A stretch of DNA of 45,458 nucleotides, taken from the IMG/VR virus record IMGVR_UViG_3300003323_000295, positions 1 to 45,458 of that record. One strand, 5' to 3'. The DNA is from a virus. Below the pieces are notes generated by a model. The model was given only the letters and a program-made list of their open reading frames with translations. It was not told where the DNA came from and ran no database searches. Of the stretch, positions 1 through 45,458 are shown one piece after another. The translations under genes were made by a program, and so were the position numbers. Numbering within the stretch: position 1 is the first letter of the stretch; the number at the start of each line of letters is the position of its first letter.

Positions 1-15
1 TTGGAGAGAGCGACC

Positions 16-219
16 ATGGGTGAGACGAAGCTGTTGCCGTGCCCGTTTTGTGGCACCCCAGCAAAGTTTGGGAAGCACTCGGCATCGGATAGATGGTATG
101 TGGAATGTCCCAACGACTCGGGATGTCGCATAACCCCATCTACATACGCGCACGATTCTGAAGAAGGCGCCATTTCAGCATGGAACACTCGGGCCAAGCC
201 CGCGCATGGGGAGGGGTGA
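16..219 (+). CDS. Lar-like small zinc-ribbon protein
   Basis: A 67-residue protein with an N-terminal CPFCG knuckle, a second Cys pair (ECPNDSGC) and a C-terminal EGAISAWNTR segment. This order matches the Lar family (restriction alleviation protein) and many unnamed phage zinc ribbons. Lar proteins of Rac-type prophages modulate host type I restriction; that role is only inferred here. ATG at 16 is chosen because GGAGAG lies just upstream; a TTG at 1 is in frame but has no visible leader. It opens a plus-strand series of small genes and is followed two bases later by the next ATG. Confident as a gene, moderate on function. Confidence 0.8.
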   Translation: MGETKLLPCPFCGTPAKFGKHSASDRWYVECPNDSGCRITPSTYAHDSEEGAISAWNTRAKPAHGEG

Positions 220-220
220 G

Positions 221-571
221 ATGAGCGATGAGTGTATCCGTTGCGGAGGTCGCGCTGAATGGCTGTGCGACTTTCCTATTGGCTGGCCGATTGCTGGGCA
301 CTTCGAGGATGGCAGCCCCTACACCGGACGCTCCGAAGACGGAACATTCCCGCTGCCATTCACATGCGACGCACCCCTCTGCAATGCATGCAGGCGAGAT
401 GGCGGAACGATTCACAGCACGAAATTCTGCATCACGATCGACTACTGCCCGATTCATGCGGCGATGGAGTCAAGGATTCTTCCATGCGAACCAAAGGAGG
501 CAGATCGGCGCAGGCGCGATGTGTGGGCGCAATACAGACGTGACCGATTGGAACTATGCAAGCAGCACTGA
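221..571 (+). CDS. Cysteine-rich hypothetical protein
   Basis: A 116-residue protein with several CxxC-type pairs (CIRCGG at the N-terminus, then CDAPLCNAC and a later C/H pair YCPIH), so a zinc-binding fold is likely. The C-terminus is basic and arginine rich. ATG at 221 follows GGGGAGGGG directly, a strong ribosome binding site; an upstream in-frame ATG at 206 lies inside the preceding gene. No specific family is recognised. It belongs to the plus-strand accessory block that converges on the late operon. Confidence 0.75.
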   Translation: MSDECIRCGGRAEWLCDFPIGWPIAGHFEDGSPYTGRSEDGTFPLPFTCDAPLCNACRRDGGTIHSTKFCITIDYCPIHAAMESRILPCEPKEADRRRRDVWAQYRRDRLELCKQH

Positions 572-593
572 CGAGGATGTTGGAGACGACGAG

Positions 594-788
594 ATGAGCC
601 AGAACAGGCATTTCCGAATCATGCAGAACGGCGTTGCAGTAGCGAGCTCTGAAGGGCCAGAGCGCGTAGCAAGGGGCACGACCATGCTATACGCGGCTCA
701 GTACGAAGAAGATGGCCCCATCGAGATTCAAGAGAAGGTAAGCAAACGATGGAAGACCATCTACAAGACACCGCAAGAGACGCTTTGA
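594..788 (+). CDS. Hypothetical protein, 64 aa
   Basis: Short hypothetical protein starting at ATG 594 behind TTGGAGACGACG, a good ribosome binding site. A much longer in-frame reading from 228 overlaps the better-supported gene at 221-571 and is not credible. The sequence (EGPERVARGTTMLYAAQY, then KRWKTIYK) looks like a small globular protein with no cysteine and no membrane segment. Family not recognised. Its order among other small plus-strand genes supports it being real. Confidence 0.65.
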   Translation: MSQNRHFRIMQNGVAVASSEGPERVARGTTMLYAAQYEEDGPIEIQEKVSKRWKTIYKTPQETL

Positions 789-868
789 CCAAGATGCTGG
801 AGACGACGCGTTTATACCTGGCGCTTCCGGCAAAGATAATCACCGAACAGCGATAAGGCGGAATGCAT

Positions 869-1375
869 ATGAAGGCGATGAATCCGAACAATTGCGAAAC
901 ATGCCAGCACAAGCAGTGCGCCGACGGAGGTATGCATGCAACACACTGGGTGGCGGGCATTGAACACGTTGGACGCGCTGATGGCGGTCTTTGGTATGCG
1001 GCGCGCAGAAACGGGTACGGAGGCGTGATGAGTCAGGATCTGCTTAACTGCGTTGTGAGCTCGTCCGGTCCTGAATTCGTCAAGACTTGGGCGCAAGTCT
1101 GCCTCGACCACAAGCGCGCAGAGCGCGCATGGATTGCGAAGTTGCGGAGCCAAGGCGTGAAAGCGGCACACCCTGGTGATGGCTGGGTGGATCGCGTTTC
1201 CAACACTATGCAGTTCGTGTACCCCCAGTTCAACGACAATGCTGGCGCAGGGGACGTTGTTGCGCTTGGCTGGCCCGATCGTTATCGGTTGGTCACGCTG
1301 ACGCAGTTCAGGCGCGGCTCATTTGGAGGTGCGTATTGGCTGTTTGCGCAATTCAGGAAAGAGGTGGTCGAATGA
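869..1375 (+). CDS. Hypothetical protein, 168 aa
   Basis: Starts at ATG 869 (an alternative ATG at 863 sits too close to the AAGGCGGA ribosome binding site). The N-terminus has a CETCQHKQC metal-binding-like knuckle; the rest is rich in Trp and aromatic residues and shows no membrane segment. The stop overlaps an ATG at 1372 that opens only a 16-codon frame. No family recognised; cysteine knuckles are a recurring feature of this accessory block. Confidence 0.7.
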   Translation: MKAMNPNNCETCQHKQCADGGMHATHWVAGIEHVGRADGGLWYAARRNGYGGVMSQDLLNCVVSSSGPEFVKTWAQVCLDHKRAERAWIAKLRSQGVKAAHPGDGWVDRVSNTMQFVYPQFNDNAGAGDVVALGWPDRYRLVTLTQFRRGSFGGAYWLFAQFRKEVVE

Positions 1376-1445
1376 AGTGCCAGATATGGCAGACGCGCAG
1401 CCGGGATCGGCTGGCTGATTGATGCGCGAGAGCGCGGGAGGCGGG

Positions 1446-1703
1446 ATGGACGCAAAATATGCAAACATGATGTTTAGCTTTGAGCCCAAAGCTACCGATG
1501 ATTGCGAGATTCTGTGCTCTGAGTGCAACCAATGGAGCCATATTGCGGACTGGGAAGAATGCTCAACATTCTGCGAAGCCTGCGGGGATCACTACGGCAT
1601 CCAATGCCCGAGGTGTGGCCACGCTCATGATGCAGTATGGAATAAAGATCAAAAATCGAGAGCGATTGGCGCATCGCCGATGGATAGTCAGGAGGGGAAA
1701 TGA
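1446..1703 (+). CDS. Small double zinc-ribbon protein
   Basis: An 85-residue protein with three or four Cys pairs (LCSECN, FCEACGDHYG, QCPRCGHAH), consistent with two zinc-binding knuckles. ATG 1446 is chosen because GGGAGGCGGG precedes it; an in-frame ATG at 1422 would overlap the stop of a 16-codon frame. The end overlaps the next start in the form ATGA. Function unknown; zinc ribbons of this kind are common in phage accessory operons and may bind nucleic acid or host proteins (inference). Confidence 0.7.
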   Translation: MDAKYANMMFSFEPKATDDCEILCSECNQWSHIADWEECSTFCEACGDHYGIQCPRCGHAHDAVWNKDQKSRAIGASPMDSQEGK

Positions 1704-1915
1704 ATTTAGATGAATTGTGGCAACAAATCGTTGAACTAGCGCGAGATGACCCAGCCGCATATCACGCTGTTCGGATGGTGCGGTATCGCAGCATGTCGAT
1801 TGAAGAAGCTGCGTTACACCTGGCGATCAATCAAACCAAGGGCATCGCGGTTCTTCGAGAGGAGCTATCGAAAGCCATGAGGTATTCCGTTCGTCCGGTT
1901 GTTGCTCCAGATTAG
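1700..1915 (+). CDS. Small hypothetical protein with HTH-like segment
   Basis: 71 residues, starting at an ATGA overlap with the preceding gene and behind GGAGGGG. The middle (RYRSMSIEEAALHLAINQTKGIAVLREEL) has the spacing of a helix-turn-helix like those in sigma region 4, but is too short to assign. It is the last plus-strand gene on the left; its TAG overlaps by four bases the stop of the convergent late operon, leaving no room for a separate terminator between the two transcription units. Confidence 0.7.
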   Translation: MNLDELWQQIVELARDDPAAYHAVRMVRYRSMSIEEAALHLAINQTKGIAVLREELSKAMRYSVRPVVAPD

Positions 1916-3075
1916 GTTGCCTTAAGCATTCCCACATCGCAGCGATGACGCTCGATTTCACCGTGTTCGCGATGTAGCACGATCAGTCGCATGTCCCGGC
2001 CGGCGCGATAGCCCTGCCCTGCGTGCCACGCATCTCGAGCGGCAAGCGTGCGGAAATATTCCACGATGCAGCCGCGGTATTCCTTCAGGTCGGAATGGTG
2101 GACGTGGCCAACATACCAGTAGCGGTGCGACGTTGAGCCCCATGCTTCCGGCATGTCGGCGGCCATGATGCTCGGCATGTCCGGGCCCTTAGCCGTGTCG
2201 CCATGGGTTGAGCCGATCAGGTTGCGGCCGAACTGGTGATACCAAAAGAATGCCGGCGACAGATCCATCGTGACGCGCGGTTCATCATGGAAGAAGCACG
2301 ACAACATGAGGGCCAGCGCATAGGCCGAGTGGCCATCATGGTTCCCGCGATTAATGCGGACAATCACTCGCTCGTGCTTCTCTAGCAGGCGCCGCACGCA
2401 ATGCAACATCGCGCGCAAGCCGACTTGCTGTACCTTCGCCCAACGGCCATCGACGTCGAGTTGATGGCCGGACTGGCTCTGGTTCTTCTGGTTGTCGGCA
2501 TGGAACATGTCACCCAAGTTCAGAAGAAGCGCGGTATGCGCGGCTGGCGCGCTGGCCACCAGGCGGTCTACGGCGCTGCAAGTCAGTTGCTCCGCGATAC
2601 GCAGATCGAAATCCTCGCCGGAATCCTGCCACCAGGCATAAGCCCCAAAATGTGGGTCACCCATGGGGTAGACGCACATCAGGTCGGCATCAACCCTCTT
2701 GGGCGGCTTGGTGATGGGGGCCAGCCCTTTCACGCCCTCTGCAAGAGACTCGGCGAACTCGCGCAGCATTTGCTCGCGCCGCTCATCGTCCCGGTTGCTC
2801 TTGACCCATTGCCCGCGCGGCTTGCCGTCGGCGTCATAGTAGGTCGAAATCCCCTTGATCTTGAAGCCGTCTGGCACGGTGCGATGCATATCATGCGATG
2901 GGCTGTATCCATGTTGGGCCGCCCGCCTCTTCAGCGCCGCGACAGCCGAAGATACTGTGCCGTGAGCAATGCCCAGCAGCTTAGCCGCCTTCCGTTCGCT
3001 CCCCTCCGATTCGATCGCTTCCAGAATTTCGAGGTCGCGCGGCGTTGCCCATTCCTTCAGTCCGGTATCGATCAT
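1912..3075 (-). CDS. Metallophosphoesterase with N-terminal HTH
   Basis: A 387-residue protein. Residues about 1-55 form a helix-turn-helix (RKAAKLLGIAHGTVSSAVAALKRR). The rest carries the calcineurin-like phosphoesterase motifs in order: GDPHFG (DxH), LNLGDMFH, RGNHDGH (GNHD), STHGD and GHVHH (GHxH). These bind two metals and hydrolyse phosphomonoesters or phosphodiesters; the substrate is unknown. ATG 3075 is chosen because it overlaps the HNH gene's stop as ATGA; upstream in-frame sequence is the HNH gene in another frame. The HTH hints at DNA-directed action or autoregulation. Last gene of the leftward operon. Confidence 0.85.
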   Translation of the reverse strand: MIDTGLKEWATPRDLEILEAIESEGSERKAAKLLGIAHGTVSSAVAALKRRAAQHGYSPSHDMHRTVPDGFKIKGISTYYDADGKPRGQWVKSNRDDERREQMLREFAESLAEGVKGLAPITKPPKRVDADLMCVYPMGDPHFGAYAWWQDSGEDFDLRIAEQLTCSAVDRLVASAPAAHTALLLNLGDMFHADNQKNQSQSGHQLDVDGRWAKVQQVGLRAMLHCVRRLLEKHERVIVRINRGNHDGHSAYALALMLSCFFHDEPRVTMDLSPAFFWYHQFGRNLIGSTHGDTAKGPDMPSIMAADMPEAWGSTSHRYWYVGHVHHSDLKEYRGCIVEYFRTLAARDAWHAGQGYRAGRDMRLIVLHREHGEIERHRCDVGMLKAT

Positions 3076-3551
3076 AGTGATTTTTCGCCGTGATTTGCAA
3101 ATGCGCCGTGCAATTCTTCTCGCAGCAGGCATAAGGCCGTATGAGCGTCTTTGGCACTCACAAAACCGGTCATGTGGTGACGCGTACCGTTGCACCGAAC
3201 TCGCGCCACCCAAGTTCCACGGCGTTTATCAAACGTGACGCCTTTATATCCAGACGTATTTGATTTGCGCAAAGATGTGTTGTGTACGTTTTCAAGCGCA
3301 GTGCAAACACGTAAGTTCTGACGACGGTTATCTAAGCGCGTTAGATTTTTGTGATCAACATAGCGACTATCGCCAAAATCCAAGCCGCATAGCAGCCGGT
3401 GCATGTACAAGGTGCGTTGCGTCTTGCCTTGCCTGATGCGACAGGATGCATAGCCATCCCGCATTACGCGCCAACGATAACTGCTTACCAAATCAAAATC
3501 GGCATCATCGATCAGAACGGCATATCCATTTGTGGTTTGAATGGTTGCCAT
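3072..3551 (-). CDS. HNH homing endonuclease with AP2 DNA-binding domain
   Basis: 159 residues. The N-terminal half contains an HNH-type core (YMHRLLCG, YVDHKNLTRLDNRRQNLRVC) and the C-terminal part an AP2-like domain (SGYKGVTFDKRRGTWVARV). This HNH-AP2 arrangement is typical of free-standing phage homing endonucleases. It sits between a small Cys-rich gene and the metallophosphoesterase, whose start overlaps its stop, so it travels in the operon without a terminator. Base composition is more AT-rich than its neighbours, a sign of recent insertion. Confidence 0.88.
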   Translation of the reverse strand: MATIQTTNGYAVLIDDADFDLVSSYRWRVMRDGYASCRIRQGKTQRTLYMHRLLCGLDFGDSRYVDHKNLTRLDNRRQNLRVCTALENVHNTSLRKSNTSGYKGVTFDKRRGTWVARVRCNGTRHHMTGFVSAKDAHTALCLLREELHGAFANHGEKSL

Positions 3552-3555
3552 GAAT

Positions 3556-3768
3556 TTATGAATTCAATTTTGGAGCCCAACAACCACAGAACTCGCCCAG
3601 ATCCACCACCGGGAAGACACTTGTGGTGCTGCTCTCTTCGAAATTCACGGCAACGGCCGGCGGGTTCCTGCGGCATTCATTGCGCTCATCCTTGGGAACG
3701 CAATATCGGCAATTTCCACAGGCGACCAGGAGTTCTGTAGGCTCAGGTTGTTTCTTTCTCGTTGCCAT
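3556..3768 (-). CDS. Small cysteine-rich protein
   Basis: 70 residues with a central CGNCRYCVPKDERNEC cluster and a C-terminal FCGCW, so probably zinc-bound. A clear TAGGAG ribosome binding site sits five bases before the ATG and overlaps the stop of the patatin-like gene, which couples the two. Similar Cys-rich proteins are frequent in phages of beta-proteobacteria, but none has a known function that I can name. Confidence 0.75.
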   Translation of the reverse strand: MATRKKQPEPTELLVACGNCRYCVPKDERNECRRNPPAVAVNFEESSTTSVFPVVDLGEFCGCWAPKLNS

Positions 3769-3776
3769 AAGAACTC

Positions 3777-4583
3777 CTATTGCCAGGTTGTGAGCACAGC
3801 TTGCGTGGCCGCATAGCCATCTTTGAACAACTGCAGGCGTGTGGCGGCCGACATCTTTCGATCAAAGCTAGAGGCGTATCCAGTGGGGACCGAGACGATA
3901 TGCGCGCCGTTGCGCGTATCAAGCGCGACGTGCGATGCCTCATTGGATGCAAGAAGCAGATCGATGATTCGCGGGGCCAAAGCAGCAAGTCCACGATCTG
4001 TCAGCGGCAATGGCGAATCGCTCGCAACCAAATAAATTCCCAGCCGCGGCACATCATCGACGGTCAAGTCGCTGACCGGAATGTTGTCGGCACATCCACC
4101 GTCAATGAGTACAGCGCCGTTGTGTTCAACTGGAGCGAACACGATTGGGATAGATGCAGACGCTCGAGCAGCCAATGCAATCGGAACATCTGGTGTGTTC
4201 TCGCGACTGAACTGATATTCGCTCTCGGTAGCGAGGTCGGATGCAATCATCTTTAGATCAACATCCAGCGAGGAAAACGTCTTGCCTTCCGTGTGCTTGG
4301 TCAGAAGATCAAGCAACGCATCACCGTTGCAGAGCGCTTGCTTGGTGAGCAGGGTCCACGGCGAGAATCGCATCATGGGCGACCAATCAAGAGACATGCA
4401 CAATTCATACATATCCGATAGAGGCATGCCAGAGACGTACAAGGCGGCCACGATTGAGCCGCCGGACGTGCCGGCCAGCTCGATCACGTCGTAACCAGCA
4501 TCTTCGATCGCATGTAACGCGCCCAAATGTGCTGGCAGGCGAAATCCTGACCCGCTGAGTGCCACGCGGATCGGCTTTCTCAT
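3777..4583 (-). CDS. Patatin-like phospholipase
   Basis: 268 residues with the three patatin signatures: an oxyanion-hole glycine loop with Arg (SGSGFR, residues 10-15), the nucleophile elbow GTSGG with Ser40, and the catalytic DGG with Asp161. Patatins are lipid acyl hydrolases acting on phospholipids or other acyl esters. No signal peptide, so the product is cytoplasmic unless released at lysis. The start overlaps the upstream lipoprotein gene's stop (ATGA). Its place next to lysis genes suggests a role in membrane disruption or host lipid remodelling (inference); it is not next to any cyclase that would suggest a CBASS effector. Confidence 0.88.
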   Translation of the reverse strand: MRKPIRVALSGSGFRLPAHLGALHAIEDAGYDVIELAGTSGGSIVAALYVSGMPLSDMYELCMSLDWSPMMRFSPWTLLTKQALCNGDALLDLLTKHTEGKTFSSLDVDLKMIASDLATESEYQFSRENTPDVPIALAARASASIPIVFAPVEHNGAVLIDGGCADNIPVSDLTVDDVPRLGIYLVASDSPLPLTDRGLAALAPRIIDLLLASNEASHVALDTRNGAHIVSVPTGYASSFDRKMSAATRLQLFKDGYAATQAVLTTWQ

Positions 4584-5005
4584 TTCGCAGCCACTCCAGA
4601 TGCCGGAGCGGTTGCAGTCGGCGCCATCTTGATAGCAATGTTGAACGCCAGCACGCCAGAATCGATCACCGCGTCGGCGGCATTCTTCTTGTCCTGTGAC
4701 AGCGAGGACGCATCTACCAGAGACTTGACCAGAGGCAGTGTGGCGTTCACGACCGATTGCAGGCTTGTGTCGGTCACGGTCGCGCCGGCCGCGCACACCT
4801 TGGCAATAGCCGGTCCCACGTCATTGGCCAGCGTATCGGCCGCGCCACCGGTGAAGACGTTGTCAGCCTTTAGGATGGAAATCTCGCCTTGGGCGGCACC
4901 ACAAGCGATCGCCACCTGCTGATCAAAAGTCAGTTGCGGTGCATTGGCACATGCGGTGAGAGCGGCCACGGCGGCGCCTGCCGCAAGCAGCATGATTTTC
5001 TTCAT
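4580..5005 (-). CDS. Predicted lipoprotein
   Basis: 141 residues. A short basic N-terminus and hydrophobic segment end in LTAC, a lipobox with acylation at Cys19, so the mature protein should be anchored to a membrane leaflet in the periplasm. The rest is Ala-rich and helical. The upstream context ATTTCCTGAAGG provides the ribosome binding site. Its location between a small membrane protein and a patatin in the lysis region is compatible with an outer-membrane lysis or exclusion role, but it is much longer than usual o-spanins and no i-spanin partner overlaps it. Confidence 0.8.
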   Translation of the reverse strand: MKKIMLLAAGAAVAALTACANAPQLTFDQQVAIACGAAQGEISILKADNVFTGGAADTLANDVGPAIAKVCAAGATVTDTSLQSVVNATLPLVKSLVDASSLSQDKKNAADAVIDSGVLAFNIAIKMAPTATAPASGVAAK

Positions 5006-5059
5006 GGTTGATCCTTCAGGAAATGGCGATGAGGATGGCCGTCGAGTGGCCAGTGACTT

Positions 5060-5275
5060 TTACTGCGCGGCTGTTGCCGATTTGGCGGCGATCTTTGCCT
5101 CGATGATGTTCATGGCCGCATGGGCGCCAGCGACGATGACACCAGCCACAAGGGACGAGACGCTAGCGGGGACCGGAACATGGAATGCAAAGCCAAGAGC
5201 CCATTCCACGGCCGGCATCAGCGTTGCGGTAGAGATGGCAACGCCACCGGTTACGACTGCGGAGGTTTTGTTCAT
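5060..5275 (-). CDS. Small membrane protein, candidate holin
   Basis: 71 residues with two hydrophobic stretches (about 5-30 and 38-58) and a charged Lys/Ala-rich tail (EAKIAAKSATAAQ). Size, topology and position in the lysis region fit a class II holin or a holin partner. The ATG overlaps the previous gene's stop as ATGA. Alternative: a non-lytic small membrane protein; the second candidate holin at 6471 means at most one is the main holin, and the two could form a holin/antiholin pair. Confidence 0.6.
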   Translation of the reverse strand: MNKTSAVVTGGVAISTATLMPAVEWALGFAFHVPVPASVSSLVAGVIVAGAHAAMNIIEAKIAAKSATAAQ

Positions 5276-5841
5276 GATTGGTCCTGATGATGGATGACTT
5301 CGGTGGGCGTGAATTGATAGCCCTCGATGGCGTACTTCTGAACGATCCAGAGCGGGAATGGCAGCATGTGGATGCCAGCGTCCTTTGCCGTGTGAAACTG
5401 CTTTGCGAGCAGCATCCCGTTCACGGTCATGTCATCCACGAACAGGTAGGGGTCGCGCACCTTCAGATAGCTGTATTGGTGTTCCGGCTCGTCGTCCGTA
5501 GCCGGAACAACGAAGGTGACACGCTCAGCCCCTTCAAAGAACCGATCCCAATCGAATGCCTGGATGTACGGCCCCCAGTGGCCAGCTTTGCCGTCGGCCG
5601 CGAAGCGCTCCCAATCGATCATATTTGCGAGCGAACGCTCGATCGGGTGGTGATGGGCCTCCAGCGGGTGCCCGGACTGTTCAGCGGTCATGCCGCTGAT
5701 GAAGCACCGGCCACCCTCCCGCTCTTCGAGCAGCTTGCGGCTGTGTTCAAACAGCGCAGTCGTCGTGCGCGGATCATGGCCAGGCAACAGCACGTCGACG
5801 GTCAGGGTTTCCTTCTCTTCGTGGATATCAGTGACGGCCAT
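5272..5841 (-). CDS. HNH-like protein (CxxSG...HHHP core)
   Basis: 189 residues. The centre contains GGRCFISGMTAE followed by LEAHHHPIERS, which resembles the first half of an HNH/His-Me finger nuclease fold (paired His after a strand), while the second half is rich in aromatic and acidic residues. ATG 5841 is chosen because CTGGAGG precedes it at good distance; an in-frame start further upstream would begin inside the terminator at 5864. Function is unclear: an endonuclease or a structural His-metal protein. The stop overlaps the next gene. Confidence 0.55.
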   Translation of the reverse strand: MAVTDIHEEKETLTVDVLLPGHDPRTTTALFEHSRKLLEEREGGRCFISGMTAEQSGHPLEAHHHPIERSLANMIDWERFAADGKAGHWGPYIQAFDWDRFFEGAERVTFVVPATDDEPEHQYSYLKVRDPYLFVDDMTVNGMLLAKQFHTAKDAGIHMLPFPLWIVQKYAIEGYQFTPTEVIHHQDQS

Positions 5842-5857
5842 CCGGCCCTCCAGAAAT

Positions 5858-5882
5858 GCAAAAGCCCCGCGCATGGCGGGGC
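5858..5882 (-). terminator. Intrinsic terminator between endolysin and HNH-like gene
   Basis: Seven-base-pair perfect stem GCCCCGC/GCGGGGC around a five-base loop, followed in the leftward direction by TTTTGC. It lies right after the endolysin gene and immediately before the next gene's ribosome binding site. Confidence 0.7.
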
Positions 5883-5910
5883 GAAATTTCGAAAGCTCAA
5901 AAGGGGCACG

Positions 5911-6468
5911 TCAGGCCATGCCGATAGCCTTCTTGGCACGTCCCCACAAATCCTGTCGGTCCTGCCAACCATTTGGCAGGCCGTTCTTGTTCTTGCCATT
6001 GATGGCGATGCTCAGCCCGAGGAAATCGCCGTGGTCTGCGTACCGATTCAGGTTGTGTTGCAGCCAGAACCATGCGGCCGATGCGGCCGCGTGCGACGGG
6101 CTTTCGAGCAGCTCTGGATGTGTGAGCAAGTCAAGGCCAAGAGCTGCACCGCACGCGGCGTAATTCTTGCGCCCGGTGATTTGGATGAGCCCGCGGCCAA
6201 GGAAACGCTTCCCATCGCCAGGCTGTGTGTTGCCAAGGTCAGCCCGGCCTTCATAATGCTGCTGTGCCGCCGTTGGGCCCCATAGCTCGCGCACGAACAA
6301 CAACTGGCCGGACTCGTGCCCAACCTGCGCCAGAAAAGCCGCCATACGCACTGGAGTATCGATCTGATGCGAAGCCATTACGGTCGCCAAGATCGGCGCA
6401 AACACATCAGCCCGCGCACCAGCCAGCGGCATGATTTCCCGGAGTTGAGCTACAGTAAGCGGCGTCAT
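5911..6468 (-). CDS. GH19 endolysin (chitinase/lysozyme family)
   Basis: 185 residues of glycoside hydrolase family 19: AQVGHESGQL with the catalytic Glu, a second acidic residue in FVREL, GRADLGNTQPGDG, the GRGLIQITGRKNY signature, and AAASAAWFWL. Family 19 phage enzymes cleave peptidoglycan glycan strands. No signal peptide or SAR segment, so it should need a holin. ATG 6468 is chosen because AGAAG lies five bases upstream; a GTG at 6474 overlaps the preceding stop but has no properly spaced site. It follows the candidate holin gene directly. Confidence 0.92.
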   Translation of the reverse strand: MTPLTVAQLREIMPLAGARADVFAPILATVMASHQIDTPVRMAAFLAQVGHESGQLLFVRELWGPTAAQQHYEGRADLGNTQPGDGKRFLGRGLIQITGRKNYAACGAALGLDLLTHPELLESPSHAAASAAWFWLQHNLNRYADHGDFLGLSIAINGKNKNGLPNGWQDRQDLWGRAKKAIGMA

Positions 6469-6470
6469 GT

Positions 6471-6680
6471 TCACTTCTGGAAAAACATGTGACGTCCAAT
6501 TTCGGCGATCACCGCGCCCACGACGGCGCTAATGCTTGTGAACGCCCACAGGCCGCCCTTCCCCTGGTTGGCCATTGCTAGCAGGCTCTTGATATCCTTC
6601 TTCATCTCGGCAATCTGGCCGTCTTGCTCGTCCAGACGTGCGAGCACCTTCCCGAATTCGATGGGATCAATAGTTGACAT
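6471..6680 (-). CDS. Candidate holin, XhlA-like topology
   Basis: 69 residues: a charged, heptad-like N-terminal half (ARLDEQDGQIAEMKKDIKSL) and one C-terminal hydrophobic segment (about 43-62) ending in a short basic tail. This layout resembles haemolysin XhlA-type membrane proteins that partner with phage holins. It is the first gene after a strong terminator and directly precedes the endolysin, the usual holin position. Could also be an i-spanin-like or antiholin protein. Confidence 0.7.
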   Translation of the reverse strand: MSTIDPIEFGKVLARLDEQDGQIAEMKKDIKSLLAMANQGKGGLWAFTSISAVVGAVIAEIGRHMFFQK

Positions 6681-6697
6681 GGGGTGAGTCCAGGAAA

Positions 6698-6718
6698 TAA
6701 AAAACCGCCCGGAGGCGG
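6698..6718 (-). terminator. Strong intrinsic terminator before the lysis cassette
   Basis: Stem CCGCC/GGCGG with a four-base loop followed leftward by a run of six T. It would stop leftward transcripts that cross the acyltransferase gene in antisense, just before the holin-like gene. Confidence 0.8.
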
Positions 6719-6731
6719 CATGGAAGGCTGC

Positions 6732-6765
6732 TTGCAACCTGCAAACATTCTGATAACATGTTACA
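6732..6765 (+). promoter_or_regulatory. Possible acyltransferase promoter with overlapping operator-like palindrome
   Basis: TTGCAA at 6732-6737, 16 bases, then TAACAT at 6754-6759. The -10 lies inside TGATAACATGTTACA (6751-6765), with a perfect core TAACATGTTA, an imperfect copy of the palindrome found at the repressor switch. The promoter match is weak; the palindrome is clear. Confidence 0.45.
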
Positions 6766-6865
6766 TTACTGGTGGCGCTGGAATGCACCACATGAATCCC
6801 TAGACGAAAAATCCCGCCCAAAATCGGGACACGCAGGCAAAACGCGTCACATCGTGAGGACGGAG

Positions 6866-7900
6866 ATGAATCGAAACAAGAACTTGGACGGAGTGCGCGG
6901 CATTGCTGCCCTTTCCGTATCTTTGGCACACTGCGCGACCGTGGCGGGCGGCGTTAGCATTTATGCCGCGACATTTCGTGACTTTCCCGCGATGGCGCCA
7001 GACGCCATCATGCTGCGTTTGTGGCACTCGATATTCAATGGCGATGCCGCAGTGATCCTCTTCTTCGCACTCAGCGGCTTCGTGCTCGGCCGTTCGCTAG
7101 AAAGGGAGGCTTATAGCCCCTTTGTAGCCTTTGTTCCATATGTGATAAAACGCATGTTCCGGCTTCTTCCAGCAACGGTGGCAGCTGGTCTTCTGGCATG
7201 GTTGCTATTTCCAATTACGGTGCCGCAGATGATCGGCACCATGTTGATCTATGACAACTCAGTCAATGGCGTACTGTGGTCACTTCAGGTAGAAGTGATC
7301 GGTTCCATTCTTATATTTGCATTATGGTCAACGCGCAGCCGACTCCCCACTTTAGCCTTGATTGCGTTTTACTGTTATGCCTATCGGGCATTGCCTCACG
7401 TTGTAACGATCATCCGCAGTGAGTTCACATTATTGCCCGCTGCATTTGTCATGGGATATGTGATCCCATGGGTTCCGAAGCCGGCATGGAATCGTACGGT
7501 TCTGATTGGTGGCATCGGCATATTAATGCTGTCCGACCTTTTCTTTGGTCGCACTTGGAATACACGAATCGGTCAAGTTATTGGGGCATTCATTGTTGTA
7601 GGGTCTTTGCAAGTCAACCCATTGAACTTCCTTAATGGCAGCATCTCGCAATTTCTTGGCGATATGAGCTATTCGTTTTATCTGATCCATCCGCTACTGC
7701 TTGATCGCGCGGCAACAGTAACCGAGCAATGGCACGTGGGGGCACCCCCCATCCACGCCATTGCTCTAGCCACCATGACGATTCCAATTGCCCTTGTGAT
7801 AGCGTGGATTTCTTCTAAATACATTGAAAATCCAGGCATCAAATTGGGCAAACGCATTCTCGCAAAACTAAAAACACCCATGCAACAGGCCGAGATTTGA
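6866..7900 (+). CDS. Acyltransferase 3 family membrane protein (OafA-like O-antigen acetylase)
   Basis: 344 residues with about ten hydrophobic segments. The start NKNLDGVRGIAALSVSLAHC and later FALSGFVLGR, VNGVLWSLQVEV and SYSFYLIHP are hallmark acyltransferase 3 motifs (LDGLRG-type, His in the first helix, SGF and WSL...E). Such enzymes acetylate O-antigen or other surface sugars and are classic lysogenic-conversion genes blocking superinfection. ATG 6866 follows GAGGACGGAG; the upstream frame extension is noncoding. It is the only plus-strand gene in the late region, is less GC-rich than its neighbours, and its stop abuts the tailspike stop in TGATCA: a moron by position. Confidence 0.9.
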   Translation: MNRNKNLDGVRGIAALSVSLAHCATVAGGVSIYAATFRDFPAMAPDAIMLRLWHSIFNGDAAVILFFALSGFVLGRSLEREAYSPFVAFVPYVIKRMFRLLPATVAAGLLAWLLFPITVPQMIGTMLIYDNSVNGVLWSLQVEVIGSILIFALWSTRSRLPTLALIAFYCYAYRALPHVVTIIRSEFTLLPAAFVMGYVIPWVPKPAWNRTVLIGGIGILMLSDLFFGRTWNTRIGQVIGAFIVVGSLQVNPLNFLNGSISQFLGDMSYSFYLIHPLLLDRAATVTEQWHVGAPPIHAIALATMTIPIALVIAWISSKYIENPGIKLGKRILAKLKTPMQQAEI

Positions 7901-9604
7901 TCAAGGGGAGCCGCCGCCAATCACGTTGCCGGTACCGGCATTTGACGTATTGGTGGAGCACGCCTGATAGACGTTGGACTGCACATTTACGTTCTTGGAT
8001 GATGCCTGCAGGGAAATGCCGACCGTAAGATTGTAAAAATTGTTGCCGGTGATGATAGTTCCGCCGACAGTCCATCCGTTGATGACCACTCCATAAACAT
8101 TGGATGGAGATCCAGTGTTGGGAGAGAACGAATTCCCACTGATCACAACCAATCCCGATCCATTCTGCATGTTGAATCCGCTAGAATTGTTGTTGATCAG
8201 AAACGTATTGTTGGAAATATCAGTATTGGAAAGCGCCGACTGAAGCAGGATGTTGAAGCCGTTAGTCAACGAATTGAACTGGCTATTTGATACCGATAGC
8301 TGATCCAAAAGCAACTGACCAGACGGCACATAAATGCCATAGTTGTTGTTCGTGAAGTTGGAAGAAACTACGGTGACACCCTGAGTGTACGAATTGTACT
8401 GCAATCCGATATTCAGGTTATAAAATCCAGAGTGCGAAACATTGTAAATAATCGGGATGATTGAGCTGGATGCCGTCCCGATTACAAGACCAGTTCCTGT
8501 CGCCGTCCCCCCATACACCTCAACACCAGAGATATTGACATTGGAGACACCAATAATGTCAATCCCGTATTGCCAATAATTGGTGATCCCGTATCCGTCT
8601 GAGCCCCGGATCGTTACGTTGTCAATAGAGTTTTGGGCTGAATTCGACGTTGATGCGAACGAATTGGTGAGAAGGATGCCGGCGCCTGTGTTCGTGGTCC
8701 CCGTGGTGATGGATAGATTCTGAACATGCACAGAATCGCTGGAATATTTCAGATTGAAGCTGAGCCCACCACCAGCCGCCCAAGATAGCGTTGTCACATC
8801 CGCCCCAGCCCCAGTAAAAGTGACGGATTGAAGCTGCGATGTGAACGTGAATCCCGCCTGCGAGGCGAAATTGAATTGCCCCGGGGGGAAAAACACACAC
8901 TTCTGAAGTGATGTATTAGTGGCTGCGGCGAGTGCATTCACCAGTGCGGTATCATTGTTGGCTGAACCCGCATTATTACCACCATAATCCATGATGTTTG
9001 CGCACCCCCGCTGGGCGACAAACGCAGTAGTTGCAAGTTGCGTGGTGTTCGTACCGATGGCCGCAGTCGGTGCTGCGGGTGTCCCCGTAAATGTGGGCGA
9101 AGCAAGTGGCGCAAAGCTGGTTGCGACAAACTGCGTGGTAGCCAATTGCGTTGTGCTGGTCCCAGCCGTTGCGGTCGGCGCAGTAGGCGTGCCGGTGAAT
9201 GCCGGAGATGCGAGCAATGCGTAGTTCGAGCCGCATGTAAAACCAGTGCCGCTCGTGTATTGCAGAGCATTTGACGCCCCATTGCAGCCCGGCATGGCGA
9301 TGGCAGTGGGAGAAGCCGAAGAGCCGGTCGCGTTTGCTACGACAGTATTGGCTGCCTGAGGGGCCAAAGACGACAACGAAAACAGGCCGCTTGCCGTCAC
9401 ACTACCAGTGAAAGTCGGATTCGCGATGGTGGGCGCAGACGACAACACAACCGAACCAGAACCAGTCGAACTCGTCGTCCCTGTGCCGCCGTTGGCTACC
9501 GTCAACGGATTCTGCAGCGTAACTGTGCTGAAGGTCGGAGAAGGATACGTCTGAGCGAATGCCATCAAGGGCGCCAAGAGCGCCGCAGTCAGAAATTTCT
9601 TCAT
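7901..9604 (-). CDS. Tailspike/tail fibre with signal-like N-terminus and beta-helix
   Basis: 567 residues. It starts with a signal-peptide-like MKKFLTAALLAPLMAFAQTY, then a Gly/Thr/Ser-rich stem, two 36-residue collar repeats (residues about 128-200), and from about 205 a pectate-lyase-type right-handed beta-helix with many short Asn/Ser/Gly coils (MDYGGNNAGSANNDTALVNAL is the typical entry to such a fold). It probably binds or degrades a host surface polysaccharide. Next to the acyltransferase, which could modify the same receptor. The ribosome binding site is weak. Confidence 0.8.
   Translation of the reverse strand: MKKFLTAALLAPLMAFAQTYPSPTFSTVTLQNPLTVANGGTGTTSSTGSGSVVLSSAPTIANPTFTGSVTASGLFSLSSLAPQAANTVVANATGSSASPTAIAMPGCNGASNALQYTSGTGFTCGSNYALLASPAFTGTPTAPTATAGTSTTQLATTQFVATSFAPLASPTFTGTPAAPTAAIGTNTTQLATTAFVAQRGCANIMDYGGNNAGSANNDTALVNALAAATNTSLQKCVFFPPGQFNFASQAGFTFTSQLQSVTFTGAGADVTTLSWAAGGGLSFNLKYSSDSVHVQNLSITTGTTNTGAGILLTNSFASTSNSAQNSIDNVTIRGSDGYGITNYWQYGIDIIGVSNVNISGVEVYGGTATGTGLVIGTASSSIIPIIYNVSHSGFYNLNIGLQYNSYTQGVTVVSSNFTNNNYGIYVPSGQLLLDQLSVSNSQFNSLTNGFNILLQSALSNTDISNNTFLINNNSSGFNMQNGSGLVVISGNSFSPNTGSPSNVYGVVINGWTVGGTIITGNNFYNLTVGISLQASSKNVNVQSNVYQACSTNTSNAGTGNVIGGGSP
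9017..9232 (-). repeat. Two 108-bp direct repeats in the tailspike gene
   Basis: Two imperfect copies with a 108-base period encode the collar repeat ASPxFTGTPxAPTA..GTxTTQLATTxFV. This repeat occurs in fibre stems of many phages and is a hotspot for domain exchange. Confidence 0.75.
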
Positions 9605-9615
9605 GTGGGACGTTT

Positions 9616-9831
9616 TTAGGAAATGGAGACAACGCCGCCGTCATTCCAGACGACACCCGCCGAGGATGGCTTTGTTGTGGGAAGGTCTGCAGCCCACGAC
9701 GTTGAACTGATGATTGATGCCAGTTGACTGAGTGGCATTGTGCATTCAGCTAACTGGCCATTTTGCATTTGCCCAATCGTCACCAATTCGGAGCCGGACA
9801 AGGGCTGTGGAAGTCCGTGAATTTTCATCAT
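9616..9831 (-). CDS. Small virion-associated protein with WNDGGVVSI C-terminus
   Basis: 71 residues ending in PSSAGVVWNDGGVVSIS, a motif found at the end of minor structural proteins in several phages and also in the protein at 10652. The N-terminal half (PLSGSELVTIGQMQNGQ) resembles phage fibre-chaperone or attachment modules. ATG 9831 overlaps the previous stop as ATGA; GTG 9837 and ATG 9828 are alternatives. Likely a tail fibre accessory protein. Confidence 0.65.
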   Translation of the reverse strand: MMKIHGLPQPLSGSELVTIGQMQNGQLAECTMPLSQLASIISSTSWAADLPTTKPSSAGVVWNDGGVVSIS

Positions 9832-10643
9832 CTCCACTCTGTAAATGTGGCCGTGCTAGAAACCGACCCAGATGTTGCAAATTGATATGTGACGCCCGGG
9901 AAAACAATGGCCCATACGCACAAAGCGACACCAGAAGTCGATGCAGTAGAATTAGTTACTTCAACACCACCAACAAATATGCCGACTGATCCAATTCCTG
10001 TTGACGATGTAACGCACGACACCATAATCGGAGCATTCGTGTTATTGGTGTAATTTGTGTTGTAATTTCTCGTCACCGTCTGTTGAGTTTGGCTGATGCC
10101 AAAGACGTTTCCCCCACTACTGCCATTCAAAATCAGGGGCAACGACGAATACCCAACAACCACTTGATTGGATGGATTGCAATAGAAAGCCGAAAATGAG
10201 CCTGTCGTGGAAGTCAGCTTATAAGCAATGTTGTTGGGAACCGAGAATCCCTGGCTTGCCGACACACTCGAATCGCACGTTACCGTCTGTGTGAACTCAT
10301 TCGTGCCAGTCCACGTGTTGTTTGCTGCCTTCTGCCCGAAGGATTGCTGCTGCCCAGAGGTTGGAGGGCAATATGCAAAATCCCCGGTAGACCAAGATAG
10401 AGCCGCTGTCCCTTCCTGTCCTCGCAGCAGTCCACTCAACGTTGCGCCAGAGATCGATGTCGCATAAATGATCTCGAAATTCTGGCGTGTAGCTTGGTCA
10501 TTGAGCGTCATAACAAAGACCTGACCGGAGGGAATGGACGCCGGGAGGTTTGCCGAACTTGATAGGGTCAGCGACGTAGAGGAAGGCGAAATGCTTCCCG
10601 ACAACGTCGTGTTGACGTTGTTGGCGAACATGAAAATGGTCAT
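9828..10643 (-). CDS. Tail fibre or tip structural protein
   Basis: 271 residues, Ser/Thr/Gly-rich and low in charge. The N-terminal third (LTLSSSANLP, FVMTLNDQATRQNFEIIYAT, LSGLLRGQEGTAA) is a known phage fibre-attachment module with the LRGQEGT signature; the C-terminal half is beta-rich and has no enzymatic motif. Lies between the baseplate protein at 10652 and the small protein at 9616, so it probably connects fibres to the baseplate. Confidence 0.7.
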   Translation of the reverse strand: MTIFMFANNVNTTLSGSISPSSTSLTLSSSANLPASIPSGQVFVMTLNDQATRQNFEIIYATSISGATLSGLLRGQEGTAALSWSTGDFAYCPPTSGQQQSFGQKAANNTWTGTNEFTQTVTCDSSVSASQGFSVPNNIAYKLTSTTGSFSAFYCNPSNQVVVGYSSLPLILNGSSGGNVFGISQTQQTVTRNYNTNYTNNTNAPIMVSCVTSSTGIGSVGIFVGGVEVTNSTASTSGVALCVWAIVFPGVTYQFATSGSVSSTATFTEWR

Positions 10644-10651
10644 CTGAATTC

Positions 10652-11551
10652 CTAAGCGATCGAGACAACGCCGCCGTTATTCCATAGTTGCCCCGATCCC
10701 GATCCGGGATTGGTCAATGGCAAGTTCCCACCGCCCAAGGCAAGCAGCTGTGCAGGAAACGTGTACTGGAGGTACAAAGGCGGCGCAGTGGGGTCGGGCG
10801 TGTGCCCAGGAACAATGGATATCACTCCGCCGTTCCACCATACCGCCCCGGCCGGCAATCCCGATGGACTGCTCGGGTACGTCAATGCATACGGCAGATA
10901 AAGAACGCCACCATCATTGATGAACGCATCGACAATGAAGTTGATTTGATACTGAAATGGCACAGAGAGAGCGCCGTTTGCGTAGCAAATCTGAAGATCT
11001 CGAAATGCGATGCTGTCAAATACGGTTACGGTGAATGTATTACCAGAGATCGTAATGGACGGCGGGTTGTTGAGAACCGCATAATCCGACCCATTTGCTC
11101 CATTGACAAACCGGTTGACCCGATTCTTAAGCCACCCAACAGTGAACATCTGCCCATCGCCGCGGTACAAGTTCCACGTCATGACGCGCTTGTAGATGTC
11201 GTCATTTGCGATAGCAGAAGTCTGGCTAGACTGGTAAAAAAGGCCGTTGTAGCTGATCGTGTTGTATGTGTTCTCGTTGTATCCGGCCAGCCTAAGTGTA
11301 GCGATTGACGAGAGAACTGGGCGCGGAATTCCATATACGCCCTGCCCGATCCAATCCAACAAAGGCCCTGTGATGTATGGTGACGTGTATAGCCCCAACG
11401 GCGTGTTGTTGAACCAGTCAAGGTAGCCTTGTGACAACGAATTGTACGCATCAACGAAGGCTTGCAGGTTTTCATCGTCCGAATACTCCCAATACAGGTA
11501 ACTGGGTATCGTCTGCTGAAGCGGAAGCGTCGAAAATGATTCAATCTGCAT
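10652..11551 (-). CDS. Baseplate wedge/fibre-attachment protein
   Basis: 299 residues. The N-terminal part (YLYWEYSDDENLQAFVDAYN...GPLLDWIGQGVYGI) resembles P2 gpI-type or DUF2612-like baseplate proteins that join the wedge to the fibres. The C-terminus carries two related motifs, GAVWWNGGVISI and GQLWNNGGVVSIA, like the WNDGGVVSI end of the protein at 9616. Gene order right after the J-like protein fits P2-type modules. Confidence 0.75.
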   Translation of the reverse strand: MQIESFSTLPLQQTIPSYLYWEYSDDENLQAFVDAYNSLSQGYLDWFNNTPLGLYTSPYITGPLLDWIGQGVYGIPRPVLSSIATLRLAGYNENTYNTISYNGLFYQSSQTSAIANDDIYKRVMTWNLYRGDGQMFTVGWLKNRVNRFVNGANGSDYAVLNNPPSITISGNTFTVTVFDSIAFRDLQICYANGALSVPFQYQINFIVDAFINDGGVLYLPYALTYPSSPSGLPAGAVWWNGGVISIVPGHTPDPTAPPLYLQYTFPAQLLALGGGNLPLTNPGSGSGQLWNNGGVVSIA

Positions 11552-11552
11552 A

Positions 11553-12971
11553 TCACTGGACCACGGTCACGCCAGTCGGCGAGCAGTAGAAATATCCTTC
11601 CGGGTCGGATGGGATGATGCTTGTCCCGGCCGATGGATTGACGGTCACCCCGTTGATCGTCACCACGAACTGCAATGTCGTGATGTTCTGCGGATCAATC
11701 ACCGCGGAAACTGCGTTTTGGAAAACCGCCGTCATCTCCAATTCGTTGATCGGCTGTCCCACGTAGATCGAATTGATGTACGACTGAATGGCCGGAGCCG
11801 CGAGCTGATTTACAGAGGCGCCGCCAGTGAAACTAGGTAGCGTCGTGTTCCAAGTCACCGCGACAGTCACAACCTGCTGCGGCGGATTCACGAACACGAC
11901 CGAATATGTGTTCGGATTATGAAACAGCGAGACGGAGACGTTTCTAGGATTAGGCGTTAGCTTCGCCCCGCTGCTATACGAGCCGAATCCCGATCCGTTT
12001 GTCGTCGTCGTGATCGTTGTTGCCGTGACTGACGCAATGGTGTACGTCAGATTGAATGCGCTGGGCGTGGCGCCGGAAACCGTCACCGTCTGGCCGGCGG
12101 TATATCCATGAGCTAGATTCGTCGTGATAACAACAGGGTTCGCATTGGTCATCCCCGTGATGGCCAGTTGCGACCCCTGCAGAGCAGCGATGTCGGGCAC
12201 GCCCTGCAGGATGGCGTTAGCTACCGCGTAGGCATCGCCTCCCCCGCAGACTACCTGCCAGCCGCCGGACACTTGGTTGATGGAGACCAACCTAGCCTGC
12301 ACACCAGTGATCTTGCCAAGCAGCGTCTTCAGGTATGCCGGCGTGCCAGTTGATGCCACCACTCCCGCTTGCAACACTCGGGCGCGATAACTCTGCACGC
12401 TTTCGCCAGTGCTATTTGCGGGCGTGCCGGCCTGCGGGTTGGTCACAGTTATCGTGTATCCAGACGGCACCGACGTGGCCACCTGATTTACCGAGCCGGC
12501 CGGAATGGAGAACACATTGCTATTCGTGGCCACGGCGAAAAGCTGGGCGGATTGGCCGCCCGTCAGAATGACCCCGCCGTCCTGCAGAGCGTATTGGTTC
12601 GTGCCGTCACTCACCAAAAAGCCAGGCTGTAGTACATACCCAACCGGCCCACTGAACACCACAAAGACGCTTGCATTTGTCGGCGTACCCTGCGGGATGC
12701 CAAATTGTGTTCCTAGCTGAGCGAGGATGAAGGCGTTGGCGCCATATGGGGTCACACTGTTGATCGCATCAACACGCGCTTGATCAATTGCGACCAATGC
12801 CCCGACATCGGTTCCGGAAATGTCATCAATCAAGCCTGCCGGCAAGACCGTATAGCCCGGTTTTTGTGCCGCAACGTAGTTGAGCAGATTGTTGTACAGC
12901 GTCTGGGGCGGAGTCGGCGTAGGGCCCGCGCTCGTCATGATCAGCGGCACGGACGTGGGAGAAATGGTCAT
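11553..12971 (-). CDS. Baseplate J-like wedge protein with inserted beta domain
   Basis: 472 residues. It has the J-family features: an N-terminal helical part, ...GTPTNASVFVVFSG, a GQSAQLFAVAT...GSVNQV repeat, and STGESVQSYRARVL, with the C-terminal VTINELEM-type region (GQPINELEMTAVFQNAV). Between about residues 265 and 335 there is an extra beta-rich Ig-like segment (TVSGATPSAFNLTYTIAS) also present in the sheath. J forms part of the baseplate wedge. Followed by an ATGA overlap with the preceding gene. Confidence 0.88.
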   Translation of the reverse strand: MTISPTSVPLIMTSAGPTPTPPQTLYNNLLNYVAAQKPGYTVLPAGLIDDISGTDVGALVAIDQARVDAINSVTPYGANAFILAQLGTQFGIPQGTPTNASVFVVFSGPVGYVLQPGFLVSDGTNQYALQDGGVILTGGQSAQLFAVATNSNVFSIPAGSVNQVATSVPSGYTITVTNPQAGTPANSTGESVQSYRARVLQAGVVASTGTPAYLKTLLGKITGVQARLVSINQVSGGWQVVCGGGDAYAVANAILQGVPDIAALQGSQLAITGMTNANPVVITTNLAHGYTAGQTVTVSGATPSAFNLTYTIASVTATTITTTTNGSGFGSYSSGAKLTPNPRNVSVSLFHNPNTYSVVFVNPPQQVVTVAVTWNTTLPSFTGGASVNQLAAPAIQSYINSIYVGQPINELEMTAVFQNAVSAVIDPQNITTLQFVVTINGVTVNPSAGTSIIPSDPEGYFYCSPTGVTVVQ

Positions 12972-13315
12972 GTCGCTACAGTCTGATTGAGGATGGCGCC
13001 GCTATGGCACACGGCAACTACGTTGTATTTCGGCGGCGAGAAGTTTGGAACTCGCGTAATGGTTAGCGACGCGAAATACGGAGCAAACTGCGTCTGAATA
13101 TTCATCATGTAGAAATCAGGAAACACCTGAGTCATGATGGTCTGCATTTGGGGAATTCCCAGGTTCGCATAGAACGGGCTTTCCCCCAAATTCAACTTCA
13201 ACGCCTGTGCCAGCGTCGTGAGATAGACCGAGTCGTTATACCCATTGGCATCGGTTGAAACCTGAACCCACGTCTTCGATCCGTCTTCATTGGTGATACG
13301 GCCCCACGTTCTCAT
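12968..13315 (-). CDS. Baseplate protein, gp25-like position
   Basis: 115 residues from ATG 13315 (an in-frame TTG at 13330 directly follows the preceding stop). The sequence includes LTTLAQALKLNLGESPFYANLG and a C-terminal FASLTITRVPN strand, features of the T4 gp25/P2 W family of wedge proteins, and the place between spike and J-like genes is where gp25-like genes lie. Identity is moderate; structural role in the baseplate is likely. Confidence 0.7.
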   Translation of the reverse strand: MRTWGRITNEDGSKTWVQVSTDANGYNDSVYLTTLAQALKLNLGESPFYANLGIPQMQTIMTQVFPDFYMMNIQTQFAPYFASLTITRVPNFSPPKYNVVAVCHSGAILNQTVAT

Positions 13316-13330
13316 GTATGCATCCCGCAA

Positions 13331-14014
13331 TTAGCCCGTCATGGTTCCGGTGTTGCCAGATCCCGTCTGAACTCCAGGGTGGTAGTGCGAGTTCACGCTG
13401 CCATTCGGCACAATTACATCCGGCGCCTGAATTGGCATAGTCGATGTAGCCTGTGTGCCGCCCCAAGTGAATGTCTGACCGTTGGCGGTCATCGTGATCC
13501 CGGATGCGCCAATGACAAGCGTTGTTGTGCCAAATGTGATGGTGGTCCCGCTCTGATTTGTCACGACGCTGGAATGGACACCGCTAGTGGTGCGCATGAT
13601 CCCGCCGTTAGGGCCGCAAACCTGCGCCGCATTCGGATCATCAGGCGCAGATCCTGAATTACTCACCGGCACAAAAACAAGCGCACTCAGATTCCCAGGG
13701 CGCGTCATGGTGGCCGTACCGCCCCCCAATCCCGACACCCCGCCAAGATACGTATCGGCGGGCATCGTGACGCCCTTGTCTCCGACTTGCGTCGGCATCC
13801 TGATCCACGGGCTCTCAGCCTTTGGAATCGTGATCTGCGGCAATGTCTGCGGCGAGTCCTTGACCTCAAATGCCACAGTGACGATCGATCCATTCACGGC
13901 TACTACGCGGCATGGGAGCGCGCGCCCCGTGCTTTTGATCGCCTGAGACGCCCGATTGATCGCAAGCTGATTAGCGCTGCGCTGAATCCAAAGTTTCGAG
14001 TAGTTCTCAGCCAT
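13331..14014 (-). CDS. Baseplate spike protein (gpV / Gp138 type)
   Basis: 227 residues: an N-terminal OB-fold region (GRALPCRVVAVNGSIVTVAFEV) typical of the Gp138/gpV spike family, then GDKGVTMPADTYLGGVSG and a beta-helical repeat region (TTITFGTTTLVIGASGITMTANGQ), ending in NSHYHPGVQTGSG. The HxHP motif matches the metal-binding tip of phage membrane-piercing spikes. The protein caps the tail and penetrates the outer membrane. Confidence 0.88.
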   Translation of the reverse strand: MAENYSKLWIQRSANQLAINRASQAIKSTGRALPCRVVAVNGSIVTVAFEVKDSPQTLPQITIPKAESPWIRMPTQVGDKGVTMPADTYLGGVSGLGGGTATMTRPGNLSALVFVPVSNSGSAPDDPNAAQVCGPNGGIMRTTSGVHSSVVTNQSGTTITFGTTTLVIGASGITMTANGQTFTWGGTQATSTMPIQAPDVIVPNGSVNSHYHPGVQTGSGNTGTMTG

Positions 14015-14966
14015 TTTGGGTCAACACACAGTTCGCTATCGTCGCCCATTGCGTCGCATCAGGTGAGCGGAAATTCCCCACCTGGCGAAGCTCCTGAATG
14101 AAGAAGTCGTTTTGAAACGCCGTCTTATATTTGATGGTTGACGGGAAGGACGCTTGACTTGCCGAAACGAACCCCGGCAGATTCTGAAATCCCTGAGGCA
14201 TCCGAACAGATGCCCCCATCTGAAGATCAGCGCGCGCCACCATCTTGATCTGAATGGTGTTGACAGCAATCCATGTTGGCTGGCCAACGAAATCTGTGAA
14301 GACGAGCTGAATCGGCGGCGGCGAATAATTTTGGTCATAGACCACGATCTTTCCCGCCTGAATCCCGATGGAAACACGGTTGTCGAAGATCCCTTCCGTC
14401 AGGTCTCCAACAATCTGGGCCAGTTCATCCAACGTATCGCAGATATGCGGCTCATCGTGGTTTTGAACAAAGTCCCCATCCGTATTGATGCTGATCGGCA
14501 TCCCAGGATATGCCACTGAGAATGTCTGTTTCAGGGCATCTACCAACTGCATACCAGCAGCCCAATCCAACAAAAAATTCCCTGGGTTGCTCGTTGTGTA
14601 GCCGCCCGGGATAACCACGAAATCAAGCGTTTGATCCAACCCCTCCCAGTTCCCAAAGCACTGAAAAACTTCTCCCTTCAGAATCGTCCCGGCCTGAGCC
14701 GGATTGGCCAGCGGGAGCCCAGCCCGCATGCCGGCCTTCAGTTCGAGCGTCATGCCCGCAAACTGCTGAGACTGCGTCAGATCCTGAAGGGAGATTCCGT
14801 GCAGAGTGATAGTGGATGCGCCGGCAGGAGTCCCATATGGAAGCACCAGAGCATCGTATTCAATCTGCAGGGCACCGGGATCAAGAATGTTGTTGGGATG
14901 GGATGTCCACGTGCGAATCGGTTTCGAGCCCCCCTTCGGAGTGAGTGAGAGTTCGTAGTACCGCAT
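14007..14966 (-). CDS. Baseplate hub protein (gp27/gpD-like)
   Basis: 319 residues, beta-rich, with the arrangement of tail hub proteins: N-terminal strands (LDPGALQIEYDALVLPY), STITLHGISLQDLTQSQQFAGM, then a C-terminal domain with DYDQNY-type loops. Its position between a plug-like small protein and the spike is that of gp27/gpD hubs, which trimerise around the spike base. Overlaps the spike start by eight bases. Confidence 0.75.
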   Translation of the reverse strand: MRYYELSLTPKGGSKPIRTWTSHPNNILDPGALQIEYDALVLPYGTPAGASTITLHGISLQDLTQSQQFAGMTLELKAGMRAGLPLANPAQAGTILKGEVFQCFGNWEGLDQTLDFVVIPGGYTTSNPGNFLLDWAAGMQLVDALKQTFSVAYPGMPISINTDGDFVQNHDEPHICDTLDELAQIVGDLTEGIFDNRVSIGIQAGKIVVYDQNYSPPPIQLVFTDFVGQPTWIAVNTIQIKMVARADLQMGASVRMPQGFQNLPGFVSASQASFPSTIKYKTAFQNDFFIQELRQVGNFRSPDATQWATIANCVLTQNG

Positions 14967-15245
14967 CTATGGATTGACTTCGATGTTCCCCGTGTCCTCT
15001 CGATAGAGGATCGTGGATTGAGTAAATACGCTGGGCGCGAGTTGGATATCCGAATTTGGCGGAGAGCCAATCATTGCGCCCGACCAGATAACATTTCCAG
15101 CCGAGTCAGAGATCGTCATGTACCAGCGCTGGCCGGCGATGCTCCATGTCACGTCCCCAACATAGCTCGCGCCATCCAGTGTCAACGAGGTAGAGAAAGG
15201 TGGGGATGTTGAGTTATTGGGCGCAAAAGCAATCAGTGTCGTCAT
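14967..15245 (-). CDS. Baseplate plug-like protein
   Basis: 92 residues, almost all beta strands with WSIAGQRWYMTISDSAGNVIW, which matches the phage baseplate plug family. These small proteins sit at the tube-baseplate junction. Translation start overlaps the upstream gene as ATGA and the stop directly adjoins the hub start, so expression is coupled. Confidence 0.7.
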   Translation of the reverse strand: MTTLIAFAPNNSTSPPFSTSLTLDGASYVGDVTWSIAGQRWYMTISDSAGNVIWSGAMIGSPPNSDIQLAPSVFTQSTILYREDTGNIEVNP

Positions 15246-15988
15246 AGCGGCGCGCTCAAGAATTTGTTGACGACACCCGCAATCTGATTCACGCCCTGCA
15301 CCGCGCCCTGAACCGCAGAACCAACCGCGGTGGCCGCGCTAGACCATATTGATGTTCCCGCGGCAGTCGGCGGAGTTACTTGAGAACCGCCATTCAACTT
15401 CGCCATCAAAGCGTTGTACGCCGACCCCGCAGCCTGCTTTGTCACAAGCGGCTGCACGAAATCAAGCTGCCAAATGATCTGCTGCTGTTTGTGATCGCCG
15501 CCCGTAATGTCCGTCATCGCCGTCAAGATGCAGTTCGTGTAGATGCGCGCCGGAGTGGCGATTGTGTATGTCCCACCTGCCGCGTTATGCGCCTGCAAAG
15601 AACTTTGGAGCGACGTGAAGATTGCCAGCTTCGTCAGATATCCCGCCGTCTCCTTAACTGGCGCAATCATGTGCAGGCTGATGTTCAGCGGCTGCTGAAT
15701 CGTGGCGTTGGCCGCCACCTGCTGATTGGCGAAGGGGTACGACGAAATCTGCTGATTGATGATCGTTGCGCCGGGAACAGGAACAAACCGCGCAAAGAAA
15801 GCATCTAGGGAAAATCCGCTGCTGCTCAACGCCCCCTGCAGAAACGCCGCCGACTGCCCCACAAGGCCAATGATCGGCAACATGCCGCCGATTGAGTTTG
15901 ATGCGATCCCACCAACCAGAATGATTGGGCTCACCTGGAAGGCGAGATCATAGACAAACGAAGCGGCCGAAGAAGTCGTTGAGGACAT
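15242..15988 (-). CDS. Dit-like tail/baseplate protein
   Basis: 248 residues. The central part (ISSYPFANQQVAANATIQQPLNISLHMIAP...YTNCILTAMTDITGG...WQLDFVQPL) has the pattern of the Dit-like N-terminal domain found between tape measure and hub in contractile phages. The N-terminal hydrophobic stretch and the Gly/Ala-rich C-terminus (SAVQGAVQGVNQI) are unusual but common in this family. Likely a ring under the tube. Confidence 0.72.
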   Translation of the reverse strand: MSSTTSSAASFVYDLAFQVSPIILVGGIASNSIGGMLPIIGLVGQSAAFLQGALSSSGFSLDAFFARFVPVPGATIINQQISSYPFANQQVAANATIQQPLNISLHMIAPVKETAGYLTKLAIFTSLQSSLQAHNAAGGTYTIATPARIYTNCILTAMTDITGGDHKQQQIIWQLDFVQPLVTKQAAGSAYNALMAKLNGGSQVTPPTAAGTSIWSSAATAVGSAVQGAVQGVNQIAGVVNKFLSAPL

Positions 15989-15989
15989 A

Positions 15990-17630
15990 TCAATGTGCTG
16001 CTGCGTTCATAGAAACCGCAACGCGGCTCGGAGTCGAATTGGTGATGCTGATGTTGACGCCCTGGGCCTGACGGGACATGAACCGGATGACCTTATTGAT
16101 GTAGTTCTGCGTCTCCATCGGCGCGTGCGCTTCCCAGTTCGCACCGTTCTGCGCGATATCCTTATCGAGATTCCCCATTCCCCAGTTGTATGCTGCCAGC
16201 GCTTTTCTCACGTCGCCGCCATACCGCTTCAATAGGAATGAGTCATATCGACTGGCGGCCCTCATGGAGTCGCCTAGATCATTGACGTTACCTCCATTGC
16301 CCCATTCCTTCCACGTGGGGTCCATGAATTGCAGCGGGCCTTTAGCGCCCTTGGGGGACAGAAGGCGGCGCCCCGAATCTGACTCTGCTTGGTACTGCGC
16401 GCCGAGCATACCGCCGGGCAAGCCAGCCGAAGATTCCAGTTGGCGGGAATCATTGATTTGCTCTGGTACTTGGGCATTTTGAACCGGGACATTTTCCTGA
16501 CGGCCAAGAACATTGCTCCAAATCCAGTTGCCCATTGTCCGCAAGCCCGTAGTCACGCGGCCTTCATTCGGGCCAACAACGCCCGGATTCTCAATGGCAT
16601 GCAAAAGGCTCTTGGCTTCCGGGCCGGCCACCTTCAGCAACGACACTGCTGCTGCTGCTGCTGAGTCCCCCAGAGCCTTCAATTCAGGCGCAGCGGCGGC
16701 CAATTGCTCATTGAAAGTGTTGAGAACCTGAGCCCAGTCTGATTTCAGCGATGCCTTAACGTCAGATGCTTGATCGGCGGTGCCTTGATCAACTTCGGCC
16801 TTCTTTGCGGCCTCAATTGTCTTTTGTTGCGCCTTCTGCCACTCCTCATCGCCATAGCTGGCGCCTGTCCGCATTTGTTGAAGCGACAGGAAATCCGTGA
16901 AGCCGTACGCCTGCGCCATTGAGGCGGCCGGCATACCTGCCTTTTGCCACGACCGATATTTGGAGCTGGCCGCGCGCGCAAAGTCGTACGTCAGTTGCTC
17001 AGCATCCTCGCTCTGAATCTGCTGTGGCGTCAGGCCGGCAGAAATCAGTGCGCGCCACTTGGTGGGGTCGCCTTGCGCATTGGCGATGTTCCCAAGATCC
17101 GAACCGCTTAGGCCGAACTTTTCGAAGTTCGCCTCAAATGCCTGCGTTTGCCCGATTCGAAGCCCAAGGCCGCGGGCCTGAAGGTTCTGGCCGGCTAGCT
17201 TGTTGACCGATGCGAAGACTGCAGTCGGGATTGCAAGCGCCGATCCACCCAGCGCCCCCAGCTTGAGCAAGACGCTGCTCATCTTGGAGATGTCCTTGTG
17301 CATCTCCTTCGAGAACTTTGCCATCTTCCCCATCTGGATGGCGCCGTCCTTGGTCTTGGTGTTGAACTTGTCTTGAACGCCGGTTGCCTGATGGATGGCC
17401 TTCGAAATGGCGCCGGCCTGAATGGCCGCAATCATCATGAAGTCCTTCGTGGACATGGAGGACTTCGAAAACTCCTTCATGCCCTCGCCGGCATCGTCGA
17501 TCTTATCGACGATCTTTTCCCATCCCTCCGGCATCTCATCGATCTGCGCCTGGTACTTCTGAAACATGGCGTAGAACGCATTGAACTTCGAGTCGTCAAT
17601 ATCGACGGTGATGATTGACTTGGCGGTCAT
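15990..17630 (-). CDS. Tape measure protein with lytic transglycosylase domain
   Basis: 546 residues, helical in the first 380, with Ala-rich amphipathic segments. Residues about 400-510 form an SLT-type lytic transglycosylase: QYQAESDSGRRLLSPKGAKG with the likely catalytic Glu, GPLQFMDPTWKEW, and AYNWGMGN. The enzyme would open peptidoglycan as DNA enters. It follows the tail chaperone in classical order and overlaps it by ATGA. The protein is short, so the tail should be short for a myophage (inference). Confidence 0.9.
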   Translation of the reverse strand: MTAKSIITVDIDDSKFNAFYAMFQKYQAQIDEMPEGWEKIVDKIDDAGEGMKEFSKSSMSTKDFMMIAAIQAGAISKAIHQATGVQDKFNTKTKDGAIQMGKMAKFSKEMHKDISKMSSVLLKLGALGGSALAIPTAVFASVNKLAGQNLQARGLGLRIGQTQAFEANFEKFGLSGSDLGNIANAQGDPTKWRALISAGLTPQQIQSEDAEQLTYDFARAASSKYRSWQKAGMPAASMAQAYGFTDFLSLQQMRTGASYGDEEWQKAQQKTIEAAKKAEVDQGTADQASDVKASLKSDWAQVLNTFNEQLAAAAPELKALGDSAAAAAVSLLKVAGPEAKSLLHAIENPGVVGPNEGRVTTGLRTMGNWIWSNVLGRQENVPVQNAQVPEQINDSRQLESSAGLPGGMLGAQYQAESDSGRRLLSPKGAKGPLQFMDPTWKEWGNGGNVNDLGDSMRAASRYDSFLLKRYGGDVRKALAAYNWGMGNLDKDIAQNGANWEAHAPMETQNYINKVIRFMSRQAQGVNISITNSTPSRVAVSMNAAAH

Positions 17631-18378
17631 GCTCGTTTCAATGCCTCGATGAGATATCTTTGCCGGTACTCCAAGACTGAACGATAGGGCGATTCATATC
17701 GCTCGAAAGTCTCAACAAAGCCCTCTTCTGCGATCCAGCTCAGGATGGAATCAAGGATGGTTCGACCTTCGCAGATTCTGCCGGCGTCAAGCTCGGCAAA
17801 GAGGCGGCGAACTCCATAGCGTTCGATGATGTAATCGACGCATTCAGGAGAGAAGCCGTTGCCTTGGCTGTTGCTTCGCGATCGGCTTTGCGCGCCATCG
17901 CATAGTTGCAGGTAAAAAAAGTGAGGGCCGATTCCGCCTCCCGCCAATCATCGGCATCAATGTGCCCCGCATTAATTGCGGCATCGACTGGCAGCATTTC
18001 CCACCCGTTTTGTCCCGGACAGAGGATCATGGTCAAGCGCTTGAGTTCGGCAAAAAACGCTTTCACTTCATGATCGTTGGGACTGCCATCCCCGTGAACG
18101 TCTCCGCGAGACAGCGCATCTTTCTTGCCCTCGTCACGGAGAGCCAAGCCGGCCACTAGCGGGCCAGACGACATGAGGTAATGCATTCCCTTGCCGGCCA
18201 GTGCCGATTTCGTCGCAGCGAGAATGCGATAGTTCGCCTCGAAGACTTCGCGGGAAATCGGTGTGTGGAAACCGTGCACTCGCACAATTTCTTCGGCCAC
18301 CTCCTTGCCTTCAACCTTCTTCGTAACGCGCTCGGTGACGACCGGGAAAGTCAGGTTCCGCTTTTCATCGATTTTCAT
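17627..18378 (-). CDS. Tail assembly chaperone, -1 frameshift fusion (GT-like)
   Basis: Fusion of residues 1-155 of the 17740-18378 frame with 95 codons of the -1 frame that begin YLQLCDGAQ and end EALKRA. The shared frame overlap is 17740-17947. The extension (CVDYIIERYGVRRLF, YESPYRSVLEYRQRYLIEALK) is well-formed protein with no ribosome binding site of its own, so it is unlikely to be an independent gene. Product about 250 residues; the T part is expected to recruit tube protein. Confidence 0.82.
17740..18378 (-). CDS. Tail assembly chaperone, unshifted product (G-like)
   Basis: 212 residues, no cysteine-based motif, mostly helical after an initial beta segment (RNLTFPVVTERVTKKVEG). It lies between the tube and the tape measure, the place of G/GT tail chaperones. 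The reading contains a TTTTTTT heptamer at residues 153-155 (ACT TTT TTT), exactly in the phase for a -1 slip into a 95-codon downstream frame. The chaperone would coat the tape measure during tail assembly. Confidence 0.88.
   Translation of the reverse strand: MKIDEKRNLTFPVVTERVTKKVEGKEVAEEIVRVHGFHTPISREVFEANYRILAATKSALAGKGMHYLMSSGPLVAGLALRDEGKKDALSRGDVHGDGSPNDHEVKAFFAELKRLTMILCPGQNGWEMLPVDAAINAGHIDADDWREAESALTFFTCNYAMARKADREATAKATASLLNASITSSNAMEFAASLPSLTPAESAKVEPSLIPS
17914..17920 (-). other. Slippery heptamer for -1 ribosomal frameshift
   Basis: Seven T in the transcript, read T TTT TTT in the zero frame. Both P- and A-site tRNAs can re-pair after a -1 slip. Confidence 0.8.
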
Positions 18379-18407
18379 CTGATTCCTTTAATCAGTCCTT
18401 AGAAGGA

Positions 18408-18458
18408 GCTGCGGCAGCCAGTAAGGTGCTGGTTTTCGGAAGCGATCCTAGCCGCAGC
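18408..18458 (-). other. Intergenic stem-loop after the tube gene
   Basis: GCTGCGGC and GCCGCAGC form an eight-base-pair stem with a 35-base loop between the tube stop and the chaperone start. There is no T run. A related element with the same stem core follows the capsid gene at 24207-24261. Confidence 0.6.
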
Positions 18459-18465
18459 AAACTGC

Positions 18466-18909
18466 TTAGAAGAAACTCCACATATTGGAGTTGATCGGGA
18501 ACACGCCGCGAAGCACAACACGCACGATCGGATCGGCGCCATCAAAAGCGCCGTTCTGCACCGAGCGAATCACCGTCTCATTGAGCGTGATCACCGGATA
18601 CGCGGACGTATCTGAATGAAGGTTGACGGTGCCAAGGAAACTGTCCGTCTGCCCCTGCTCCAACCAGGCCGCCGCGAGCGCCTGAGAACGCAGCAGGCTG
18701 CACGTTGCCGTTGCCATGACGTATGGCTCAGGCGAACGAACAGCGCCTGTTGCGGTCTCGATCTGCTCGGCGAAGTTCCCCTCGAACTCCACAACGATCA
18801 TCGACTTCCCAAGATACGGGGCCGTGATGTTCAGGTTCGTATAGGCCGGGATGATTGCCGAGGTGCGAACGCGGTTAAGGACGCCTTGAGCAATGAGTGG
18901 ATTAGCCAT
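18466..18909 (-). CDS. Tail tube protein
   Basis: 147 residues, beta-rich with the strands expected of a contractile-tail tube (AYLGKSMIVVEFEGNFAEQI, VVLRGVFPINSNMWSFF). Position directly after the sheath gene and before the chaperone is the classic tube slot. The N-terminus MANPLIAQGVLNRVRTSAI resembles tubes of beta-proteobacterial myophages. Expected at high copy; followed by a stem-loop. Confidence 0.82.
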   Translation of the reverse strand: MANPLIAQGVLNRVRTSAIIPAYTNLNITAPYLGKSMIVVEFEGNFAEQIETATGAVRSPEPYVMATATCSLLRSQALAAAWLEQGQTDSFLGTVNLHSDTSAYPVITLNETVIRSVQNGAFDGADPIVRVVLRGVFPINSNMWSFF

Positions 18910-18920
18910 TTAGGTGCCCT

Positions 18921-20468
18921 TTACACGAATTGGATTGCATTCATCGCAATTCCGATCACCAGGAATCCGTTCGGACCAACCACATTTGCTGTGAAGCCGT
19001 TGTAAATGCCGGCCGCATAGTTCGTCGGATTCTGCGTGGTGTACGTATTGAAATCAGTCGCAGTCAGCGTGATGGTCAACGCGCACTGGAATGCAACAGC
19101 GCTATTCGCAACGTTCTGCAGCGTTGCCAACAGCGTGTTGATGCCGTGCTGGTTGTAGATCAACGGAGGGATTTGGTTCGAACCGTTGATGACGGCCGCA
19201 GCCATCGCTTGCTTGCCCTGGATCTGGAACCAGTCGATGCCGTACCACCAGATCGCCTGTGCTCCATCCATCGTGGTGCCCTTGAAGGCGCACGCCGTCG
19301 AAATGCCGCCCTCCGCGCCGGTCAGAACCAGATTCCCGTAATTGCTGAGAACCGTCTGAATGTTGGCTGCGTATCCGGTGGCCGGCCACGGCGTCACGCC
19401 GAACAAGTACCGGTATGACATCGGCCCAAGCGGATTCGCTGCGCTCGGCAGGTTCACCAGCCACTGATAGAAGAATGCGGCGGCCTGGAATTCGGTCTGT
19501 GGCGCAGTCGGGCTTGGCACAACGGCAAATACCGACTTCTGCGCAGCGTAGTTCGTGATGTTCGCCACGGACGTCGTGACGAAGAAATACGTTTTGGCCG
19601 TTGGGTTGGCATACTGCGATGCCAACTCATACATCGCGGACACGAGAACCGCAGTAGCTTGTGCACCAGAGCCCCCACCACCAGTGAAGGTGACGGTCGG
19701 TGCCGAGGTGTACCCGGAACCAGGGTTCGTGATGTTCACCGCAACCACTTGGCCGTTCTGGATAACAGCAGTGCCTGCCGCCCCTGTTCCGCCGCCACCA
19801 CCAGTGAAGCCAACGGTCGGCACGGAGGTATAGCCAGACCCGCCGTTGTTGATGACGATCGTCCCGACTTCATCCTTCGAATAGTCCCAAGCAGCCGGGA
19901 CCAGGTAGGCATAGAAGACGTTCGGGTTGTTCGTGATCCACGTTTGCAGCGCGGCAATCTGGGCATCAACGCCAACGACATCGCCCAGCTCGAGGATGTA
20001 CACCCCAACCGCTTGACCTTGTGCGAAGAACGTAGTCGCCGCAGAAGTGATCGGCGATGTGCCGGACAGCGTGAAATACCCGGCTACGGTTTCCGTGCCA
20101 GGGTTCGACGTTACCGCATAAGTGAACGTCGTTGAGGACGCCACGGTTGCAACATACGTGCCGTTATAACCGGACGGCGTAGCACCGGAAATGGTGGTCG
20201 TGAACGTCGAGCCGACCGTGGGAAGAATGCCGCTGGCCACCGTGGCGGTCACGGTGCCGGTGGACCACGCAAGCGAGGTAATCGCGTACGAGGTCGCGGC
20301 AATTGCATTCACTGCAGCCAAATTGCCGCAGTATTGATACGTGCCCGCCGGCAGCGTCGTACCACCCACCGAAACGATCGCGCCGCTTTGCTGGAGCTGC
20401 GAAGGCGTCGGAGCCAGGGTGACGACGGCGGACAGGTTGACGATCGTCGGGGTGATTGTCTGCGCCAT
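18921..20468 (-). CDS. Tail sheath protein with two inserted domains
   Basis: 515 residues. The conserved sheath C-terminal part is present (SYRYLFGVTPWPATGYAANI, GAQAIWWYGIDW, ...VVGPNGFLVIG). The N-terminal half carries an Ig-like insertion at about 60-140 (TTISGATPSGYNGTYVATVA) and a Gly-rich GSGYTS.PTV.FTGGGG repeat pair at about 210-275; both are surface decorations rather than core sheath. The sheath contracts to drive the tube. Strong codon bias and position upstream of the tube support this identification. Confidence 0.88.
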   Translation of the reverse strand: MAQTITPTIVNLSAVVTLAPTPSQLQQSGAIVSVGGTTLPAGTYQYCGNLAAVNAIAATSYAITSLAWSTGTVTATVASGILPTVGSTFTTTISGATPSGYNGTYVATVASSTTFTYAVTSNPGTETVAGYFTLSGTSPITSAATTFFAQGQAVGVYILELGDVVGVDAQIAALQTWITNNPNVFYAYLVPAAWDYSKDEVGTIVINNGGSGYTSVPTVGFTGGGGGTGAAGTAVIQNGQVVAVNITNPGSGYTSAPTVTFTGGGGSGAQATAVLVSAMYELASQYANPTAKTYFFVTTSVANITNYAAQKSVFAVVPSPTAPQTEFQAAAFFYQWLVNLPSAANPLGPMSYRYLFGVTPWPATGYAANIQTVLSNYGNLVLTGAEGGISTACAFKGTTMDGAQAIWWYGIDWFQIQGKQAMAAAVINGSNQIPPLIYNQHGINTLLATLQNVANSAVAFQCALTITLTATDFNTYTTQNPTNYAAGIYNGFTANVVGPNGFLVIGIAMNAIQFV

Positions 20469-20486
20469 ATCGGCGGCCTCCGGCGG

Positions 20487-20846
20487 TTAGATGTACGAAA
20501 CGGCGAGCGTTTGGCCAGTGCCCGGCACAACGACGATGCCGGTGGCGCAGGGCCAGTCGAGATTGATGACGCCAACCGTATTGGGGATCGCTGCGATCTG
20601 GTTACCCACAGCGGCAGCGCCAGTCGTGGCGCAATCATTGGCCGTACCGGCTGCGGAGCCGGCCACAATCACGGAAATCCGGACAAGACGGCCCGCAGTT
20701 GCCTTGATGGCAGTTGCGGAGGTGATGTTGTATTGGCCAGTCTTACCGGAGGCTACGAACTCGTTACCGGTGTTGTCGACAACGTTCATCACGAACTTGC
20801 CGGCGGGATTGATTGCAGTTGCTGCGTTCAGAGGGGCTTGGGGCAT
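20487..20846 (-). CDS. Small virion protein, unknown
   Basis: 119 residues, Ala/Gly/Val-rich, mostly beta with an NPAGKFVMNVVDN start and GRLVRISVIVAG strands, no charge clusters, no membrane segment. Lies between the sheath and a connector-like gene, preceded by a terminator plus CTGGAG ribosome binding site. It could be a small tail or head decoration protein. Not recognised by name. Confidence 0.7.
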   Translation of the reverse strand: MPQAPLNAATAINPAGKFVMNVVDNTGNEFVASGKTGQYNITSATAIKATAGRLVRISVIVAGSAAGTANDCATTGAAAVGNQIAAIPNTVGVINLDWPCATGIVVVPGTGQTLAVSYI

Positions 20847-20862
20847 GGCACGCTCCAGAAAT

Positions 20863-20886
20863 GAAAAAGCCCGCTCAAGGCGGGCT
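20863..20886 (-). terminator. Intrinsic terminator before the 20487-20846 gene
   Basis: Seven-base-pair stem AGCCCGC/GCGGGCT, five-base loop, then TTTTTC leftward. It is followed directly by CATTTCTGGAG and the next start. Confidence 0.8.
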
Positions 20887-20909
20887 GGATGGGTTTAGGT
20901 GAAACAGTC

Positions 20910-21854
20910 CTATTGGACGGTGACGGAAGAGATTCCCGCCGAAAGAATCAGCCGGCGCGCTATGGCGTCCGCTGTGGCTTGGTAGTACCAAGCCTCAATG
21001 TCGATGGTCTTCTTCATGGCGATCACACCAAGTTCTGCTTGTGTGCGCTTGTGATCCTTGATCGCCGGAGTGTTCCGGAAGCCAAAGGCATCCGTTGTTG
21101 AGTACTCAATGAGCGAGACGAGATATTGAATCGCCTGCGCATTTGTGAAGCCGTACAACGTCAATCGCACGCGGTCTAGCGCGAGTTGTGTGCTCGGCAG
21201 GTTGTGCATCGGCGACGCCCCGGAGTTCGGCACCACCGTCCCTGGCCATGTGTAGATGGGGAACGACGGCACCTCCGTTAGATCCGGCTCAATGTGCACC
21301 GACACATATGGCGGTACCGCATTAGCCGGCACTAGGTACGACGAATAAACCGGCGCGAAGCTGTTCTGACTCAACCAAATCGGCAGGCTGTTCGAGACAA
21401 TCGGGCCGGTCGGCAGGTTTGCCGCACTCGTCACCAGTTGCGATGCGAGCGCTGGATAAACAGCGTCGCCCGCGTAGTGGTACAGATTGGCCTGTTGATA
21501 GAACGAGCCGCGCGATTTGAACGAGAACTGAACGCCATTGAACGTACCAATCCACAACGTGTTCGGCGCGATGTTGTTGAAGGCGTCGATCTGCGTCAAC
21601 GACGTGAAAATCACGCGATTGATATCGATCGTCTCGTCTTCGTTTTGCTCCTGATAGGTCGCATAATGTAGCGACCCCTCTGCCACCATCGTTGTGCCGG
21701 TCGCCACCCAGAACACGTACGAATCAGGGGCAAGAACCTGCTCCGTGTATTGCGTGAACGTGATTGTCTGGTTCTGAGACAGCGTATTGACGCCGGCCGC
21801 CAGAGTGTTCGCAAGTTCGCTTTGCGAATTCAGCGACTCATTGATGGATGGCAT
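20910..21854 (-). CDS. Structural protein, tail completion or connector candidate
   Basis: 314 residues with long beta-rich stretches and an N-terminal helix (SINESLNSQSELANTLAAGV). A late segment (RVRLTLYGFTNAQAIQYLVSLIEYSTTDAFGF) suggests a helical dimerisation region. Its place between connector-like genes and the sheath block fits a tail terminator or neck protein, but no family is certain. It shares a one-base TGATG overlap with the gene at 21854. Confidence 0.6.
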   Translation of the reverse strand: MPSINESLNSQSELANTLAAGVNTLSQNQTITFTQYTEQVLAPDSYVFWVATGTTMVAEGSLHYATYQEQNEDETIDINRVIFTSLTQIDAFNNIAPNTLWIGTFNGVQFSFKSRGSFYQQANLYHYAGDAVYPALASQLVTSAANLPTGPIVSNSLPIWLSQNSFAPVYSSYLVPANAVPPYVSVHIEPDLTEVPSFPIYTWPGTVVPNSGASPMHNLPSTQLALDRVRLTLYGFTNAQAIQYLVSLIEYSTTDAFGFRNTPAIKDHKRTQAELGVIAMKKTIDIEAWYYQATADAIARRLILSAGISSVTVQ

Positions 21855-22444
21855 CAGTCAAACCAGCAGATCATGCTGTCCATGTAAAGGGACGTGTCAA
21901 TGAAGCTTGGGCGGCGAGGATTTGCCTTGGCATACGGCTTTTTCAGGCGATGGTTGACACCATCCAATGCCGCCTGAGTGGGCACGCCTTCGATACCGGA
22001 TTGCTCCACTTCCATCGACGAGATGAAGTTCTTCATCATCGTCGCGATGTCCGACTCCGCCTTTGCAAAGGGATTCCGCCCCGCCGGGCCGCCCATCAAG
22101 AGCGTTTCGAGTTCTCCGGCAATGGAATCTTCCAATGCCTTCGCGATCATCGGCAGTTTCGCGTCTGCGAAGGCCTGCATGATCCCGTACTTCTCTTCGA
22201 GAATCTCAGCTACTTCGCCAGTCGATTTCGTGCCGGCATCAGATTTATGCTTGATGGGCTTGTTGGCCTTGCCCTTCTTTGCCTGCGGGATCTTCTCCGG
22301 AGCCTGGTAGTTGGCGTATGGTTGATCAATCACGCCGAGATGCAGCGTCAACCGATTTGCGGGAGACTTCGCCACAACAACCGGCGACGAAGAGTGCGTT
22401 CCTCCGCCATCCGGCATCGGTACATCAAACTCTTTTGCCGCCAT
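21854..22444 (-). CDS. Neck/connector protein candidate
   Basis: 196 residues. The C-terminal segment RRPSFIDTSLYMDSMICW has the proline-rich end found in HK97 gp10-like head-tail joining proteins (P..I.T..L). The central part is helical and Lys-rich. Order between capsid-region genes and tail terminator supports a neck role. Alternative: an unrelated tail completion protein. Confidence 0.6.
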   Translation of the reverse strand: MAAKEFDVPMPDGGGTHSSSPVVVAKSPANRLTLHLGVIDQPYANYQAPEKIPQAKKGKANKPIKHKSDAGTKSTGEVAEILEEKYGIMQAFADAKLPMIAKALEDSIAGELETLLMGGPAGRNPFAKAESDIATMMKNFISSMEVEQSGIEGVPTQAALDGVNHRLKKPYAKANPRRPSFIDTSLYMDSMICWFD

Positions 22445-22453
22445 GGTCTACCT

Positions 22454-23083
22454 CTAAGGCATGTCTGGCCACCATTTATTGCTCTTTGAGCAATTCCATG
22501 AGCCGATCATCACAGTCAGGTTAGTTTGGGTATGCAGACCACAAACCACATCCGATTGAAGGGGAACCACATGGTCAACGTGGAATGTAATTCCCAATTC
22601 ATTTGTTAGGTAATTGGCCAAAAGGTAGTACTGATCAATCGCCCGCTCATCAGACCACGTTGGTGTGGCGTTCAGTTTCAATGCCTTCCTCCTGGCGCGC
22701 TTGGCGTTCAGGCGGACTGCATTCACTTTTTGATATGCAAGAGAGGCTGCCAGCCGCTTGTGCCGGTTTCGTTTATTCCACCGATCGCCTTTCTCTTTGA
22801 GTTTCTCGGGATGTCGCTTCCACCACTCATTGGTCAGGAAATTGCAGCGCTCCTTATTTTCCTGATAGTACCGAGCGCTCCATGCCTTGTAATCTTCTTC
22901 ATTTTCGCGTTTCCACAACCTGTTTGTGGCCTGTTTGCGCGATTTATTGGCTGCGTACCAAGCATCACTCCGAATCTTGACGCACGATTTACATACGTTG
23001 AAATGACCATCCTTTAGTTGCTTGTTAGTGTAAAAGTGATCGAACGATTTCACTTCCCCACAACTTTTGCAAACTTTTTCCAT
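22454..23083 (-). CDS. HNH endonuclease with zinc-finger N-terminus
   Basis: 209 residues. The N-terminus has a zinc finger (KVCKSCGEVKSF...NVCKSCVKIR), the middle is a basic helical linker, and the C-terminal third is an HNH core (FHVDHVVPLQSDVVCGLHTQTNLTVM). Typical free-standing homing nuclease of phage structural modules. AT-richer than its neighbours; a perfect TATAAT (minus strand, 23115-23120) lies just upstream, with no good -35, so own transcription is possible. Sits between the adaptor gene at 23129 and the neck candidate. Confidence 0.88.
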   Translation of the reverse strand: MEKVCKSCGEVKSFDHFYTNKQLKDGHFNVCKSCVKIRSDAWYAANKSRKQATNRLWKRENEEDYKAWSARYYQENKERCNFLTNEWWKRHPEKLKEKGDRWNKRNRHKRLAASLAYQKVNAVRLNAKRARRKALKLNATPTWSDERAIDQYYLLANYLTNELGITFHVDHVVPLQSDVVCGLHTQTNLTVMIGSWNCSKSNKWWPDMP

Positions 23084-23128
23084 GTCAGTTCACGCATATT
23101 AATTCGGGAAGTCAATTATATCTATTCC

Positions 23129-23653
23129 CTAACTTAAGCCCCACAGAGAACCAAGACTCTGCTGCATGCCGAGCCATTGTCTCGCGTAAGGGTCTTTCAA
23201 ACTCTGCAACTGATCAAGCGTCAGCCCCTTCAAGAACTCCGGCGCCAACAGAGACTCTGATGTCGATTCGTCAGCAGAAGACTGAATGGTGCCGCCGACA
23301 AAGCCCGTCAAATTCCACGTTTTCCGCAGCGTTGCGAAGTAAGTGCTATTTGGCGGGTTCAGCGTTGCGTTGTCGGGGCACCAGTTGATCAGAAACGATG
23401 TGGCCAGGCAGTACACCGCAAAGCAGTAGTAGTCCTGGCCGATGGCATACAGCACCATCAACGTCTTCTCTTCGGCGTAACTCAAAGCCCATGGGATGTA
23501 TGGGCTATTCGACGGCAGCACGGCCGCTGGAATACCGGCCACCGTCGTCAGGAACGTGTACAAATCCGTCACGTTCGGAGTGGGCTGCGTCTGCCATGGC
23601 GCGAGCACGCCCATACCGGGCAGAGGCGGAAAGCAGATGCATGGATCACTCAT
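23129..23653 (-). CDS. Head completion/adaptor candidate
   Basis: 174 residues, rich in Pro and aromatic residues (PPLPGMGVLAPWQTQPTP; SYAEEKTLMVLYAIGQDYY). The C-terminal LAPEFLKGLTLDQLQSLKDPYARQWLG is a helical segment. The location right after the major-capsid-linked genes and before the neck suggests a head completion or adaptor protein. No family recognised with certainty. Confidence 0.6.
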   Translation of the reverse strand: MSDPCICFPPLPGMGVLAPWQTQPTPNVTDLYTFLTTVAGIPAAVLPSNSPYIPWALSYAEEKTLMVLYAIGQDYYCFAVYCLATSFLINWCPDNATLNPPNSTYFATLRKTWNLTGFVGGTIQSSADESTSESLLAPEFLKGLTLDQLQSLKDPYARQWLGMQQSLGSLWGLS

Positions 23654-23655
23654 GT

Positions 23656-24174
23656 TTAACTACCCCTACGCGGACGGCCGCGGCGACGTTCTTGTTGCTG
23701 CGGCCGGTCTTCACCGACCGTGATGACTTCGTTGACCTGGGAATCAACACCCTTTTGATCAACTTCTTCGAGTTCGACCGCGAACTCCGCAATCTTGGAG
23801 TCAGTTTCTTGTGCGGCTTTGCGCAGAAGATCGTCGGCAGCGGCAGCGGATTCTTTTCGGATTCGCTGCGCCTGCTCGACCAGCACATCCTCGTTGTCGA
23901 CCATCGTGTTGTACAGCAGGTCCAGAGGAATCGGCTTGTCGAATTGATAGCACTGACCGATAAAACCCTTGGTGCGGTCAACTTCGCTCGCAGGAACCAG
24001 CCCGTACATGCGGTGCTGTTCCACAATGCTGTCGTGGTCAACCTTCGATCCTTCCGGATAAATGTTCTTCTGCTGTCCGGGAGGGATATCAACAACCACC
24101 GGGCGAGACACTCGCTCAACCCAGAAATGAAGTTGATAGTTGAATTTGGTGAGGTTTGCTACAAACAGAGCCAT
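23656..24174 (-). CDS. Hypothetical head-associated protein
   Basis: 172 residues from ATG 24174. First half is globular (LFVANLTKFNYQLHFWVERV; VVVDIPPGQQKNIY), second half is a charged, coiled-coil-like stretch (LVEQAQRIRKESAAAADDLLRKAAQE) ending in an Arg-rich tail QERRRGRPRRGS that contains an AT-hook-like RGRP core. The basic tail may bind DNA or capsid. Directly downstream of the capsid gene in the transcript. Confidence 0.65.
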   Translation of the reverse strand: MALFVANLTKFNYQLHFWVERVSRPVVVDIPPGQQKNIYPEGSKVDHDSIVEQHRMYGLVPASEVDRTKGFIGQCYQFDKPIPLDLLYNTMVDNEDVLVEQAQRIRKESAAAADDLLRKAAQETDSKIAEFAVELEEVDQKGVDSQVNEVITVGEDRPQQQERRRGRPRRGS

Positions 24175-24206
24175 GGTTTTTCCCTGAGAAAACCCCTGTA
24201 AAGAAG

Positions 24207-24261
24207 GCTGCGGAAACATGACAGGGACATGCTTGTCGGGCGCGCTAGCCCTATCCGCAGC
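24207..24261 (-). other. Intergenic stem-loop after the major capsid gene
   Basis: GCTGCGGA and TCCGCAGC form an eight-base-pair stem. Its flanks (CTTCTAA, CAGTT before, CCTTCT after) repeat those of the stem-loop at 18408-18458. Confidence 0.6.
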
Positions 24262-24269
24262 ACTAACTG

Positions 24270-25289
24270 TTAGAAGCCTGCCGAGACCAGCGTCAGAGCT
24301 TCAGGGCGGGTCGACCAGCCCGATGTCGAGCGCAGTTCCGAAACCACATCCACGGCGCCCGCCGGCAGCGGAGCGATGATTTCGGTCGGTGCGCCGCGAT
24401 CAACCAGCTGCAGCGCGCAAGCGTCGAGGCCCGGGGTGAGCTCGGCGAACACGTTGGTGTTGACCTTGTTCACGCGGTTCTTCTTCACTTCCGGCATGGA
24501 GATGACGATCAGGTCCGTGCCACCCGCGCCCTTGCCGAGCAGCGTGTCATCGCAGGTCCAGGTGATTTCGTCCTGATTCCAACCAGCCAGACGATCGACC
24601 GTGCCACGAACCGAATCCGAACCAGCGCCTTCGCGTTGGAACTGGGTCAGTTGCACGATGCCGTAGTAGCTCACCGCCTGCATGATCCGTTGCGGCATGA
24701 GGATGGTGAAACGAGCTGGCACGCCAACCGTCATCGTGCGCGTCTTGATGGCGGCGATTTGCTGCGCCAGGAAGAACGCCAGAGCACCGTTGTCGTATGT
24801 GCTGATGGTCGTATTGCCGTTCGGGTCGGCCGGCAGGCTCAGAGCGGTTGCGCCGTTCGTGTTCAGCAGGCCTTCGCCATTTGCCGGGTTCGCACCATAC
24901 AGCAGAAGGTTGCGCTGTTGTTGGAACGTGCCCTGACGCATGGCGAGGCGGTGTGCTTCCACAGTCGAAGCGCCGACGCGGCCGAGGGCAGCCGTATCGT
25001 GATGGTCGTACTCGGCACGCGAACGGATCATGTACGTCGGCGTGCTGATTTCGCTGTACACCACCGAGCAGCTCGGCAGTTGGTTTGCAACGAACTGGCC
25101 GGTTTGCACTTGCGTACGCACATCCAGGCGCTTGATGTAGACGGCGAGATCGCCATCGCCCAGGCGCACGAGCGGATCGCCAGTGGCGATCGTATCGAAC
25201 GCGCCCGAGGCTTGTTGATACGGCAGCAGGATTTCGGGAACGAGGTAATGCGGGTTCACCCGAATCTGTGCGGGTACGATGTTAGCCAT
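24270..25289 (-). CDS. Major capsid protein (DUF2184-like)
   Basis: 339 residues. The sequence (LPYQQASGAFDTIATGDPLVRLGDGDLAVYIKRLDVR, YMIRSRAEYDHHDTAALGRVG, RMTVGVPARFTILMPQRIMQAVSYYGI) has the layout of the DUF2184 family of HK97-fold capsid proteins from myophages. No N-terminal delta domain is obvious, consistent with the scaffold function being in the fused gene at 26248. Precedes the decoration protein in coordinates and is followed in the transcript by a stem-loop. Confidence 0.88.
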   Translation of the reverse strand: MANIVPAQIRVNPHYLVPEILLPYQQASGAFDTIATGDPLVRLGDGDLAVYIKRLDVRTQVQTGQFVANQLPSCSVVYSEISTPTYMIRSRAEYDHHDTAALGRVGASTVEAHRLAMRQGTFQQQRNLLLYGANPANGEGLLNTNGATALSLPADPNGNTTISTYDNGALAFFLAQQIAAIKTRTMTVGVPARFTILMPQRIMQAVSYYGIVQLTQFQREGAGSDSVRGTVDRLAGWNQDEITWTCDDTLLGKGAGGTDLIVISMPEVKKNRVNKVNTNVFAELTPGLDACALQLVDRGAPTEIIAPLPAGAVDVVSELRSTSGWSTRPEALTLVSAGF

Positions 25290-25300
25290 TCTCTAGCCTC

Positions 25301-26185
25301 TTAGATCTGGATGAGAGCCGCGTAACCCGAACGATTCCAGGTGGCCGCGCCAGTGGTGGGGTTGTAGGCAACAGTCATGCTGTTGCTGGCATTGATGTCC
25401 AGGATCTTCACCGGCAGCGCGCCAGTGCCGTAGTTCAGGACGATCGTGCCGCTCAGCGCGCCGGTGGCGATGGCACCCGAACCAGCGGTGATCTGGATGC
25501 TGAAGTGCTGGTTGTCCGTGAATGCCGAAACAACCTGGTTGCCGTTGACGAGCGATGCGCCAGTGCCTGTCACGCCGGAAATGTTGATGAAGTCGCCAAC
25601 ACCAGCCACAGGCGAAGCCGCAGCCATGACGATGGCGATCGTGTAGACGCCATTCGAGTAGCTCGAGGTGGCCGACGTAACCGAGTAGGTCGCCGTGCTG
25701 GCGTCATACGGTTGCAGGACTTGGTTGTTGAAGTCCCACGACACTTGCTGCGTGATCAGGCCGCCATCAAGCGAAACCAGCGACGGGTCCATGGCCACAG
25801 CGATGCGCGCGCCAGAACCCATGCGGAAGAACGGCACAGTCATGCCGGCGGCGCCAGCCGTGGGCACCGGGCTTTGCGGCGAACCGGGCCACGAATAGGC
25901 GTTGTTGAACACCGAGAAGCCGGTCAGGTTCGACTGAGCGGTAGCGGCGACAACAGTGCCGCCTTGGGTGCGGTCATAGCCGGTAGCGGGGGCGATGCTT
26001 TCGGAAATCGCCATGCCGCCCCAAATCGGACCAGTTGCGTTTGCGGCAACGGTGCCGATTGCGAGGGCATTGCGAATTGCCGGATCGTCCATGTACACGC
26101 CTTGGACGTAGCCGACGCTTTGTACCGAGAACGAGCCCTGGGCATTCGTCGTCGCGTACGGATAGAAGGGGGTATTGAGTGCCAT
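25301..26185 (-). CDS. Capsid decoration/cement protein with Ig-like domain
   Basis: 294 residues. The first 150 resemble phage structural cement proteins (FSVQSVGYVQGVYMDDPAI, NALAIGTVAA). Residues about 165-250 form a beta-rich insertion (SATSSYSNGVYTIAIV...FINISGVTGTGASLVNGN) like those in the sheath and the J-like protein. Located between the capsid protein and the protease-scaffold fusion, as expected for decoration proteins. Preceded by a terminator and a GGAAAGGAT ribosome binding site. Confidence 0.75.
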   Translation of the reverse strand: MALNTPFYPYATTNAQGSFSVQSVGYVQGVYMDDPAIRNALAIGTVAANATGPIWGGMAISESIAPATGYDRTQGGTVVAATAQSNLTGFSVFNNAYSWPGSPQSPVPTAGAAGMTVPFFRMGSGARIAVAMDPSLVSLDGGLITQQVSWDFNNQVLQPYDASTATYSVTSATSSYSNGVYTIAIVMAAASPVAGVGDFINISGVTGTGASLVNGNQVVSAFTDNQHFSIQITAGSGAIATGALSGTIVLNYGTGALPVKILDINASNSMTVAYNPTTGAATWNRSGYAALIQI

Positions 26186-26200
26186 ATCCTTTCCAGAAAT

Positions 26201-26227
26201 GAAAAAGGCCCGCTCAGTGGCGGGCCT
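26201..26227 (-). terminator. Intrinsic terminator before the decoration gene
   Basis: Eight-base-pair stem AGGCCCGC/GCGGGCCT, six-base loop, then TTTTTC leftward, followed by CATTTCTGGA and the start of the next gene. Confidence 0.82.
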
Positions 26228-26247
26228 CTATGTGGCGACGACTGCGA

Positions 26248-28227
26248 TCAGTGTTTCGAATGCTCGCGGACGATGTTGCCGTGCATGCGGGGGGCGCGGA
26301 AATCATCCATCCACGCATTCGGGCGGCCGTAGAAGGTCGTGACCTTGTGTCCGGTGCCGGTATCCTTGGTCACCGAGCGCAGGCCACCTTCGCCCACATC
26401 CACCGGATTGATGGCTGCGGCATGAGCGTCGGCGTAGATCGCGGCTTCAGCGATGGCGAACACCGATGCGTCCAGCTTCGCCAGGTCCACGTCCTTCCAT
26501 GCGGCGCTATGCGATTTCAGCGGAGCAGCCAGGCGCTTGCGATAGGACAGCAGGTCTTCGCCATTCAGCGGGCGATTGGCTTGCTTGCCGAATGCCGAAT
26601 ACACACTGTCGGCCTTGGCTTGAGCATCTGCCATCGCGGCATACTCGGCGTCAGTCACGGGCTTCGGCGTGAGCTGGGCGGTTTGGACCAGCATCTTTTC
26701 CAGCGAAGAGATGCGCTCGAGCAGCGCGCTCTTTTCGGCGGCATCGGCCTTGGCCTCTTCTTCCTTGGCCTCGGCCTTCAGCTTCGCGGCCTCAGCTTCC
26801 TTCTGCTTGGCTTCTTCTTCCGAGTCAGCCTTCTTGTCGCCAACCTTCATTTCTTCGGCAGGCAGAGCATCGGCCTTCTTGTCGTTGGGTGCGCCGTCAT
26901 AGGCGTCCATGCGCTTGCACAGAGAATCGACAGCGGACATAAGCTTGTCCCACTTCTCTGCATCAGCCTTCGCCTTTTCTTCTTCAGCGTCTGCCTTGGC
27001 CTTTTCTTCGTCGGCCTTGGCTTTCGCCTCAGCGTCAGCCTTGGCACGCTCTTCGAGTTCCTTCGCCTCGGCGTCCGCCTTGGCCTTACGCTCTTCTTCA
27101 GTCATTTCAGGTTCCTGAACGTTAGTGGTGGATACGCCAGATGGCGGGCCGCCCTTATCCCACACGCCGACTTCGCAAATCGCGATGTGGTCGAGCAGGC
27201 ACGGTTTTCCCTCGATCAACAACGTCTGGCCACCGTCGAGAGTAGCGGTGGTGTTTTCAACGCTTGGATTTCGGAACGAAACAGAGGGTGACGTAGAAAG
27301 CTGTTCACGCGACATCAATGTCGCAGTCGCTTCGTCGTAGATCTTGGCGATCCCCCACACCTCATCGCCGTTTTCCCAATCAGCGATCGGAATAACACAA
27401 TCACCAACGATCTCGGTGCGCGCAATGAATGGGAGCAGAACCGACCCAACGTTTCGTTTCTTGAATTCCTTTGAATCAAGTGTTCTGGCCTCCGGATGAT
27501 CAACAATGACCGTTAGGCCATTGCAACGCGCCAAGAACTCTTCATTCAAATATTGCTCTGGCGGTCGATAGACATATTCGTCATCAACCGATCGATAAGA
27601 CGTCCCCGTTCCAGTAATGCGGATCGCGAACAACCACATGTTGTGGAAAAACTGCGGCGACGAATATTCGCCCGCGACCATTGCGCGCGCAAGCTCCGTC
27701 TCCGTCATGTGCGCCTTCTTGACCGCCTTGAAAGCGTCAGACTCGAGCACGAATCGACAGCCAGGATGCAATGGCTCTGGCCACGATCCAATCGGCGCCC
27801 ACATGAACTCCGTGCTTTCGTCGCTCAGCGCAACATCGAATGGCCGGCACTCGTGATAGAACGTCGTGAACTCAACCGCGCCGTCATTCGATTTGCCAAT
27901 CTGAATCAGCTTGTGCGGCTCGTATCCGGCTTCTTCGAGAGTTTCGCGGCGGGCGGCTTCTTCTGGCGTCTCGCCATCCTCGACCTTGCCACCAGCAAAT
28001 GCCCATTCTCCCGGGTGATCGCCACCATTGCCGCGGCGCAGGAACAAAATCCTGCCATCCGCAATGATCAGAGTGCCAGCGGCTTGCGTGGGCTCGGCGT
28101 CGGCTTTACTGCGGCCAGCCTCATGCATTGCAATGGCAATCGCCTGATTTTCAGGATGCCCAGCGTGGCGCAGTTCTGCGATGTTGTGGCCGACGACCTC
28201 GTTGGATGATCCTTTTTCAAGTGGCAT
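26248..28227 (-). CDS. NUDIX-protease (DUF2213)-scaffold fusion
   Basis: 659 residues with four parts. Residues 1-41 hold a phage head-module signature ([20 protein letters not shown]). Residues about 48-170 are a NUDIX hydrolase: the Nudix box runs from Gly80 to Tyr102 ([15 protein letters not shown]). Residues about 175-370 match the DUF2213/prohead protease-like region ([10 protein letters not shown]...FIARTEIVG...[10 protein letters not shown]). Residues about 375-540 are a coiled coil of repeated KADAE units, as in scaffolds, with a conserved C-terminus ([18 protein letters not shown]). NUDIX enzymes cleave nucleoside diphosphate derivatives; the substrate here is unknown. Confidence 0.85.
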
Positions 28228-28228
28228 G

Positions 28229-29059
28229 TCAGCTTCTCATTGCGGCGACTTTGGCTTTCGCCTCAGCCAAGGCTTCTCGTCCCTTGCCAGTCAACATGTC
28301 GTCAGGCAAATCCCGAAGCGCATACAACCATGTGGCAAAGCACGAGCACGAAACTTCCTCGCCAACCTTTGTGATGTCGTCGTAGTAGCCATCGGGGCCC
28401 GGCTTAACCAGTCCCTTATCCTTCGCCCAGCTCGAGCGCAACAAGTAGACCTTTTGATCTCGCTCTTTATGTTCAACACGGTTGTGATAGCCAGGCGAGC
28501 GCCGAATATTCCAGCGCATGGCAATCGCGCCACCATCGACGGCGATGATGTCGTTCAGGGCGGCCGTGAATTTATGGCTTTGATCAATGACGCATCGGCG
28601 CTCTTCAAACGGGAGCGATGTCAGTGCCTTGCGGATGTTGTCCTTCACATCCTTAATCTCGACGGCCCCACTTCCGCCAGCCGGCACCGAGGATGCCCAG
28701 CCAGCAAAGCGCCGTACTGTCTTCTCAACCATTTCCTCTCGGTTGAGCTTGATCAGGTTGCGCGACACCATCAGCCGGCGGTCCAATTCGCCGCGCAGCT
28801 TTGGCTTCAGTCGATCAACCGTGAAACGCTGTACGCCCTTGTGCGTCTTGAGGATTTGACCATCGTCGATGAGGCGCTTGTAGATGCCACCCAGCGTCGC
28901 CCGAAGCATCTCATCTAGGGCGCTCTCTGGCACCATCGACGCAACGGCCGATTTTCTGATCTTGTCAGTCCAATAGGCCAAGCGCTCCGCGCTGTCGAAT
29001 CCGTTTTCCTCAAACTCGCGGATGGCATCGGAGACGACTTTGTAGAAGGACTCGGCCAT
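28229..29059 (-). CDS. Mu F-like minor head protein
   Basis: 276 residues. The C-terminal half has the head morphogenesis signature of the Mu gpF/SPP1 gp7 family ([29 protein letters not shown], with the paired Cys). N-terminal half is helical and charged. In this family the protein binds the portal vertex and may be packaged. One-base overlap with the small gene upstream (TGATG). Confidence 0.82.
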
Positions 29060-29226
29060 CAGATATAGATCCTGGCAAGCGCCATTGCCTGAATTCGATT
29101 TAGCACAACGGCAAGCTCGCGAGCAGAGTCAGAAGGCGATGAATCGATGTACCTCTCGATCTCCGAAAAATCCGTCTCGCGCAAATCGAACAAGGCATCA
29201 AGCAGTGGAATGACCTTGCTATCCAT
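29059..29226 (-). CDS. Small 55-aa protein between portal and head protein
   Basis: ATG 29226 to TGA 29059, overlapping the next ATG by one base. The translation begins MDSKVIPLLDALFDLRETDF and is acidic and helical. It fills the gap between portal and gpF-like genes, and the overlap strongly suggests coupled expression. The ribosome binding site is weak, so the gene is probable rather than certain. Function unknown. Confidence 0.6.
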   Translation of the reverse strand: MDSKVIPLLDALFDLRETDFSEIERYIDSSPSDSARELAVVLNRIQAMALARIYI

Positions 29227-29238
29227 CGTGAATCAAAC

Positions 29239-30648
29239 TCAGATGTTGTGCGGCTTCGGATCGCTCGGCATTTCTGGAGGTGTCGGCGGCTCATACGACC
29301 GCAGATCTTCGTAATCCAGAATCAGCGGCGACGGGAATAGCCGCTTCGACTCGTTCAAGTTGTCGGCCGCCCACTCCATCAGGCGCGCTTTGTTGTCCGG
29401 ATCAAGATTTGGAAGCATGACTTCAAGCACGGCGATAATTGATTCGTGCTTGACTTTCTCAACTTCAACAAGTTTTGATTCTGGTTCTTCAAGCAATGAC
29501 GGCCAAATGGCTTCAAAGGCGTTCTTCCATTGGTAAAACGCCGTGTCGTAATCAACGTCCTTGTATTCCGGAACCGTCGCCTGAATGGTCGAATAAAACT
29601 CCGGCGTCCACGCCAACCGCATCACGATCTGGTCGAAGAACTTGAAGAGCGGCTGCACCGTCTCGCGCTCGTGCTCGATGTACCGGATGACATCCTTGGC
29701 GTCTTCCGTGCCCTCGCCGAAGCCTTCGGCGTACGATTCGGAGTTGAGCAGCTTCGCCGGCTGGGGAACTGCCGCGGCGATATTTTCCAGAATGTTCTTG
29801 CGCGCCGTAGTCAACGCGCCGTCGGCGTTCAGGAGATTCAACGTCTCAATTGCCTCTTCTGGCGTGATGTTGATGACGTTGTTGGTCTCGGCCTCCTTAA
29901 CGACGTTCCGCTTGATGCCCTGCAGCACCGCCATCGCCCGATCAGCAATAGACCCTGCCTGCTTCATTTTGGCGACAATCACCCCGACCTTCCGCGACAC
30001 CATGTCGTCGGCGATCATCGTCTGCACAAACGACTTCAGCGGAAACAAAGCGCGCTGATAAACCGATCGGCCCGTGTAACCGTATGCGGAATCGGTGTAC
30101 TGGATGTACAGCGGCGCTTCGTTGAAGAAGACGCACGTGCGCGATGGGTGATACGTCTGGCCGGCCGCCGTAATGATCGTCGGCTTCTGGAAGTCCGGCG
30201 CGTTCGGATCTTGATTCAATACCAGCGATCCCGCCGTATTCAGCGGGTCCAACGCATTGAAGTACAGTTCGTGCTTCGCTAGGTCTTCCGGCTTAATCGT
30301 GGCGTTTGTGTCAACACCCTTTGCGCCATAGACAATCGCTGAGGCGCCGTAGATCTTGGCCAGACGCCACGTATTGGCGATGTACTCGTTCGCATTGATC
30401 TCAGCCCACTTCTCTTCGAAGGCTTCGCGTACGCGCTCCTCCGGAGAATTCGGAATTGAGATCTTCCGCTTCTTGCTCATCGCCAACTTGATTGGCTGAT
30501 CGACGATCTTGCTTCCGAGCGGGTGGTAGCTATAGATCACCTTGGCAAGCTGATAGCTTGGCTGACTACCCGGCTCCAACTCGTCAGCCATCAAGAGTTC
30601 CATCAGGCTCGAGGTGAGGCGCGAGCCCTGGATTTTGATGTCCGCCAT
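29239..30648 (-). CDS. Portal protein (DUF1073-like)
   Basis: 469 residues. The layout is that of DUF1073-type portals: an N-terminal helical region (YSYHPLGSKIVDQPIKLAMSK), a central wing with EYIANTWRLAKIYGASAIVYG, and the long helix plus crown (AKDVIRYIEHERETVQPLFKFFDQ). It forms the dodecameric ring for packaging. Gene order terminase-portal-gpF is standard. Confidence 0.85.
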   Translation of the reverse strand: MADIKIQGSRLTSSLMELLMADELEPGSQPSYQLAKVIYSYHPLGSKIVDQPIKLAMSKKRKISIPNSPEERVREAFEEKWAEINANEYIANTWRLAKIYGASAIVYGAKGVDTNATIKPEDLAKHELYFNALDPLNTAGSLVLNQDPNAPDFQKPTIITAAGQTYHPSRTCVFFNEAPLYIQYTDSAYGYTGRSVYQRALFPLKSFVQTMIADDMVSRKVGVIVAKMKQAGSIADRAMAVLQGIKRNVVKEAETNNVINITPEEAIETLNLLNADGALTTARKNILENIAAAVPQPAKLLNSESYAEGFGEGTEDAKDVIRYIEHERETVQPLFKFFDQIVMRLAWTPEFYSTIQATVPEYKDVDYDTAFYQWKNAFEAIWPSLLEEPESKLVEVEKVKHESIIAVLEVMLPNLDPDNKARLMEWAADNLNESKRLFPSPLILDYEDLRSYEPPTPPEMPSDPKPHNI

Positions 30649-30663
30649 GTAGATGCCGAAAAG

Positions 30664-32208
30664 TTAGAGACCGTCTGAGTCACCTAGGCCAATCGCAATG
30701 CCGTAGACGCCCGTGTCATATAAATCGTCGGCTTGGTTGGGTACGCCAAGCCGATATCCAAAGAACTGACTAAGGAAATGGTTTTGAGCGCGGCCCTTGT
30801 ACTCGACGATCTTGTTATAAGCGTGCTCGCTAATCTTCACGTCACCGCAGTGAACGAAATCGGATACGCCAGTGCCGCGCGCGTCCTTGCTCATTGACGT
30901 CAACTTGCTGTCGATAGCCTGTGCCGGCCAACCGCTGCGCTGTGCTCGCTGAAGGAGCGTAATGCCGCTTCCCTTGTCCTCAACGAAACTACCCGCACTT
31001 CCCATCCTGGCGCCGCAGAGACGTGCCAGTTCATCGACGCGCGACATGACATTGGGAAACCATTCTGCGATCAAGTCGGACTCAATCTGAGTGATATCCC
31101 AATCCAAAATGACCAACTTGTGTCCAAGGTGCCGATTCCGGGCGAAATAAGTCACGCCCGTACCGTCGTTCTTGTCTCCGGTCTTCAATGCCGAATCAAG
31201 AACAGCAAACACATAATCGCAACGCTGTGGCCATAGAACGGGCGCCCCGTCGACCAACATGTTCTCGACCTTGAATAGCGTTCCTTCAAGCGGTCGAGGC
31301 AACTGCTGATAGAGCGACGCCCAAGTGCGGACATTGTTCTGGAACTGGGACCAGTGCTTCTCTGTGAACCATTCTGGCCAGAGATATTCACCAATCTTTC
31401 GACCCAGAGGGTCGTTCTGAACCTCGCAACGAGCCTGAAGACAGACGACCTCCCAGACATTCCCGTCTCGGCAAAGAATCGAGCCACTTTCGCCCCTCCA
31501 ATCTTCAGGAAGAATGCGCCCAGCCAGATCATCTTCGTGCCAACGCGTCTGGATGATGACAACCCAGCCGCCCGGGATCAGACGAGTCTTCAGATCGTCG
31601 TTATAGGCATCCCATGTCTTATCGCGGATCGTCGGCGAATCAGCCTGCTCGCGCCCCTTCACCGGATCATCAATGATGATCCCGTTCGCACGGTTACCAG
31701 TGACACCGCCGAGAATGCCGCTTGCAATGTATTCGCTGCCATTTGTCAGCGAGAACTCTTGCGCGGCCGAAGACTCCGATGTCAGTTCACAGCCAAAGAT
31801 GCCCTTAAAACGCTTTTGCTTGATGATCGACCGCGTGCGCCGACCCATCTTCCGGGCAAGATCATCGCCATAACTTGCGAGAATTACCTTGCGATTCTTC
31901 TCTGCACCGAGATACCGCGAAGGGAATACAACCGATGCGTACGTCGACTTCGCGGAGCCCGGCGGCATGAAGAACATAGCCCGCCCGTGCGGCGTCTTAC
32001 TAATGCGCTCCATCGTCTCAAGAATGAGGCGATGATGCCGAGCCATCGTTGATTCGATGGGCTCGAAAAATTCCGCATCAGGATCTTCGCTGGCTGGCTT
32101 CCCAGGAATTTCAATGGCCTGGGCGTATGCGAGTACGTCTTCCCGGGCTCTACGTCGAATGAGAAGTTCGCGCGCTGCCTCCTGCGGCGATAGCGGCGAG
32201 TTGCTCAT
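30664..32208 (-). CDS. terL: Terminase large subunit
   Basis: 514 residues. Walker A is MFFMPPGSAKST (residues about 76-87) and Walker B is GIIIDDPVKG; the C-terminal part contains the RNase H-like nuclease elements (YVFAVLDSALKTG, then VEDKGSGITLLQRA, DDLYDTGVYGI). It is the ATPase-nuclease motor for packaging. The start overlaps the upstream DUF2280-like gene by 59 bases; the first ATG lacks a strong ribosome binding site, so coupling is likely. Confidence 0.92.
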   Translation of the reverse strand: MSNSPLSPQEAARELLIRRRAREDVLAYAQAIEIPGKPASEDPDAEFFEPIESTMARHHRLILETMERISKTPHGRAMFFMPPGSAKSTYASVVFPSRYLGAEKNRKVILASYGDDLARKMGRRTRSIIKQKRFKGIFGCELTSESSAAQEFSLTNGSEYIASGILGGVTGNRANGIIIDDPVKGREQADSPTIRDKTWDAYNDDLKTRLIPGGWVVIIQTRWHEDDLAGRILPEDWRGESGSILCRDGNVWEVVCLQARCEVQNDPLGRKIGEYLWPEWFTEKHWSQFQNNVRTWASLYQQLPRPLEGTLFKVENMLVDGAPVLWPQRCDYVFAVLDSALKTGDKNDGTGVTYFARNRHLGHKLVILDWDITQIESDLIAEWFPNVMSRVDELARLCGARMGSAGSFVEDKGSGITLLQRAQRSGWPAQAIDSKLTSMSKDARGTGVSDFVHCGDVKISEHAYNKIVEYKGRAQNHFLSQFFGYRLGVPNQADDLYDTGVYGIAIGLGDSDGL

Positions 32209-32638
32209 CTGTCATTTCTTGTGGATTCGTCGGCAGCAGAGGCGCCCCGTCTTTTCCCGTCATTTCGCGTCGGTTGGTGAATGAGCCACCAGCTTCCTTC
32301 GCGGCCTGCTCCAACAGTTGCGCCGCAAGAGCGGCATTGCCGCGGCTCGCGGCGTTCTGATAAAGGCGATCTAATGCGCGCAGACGGAAATTTTGATTGG
32401 CAATTGGAATGGTCGCCTGATCTCTTAAGAAAGCCTCACGCGTCGCATCAAATATTTCGCGCCACTTCTTGCTGAGGTTTCTCCCCATGAACTTTGTAGG
32501 GTCATAGGTCGATACTTGCATCCGGGTAATCTCTAACCCGAACTCTTCTTTTACGGCGTTCGCAACTTGCGTCGGAGTATCAAAACATGCGAGCGCTTGC
32601 ACGACAAACGCCTTCACGTCATCGGTGAGCGCTGCCAT
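32150..32638 (-). CDS. DUF2280-like protein, terminase small subunit candidate
   Basis: 162 residues from ATG 32638. It begins AALTDDVKAFVVQALACFDTPTQVANAVKEEFGLEITRMQV, the DUF2280 HTH pattern seen upstream of large terminases, followed by helical segments (RDQATIPIANQNFRLRALDRLY) and a Lys/Pro tail. Likely DNA-recognition subunit of the terminase. The start at 32638 is preferred over TTG 32644. Confidence 0.82.
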   Translation of the reverse strand: MAALTDDVKAFVVQALACFDTPTQVANAVKEEFGLEITRMQVSTYDPTKFMGRNLSKKWREIFDATREAFLRDQATIPIANQNFRLRALDRLYQNAASRGNAALAAQLLEQAAKEAGGSFTNRREMTGKDGAPLLPTNPQEMTDEQLAAIAAGGSARTSHST

Positions 32639-32668
32639 TTTCAAATCTCTGTAATGCTGAGGTAATGT

Positions 32669-33337
32669 TTAAGCCACTTTTCGGAGACACGTGCCGCAGG
32701 CTTGTGCGATGTTGAGTTCCGCGATCTCCGGCACACGTTGGGCAGCTGTCACTAGCTTGGCAGTGTCGCCAGCCGCAGCTCCTGCTCCATACCGCCTGAC
32801 GATACCAACGAACTCTTCTACGTCGTGTCCTTGGATGCCAAGCTTGGGCATCCCATCCTTGGTGAAGGCTGGCGCGCCAAACTCATCGGTTTTCTGAGCC
32901 AGGTGATACAACTCGTGCTCAATGAGCGCGCACCATTCGATATCGGAGCATTCGACTGCGTATTTCGCATCCAACGTAATCAGGTAGGCGGGAACGCGCC
33001 CAAACCACTCTTCCATTTGCTGCTCTTGGCGCCCCTTCTGCCAAGCACCACAACGGAACGTCACTTCCTCGCACTGGCCAACGACGCGACGCATCTTGCT
33101 CGAGTTCTGCTGATTCGCCCACAGATAGGCGATATCAGCATCTCTCAGATGTTGGTGGTCTGGATTGTGGAGGGGCGACCCTTCCCTCATAAGGCAAGCC
33201 TCAATCCACTCTGCAACGCCATCTGCGGGCATGAAGCGCCGAAACCAATTCTCTGCATCAAACAGCACTGCAGGCGGCCTTGGGCGTTGAGCAAAAGCAT
33301 CCACCGTAGCGGAAAGCTTCTTGCGTGCCGTGCTCAA
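32669..33337 (-). CDS. Putative phage metallopeptidase (HELYH)
   Basis: 222 residues starting at TTG 33337, which overlaps the previous TGA (TTGA) behind GGAGAG; no ATG is available. The zinc-binding motif IEHELYHLAQ (HExxH) is in the second half, and a C-terminal CGTC pair follows. It matches the putative phage metallopeptidase family. Such genes recur near terminases, function unknown; substrate may be host or capsid proteins (inference). Confidence 0.78.
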   Translation of the reverse strand: MSTARKKLSATVDAFAQRPRPPAVLFDAENWFRRFMPADGVAEWIEACLMREGSPLHNPDHQHLRDADIAYLWANQQNSSKMRRVVGQCEEVTFRCGAWQKGRQEQQMEEWFGRVPAYLITLDAKYAVECSDIEWCALIEHELYHLAQKTDEFGAPAFTKDGMPKLGIQGHDVEEFVGIVRRYGAGAAAGDTAKLVTAAQRVPEIAELNIAQACGTCLRKVA

Positions 33338-33702
33338 TTGACTCTCCAGACCGGAATCGCTCCGCCGGCCTTGTTCTGTGCATTTGGATACGTTGCGGCA
33401 TGGGCCGGCAGAGATGTGGCATCCCAAACCGGGATGGCGCCGCCGTTCTGCCCTTGGTCATTCGGGAATGGCCCGTTGCCAACTGGCGCACTCACAACGC
33501 GCACCGGGATTGCGCCCGCAGCCTTCGATTGGTCGTTCGGCCACGGGCCCGCGCCAGGCCGCGCCACGAAGACGACCGGGATTGCTCCATTCGCCTTGCT
33601 CTGCACATTCGGCCACGGCCCACTATTGGGCTGGGCAACGATGTAGACAGGGATAGCACCGGCCGCGACGTTCTGATTGTTGGGGTAGGTCATGTTAGGC
33701 AT
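33334..33702 (-). CDS. Repeat protein with five GAIPV units
   Basis: 122 residues made of about five copies of a 24-residue unit with the core GAIPV and a P-W-P-N-x-Q motif (GPWPNDQSKAAGAIPV). No charge pattern or membrane segment. Such repeat proteins appear in phages as small virion or decoration components. ATG 33702 or 33693 are both possible; the downstream TTGA overlap links it to the metallopeptidase. Confidence 0.7.
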   Translation of the reverse strand: MPNMTYPNNQNVAAGAIPVYIVAQPNSGPWPNVQSKANGAIPVVFVARPGAGPWPNDQSKAAGAIPVRVVSAPVGNGPFPNDQGQNGGAIPVWDATSLPAHAATYPNAQNKAGGAIPVWRVN

Positions 33703-33763
33703 TCGGCAAGCGCTCTGCTCGCGCGATCAGATCCCAGCCTTCAATGGTTGCGTCGCCATCCAT
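33695..33763 (-). CDS. Very small ORF (22 aa), uncertain
   Basis: ATG 33763 to TAA 33695 with GGAG at eight bases upstream. The product (MDGDATIEGWDLIARAERLP) is acidic. It sits between the 54-aa gene and the repeat protein. Could be a real small gene or a leader; low support. Confidence 0.35.
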   Translation of the reverse strand: MDGDATIEGWDLIARAERLPNA

Positions 33764-33765
33764 GG

Positions 33766-33930
33766 TCACCGCTCCGGCAAGACTTCAACATGTAATAAAT
33801 CCCCGTGGCCGATTACATCAATCGCCTCGTCCTCGCCTTCCTGGTCATACAAGAACGGCAAGACAGATCGCCCCCATCCGCTTGGAGAGATGATCTCGTC
33901 ATCTGAGAACGTGCATTGTGGCCGCGGCAT
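33766..33930 (-). CDS. Small hypothetical protein, 54 aa
   Basis: Starts at ATG 33930, ends with a TGA next to the 22-aa ORF. Acidic middle (YDQEGEDEAIDVIGHGD). It is the first gene of the late coding block after the terminator at 33942 in the leftward direction. The longer in-frame reading extends through the tRNA-Met gene and is rejected. No family recognised. Confidence 0.5.
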   Translation of the reverse strand: MPRPQCTFSDDEIISPSGWGRSVLPFLYDQEGEDEAIDVIGHGDLLHVEVLPER

Positions 33931-33941
33931 GGTGCGAATAG

Positions 33942-33963
33942 AAAAAGCCCGTTCAGCGCGGGC
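33942..33963 (-). terminator. Intrinsic terminator downstream of the tRNAs
   Basis: GCCCG/CGGGC stem with a seven-base loop followed leftward by TTTTTC. It closes the tRNA unit before the first protein gene of the late block. Confidence 0.78.
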
Positions 33964-33988
33964 AAATCGTGCAACGCACGAGGGGAGT

Positions 33989-34063
33989 TGGTTGCGGCAA
34001 GTGGATTCGAACCACTGACCTTCGGGGTATGAACCCGTTGCGCTGCCACTGCGCCATACCGCA
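33989..34063 (-). tRNA. tRNA-Met (anticodon CAT)
   Basis: Seven-pair acceptor (TGCGGTA/TGCCGCA, one T-G wobble), discriminator A and encoded CCA, four-pair D stem, anticodon loop TTCATAC (positions 32-38), and a five-pair T stem with TTCGAAT. The anticodon stem holds three consecutive G-C pairs (GGG/CCC) next to the loop, a hallmark of initiator tRNAs, but the 1-72 pair is T-A rather than the mismatch of bacterial initiators. Confidence 0.93.
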
Positions 34064-34067
34064 AAAC

Positions 34068-34142
34068 TGGAGCGGACTTCCGGGATCGAACCGGACTTCA
34101 CTGCTTGGAAGGCAGGTGCCTATGCCACTCGGCCAAGCCCGC
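34068..34142 (-). tRNA. tRNA-Gly (anticodon TCC)
   Basis: Seven-pair acceptor GCGGGCT/AGTCCGC, discriminator T and encoded CCA, GCC/GGC D stem, anticodon loop CTTCCAA with TCC, T loop TTCGATC. Only four bases separate it from tRNA-Met, so one precursor is likely. Confidence 0.93.
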
Positions 34143-34960
34143 ATGGTTGAGGGAATCACCGCGCTGGGTTACTCAGCCCATACGTCTTACGTGAGGGATA
34201 GCCTGTGCGCCGCATCCATGCGGCTGTGCGCTCTACCCTGTGGCCCGATGGGCGCTTACTGGGAAGACTTGGCGCATCCAAGTTCGGCTATCGCTGTCGC
34301 CCTCAATGGAACGGGCTAGCATGCGGCTGCGCGTCAAGCCACCAACCCCAAGAACAACGCGCTCCATTGAGGAGACTGGTTACGCCAGTCAAGCGGCCGA
34401 TTATTCCTTCGGCGTCGTGTCCGCCCCAGCGACGCGAACGGCCCTACCATTTCATCCGCTCCAGTGCTTTCGCAAAGCTAACGGGGTGCACACCATTGAA
34501 AGGCCCGCAACTGCAACTGTGAAGTCGTGGGCAGCGCAGAGGCGCGATCCTTTCATGCAAGCCGAGGGGCTGGCGCTGATCCCCAGCTTGGGCGACCTCC
34601 TCATCAAGCTCCCGCCGATCCATGCTATCCGACGATCATTGCAAGGCACGGCGTCCAAAGCCCAGCATCCGCGCCACTCGCGCGATCAGCACTCGCGCAT
34701 TCCCTCACAACTGCGTCATGCCCCGCGCATAGTGCGGTGGCCCCAGCAACAAGACCAAGCCCCAGTTCCCGGCTGTTGCTGTAGACGGGAGGAAGCCCAT
34801 GACGCATGTGTGAGGATCATCGGACGCTGATAACCGTATGCAGCCCAATGATTCTCAAATTCCCTCATTCAATCGCCGCAACCTGTTCGAAGCGGGTTCG
34901 CATTCAACGGCGCTGGCCGCAGTCTCGGCGATTGAATCAGGATCATCCGGACGGATGAAG
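34143..34960 (-). ncRNA. Candidate large structured noncoding RNA upstream of the tRNAs
   Basis: About 0.8 kb with no credible ORF. It contains nested and consecutive inverted repeats: 34867-34878/34926-34937 (12 bp, perfect), 34811-34820/34848-34857 (10 bp with one G-U on the plus strand), 34301-34310/34363-34372 (10 bp) enclosing 34329-34334/34357-34362, 34744-34751/34774-34781 (8 bp), 34943-34949/34952-34958 (7 bp), and 6-bp hairpins at 34209-34224, 34267-34283, 34374-34390, 34412-34435, 34680-34698. Size, ornate structure and adjacency to phage tRNAs recall the GOLLD and ROOL RNA classes. Strand is inferred from tRNA context; alternatives are a packaging site or origin. Confidence 0.55.
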
Positions 34961-34994
34961 TGTGTTTGCTGCGCTACACAAAAACGCCAAATGT

Positions 34995-35023
34995 TTGATT
35001 TTTGATAACTCTTTATCTATAGT
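34995..35023 (+). promoter_or_regulatory. Sigma-70-type promoter, rightward
   Basis: TTGATT at 34995-35000, 17 bases, TATAGT at 35018-35023. An imperfect copy of the operator palindrome (TGATAACTCTTTATCT, 35003-35018) covers the spacer. Confidence 0.6.
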
Positions 35024-35088
35024 CGCGCCTATCAGCTATTCTGTTATCAACAATCCCGACGAAGCGCTTAACAAGGAGGTTCCCGGCA

Positions 35089-35160
35089 ATGGAAAACGAT
35101 CTAATGGTCGCAAGTTCCCCATCGCGGGGGCGGCCTCAAAATCTAAACAGAAGAGTCTAG
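35089..35160 (+). CDS. 23-aa peptide with AT-hook-like core
   Basis: ATG 35089 behind a perfect AAGGAGGT ribosome binding site eight bases away. The product MENDLMVASSPSRGRPQNLN ends basic and contains an RGRP AT-hook-like core. The unit lies downstream of the promoter at 34995 and before a hairpin with TTTTT at 35235-35280, so it looks like a complete small transcription unit. It could be a DNA-binding regulatory peptide, or the transcript itself may be the product. Confidence 0.5.
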   Translation: MENDLMVASSPSRGRPQNLNRRV

Positions 35161-35234
35161 GCGCGGCCCCGTGATCGGCGCAGGGGTCGCGCAACGGGGG
35201 AAGTTCGGCGCCGGACACATGAAACCAGACGCGA

Positions 35235-35280
35235 CCCCACCTCAGAGTGGGGCCCTGCTTTAAGCAGACATTAAATTTTT
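35235..35280 (+). terminator. Double hairpin and T run, rightward
   Basis: CCCCAC/GTGGGG with a six-base loop, then CTGCTT/AAGCAG, then ATTTTT. Upstream sequence 35183-35191 can also pair with 35230-35238 (nine base pairs), so alternative folds exist. Confidence 0.55.
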
Positions 35281-35336
35281 GCAACACTGATACGTTGCAT
35301 CTAGCCTACAGTGATTTCTGACGCCCAAAATTACAA

Positions 35337-35358
35337 GAGCCCGAACGATGTCGGGCTC
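35337..35358 (-). terminator. Hairpin shortly after the leftward promoter
   Basis: Eight-base-pair stem GAGCCCGA/TCGGGCTC with a six-base loop, followed leftward by TTGTAATTTT. It lies about 50 bases after the predicted start of the promoter at 35412, like the early terminator of antiterminator-controlled late promoters. T run imperfect. Confidence 0.5.
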
Positions 35359-35411
35359 ATGGGGCGCATGTTGCTGTCACTTTATGGCTAATGCTTCTCT
35401 AACGTACACAC

Positions 35412-35440
35412 ATCATAGCAGATACGGCGCATACATGCAA
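35412..35440 (-). promoter_or_regulatory. Leftward promoter, candidate late or RNA promoter
   Basis: TTGCAT, 17 bases, TATGAT on the minus strand. It points into the noncoding region and late operon. A perfect palindrome at 35447-35462 lies just upstream of its -35. Confidence 0.62.
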
Positions 35441-35446
35441 CCATTT

Positions 35447-35462
35447 TGAGAACGTGTTCTCA
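35447..35462. promoter_or_regulatory. Operator-like palindrome TGAGAAC-N2-GTTCTCA
   Basis: Perfect seven-base arms around GT. It overlaps the last codon of the 35460-35732 gene and flanks the leftward promoter. Closely related to the TGATAAC palindromes elsewhere in the window. Confidence 0.65.
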
Positions 35463-35732
35463 TCGCGGGCAAAAAAAAGCGAGTTGCTCAAGCCGCCGTT
35501 TCAACTCTTCCGCAACAGTAGCGGCATGGCGAAGGTTTTCCTTCTCCGCCAAGGCCCCCATTGTCTTGTACTTCACTTCCCCGCTACGCGTCACATAGGC
35601 GATAAGTACCCCTTCGACATCGCCGGATTCGTAGGCATCTGCAAGATCCCTCAGCTCATCGCCTGGAGCGATATCATTAGCGCCGCTTGGGAACATTGGA
35701 ATTACGTTCGCTTGTCTTGTTCTGTGCGTCAT
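35460..35732 (-). CDS. Hypothetical protein downstream of the repressor
   Basis: 90 residues. The N-terminus NVIPMFPSGANDI and the acidic first helix (PGDELRDLADAYESGDVEGVLIAYV) match a small phage family often found near repressor or replication genes, of unknown role. Overlaps the repressor by 56 bases and is co-transcribed with it, so it would be expressed in the lysogen. An internal ATG at 35696 is an alternative. Confidence 0.65.
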   Translation of the reverse strand: MTHRTRQANVIPMFPSGANDIAPGDELRDLADAYESGDVEGVLIAYVTRSGEVKYKTMGALAEKENLRHAATVAEELKRRLEQLAFFCPR

Positions 35733-36135
35733 TGTCTTTTAGGGTAACTACCCGCCCCTTAGATTTTCCGGCTCGGGGCGCAGCCAGGTTGATTTGCCCC
35801 AGTACATCATCCCCTCCGTCTGGATTCTCTATCAACCGAAGAAACGCCGCAACAACATCCGTTACCGGCCGCGGCAACTTCAACAGGCGGCTGTGTACAT
35901 CTGCCGCCGCCATCTTGTGACCGTCTGGAATATGCGGAACGTCCATCCATCCATGCGGCTTTTTCATTCCATCTTCGAAGCGGTGAGCAACATCATCCCC
36001 GATGTTACGAAATCCACTCTTGCAATGGGAAATATAGACGCGCCCTACCCCCGTGCGCGCCGCAAGTTCGTTGATGGTCCCCGCCTCATTGATCAGCAGC
36101 GACAAGTTGAGTTGTCGTATCTCGTTCTGGTTCAT
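35677..36135 (-). CDS. CI-like phage repressor (HTH)
   Basis: 152 residues. Residues about 15-60 form a helix-turn-helix (LLINEAGTINELAARTGVGRVYISHCKSGFRNIG), with a FEDGMKKPHGWMD segment typical of phage Xre-type repressors. The C-terminal part is short, lacking the Ser-Lys peptidase residues of LexA-like repressors, so it may respond to something other than RecA-driven cleavage. Divergent from the early operon with operators between; start ATG lies at the predicted transcription start (leaderless). Confidence 0.8.
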   Translation of the reverse strand: MNQNEIRQLNLSLLINEAGTINELAARTGVGRVYISHCKSGFRNIGDDVAHRFEDGMKKPHGWMDVPHIPDGHKMAAADVHSRLLKLPRPVTDVVAAFLRLIENPDGGDDVLGQINLAAPRAGKSKGRVVTLKDNDAQNKTSERNSNVPKRR

Positions 36136-36141
36136 GTCTGG

Positions 36142-36169
36142 ATTGTAGGCGTGATAGCACCATTGTCAA
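36142..36169 (-). promoter_or_regulatory. Near-consensus repressor promoter (PRM-like), leaderless
   Basis: TTGACA (36164-36169), 16 bases, TACAAT (36142-36147) on the minus strand. Only six bases separate the -10 from the ATG at 36135, so transcription should start at the A of the start codon. Confidence 0.72.
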
Positions 36170-36182
36170 CATGTGCCCATGG

Positions 36183-36214
36183 AGATAACCGCTTATCGTG
36201 ATAAAGTGTTCTCA
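36183..36214. promoter_or_regulatory. Tandem operators between repressor and early operon
   Basis: Two adjacent 16-base palindromic sites: AGATAACCGCTTATCG (36183-36198) and TGATAAAGTGTTCTCA (36199-36214). They abut without a gap, a typical arrangement for cooperative repressor binding. Confidence 0.68.
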
Positions 36215-36239
36215 CCAAAACAACCTGTGGGAGAACCGC

Positions 36240-36497
36240 ATGAACCTAGTCGAATGGCTTGACGCGATGTGCCTGAACAGCCAGAACCTCACCCCCGGCG
36301 AGCGCGAGCGGCGCAAGGCAGAACGCACCCGCGTGCTCAAGAAGGCCGATGCCACTATGAACACGCTTCGCATGTCTCGCCATCGCGGCGTGATCGGCAT
36401 CAAGCTCGCAAGACGTTTGGAGAAGGCATCCAAGGGCTCCAGCGCTGAATTCAAAGTGGCGGATCAGATGCCCGAACTGGCACAGAAACAGCAGTAA
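36240..36497 (+). CDS. First early gene (Cro position), unknown
   Basis: 85 residues from ATG 36240 behind GGGAG. Highly basic and helical (GERERRKAERTRVLKKADATMNTL; MSRHRGVIGIKLARRLEK). It occupies the Cro position, divergent from the repressor, but no HTH is clearly visible. Could be a Cro functional equivalent or another early regulator. The start follows the operator pair by 25 bases. Confidence 0.65.
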   Translation: MNLVEWLDAMCLNSQNLTPGERERRKAERTRVLKKADATMNTLRMSRHRGVIGIKLARRLEKASKGSSAEFKVADQMPELAQKQQ

Positions 36498-36513
36498 AAA
36501 ATTTTTCCGCGCC

Positions 36514-36529
36514 TGGTAACGTGTTATCA
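36514..36529. promoter_or_regulatory. Operator palindrome TGGTAAC-N2-GTTATCA
   Basis: One mismatch from a perfect palindrome. Lies between the first early gene and the replication gene, upstream of a structured leader. Confidence 0.62.
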
Positions 36530-36553
36530 AGAGTGCGGAATAGCATCTCTTCA

Positions 36554-36611
36554 TCGAGCAGGCGGTGGCCACCGCCGCGCGGACCTTGTCTCCGGGTCCG
36601 CGCTCGCTCGA
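36554..36611 (+). promoter_or_regulatory. Structured leader with three-way junction
   Basis: Closing stem TCGAGC/GCTCGA encloses the perfect palindrome GGCGGTGGCCACCGCC (36561-36576) and a nine-base-pair hairpin GCGCGGACC/GGTCCGCGC (36577-36603). It precedes a strong double ribosome binding site for the leader peptide at 36645. Confidence 0.55.
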
Positions 36612-36644
36612 CCCTACATTCCTTAGGAGGCTGGAGGAAACCAC

Positions 36645-36689
36645 ATGAAGGCAAACAAATCACACTCGGCCATGCTGGCGCGTGGATAG
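36645..36689 (+). CDS. 14-aa leader peptide before the replication gene
   Basis: ATG 36645 behind AGGAGG and GGAGG, product MKANKSHSAMLARG, stop three bases before the replication gene's ATG. The replication gene itself has no ribosome binding site of its own, so its translation appears to depend on this peptide. Confidence 0.55.
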   Translation: MKANKSHSAMLARG

Positions 36690-36692
36690 ATC

Positions 36693-37631
36693 ATGGCCAG
36701 AGCAAGAAACATCAAGCCAGGTCTTTTCAAGAACGAAGATCTTGCCGAGTGCTCGGTGTGGGCGCGCCTCATCTTCCCCGGGCTTTGGATGCTCGCTGAT
36801 CGCGAAGGACGCCTAGAGGATCGCCCCAAGAGGATCAAGGGGGAACTACTGCCCTACGACTCAATCGAGGTAGAGCCCCTACTCGCAGAACTGGCCGAGC
36901 ACGGCTTTATCCGGCGATACGAGGTCTGCGGCGAGCGATTCATTTTCATCGTCAAGTTTCTCGATCACCAGACTCCGCACGGCACAGAGAAAGACGGTCA
37001 CTGCCCTGATGAAAACGGTTTCCTAACCATCCACGAACGAGGCAAGAATGGTTACATCACTGGAAATCGCAGACTTGAGCCATACCGCCTAACAGTTAAA
37101 GAACAGAAAAAACCCGACGAGCCACCATTAAGACAGACATCTAACGGTGACTTAACAGTTAAAGATGGTGGTCAAGATGGGGGGCAAAACACCCTGATTC
37201 CTGATTCACTGATTCCTGATTCACTGATTCCTGATTCACTGATACCGGATACCCTAGGAGAACACTTGTCCGGCAAGCCGGACGATGAGCCCGAAAAGAT
37301 CCTCGCGTATCTGAACGTTGCAGCGAATCGTGGCTATCGACCAGTGCCGTCGAACATCAAACTGATCCGCGCTCGCCTCAAGGAGGGCGCGACGCCTGCG
37401 GAGATGCGCGCCGTGATTGATCTGAAGGTCAAGCAATGGGCAAAAGATCCGAAGCGGGCACAATACTTGAGGCCTGAAACGTTGTTCAACGCCACTAAGT
37501 TCGCGCAGTACGTCGGCCAACTTGGGGCTGGGGTTCCGGTTGATGACCGGAGCGTTGAGGGATTTTTGGCAACGTTTGACGGCCCGCCCGATGACGGCAT
37601 GACGATCGACATGGAGCGTGACCATGCATGA
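36693..37631 (+). CDS. Replication initiation protein (O-like), with Phg_2220_C-type C-terminus
   Basis: 312 residues. The N-terminal part (PGLFKNEDLAECSVWARLIFPGLW...DRPKRIKGELLPYD) resembles phage replisome-organiser winged-helix domains. The linker has the repeat LIPDSLIPDSLIPDSLIPD. The C-terminal part (GYRPVPSNIKLIRARLKEG...YLRPETLFNATKFAQYV) is the conserved phage C-terminal domain of replication proteins. It would bind the origin and load the helicase through the next gene product. Overlaps it by eight bases. Confidence 0.85.
   Translation: MARARNIKPGLFKNEDLAECSVWARLIFPGLWMLADREGRLEDRPKRIKGELLPYDSIEVEPLLAELAEHGFIRRYEVCGERFIFIVKFLDHQTPHGTEKDGHCPDENGFLTIHERGKNGYITGNRRLEPYRLTVKEQKKPDEPPLRQTSNGDLTVKDGGQDGGQNTLIPDSLIPDSLIPDSLIPDTLGEHLSGKPDDEPEKILAYLNVAANRGYRPVPSNIKLIRARLKEGATPAEMRAVIDLKVKQWAKDPKRAQYLRPETLFNATKFAQYVGQLGAGVPVDDRSVEGFLATFDGPPDDGMTIDMERDHA
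37194..37238 (+). repeat. Three exact 15-bp tandem repeats
   Basis: CTGATTCCTGATTCA occurs three times in a row, encoding the PDSLI linker repeats of the replication protein. Confidence 0.9.
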
Positions 37632-38406
37632 GCAGGACAGGAAGGAATTTGCGGAAGTGATCCGCGCAACGTTCGACAACTACCACCGCGAACAGCCAAT
37701 GAACTCGACCTTGCGAGTGTGGTGGGAAATGTTGGTCGGCTTCGACATGGCCGCCGTTCGGGGCGCATGCATGAGTCATATCGCCACCGAGCCGAAGTAT
37801 CCGCCGACCATCGGGCAACTGCTTAGCCTTTTGCGCGGCTCCAGCGGCGGAGATGGCCGACTCGGCGCCGACGAAGCCTGGGCACGCGCACTGACCGGCC
37901 TTGATGAGTCGGAAACCATCATCACGACACCCGAGATCATGGCGGCGTTCAGCATCGCTCAGACCGTACTCGAAACCGGCGATGAAGTCGGGGCCCGGAT
38001 GGCGTTCAAGGACGCCTACAACCGGATCATCGCCGAGGCCCGTGCCGCCGGCAAGCCGGTTGAATGGCAGGCTTCGCTTGGGTGGGATGCAGAGAAGCGA
38101 GAGCGCGTTGTGAACCAGGCCGTCGCGGCTGGACTGCTATCGGCACCCAAAGCCGCCGCTCTACTACCGCCACCCAAGCCGAAAACGCAAGATGCCTACC
38201 CCGAAGGGTTGGCGAGGCTGAAGGCCATGATGGCGACGCTTACGCCGAAAACTGAGCAACTTCAACGAGCACGTGAAGCCGAGTCTGCCGCAGATAGGGA
38301 GCGCACGACGGCGGCCAAACAGCGCGCCAAGGAGATGACGCGCGAACAGGAAAAAAAATCTATCTCGAATTCTGCAAAAACCTCTACCCACACCGCTTCA
38401 TTTTAA
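37624..38406 (+). CDS. Replicative helicase loader candidate
   Basis: 260 residues. The N-terminal third (FAEVIRATFDNYHREQPMNSTLRVWWEMLVGFDMAAVRGAC) matches the helix pattern of phage helicase loaders and G40P-loader-like proteins (TEPKYPPTIGQLLSLL). The C-terminal half is a long charged coil (QLQRAREAESAADRERTTAAKQRA). ATG 37624 follows GGAG; GTG 37618 is an alternative. Overlaps the replication initiator and should deliver the host DnaB helicase to the origin. Confidence 0.75.
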   Translation: MHEQDRKEFAEVIRATFDNYHREQPMNSTLRVWWEMLVGFDMAAVRGACMSHIATEPKYPPTIGQLLSLLRGSSGGDGRLGADEAWARALTGLDESETIITTPEIMAAFSIAQTVLETGDEVGARMAFKDAYNRIIAEARAAGKPVEWQASLGWDAEKRERVVNQAVAAGLLSAPKAAALLPPPKPKTQDAYPEGLARLKAMMATLTPKTEQLQRAREAESAADRERTTAAKQRAKEMTREQEKKSISNSAKTSTHTASF

Positions 38407-38411
38407 CTATA

Positions 38412-38429
38412 CTGATAACACGTTATCAG
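38412..38429. promoter_or_regulatory. Perfect operator palindrome before the 38445 gene
   Basis: CTGATAAC-AC-GTTATCAG, eight-base arms, only 15 bases before the ATG of the next gene. There is no ribosome binding site between the two. Confidence 0.7.
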
Positions 38430-38444
38430 CATTGTTACCATGCT

Positions 38445-38645
38445 ATGCCCGAATGCATTGACTGTCGCCATTGCGATATGAGGTCCGACAGGGCCAATGC
38501 AAAAGCGGGATCAGGACACTGCGCGTTCGATTCGATGGTCGGCATGTTCAAGAACGTTACGTGGGCACGAGATTGCGAAAAGTTTGATCCGTTGCCCGTG
38601 GAGCAATCGCAGGCGCGGCGTAATTGGCTCAAGGGGAAGCGTTGA
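38445..38645 (+). CDS. Cysteine-rich hypothetical protein, 66 aa
   Basis: 66 residues with ECIDCRHCDM at the N-terminus and a second pair (GHCAF, WARDCEKF): a probable zinc site. Typical of small phage proteins from Burkholderia-like hosts. It starts the next early subcluster, with the operator palindrome almost touching the start codon and no visible ribosome binding site. Overlaps the next gene as TGATG. Confidence 0.75.
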   Translation: MPECIDCRHCDMRSDRANAKAGSGHCAFDSMVGMFKNVTWARDCEKFDPLPVEQSQARRNWLKGKR

Positions 38646-39100
38646 TGGCAGGAAACCGCAAACCAAGAAAGCACTATCGGCCGCTCGCGCAGAAGCAGGC
38701 TTCGCGAGCCATGGTAGCCGCCCGCGCATCGCAGATGCGGGATGGCGACGTGGACCGATTTCGGCTTGCCGTGTTCTCCGCTCTAGAGAGCATTAGCAAA
38801 GGCGCAGGCGCCCCGGGAGACTGGAACACACTGGCCAGTGCAATGAATCACGCCTGCACCCTCGCCAACCGAGGCATCGGCGAGGAAATCATGCCGGCGC
38901 TAATGGATGCAAACGACGGGATGATGCGCGCTCGCGATCGATTTGAGAGCACGGGAAGGCTTGGCTTTGATGGCGATGCGCTCCGCGCCATCCGCGAGGT
39001 ACTGGACCTCTGGTTCGATCAGCTGTCGCTCTGCACGGTTGGCCAAGTCGACGCCGCCACTCGGCAAGTTCGAACACATACGGAGATGTTTGCAGCATGA
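38645..39100 (+). CDS. Hypothetical protein, 151 aa
   Basis: Starts at ATG 38645 overlapping the previous stop, after AAGGGGAAG. Basic N-terminus (GNRKPRKHYRPLAQKQ), then helical with repeated Met and Arg (DANDGMMRARDRFESTG). No known family identified. In the operon between two other small hypotheticals, and linked by ATGA to the next. Confidence 0.7.
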   Translation: MAGNRKPRKHYRPLAQKQASRAMVAARASQMRDGDVDRFRLAVFSALESISKGAGAPGDWNTLASAMNHACTLANRGIGEEIMPALMDANDGMMRARDRFESTGRLGFDGDALRAIREVLDLWFDQLSLCTVGQVDAATRQVRTHTEMFAA

Positions 39101-39426
39101 GAGCCAACACAGAGAATCCCCGCGCCGTCCGCATGGTTCAACTCGTCCATGAGTTGAACCTGTATGCGGGCGAGCAGTTCACCATTGACGATCTCGTCCA
39201 TACCTTCAAGTCAACAGCCAAGCGCTTAGAAAAGCTATGCACTAAGGCGGTCGACAACTTCCAGCTGCGCACAGGCCGCAACACCGCCGGCCACCGCGTC
39301 TACTGGGCCATGAGCGAATCCGAACGCGAGATGGTCCGCCGCACACCGACCGGCGACATGGTCGGCTACACCGAATACCTGCATTCGCACTGGCGCGTGG
39401 CTGAAGGCGCGCCTTGGGGGCGGTGA
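39097..39426 (+). CDS. Hypothetical DNA-binding-like protein, 109 aa
   Basis: 109 residues. The central segment (EQFTIDDLVHTFKSTAKRLEKLCTKAV) has HTH-like spacing and the flanks are helical. Might be a small winged-helix regulator, but no family is certain. Start overlaps the previous stop as ATGA. Confidence 0.68.
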   Translation: MRANTENPRAVRMVQLVHELNLYAGEQFTIDDLVHTFKSTAKRLEKLCTKAVDNFQLRTGRNTAGHRVYWAMSESEREMVRRTPTGDMVGYTEYLHSHWRVAEGAPWGR

Positions 39427-39686
39427 TGAACTGCAAGCCCGGTGATCTTGCATATCTCTCGTCGGATTGCGTCGACGAAGGAAGGATCGTTGAGGTACTC
39501 CATACGGTTGACGCTATCAATGGTCTTCCGGCATGGCGATGCAAGGCGCGAGACCCACTGCATGTCACCTATGAGCGTAGCGGCAAGGAAGGAATGTCCG
39601 CAGACATTTGCGTGCCTGACAGATACCTGCGACCAATCAACGGAGTTCCGGTCCACAAATTTGAACACGACGAGGTGACTGCATGA
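39426..39686 (+). CDS. Small beta-rich hypothetical protein
   Basis: 86 residues from ATG 39426 after a G-rich ribosome binding site. The N-terminus (CKPGDLAYLSSDCVDEGRIVEVL) looks like an SH3-type barrel start (a KPGDLAYL pattern), as in small phage proteins that bind nucleic acid or other proteins. No specific function known. Overlaps the next gene as ATGA. Confidence 0.65.
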   Translation: MNCKPGDLAYLSSDCVDEGRIVEVLHTVDAINGLPAWRCKARDPLHVTYERSGKEGMSADICVPDRYLRPINGVPVHKFEHDEVTA

Positions 39687-39928
39687 CTCAATACATCAAC
39701 GATCCTCATCGCGTTGTCACTAGCGGGCAGTGCTTCTGTACTGGGCCACAAAAAGGCGAACCCGAATGTCCATGCGCCATGAAAGCGAAGCAGCTTTCGA
39801 TCATGCATGGCAATCCGGCATCTCAGCCAAAGCAGGGATGGATTTGCCCGCGTTGCGGCACTGTCAATGGCCCAATCATCCCGACCTGCATGAATGCGCC
39901 GTGCAATCCGATGAAGGTGACGGCATGA
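39683..39928 (+). CDS. Zinc-ribbon hypothetical protein, 81 aa
   Basis: Two Cys clusters: SGQCFCTGPQKGEPECPC and WICPRCGTVNGP...CMNAPC. Probable double zinc ribbon. The second half matches the zinc ribbon seen in several phage accessory proteins. Function unknown. Confidence 0.7.
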   Translation: MTQYINDPHRVVTSGQCFCTGPQKGEPECPCAMKAKQLSIMHGNPASQPKQGWICPRCGTVNGPIIPTCMNAPCNPMKVTA

Positions 39929-40413
39929 AAGTTTTGTTCCTTGATATCGATGGCGTCCTCAACAGTCGGCGCACGGTTGTGGCTACAGGCTACTTTCCGC
40001 ACTGCTTCGATGAAGAAAACAAAAAGCGTTTTGATTGGGTGGCTGTTGGCCTAATTCGCGTGCTTTGCGAAAAGGAAAACGCCTCCATCGTGTTGTCTTC
40101 TTCATGGCGTCACGGCACGCATGCAGTACATGCGTGCGCCAATGGCCTTGATCTCCCGATTTTCGACAAGACGCCTGACCTGCCAGGTGTGCGCGGCGAG
40201 GAAATTCAAGATTGGCTTAACCGCCATCCGGAGGTAACGCACTACGCCATCGTGGACGACAACAGAGACATGCTGGAGTCGCAACGCGATCACTTCGTGC
40301 AGACAGATGAAGCCGAAGGGCTTTCTTTCGCTGATTTTAAGGCGCTCCAGCGAATCCTTCAGGGGCGGCTCGGCGGAGTGCAGCGAAAGTCGATTTTGTG
40401 GGAGGACGCATGA
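39925..40413 (+). CDS. HAD-superfamily phosphatase
   Basis: 162 residues. Begins MKVLFLDIDGVLNSRR, the HAD motif I with the nucleophile Asp (DxDGV), then VLSSSWR (motif II Ser) and YAIVDDNRDM (motif IV Asp pair). The small size and RNA-repair-type SSSWR match the HAD domain seen in Swiss Army Knife RNA repair proteins. Likely a 5'- or 3'-phosphatase acting on nucleic acid or nucleotides. Starts at an ATGA overlap. Confidence 0.85.
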   Translation: MKVLFLDIDGVLNSRRTVVATGYFPHCFDEENKKRFDWVAVGLIRVLCEKENASIVLSSSWRHGTHAVHACANGLDLPIFDKTPDLPGVRGEEIQDWLNRHPEVTHYAIVDDNRDMLESQRDHFVQTDEAEGLSFADFKALQRILQGRLGGVQRKSILWEDA

Positions 40414-40586
40414 CTCAAGAAGGAATTTCTCTCATCCGTATCGACCAACTCCGAGAAGAAGGCAAGCAAGCCGCGCGAGATGGCCTGCCGTTCAACGCCA
40501 ACCCCTACCCTTACAAATCAGAGCACGCATCGCAGTGGGAGCGAGGTTACATCGCTGGCATGCGGCCGGAGGAAGAAGCGGAATGA
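40410..40586 (+). CDS. RMF-like small protein (first copy)
   Basis: 58 residues. The core EEGKQAARDGLPFNANPYPYKSE...SQWERGYIAGM matches the ribosome modulation factor (RMF) pattern (G..A...G....NPY......W..G). Host RMF dimerises and inactivates ribosomes in stationary phase; phage versions are common but untested. ATG 40410 follows GGGAGGA and overlaps the HAD stop. A second RMF-like gene is at 42042. Confidence 0.75.
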   Translation: MTQEGISLIRIDQLREEGKQAARDGLPFNANPYPYKSEHASQWERGYIAGMRPEEEAE

Positions 40587-41125
40587 GCGAAAAGCCAACC
40601 AACCCGAAGGACGCGATCGCGACGAACAAATTGCCGTCTCACTTGGTTTCGCCAATCGTGAAGGCCTATCAGGCGATTTCGCATTTTCTTGGCAACGTCA
40701 AGTACGGCGCTTGGAATTACCGCGGCGCAGGTGCGCGGGCTTCCGTCTACAAGGCTGCGCTGGACAGACACGTCGACGCTTGGTGGGAAGGTGAGGAGCT
40801 AGATCCAACGGATGGGACACCGCACCTTGCCAATGCGCTTGCGTGTATCGGCATCCTGATTGATGCAAAGCACGCTGGCAAGTTGGTTGACGACCGGCCG
40901 CCAAGCTTGCACGGCGAACTAGCCACGGTACGCGCCAAGTTTGAGGCGCTGATGCCGATCATTCGCGAACGCTACGCCGACAAAGCCCCATATCACTACA
41001 GCATCGCCGACACCAAAGGCATGGCCGAACACGCAGCGCGCGAGGCCGATGCGCGCCTGATCGCGGAATCCAATGCAGCAGTACATGGCCACCCGCCAAT
41101 CCAAGTCACCGAGGTTTTGAAATGA
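40583..41125 (+). CDS. dATP/dGTP diphosphohydrolase-like protein (DUF5664)
   Basis: 180 residues. The N-terminal two thirds (NPKDAIATNKLPSHLVSPIVKAYQ...KYGAWNYRGAGARASVYKAALDRHVDAWWEGEELDPTDGTPHLANALACIGILIDA...DDRPP) match the DUF5664/dGTP_diPhyd_N family, with its HxxxWW and EExDP residues. The family includes the MazZ enzyme of phages that use modified adenine; here there is no neighbouring purine synthetase homologue, so the role may be dNTP pool control. C-terminal tail is helical. Confidence 0.85.
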   Translation: MSEKPTNPKDAIATNKLPSHLVSPIVKAYQAISHFLGNVKYGAWNYRGAGARASVYKAALDRHVDAWWEGEELDPTDGTPHLANALACIGILIDAKHAGKLVDDRPPSLHGELATVRAKFEALMPIIRERYADKAPYHYSIADTKGMAEHAAREADARLIAESNAAVHGHPPIQVTEVLK

Positions 41126-41376
41126 CCCAAACTCGCCTCGGCTCGCTTTACGAAGCGATTATCAATGTGGTGATCGGGTTCTCGATCAACTATTTCGCCA
41201 ACCTTCTGATCTTTCCTTTATTTGGATTGCATATCTCGCCCAGCGCCAACTTTGTGATGGGCCTGATCTACACAGCCATCTCAATCGCGCGCTCGTATGC
41301 CATTCGGCGTTGGTTCAACGCACGCCTGCAAGCCGCTGCGCAACGACTAGCAAATTTGTCTGGAGATCAGGCATGA
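41122..41376 (+). CDS. Small membrane protein (DUF7220-like)
   Basis: 84 residues with two hydrophobic segments (NVVIGFSINYFANLLIFPLFG and ANFVMGLIYTAISIA) and a conserved RSYAIRRWFNARL. This pattern matches a small phage membrane family. Start overlaps the previous stop as ATGA. Function unknown. Confidence 0.8.
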   Translation: MTQTRLGSLYEAIINVVIGFSINYFANLLIFPLFGLHISPSANFVMGLIYTAISIARSYAIRRWFNARLQAAAQRLANLSGDQA

Positions 41377-41522
41377 AGCGCGCCCTAACCCTTATTTCCG
41401 CCCTCGTCGGCGCGCTGATCTACGCCGCCGTGACCGTCTGCCTGGTGCCGTTCGCTGGCGCGATCTGGGCGCTGAGCTGTCTCGCTCGCGGGCTGGAGTG
41501 GATTCAGGAGCGCGTCGCGTGA
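41373..41522 (+). CDS. Small membrane protein, 49 aa
   Basis: 49 residues with one or two hydrophobic segments (LISALVGALIYAAVTVCLVPFAGAIWAL). Starts at ATG 41373 overlapping the preceding stop and ends with a GTGA overlap with the next gene. No family recognised. Confidence 0.7.
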   Translation: MKRALTLISALVGALIYAAVTVCLVPFAGAIWALSCLARGLEWIQERVA

Positions 41523-41848
41523 GGAAGTATCGCAACGTCAAGGTTCAGACCGAGGCCGGCACATTCGATTCCAAGCGTGAGCATGCGCGCTATTTGGAGC
41601 TGCTGATGATGCAGCGACAGAAATCGATCAGCAACCTCCGTAGACAGGTCGAATACATCTTGATCCCGGCGCAGCGTGACGCGGATGGCAAAGCCATTCG
41701 ATCAGTCAAATACATCGCCGACTTTGTCTATGACCTGAATGGGAAACAGGTCGTGGAGGACGTGAAAGGCGTCCGCACTAAGGACTTCATTCTCAAAGCC
41801 AAGCTGATGCTCCATGTACACGGCATCACGGTCAAGGAGACGAAATGA
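41519..41848 (+). CDS. DUF1064-like nuclease
   Basis: 109 residues from GTG 41519. Segments FDSKREHARYLELLMMQR, YIADFVYDLNGKQVVEDVKG and KAKLMLHVHG match the DUF1064 family, whose DFVY...VEDVKG resembles PD-(D/E)XK nuclease active sites (Glu and Lys). Phage members may act in replication or recombination as Holliday-junction or resection nucleases (inference). Confidence 0.85.
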   Translation: MRKYRNVKVQTEAGTFDSKREHARYLELLMMQRQKSISNLRRQVEYILIPAQRDADGKAIRSVKYIADFVYDLNGKQVVEDVKGVRTKDFILKAKLMLHVHGITVKETK

Positions 41849-42045
41849 CCGCCACCATCCACACCCTGAAGATTCAGCACAAGTACCCGCAGGAAGTGAA
41901 ACAAGAGGGGGTTGTTCAGCACACCTGCGGAAGCACCTTGTTTCGGATCAGCGCGATGGGCAACGTCTACTGCAATAAGTGTTCGCAGATGCTGGAGAGC
42001 CTTGAGGTATGTGACCGCATGCCTGTGGATGGGAGCGCGGCATGA
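41845..42045 (+). CDS. Zinc-ribbon hypothetical protein, 66 aa
   Basis: 66 residues with two Cys pairs (QHTCGSTLFRIS, YCNKCSQML), a single zinc ribbon. Start overlaps the previous stop by ATGA. Unknown role. Confidence 0.75.
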   Translation: MTATIHTLKIQHKYPQEVKQEGVVQHTCGSTLFRISAMGNVYCNKCSQMLESLEVCDRMPVDGSAA

Positions 42046-42227
42046 CGCCCGTTATCGTCCTCCCATCAGTTGAAGACGAGGGCGCCAAAGCATTCCAGAT
42101 CGGCCGACGCGTTGGGACATACAGGCCATATGGATTCGCTTTCTGCCCCTACAAGCCTGGCAGCACTCTACACGATAGCTGGATGCGTGGGTACGTGGAG
42201 ATTTTTGATGCGGTGAGCCGGTCATGA
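42042..42227 (+). CDS. RMF-like small protein (second copy)
   Basis: 61 residues. Core EGAKAFQIGRRVGTYRPYGFAFCPYKPGSTLHDSWMRGYVEIF has the RMF-like pattern (G.....G....CPY.PG.....W..G). It is divergent from the copy at 40410 but shares the same layout, so the two may be paralogues or independently acquired. Overlaps neighbours on both sides. Confidence 0.65.
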   Translation: MTPVIVLPSVEDEGAKAFQIGRRVGTYRPYGFAFCPYKPGSTLHDSWMRGYVEIFDAVSRS

Positions 42228-42787
42228 GTGAAAGAAGAACCGTATCTCACGGGAGAAAGCTGCTCGTACTGTCAGAGCAAGATGTGGCGCGCTTCTGGTC
42301 GAAGGTCGACATTTGCGGCGAGGATGATTGCTGGCCCTGGCTTGCGGGAAGCGCGAATAAAAGCGGCGACGACAGCTATGGCGCATTTTGGGCTGCCGGA
42401 ACGAATCTTCGCGCTCACCGAGTAGCGTTTGAACTAGCGAAAGGCTCGGCCGCTGGCATGCTTGTGTGCCATTCATGCGATCACCCGCCGTGCTGTAACC
42501 CCAAACATCATTTTGTTGGGACTGTTAACGACAACAACCAGGATAAGAAGCGCAAGGGGCGCGCACATGGCGGCGCTGGTGACCGCCATTGGTCAAAGAC
42601 TCACCCGCACTTGGTTCCGCATGGATCGGCGAGTCATCGCGCAAAACTGGTGGAAGAACAAGTCAGAGAAATTCGTCGGCGAAGGGCCGCTGGAGAATCG
42701 CAGCGCGCGATAGCGGCGGCATTCAATGTCTCACGTCGAACCATCACCTTTATTGAGCAGGGAAAGACGTGGAAGCACATTCTATAA
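42224..42787 (+). CDS. HNH endonuclease with C-terminal HTH
   Basis: 187 residues. The core LVCHSCDHPPCCNPKHHFVGT...DNNQDKKRKGR is the HNH_3 signature; C-terminal residues about 140-180 form an HTH (EIRRRRAAGESQRAIAAAFNVSRRTI). A typical phage homing endonuclease. It overlaps the preceding gene as ATGA and the following gene by 19 bases, which makes it well integrated in the operon. Confidence 0.9.
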   Translation: MSERRTVSHGRKLLVLSEQDVARFWSKVDICGEDDCWPWLAGSANKSGDDSYGAFWAAGTNLRAHRVAFELAKGSAAGMLVCHSCDHPPCCNPKHHFVGTVNDNNQDKKRKGRAHGGAGDRHWSKTHPHLVPHGSASHRAKLVEEQVREIRRRRAAGESQRAIAAAFNVSRRTITFIEQGKTWKHIL

Positions 42788-43263
42788 AGCCGACATTCGC
42801 CGGGGAAGTCCAATTGTGTTCATGGTCAGAAACGCACAGCGGGGGCGCGAAGATCGTTCTGTGGCTTTCCGATCCATCCGATCTTGACGCCTTCCGCGCA
42901 TTGACCGTACGCAAGGGTAATACCGCCGGTCATCGTTTCATGGCGGTCCTTGTGGAGGTGGGCGATGACGAACAGCCAATTCAGCCTCCCAAGCAGGACG
43001 AAAAAGAATCTAAGGGAGGCGCGCTTGCCAAGCTGGCCGGCATGTTTTGTCAGCAGCCCGAATTCTGGGGATTCCTTGGCGCATGGGAGGGCGACGCGAT
43101 ATTCCCTATTGTCACCAATGCCGACAGTGCCGCTACCGCTATACGCGCAATCTGCGGCGTTGAAAGTCGCGCCGAATTGGATAGCAGCACCGAGGCTGCG
43201 GCGATCTTTCACGAGCAAATCAGATTGCCTTTCGTCAGATGGAAACAGGGAGTGCGCGGATGA
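42769..43263 (+). CDS. Hypothetical protein conserved in phages of this type
   Basis: 164 residues from GTG 42769. The start IKPTFAGEVQLCSWSETHSGG followed by IVLWLSDPSDLDAFRAL, and a C-terminal AICGVESRAELDSSTEAAAIFHEQIRLPF, match an unnamed phage family near replication or recombination genes. The ribosome binding site GGGAAAG lies inside the HNH gene. Function unknown. Confidence 0.75.
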   Translation: MEAHSIKPTFAGEVQLCSWSETHSGGAKIVLWLSDPSDLDAFRALTVRKGNTAGHRFMAVLVEVGDDEQPIQPPKQDEKESKGGALAKLAGMFCQQPEFWGFLGAWEGDAIFPIVTNADSAATAIRAICGVESRAELDSSTEAAAIFHEQIRLPFVRWKQGVRG

Positions 43264-43400
43264 TGAATTTCGCACACATGTCGATCGTCCTAGTAAGTCT
43301 CGCTAGCGGCACGTATTTGGTAGCGACTGAGCATTACGGATGGGCGTGGATTCCGTTTCTTGTCGCCGCCGATCTTATCGAAAGGGCAGCCAAGAAATGA
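43260..43400 (+). CDS. Small membrane protein, 46 aa
   Basis: ATG 43260 overlaps the previous stop (ATGA); the product MMNFAHMSIVLVSLASGTYL contains one to two hydrophobic segments and ends ADLIERAAKK. Short but framed by overlaps at both ends, so likely real. Confidence 0.65.
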   Translation: MMNFAHMSIVLVSLASGTYLVATEHYGWAWIPFLVAADLIERAAKK

Positions 43401-43573
43401 GAATCCTAATCAGCGCAGACACATATCTATACACCTGCCACGTCGGGTTATTTTTCCGAGTTCGCGGCTATGGCGTGTCCATCGAAAAGGATCGCCCTCG
43501 CCTGTTTTCTGAGCGCATTGGATTCCGGCGCGTCTACCGCTTTGGGCGATGGGCGGTGGAGTTTCTGTCGTGA
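43397..43573 (+). CDS. Small hypothetical protein, 58 aa
   Basis: 58 residues, beta-rich and basic (GLFFRVRGYGVSIEKDRPRLFSERIGFRRVYRFG). The RPxLFSER segment recurs in small phage proteins. Start overlaps the preceding stop. No function known. Confidence 0.7.
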   Translation: MRILISADTYLYTCHVGLFFRVRGYGVSIEKDRPRLFSERIGFRRVYRFGRWAVEFLS

Positions 43574-43869
43574 GCAAGAACGCCACCAAATCCGAGCGCG
43601 AGCACATGGCGCGCGTCAAGAAGATGAACTGCATATGCTGCACATTGCTGGGTCGCCAGCAACAGTCAGTCACCGATGTTCATCACATCCGAGAGGGACA
43701 GGGTGGTGCGCAGCGCGCCGGCAACTTCCTTGTGCTGCCTTTGTGTCACGACGACTGTCACCAAGGCAGCAATGGCGTTCACGGGGACAAGACGTACCTG
43801 CGGATTCTCAAGTGCACCGAGCTGGATCTGCTAAATGCGACGCTTGATGCGTTGCACCGGGGGCGTTGA
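43570..43869 (+). CDS. Ref-family (RecA-dependent) nuclease-like protein
   Basis: 99 residues from GTG 43570, with a zinc/His core: MNCICCTLLG, VTDVHHIREG and LCHDDCHQG. This matches the Ref family of P1-type nucleases, which cut DNA in RecA-stimulated reactions and resemble HNH folds. Located in the replication/recombination region. Overlaps the preceding gene by GTGA. Confidence 0.82.
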   Translation: MSKNATKSEREHMARVKKMNCICCTLLGRQQQSVTDVHHIREGQGGAQRAGNFLVLPLCHDDCHQGSNGVHGDKTYLRILKCTELDLLNATLDALHRGR

Positions 43870-44066
43870 TGGCTTTTCCACACCACTGCTACCGCGACCC
43901 ACTCGAACAACTGATCCGCGCGGAAAGTTTTCGTTGTACCGGCTGCACCCACGAAGAACGCAAAGAACTGTTCGGCACGGTAATTCACGTCTGCAAACTA
44001 AAGAACCGCGACGGATCGCCGCGCAAACATGGTCAGCGCTGCAGTAAATATAAGGGGGAAGAATGA
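43869..44066 (+). CDS. Small cysteine-rich hypothetical protein
   Basis: 65 residues from ATG 43869 (TGATG overlap) with RCTGCTHEERK and HVCKLKNRD...RCSKY, a probable zinc-binding fold. Basic. Unknown function. Confidence 0.72.
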   Translation: MAFPHHCYRDPLEQLIRAESFRCTGCTHEERKELFGTVIHVCKLKNRDGSPRKHGQRCSKYKGEE

Positions 44067-44587
44067 AGATTTTCCGCGATACCGACGCCCTGCTCCGCTG
44101 GGCTTATGCCATCGTTGAGCAACCGATCTGCAAGATATCCGACGCGCAAAGAGCGATGGCCGGCGCGAGCGACACAAACAAGAGCGCGGATGGCGCCCTG
44201 AGCATTCAGGATCAGCACGGCCAGGCCGCGATGGTCCGACGTTACATCGAGGGCATGCCGGAACTGCTGCAGGCGTACGCATGGGCCTCGTACTCATGGG
44301 CCGAGCATGAGCGCAAAGGCGGCAACTACGTGCTCGACCTACACCTTGCAACCGAGACGGGCATCGTCAACGGCTTGATGCGCTTCCTGCTGATGCGCCG
44401 ACAGATCGAGTTGGGCCAGTCGCGGTGCATGTCCTGCGAGCGGATCGCGGAGAAAGTCGGCGTTCACAAACGTACGATCCAGCGCTATGAGCCGAAGGTA
44501 AAGACGGCGATGGATGTCCTGCGGAAGCGCTTCTTCGACATGGCAGACCTGCATTTCGCGGATTCCGGCCTGATCCGCACAAGCTGA
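44063..44587 (+). CDS. Late-gene regulator candidate (antiterminator Q-like or activator)
   Basis: 174 residues. The C-terminal half (GQSRCMSCERIAEKVGVHKRTIQRYEPKVKTAMDVLRKRF) is a CxxC-linked helix-turn-helix of the kind found in phage late regulators. It is the last gene of the early operon, the usual place of Q-type antiterminators, and the late operon contains multiple intrinsic terminators that would need one. The assignment is by position and HTH only. Confidence 0.6.
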   Translation: MKIFRDTDALLRWAYAIVEQPICKISDAQRAMAGASDTNKSADGALSIQDQHGQAAMVRRYIEGMPELLQAYAWASYSWAEHERKGGNYVLDLHLATETGIVNGLMRFLLMRRQIELGQSRCMSCERIAEKVGVHKRTIQRYEPKVKTAMDVLRKRFFDMADLHFADSGLIRTS

Positions 44588-44602
44588 TTTTCGATATTCT
44601 TC

Positions 44603-44631
44603 TTGATAACACGTTATCACTTTGCTAGAGT
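44603..44631 (+). promoter_or_regulatory. Promoter with overlapping perfect operator
   Basis: TTGATA (44603-44608), 17 bases, TAGAGT (44626-44631). The palindrome TGATAAC-AC-GTTATCA at 44604-44619 covers the -35 and part of the spacer. Confidence 0.68.
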
Positions 44632-44682
44632 ACTCACACGCGCCTGGAGTTAAGCGCGCAAACCATCCAAACGGGAGAACCC

Positions 44683-45051
44683 ATGCAACAGATCCAGATC
44701 CCACCGCTCGCTGAAGGCGAAATCTATCTCGGCGGCTTCGTCGATGCGAATGGCGATGTCACGCACACGATTCTCCTCCCCGATGAAGCCGGGAAACGTC
44801 TGTCTTGGCCTGACGCCATGAGGTGGGCTAAGAGCTTGAATGCCGATCTGCCGACGCGCGCCGAACTGGTGATCGCCTTCGAACAGCACCGCGGCGAATT
44901 CAAGGAAGCTGCGTACTGGTCCAACACGCCCGACGCCGATCCGGAATATGCCGGCTGGGCTTGGTATCACTACTTCACCAGCGGCGGGCAGGACCTCACC
45001 CATCAGGACCGCGAGCTGCGCGCCCGTGCCGTCCGCAGATTGACCGTTTAA
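44683..45051 (+). CDS. DUF1566-like lectin-fold protein
   Basis: 122 residues. The C-terminal half (ADLPTRAELVIAFEQ...AAYWSNTPDADPEYAGWAWYHYFTSGGQ...ARAVRRL) matches the DUF1566/C-type-lectin-like pattern also seen in variable proteins of diversity-generating retroelements. No reverse transcriptase is present in the window. Transcribed from the repressor-linked promoter at 44603, behind GGGAGAACCC. A paralogue follows. Confidence 0.75.
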   Translation: MQQIQIPPLAEGEIYLGGFVDANGDVTHTILLPDEAGKRLSWPDAMRWAKSLNADLPTRAELVIAFEQHRGEFKEAAYWSNTPDADPEYAGWAWYHYFTSGGQDLTHQDRELRARAVRRLTV

Positions 45052-45082
45052 CCCTTTATCAATTTTTCAAGGAGCGTTTCTA

Positions 45083-45458
45083 ATGACGATCACGCTTGAA
45101 GCTATTGAAGAACAGCAGAGCCGTGTCACAGCCATGATCGAGGCGTTCAAAAAACAAGCCTCGGCGACGGAATTCCATATCGACGCGGTCACCATTCCGC
45201 TCGCCGCGGGTGAGCGTGTCGCAGGACCGATTTTGAACGACGACGGCACGCTGAGCCACTACTTGATCCTGCTGCCCGGCGAAGCCGAAGAAGTGAACTG
45301 GGCGGATGCATCCAAGTGGGCCGAAGAAAAAGGCGGAGTGCTTCCGAACCGCCGCGAGCAGTCCCTCCTGTACACCAACCTCAAAAGCGAGTTTCAGGGG
45401 GCTTGGTATTGGTCCAGTGAAGCGCATGAACGTGAATCCGGCTGGGCTTGGTATCAGA
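45083..45458 (+). CDS. DUF1566-like paralogue, cut by the window end
   Basis: Starts at ATG 45083 behind AAGGAG and stays open to the last base (125 codons). An N-terminal helix (TLEAIEEQQSRVTAMIEAFK) is added; the shared part is EEVNWADASKWAEEKGGVLPNRREQ...WYWSSEAHERESGWAWY. It lacks the final ARAVRRL part within the window. Probably ends beyond 45458. Confidence 0.72.
   Translation, partial: MTITLEAIEEQQSRVTAMIEAFKKQASATEFHIDAVTIPLAAGERVAGPILNDDGTLSHYLILLPGEAEEVNWADASKWAEEKGGVLPNRREQSLLYTNLKSEFQGAWYWSSEAHERESGWAWYQ

Follow-up and report, generated by a model that had tools for sequence, protein, structure and literature searches.

A modular structured RNA on the minus strand beside two phage tRNA genes, and related arrays of exchangeable domains in other phages

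Two large phage RNAs, GOLLD and ROOL, form cages of 14 and 8 subunits, respectively. We know of no function for either, and both have been described as whole, fixed RNAs. GOLLD is a large (~800 nt) noncoding RNA of phages and prophages, often located by tRNAs and made up of a conserved and a less conserved half, and ROOL is a large, ornate phage RNA that also occurs near tRNAs (PMC12286853). The RNA described here resembles GOLLD in being large, phage-borne, and adjacent to tRNAs, and ROOL in its size and tRNA neighbors, but it is assembled from small exchangeable modules found in phages of Burkholderiales and Xanthomonas. Two other phage arrangements resemble it in part. The lambda pR' leader (6S RNA), with its terminator tR', is a noncoding segment of ~0.2 kb that runs from promoter to terminator ahead of the late genes, a similar layout, but unlike the RNA described here it is not a multi-domain array. 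Phage tRNA arrays share with our locus two tRNAs and a common terminator, whereas the bulk of this unit is structured RNA other than tRNA.

A likeness to GOLLD and ROOL had been proposed when the locus was first read without database searches. It stands as far as size, tRNA neighbors, and phage setting are concerned but not at the level of family models: searches of the region for GOLLD, ROOL, OLE, and HEARO gave no match, and for ROOL this was so at every threshold used. Of 4227 Rfam families compared with the region, at the gathering score and at permissive E values (limits of 5 and 10), tRNA alone gave a credible match, and the above-threshold scan of the entire sequence added only int-alpA, outside the region. 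Among curated families, the nearest one present in kindred arrays is Proteo-phage-1 (RF03044), an 82-nt single module with no match here.

The window, by which we mean the whole stretch of DNA analyzed, comprises 45,458 nucleotides of the viral record IMGVR_UViG_3300003323_000295. Within it lies a noncoding stretch of ~850 nt with tRNA-Gly and tRNA-Met directly 3' of it. The unit lies on the minus strand, where it begins at a promoter-like site (35,026), takes in these ~850 nt and the two tRNAs, and ends at a terminator (33,942). The interval originally singled out, 34143 to 34960, falls inside this unit but is too short at both ends, missing the site at ~35,020 on one side and the tRNAs and terminator (33,963 to 33,942) on the other. 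The promoter-like site, GCGACTATAGATAAAG (35011 to 35026, minus), contains a probable -10 region and occupies the same place in the viral contig L030, where it matches apart from one leading base and the 50 nt after it diverge. It may act as a promoter, and we infer transcription from it, as we do the abundance and timing of the RNA. ARAGORN called tRNA-Gly (anticodon UCC) at 34068 to 34142 and tRNA-Met (anticodon CAU) at 33989 to 34063, both on the minus strand, with Rfam scores of 50.1 and 64.9 bits, respectively, and a pattern scan located the intrinsic terminator, GCCCGCGCUGAACGGGC-UUUUU, at 33942 to 33963 (minus).

The portal, terminase large subunit, and other head genes are encoded on the minus strand below 33.4 kb, a repressor-like gene occupies 35677 to 36135 on the same strand, and replication and early genes start at 36.7 kb on the plus strand. 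Because close terminase relatives (93 and 84% identity) were found in Paraburkholderia genomes, the host of the virus probably belongs to the Burkholderiaceae. The two int-alpA RNAs (RF02996), at 18396 to 18458 and 24193 to 24261, both minus, sit in the late gene region with no adjoining integrase, and the same RNA is present in L008, L016, and L035.

The inverted repeats that had drawn attention to the region withstood inspection. The 12-bp stem (34867 to 34878 with 34926 to 34937) is perfect, as is a 10-bp stem (34301 to 34310 with 34363 to 34372) that has a 6-bp stem inside it; the 8-bp stem (34744 to 34751 with 34774 to 34781) was confirmed, the 10-bp stem with one wobble (34811 to 34820 with 34848 to 34857) is visible in the sequence, and a further 9-bp stem (34712 to 34720 with 34798 to 34806) had been overlooked. 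The excess of short hairpins is genuine: five perfect hairpins (at least 6 bp, loop of at most 7) compare with a mean of 1.26 (standard deviation, 1.1) in dinucleotide shuffles, at least five being reached in 2 of 200, and stems of at least 12 bp and at least 10 bp arose in 1 and 21 of 200 shuffles, respectively. The motif AGGATCATC(C)GGACG does occur twice, at 34813 and 34939, because both copies are the junction of a small hairpin with its linker. The judgment that the region holds no credible gene was likewise borne out; open frames exist mechanically, those tested had no PHROG match (best E = 0.4), and on that ground a coding explanation was rejected. Homologues of the region differ by swaps of entire modules.

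The strand, which the sequence-only reading had called unsettled, is now established as minus because of comparative evidence, a covariance model of the module X4 scoring 68.9 bits on the minus strand versus 17.8 on the plus. Folding energy was rejected as a strand indicator; with 20 shuffles per strand, the plus strand folds better (z = -4.9 versus z = -2.0 for minus) yet lacks comparative support. Since L030 keeps the same segment, the direction of the unit in the window is also minus, and array direction relative to late transcription is constant in the window, L030, and the Xanthomonas phage PBR31. We consider it close to certain that the minus strand of the region encodes a structured, functional RNA. 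The inverted repeats might conceivably act as DNA, forming a recombination hot spot or hairpins for protein binding or packaging, and both the exchange of modules by recombination and the nearby terminase would fit such a role. The G-U pairs, however, suit one strand, the X4 model scores high on that strand alone, the direction is constant, and the pseudoknot of X4 would be unnecessary in a DNA hairpin, so that we regard a DNA-level role as highly improbable.

From 5' to 3', all on the minus strand, the RNA opens with a small hairpin, UCAUCC-GUCC-GGAUGA (34943 to 34958), whose perfect 6-bp stem is followed by a CCU.A linker as in other units. Next is X1 (34862 to 34941), a multibranched hairpin (fold z = -5.3) whose closing pairs are the perfect 12-bp stem and CCU/AGG. 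It is 89% identical to L030 across 72 nt, with one compensatory pair, U-A to C-G. Another small hairpin, AUCAUUGG...CCGAUGAU (34816 to 34852), which shares its 3' junction GAUGAUCCU.A with the hairpin before X1, leads into X2 (34702 to 34815), a 114-nt hairpin domain running from CCUCACACAUGCGUC to GACGCAGUUGUGAGGG (fold z = -4.0). X2 has homologues in different surroundings, identical at 112 of 112 bases in the viral contig L120 and 87% identical in PBR31, and its outer stem reappears around another interior in the Burkholderia Lessieviruses BcepIL02 and CSP3. Y2 (34564 to 34706) is closed by GAGGG/CCCUC and carries a hairpin at either end, GCUGAU and GAUCAGC, the 5' one of which we keep out of strong claims, its pairing register being ambiguous. 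The intervening segment (34488 to 34563), for which a search found no homologue, has a candidate closing stem, UGAAAGG/CCUUUCA, and may hold an "X3"-type unit, a name that we have given to no unit.

Farther 3', B (34392 to 34489; core GUUCGCGUC...GACGCCGAAGGAAUAAUCGGCCGCU) is 92 to 94% identical in L030, L113, L114, L115, L117, and L118, and little covariation can be read in it because it is too conserved. The hairpin C, GACUGG-CGUAA-CCAGUC (34374 to 34390), which precedes a linker reading (C)CUUCA or CCUCA, has compensatory stems about a CGUAA or CGCAA loop in L014, L016, L030, L038, and L124. X4 (34300 to 34372), where the first of the 10-bp stems above had been noticed, consists of an 8-bp plus 6-bp hairpin with a 7-bp H-type pseudoknot, and Y4 (34149 to 34304), closed by GAGGG/CCCUC, encloses a four-helix sub-domain.

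The covariation test that had been suggested for this region revealed compensatory changes in the independent modules X4, Y4, and Y2, in pair counts that draw on four to eight sequences per module (30 for the S element discussed below) and ignore phylogeny. In the X4 alignment (window, L075, L084, L113, L124, and L126), 99.2% of cells were paired and 8 of 21 pairs changed on both sides; none of 500 shuffles equaled the observed covariation, and slid controls reached at most 44% paired. For Y2, 14 pairs in six sequences had 100% of cells paired, with 4 pairs changed on both sides; relatives occur in L008, L028, L035, L124, L128, and L139, and the closing stem reads GAGGG/CCCUC in the window and GAGAG/CUCUC in relatives. 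In Y4, 98.8% of cells were paired and double changes affected 9 of the 25 pairs; these counts come from an alignment that was fitted to the structure by the model and is thus biased in its favor, and double changes in the closing helix of Y4 are also plain without fitting (GAUAGCC/GGCUAUC, CCAAACC/GGUUUGG, and CGCAAUC/GAUUGCG). Models built without the window, from five X4 sequences (R1) and five Y4 sequences (R3), matched its minus strand at 68.9 bits (E = 4e-15) and 60.6 bits (E = 4.5e-12), respectively; since the X4 and Y4 relatives had first come to light through their resemblance to the window or to L030, these matches confirm homology and strand and are not discoveries. Matches of R1 in two Burkholderiales genomes, L155 and L156, were set aside as weak, that in L156 resembling chance; the weak X4-like match in L155 (1300 to 1650) lies in a hairpin-rich noncoding stretch.

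Comparison with L030, a contig whose terminase is 87% identical, indicates that the unit evolves by module exchange. The corresponding segment (L030 3640 to 4440) keeps the promoter-like site, X1, B, C, and Y4, and other structured modules fill the middle and the position of X4. BcepIL02 and CSP3 carry the same X followed by different Y domains, and L161 has two units in tandem. Side-by-side reading of the window and its relatives yielded an order that holds for most units. They begin with a small hairpin or with an S element of two hairpins; the linker CC(U)UCA comes next, then the hairpin domain X and a turn that reads UGAGGG or UGAAGG. Often a Y follows, closed by GAGGG/CCCUC or, in a compensatory version of this helix, by GAAGG/CCUUC. 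The window follows this order at X1, X2-Y2, and C-X4-Y4. The GAGGG strand could pair either with the linker, as part of X, or with CCCUC, as part of Y. Beside the arrays in L028 (3950 to 4420) and L030 (4482 to 5000) are small open frames that look, by eye, like HNH or homing-type endonucleases, a possible means of module exchange.

We read the region as a noncoding, multi-domain RNA of ~850 nt whose transcription, on the minus strand, would start at a promoter of its own immediately downstream of the repressor region and continue through tRNA-Gly and tRNA-Met to the intrinsic terminator. It is composed of repeated units (small hairpin, CCU(U)CA linker, variable X, UGAGGG turn, and mostly a GAGGG/CCCUC-closed Y) whose single domains phages exchange through recombination. 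The folded RNA itself may be the product, a scaffold or a particle of RNA or of RNA and protein made during infection, acting in the manner of GOLLD or ROOL, its domains serving for binding or assembly. We hold this scaffold or particle reading tentatively, at slightly less than an even chance. It is supported by the compensatory changes in X4, Y4, Y2, and the S element, by the window-free models that find X4 and Y4 on the minus strand, by the kept architecture and replaced middle of L030, the domain swaps at fixed junctions, and the tandem units of L161, and by the terminators at array ends, which lie within 260 nt in 12 of 18 loci versus 4.7% of random stretches. Size, tRNA neighbors, phage setting, and elaborate domains make GOLLD and ROOL the best functional analogy (PMC12286853). 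Against it, the module set varies strongly, where a symmetric particle would be expected to retain fixed contacts; the folding energy of the minus strand is only modestly beyond that of shuffles; the segment at 34488 to 34563 lacks a homologue; the arrays of the Lessieviruses BcepIL02 and CSP3 are early, ahead of ssb; and the GOLLD and ROOL models do not match. Because domains swap freely, a rigid symmetric cage is disfavored, and the possible roles include a scaffold, a decoy, and an antiterminator leader.

As a leader, the RNA would be a long 5' segment of the late operon, positioned like lambda pR'-6S RNA-tR', whose structures permit read-through of the terminator into late genes by put- or Q-like antitermination. 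The array separates the control region from terminase and has a terminator at its 3' end, and in PBR31 a Q antiterminator gene lies upstream of the copy there; these features fit this role, as does the fact that tRNAs can lie in the pR'-tR' segment of lambdoid phages. Yet arrays of 0.4 to 1.5 kb with very different module sets exceed the needs of an element acting on polymerase, the Lessievirus arrays precede ssb rather than late genes, and no antiterminator was recognized among the tested early genes of the window; we judge a leader unlikely.

Arrays or modules occur in IMG/VR soil contigs, Paraburkholderia prophages (L109/L133, from P. phenoliruptrix), BcepIL02, CSP3, PBR31, and the Bordetella phage PHB04, so that cultured phages offer direct tests. 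The plasmid records searched held no similar DNA, and exact patterns for the 12-bp stem pair and for the 3' end had no match in viral contigs. Many arrays, such as L002, L008, L016, and L120, have no called tRNA gene, which argues against a functionless tRNA-operon spacer in which structured filler, degraded tRNAs, and processing signals surround working tRNA genes, as do the identity of X2 in unrelated surroundings and the covarying pseudoknot of X4. Such a spacer, to which the tRNAs, degenerate tRNAs, and even tmRNA of these arrays and the two tRNAs and terminator at the 3' end of the unit lend some color, seems to us improbable.

A model of the S element matched 13 phage loci, mostly in one copy per phage, and 20 of 300 Burkholderiaceae genomes, mostly at one conserved chromosomal place with a terminator after it; the 30 matches had 99.6% paired cells and 31 double-changed cells in a fitted alignment. 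At L137 (~1440 to 1640) and similar loci in L135 to L154, a conserved intergenic stretch of Burkholderia chromosomes combines a hairpin with the S element, a CGUAA hairpin, and the terminator. This locus, which has no Rfam match, probably encodes an sRNA or regulatory RNA. The sRNA ncS35 is neighbored by an MFS gene or a terpene cyclase and by a hypothetical gene (PMC5760752), and the identity of the two was rejected on gene neighbors, the adjoining frame here reading, by eye from its translation, like a D-2-hydroxyacid dehydrogenase. A structured element shared by phage arrays and a conserved, sRNA-like host locus, together with the tRNA-like pieces inside several arrays, would fit a role of the RNA as a decoy or as several small regulatory RNAs bundled together, with modules that mimic host RNAs and titrate a nuclease, a regulatory RNA, or an RNA-binding protein of the host. 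The mostly single S copies of the phages and the window itself, where the S element is absent at the model threshold and only the CGUAA hairpin is found, weigh against a decoy, which we think quite unlikely.

Proteo-phage-1 matched two kindred arrays (L010 4407 to 4491 and L016 3749 to 3829) and seems to represent just one module of a larger RNA built from several. One module type is common to this orphan family and another to a host chromosomal locus. A broader reading, possible if rather doubtful, is that phages of Proteobacteria carry recombining RNA cassettes, with interchangeable and in part host-shared domains and accompanying tRNAs or tmRNA, that would form multi-domain particles or scaffolds in the infected cell; if so, Proteo-phage-1 would be one cassette of a shared stock. 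The arrays point to large virus RNAs of a class that is little known, though possibly described earlier, and that is comparable to GOLLD and ROOL yet evolves through domain swapping in phages of Burkholderia, Bordetella, and Xanthomonas.

A few observations concern the arrays individually. A hypothetical gene, orf016 (QIN95327.1), is annotated on the X2 module of PBR31 (L001 6513 to 6704); this 63-amino-acid gene was dismissed as a probable misannotation, having no family match (best E 0.13) and consisting of DNA that is an RNA module elsewhere. Segments of L010 (5540 to 5615), L014 (5680 to 5745), and L113 (4880 to 4950) resemble degenerate tRNAs, with T-arm motifs and CCA-like ends, and receive no call from ARAGORN. 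In PHB04, three tRNAs and a permuted tmRNA (L129 2062 to 2433) lie within a structured RNA array at 45.1 to 47.3 kb (L129), a stretch that is almost unannotated in the deposited record.
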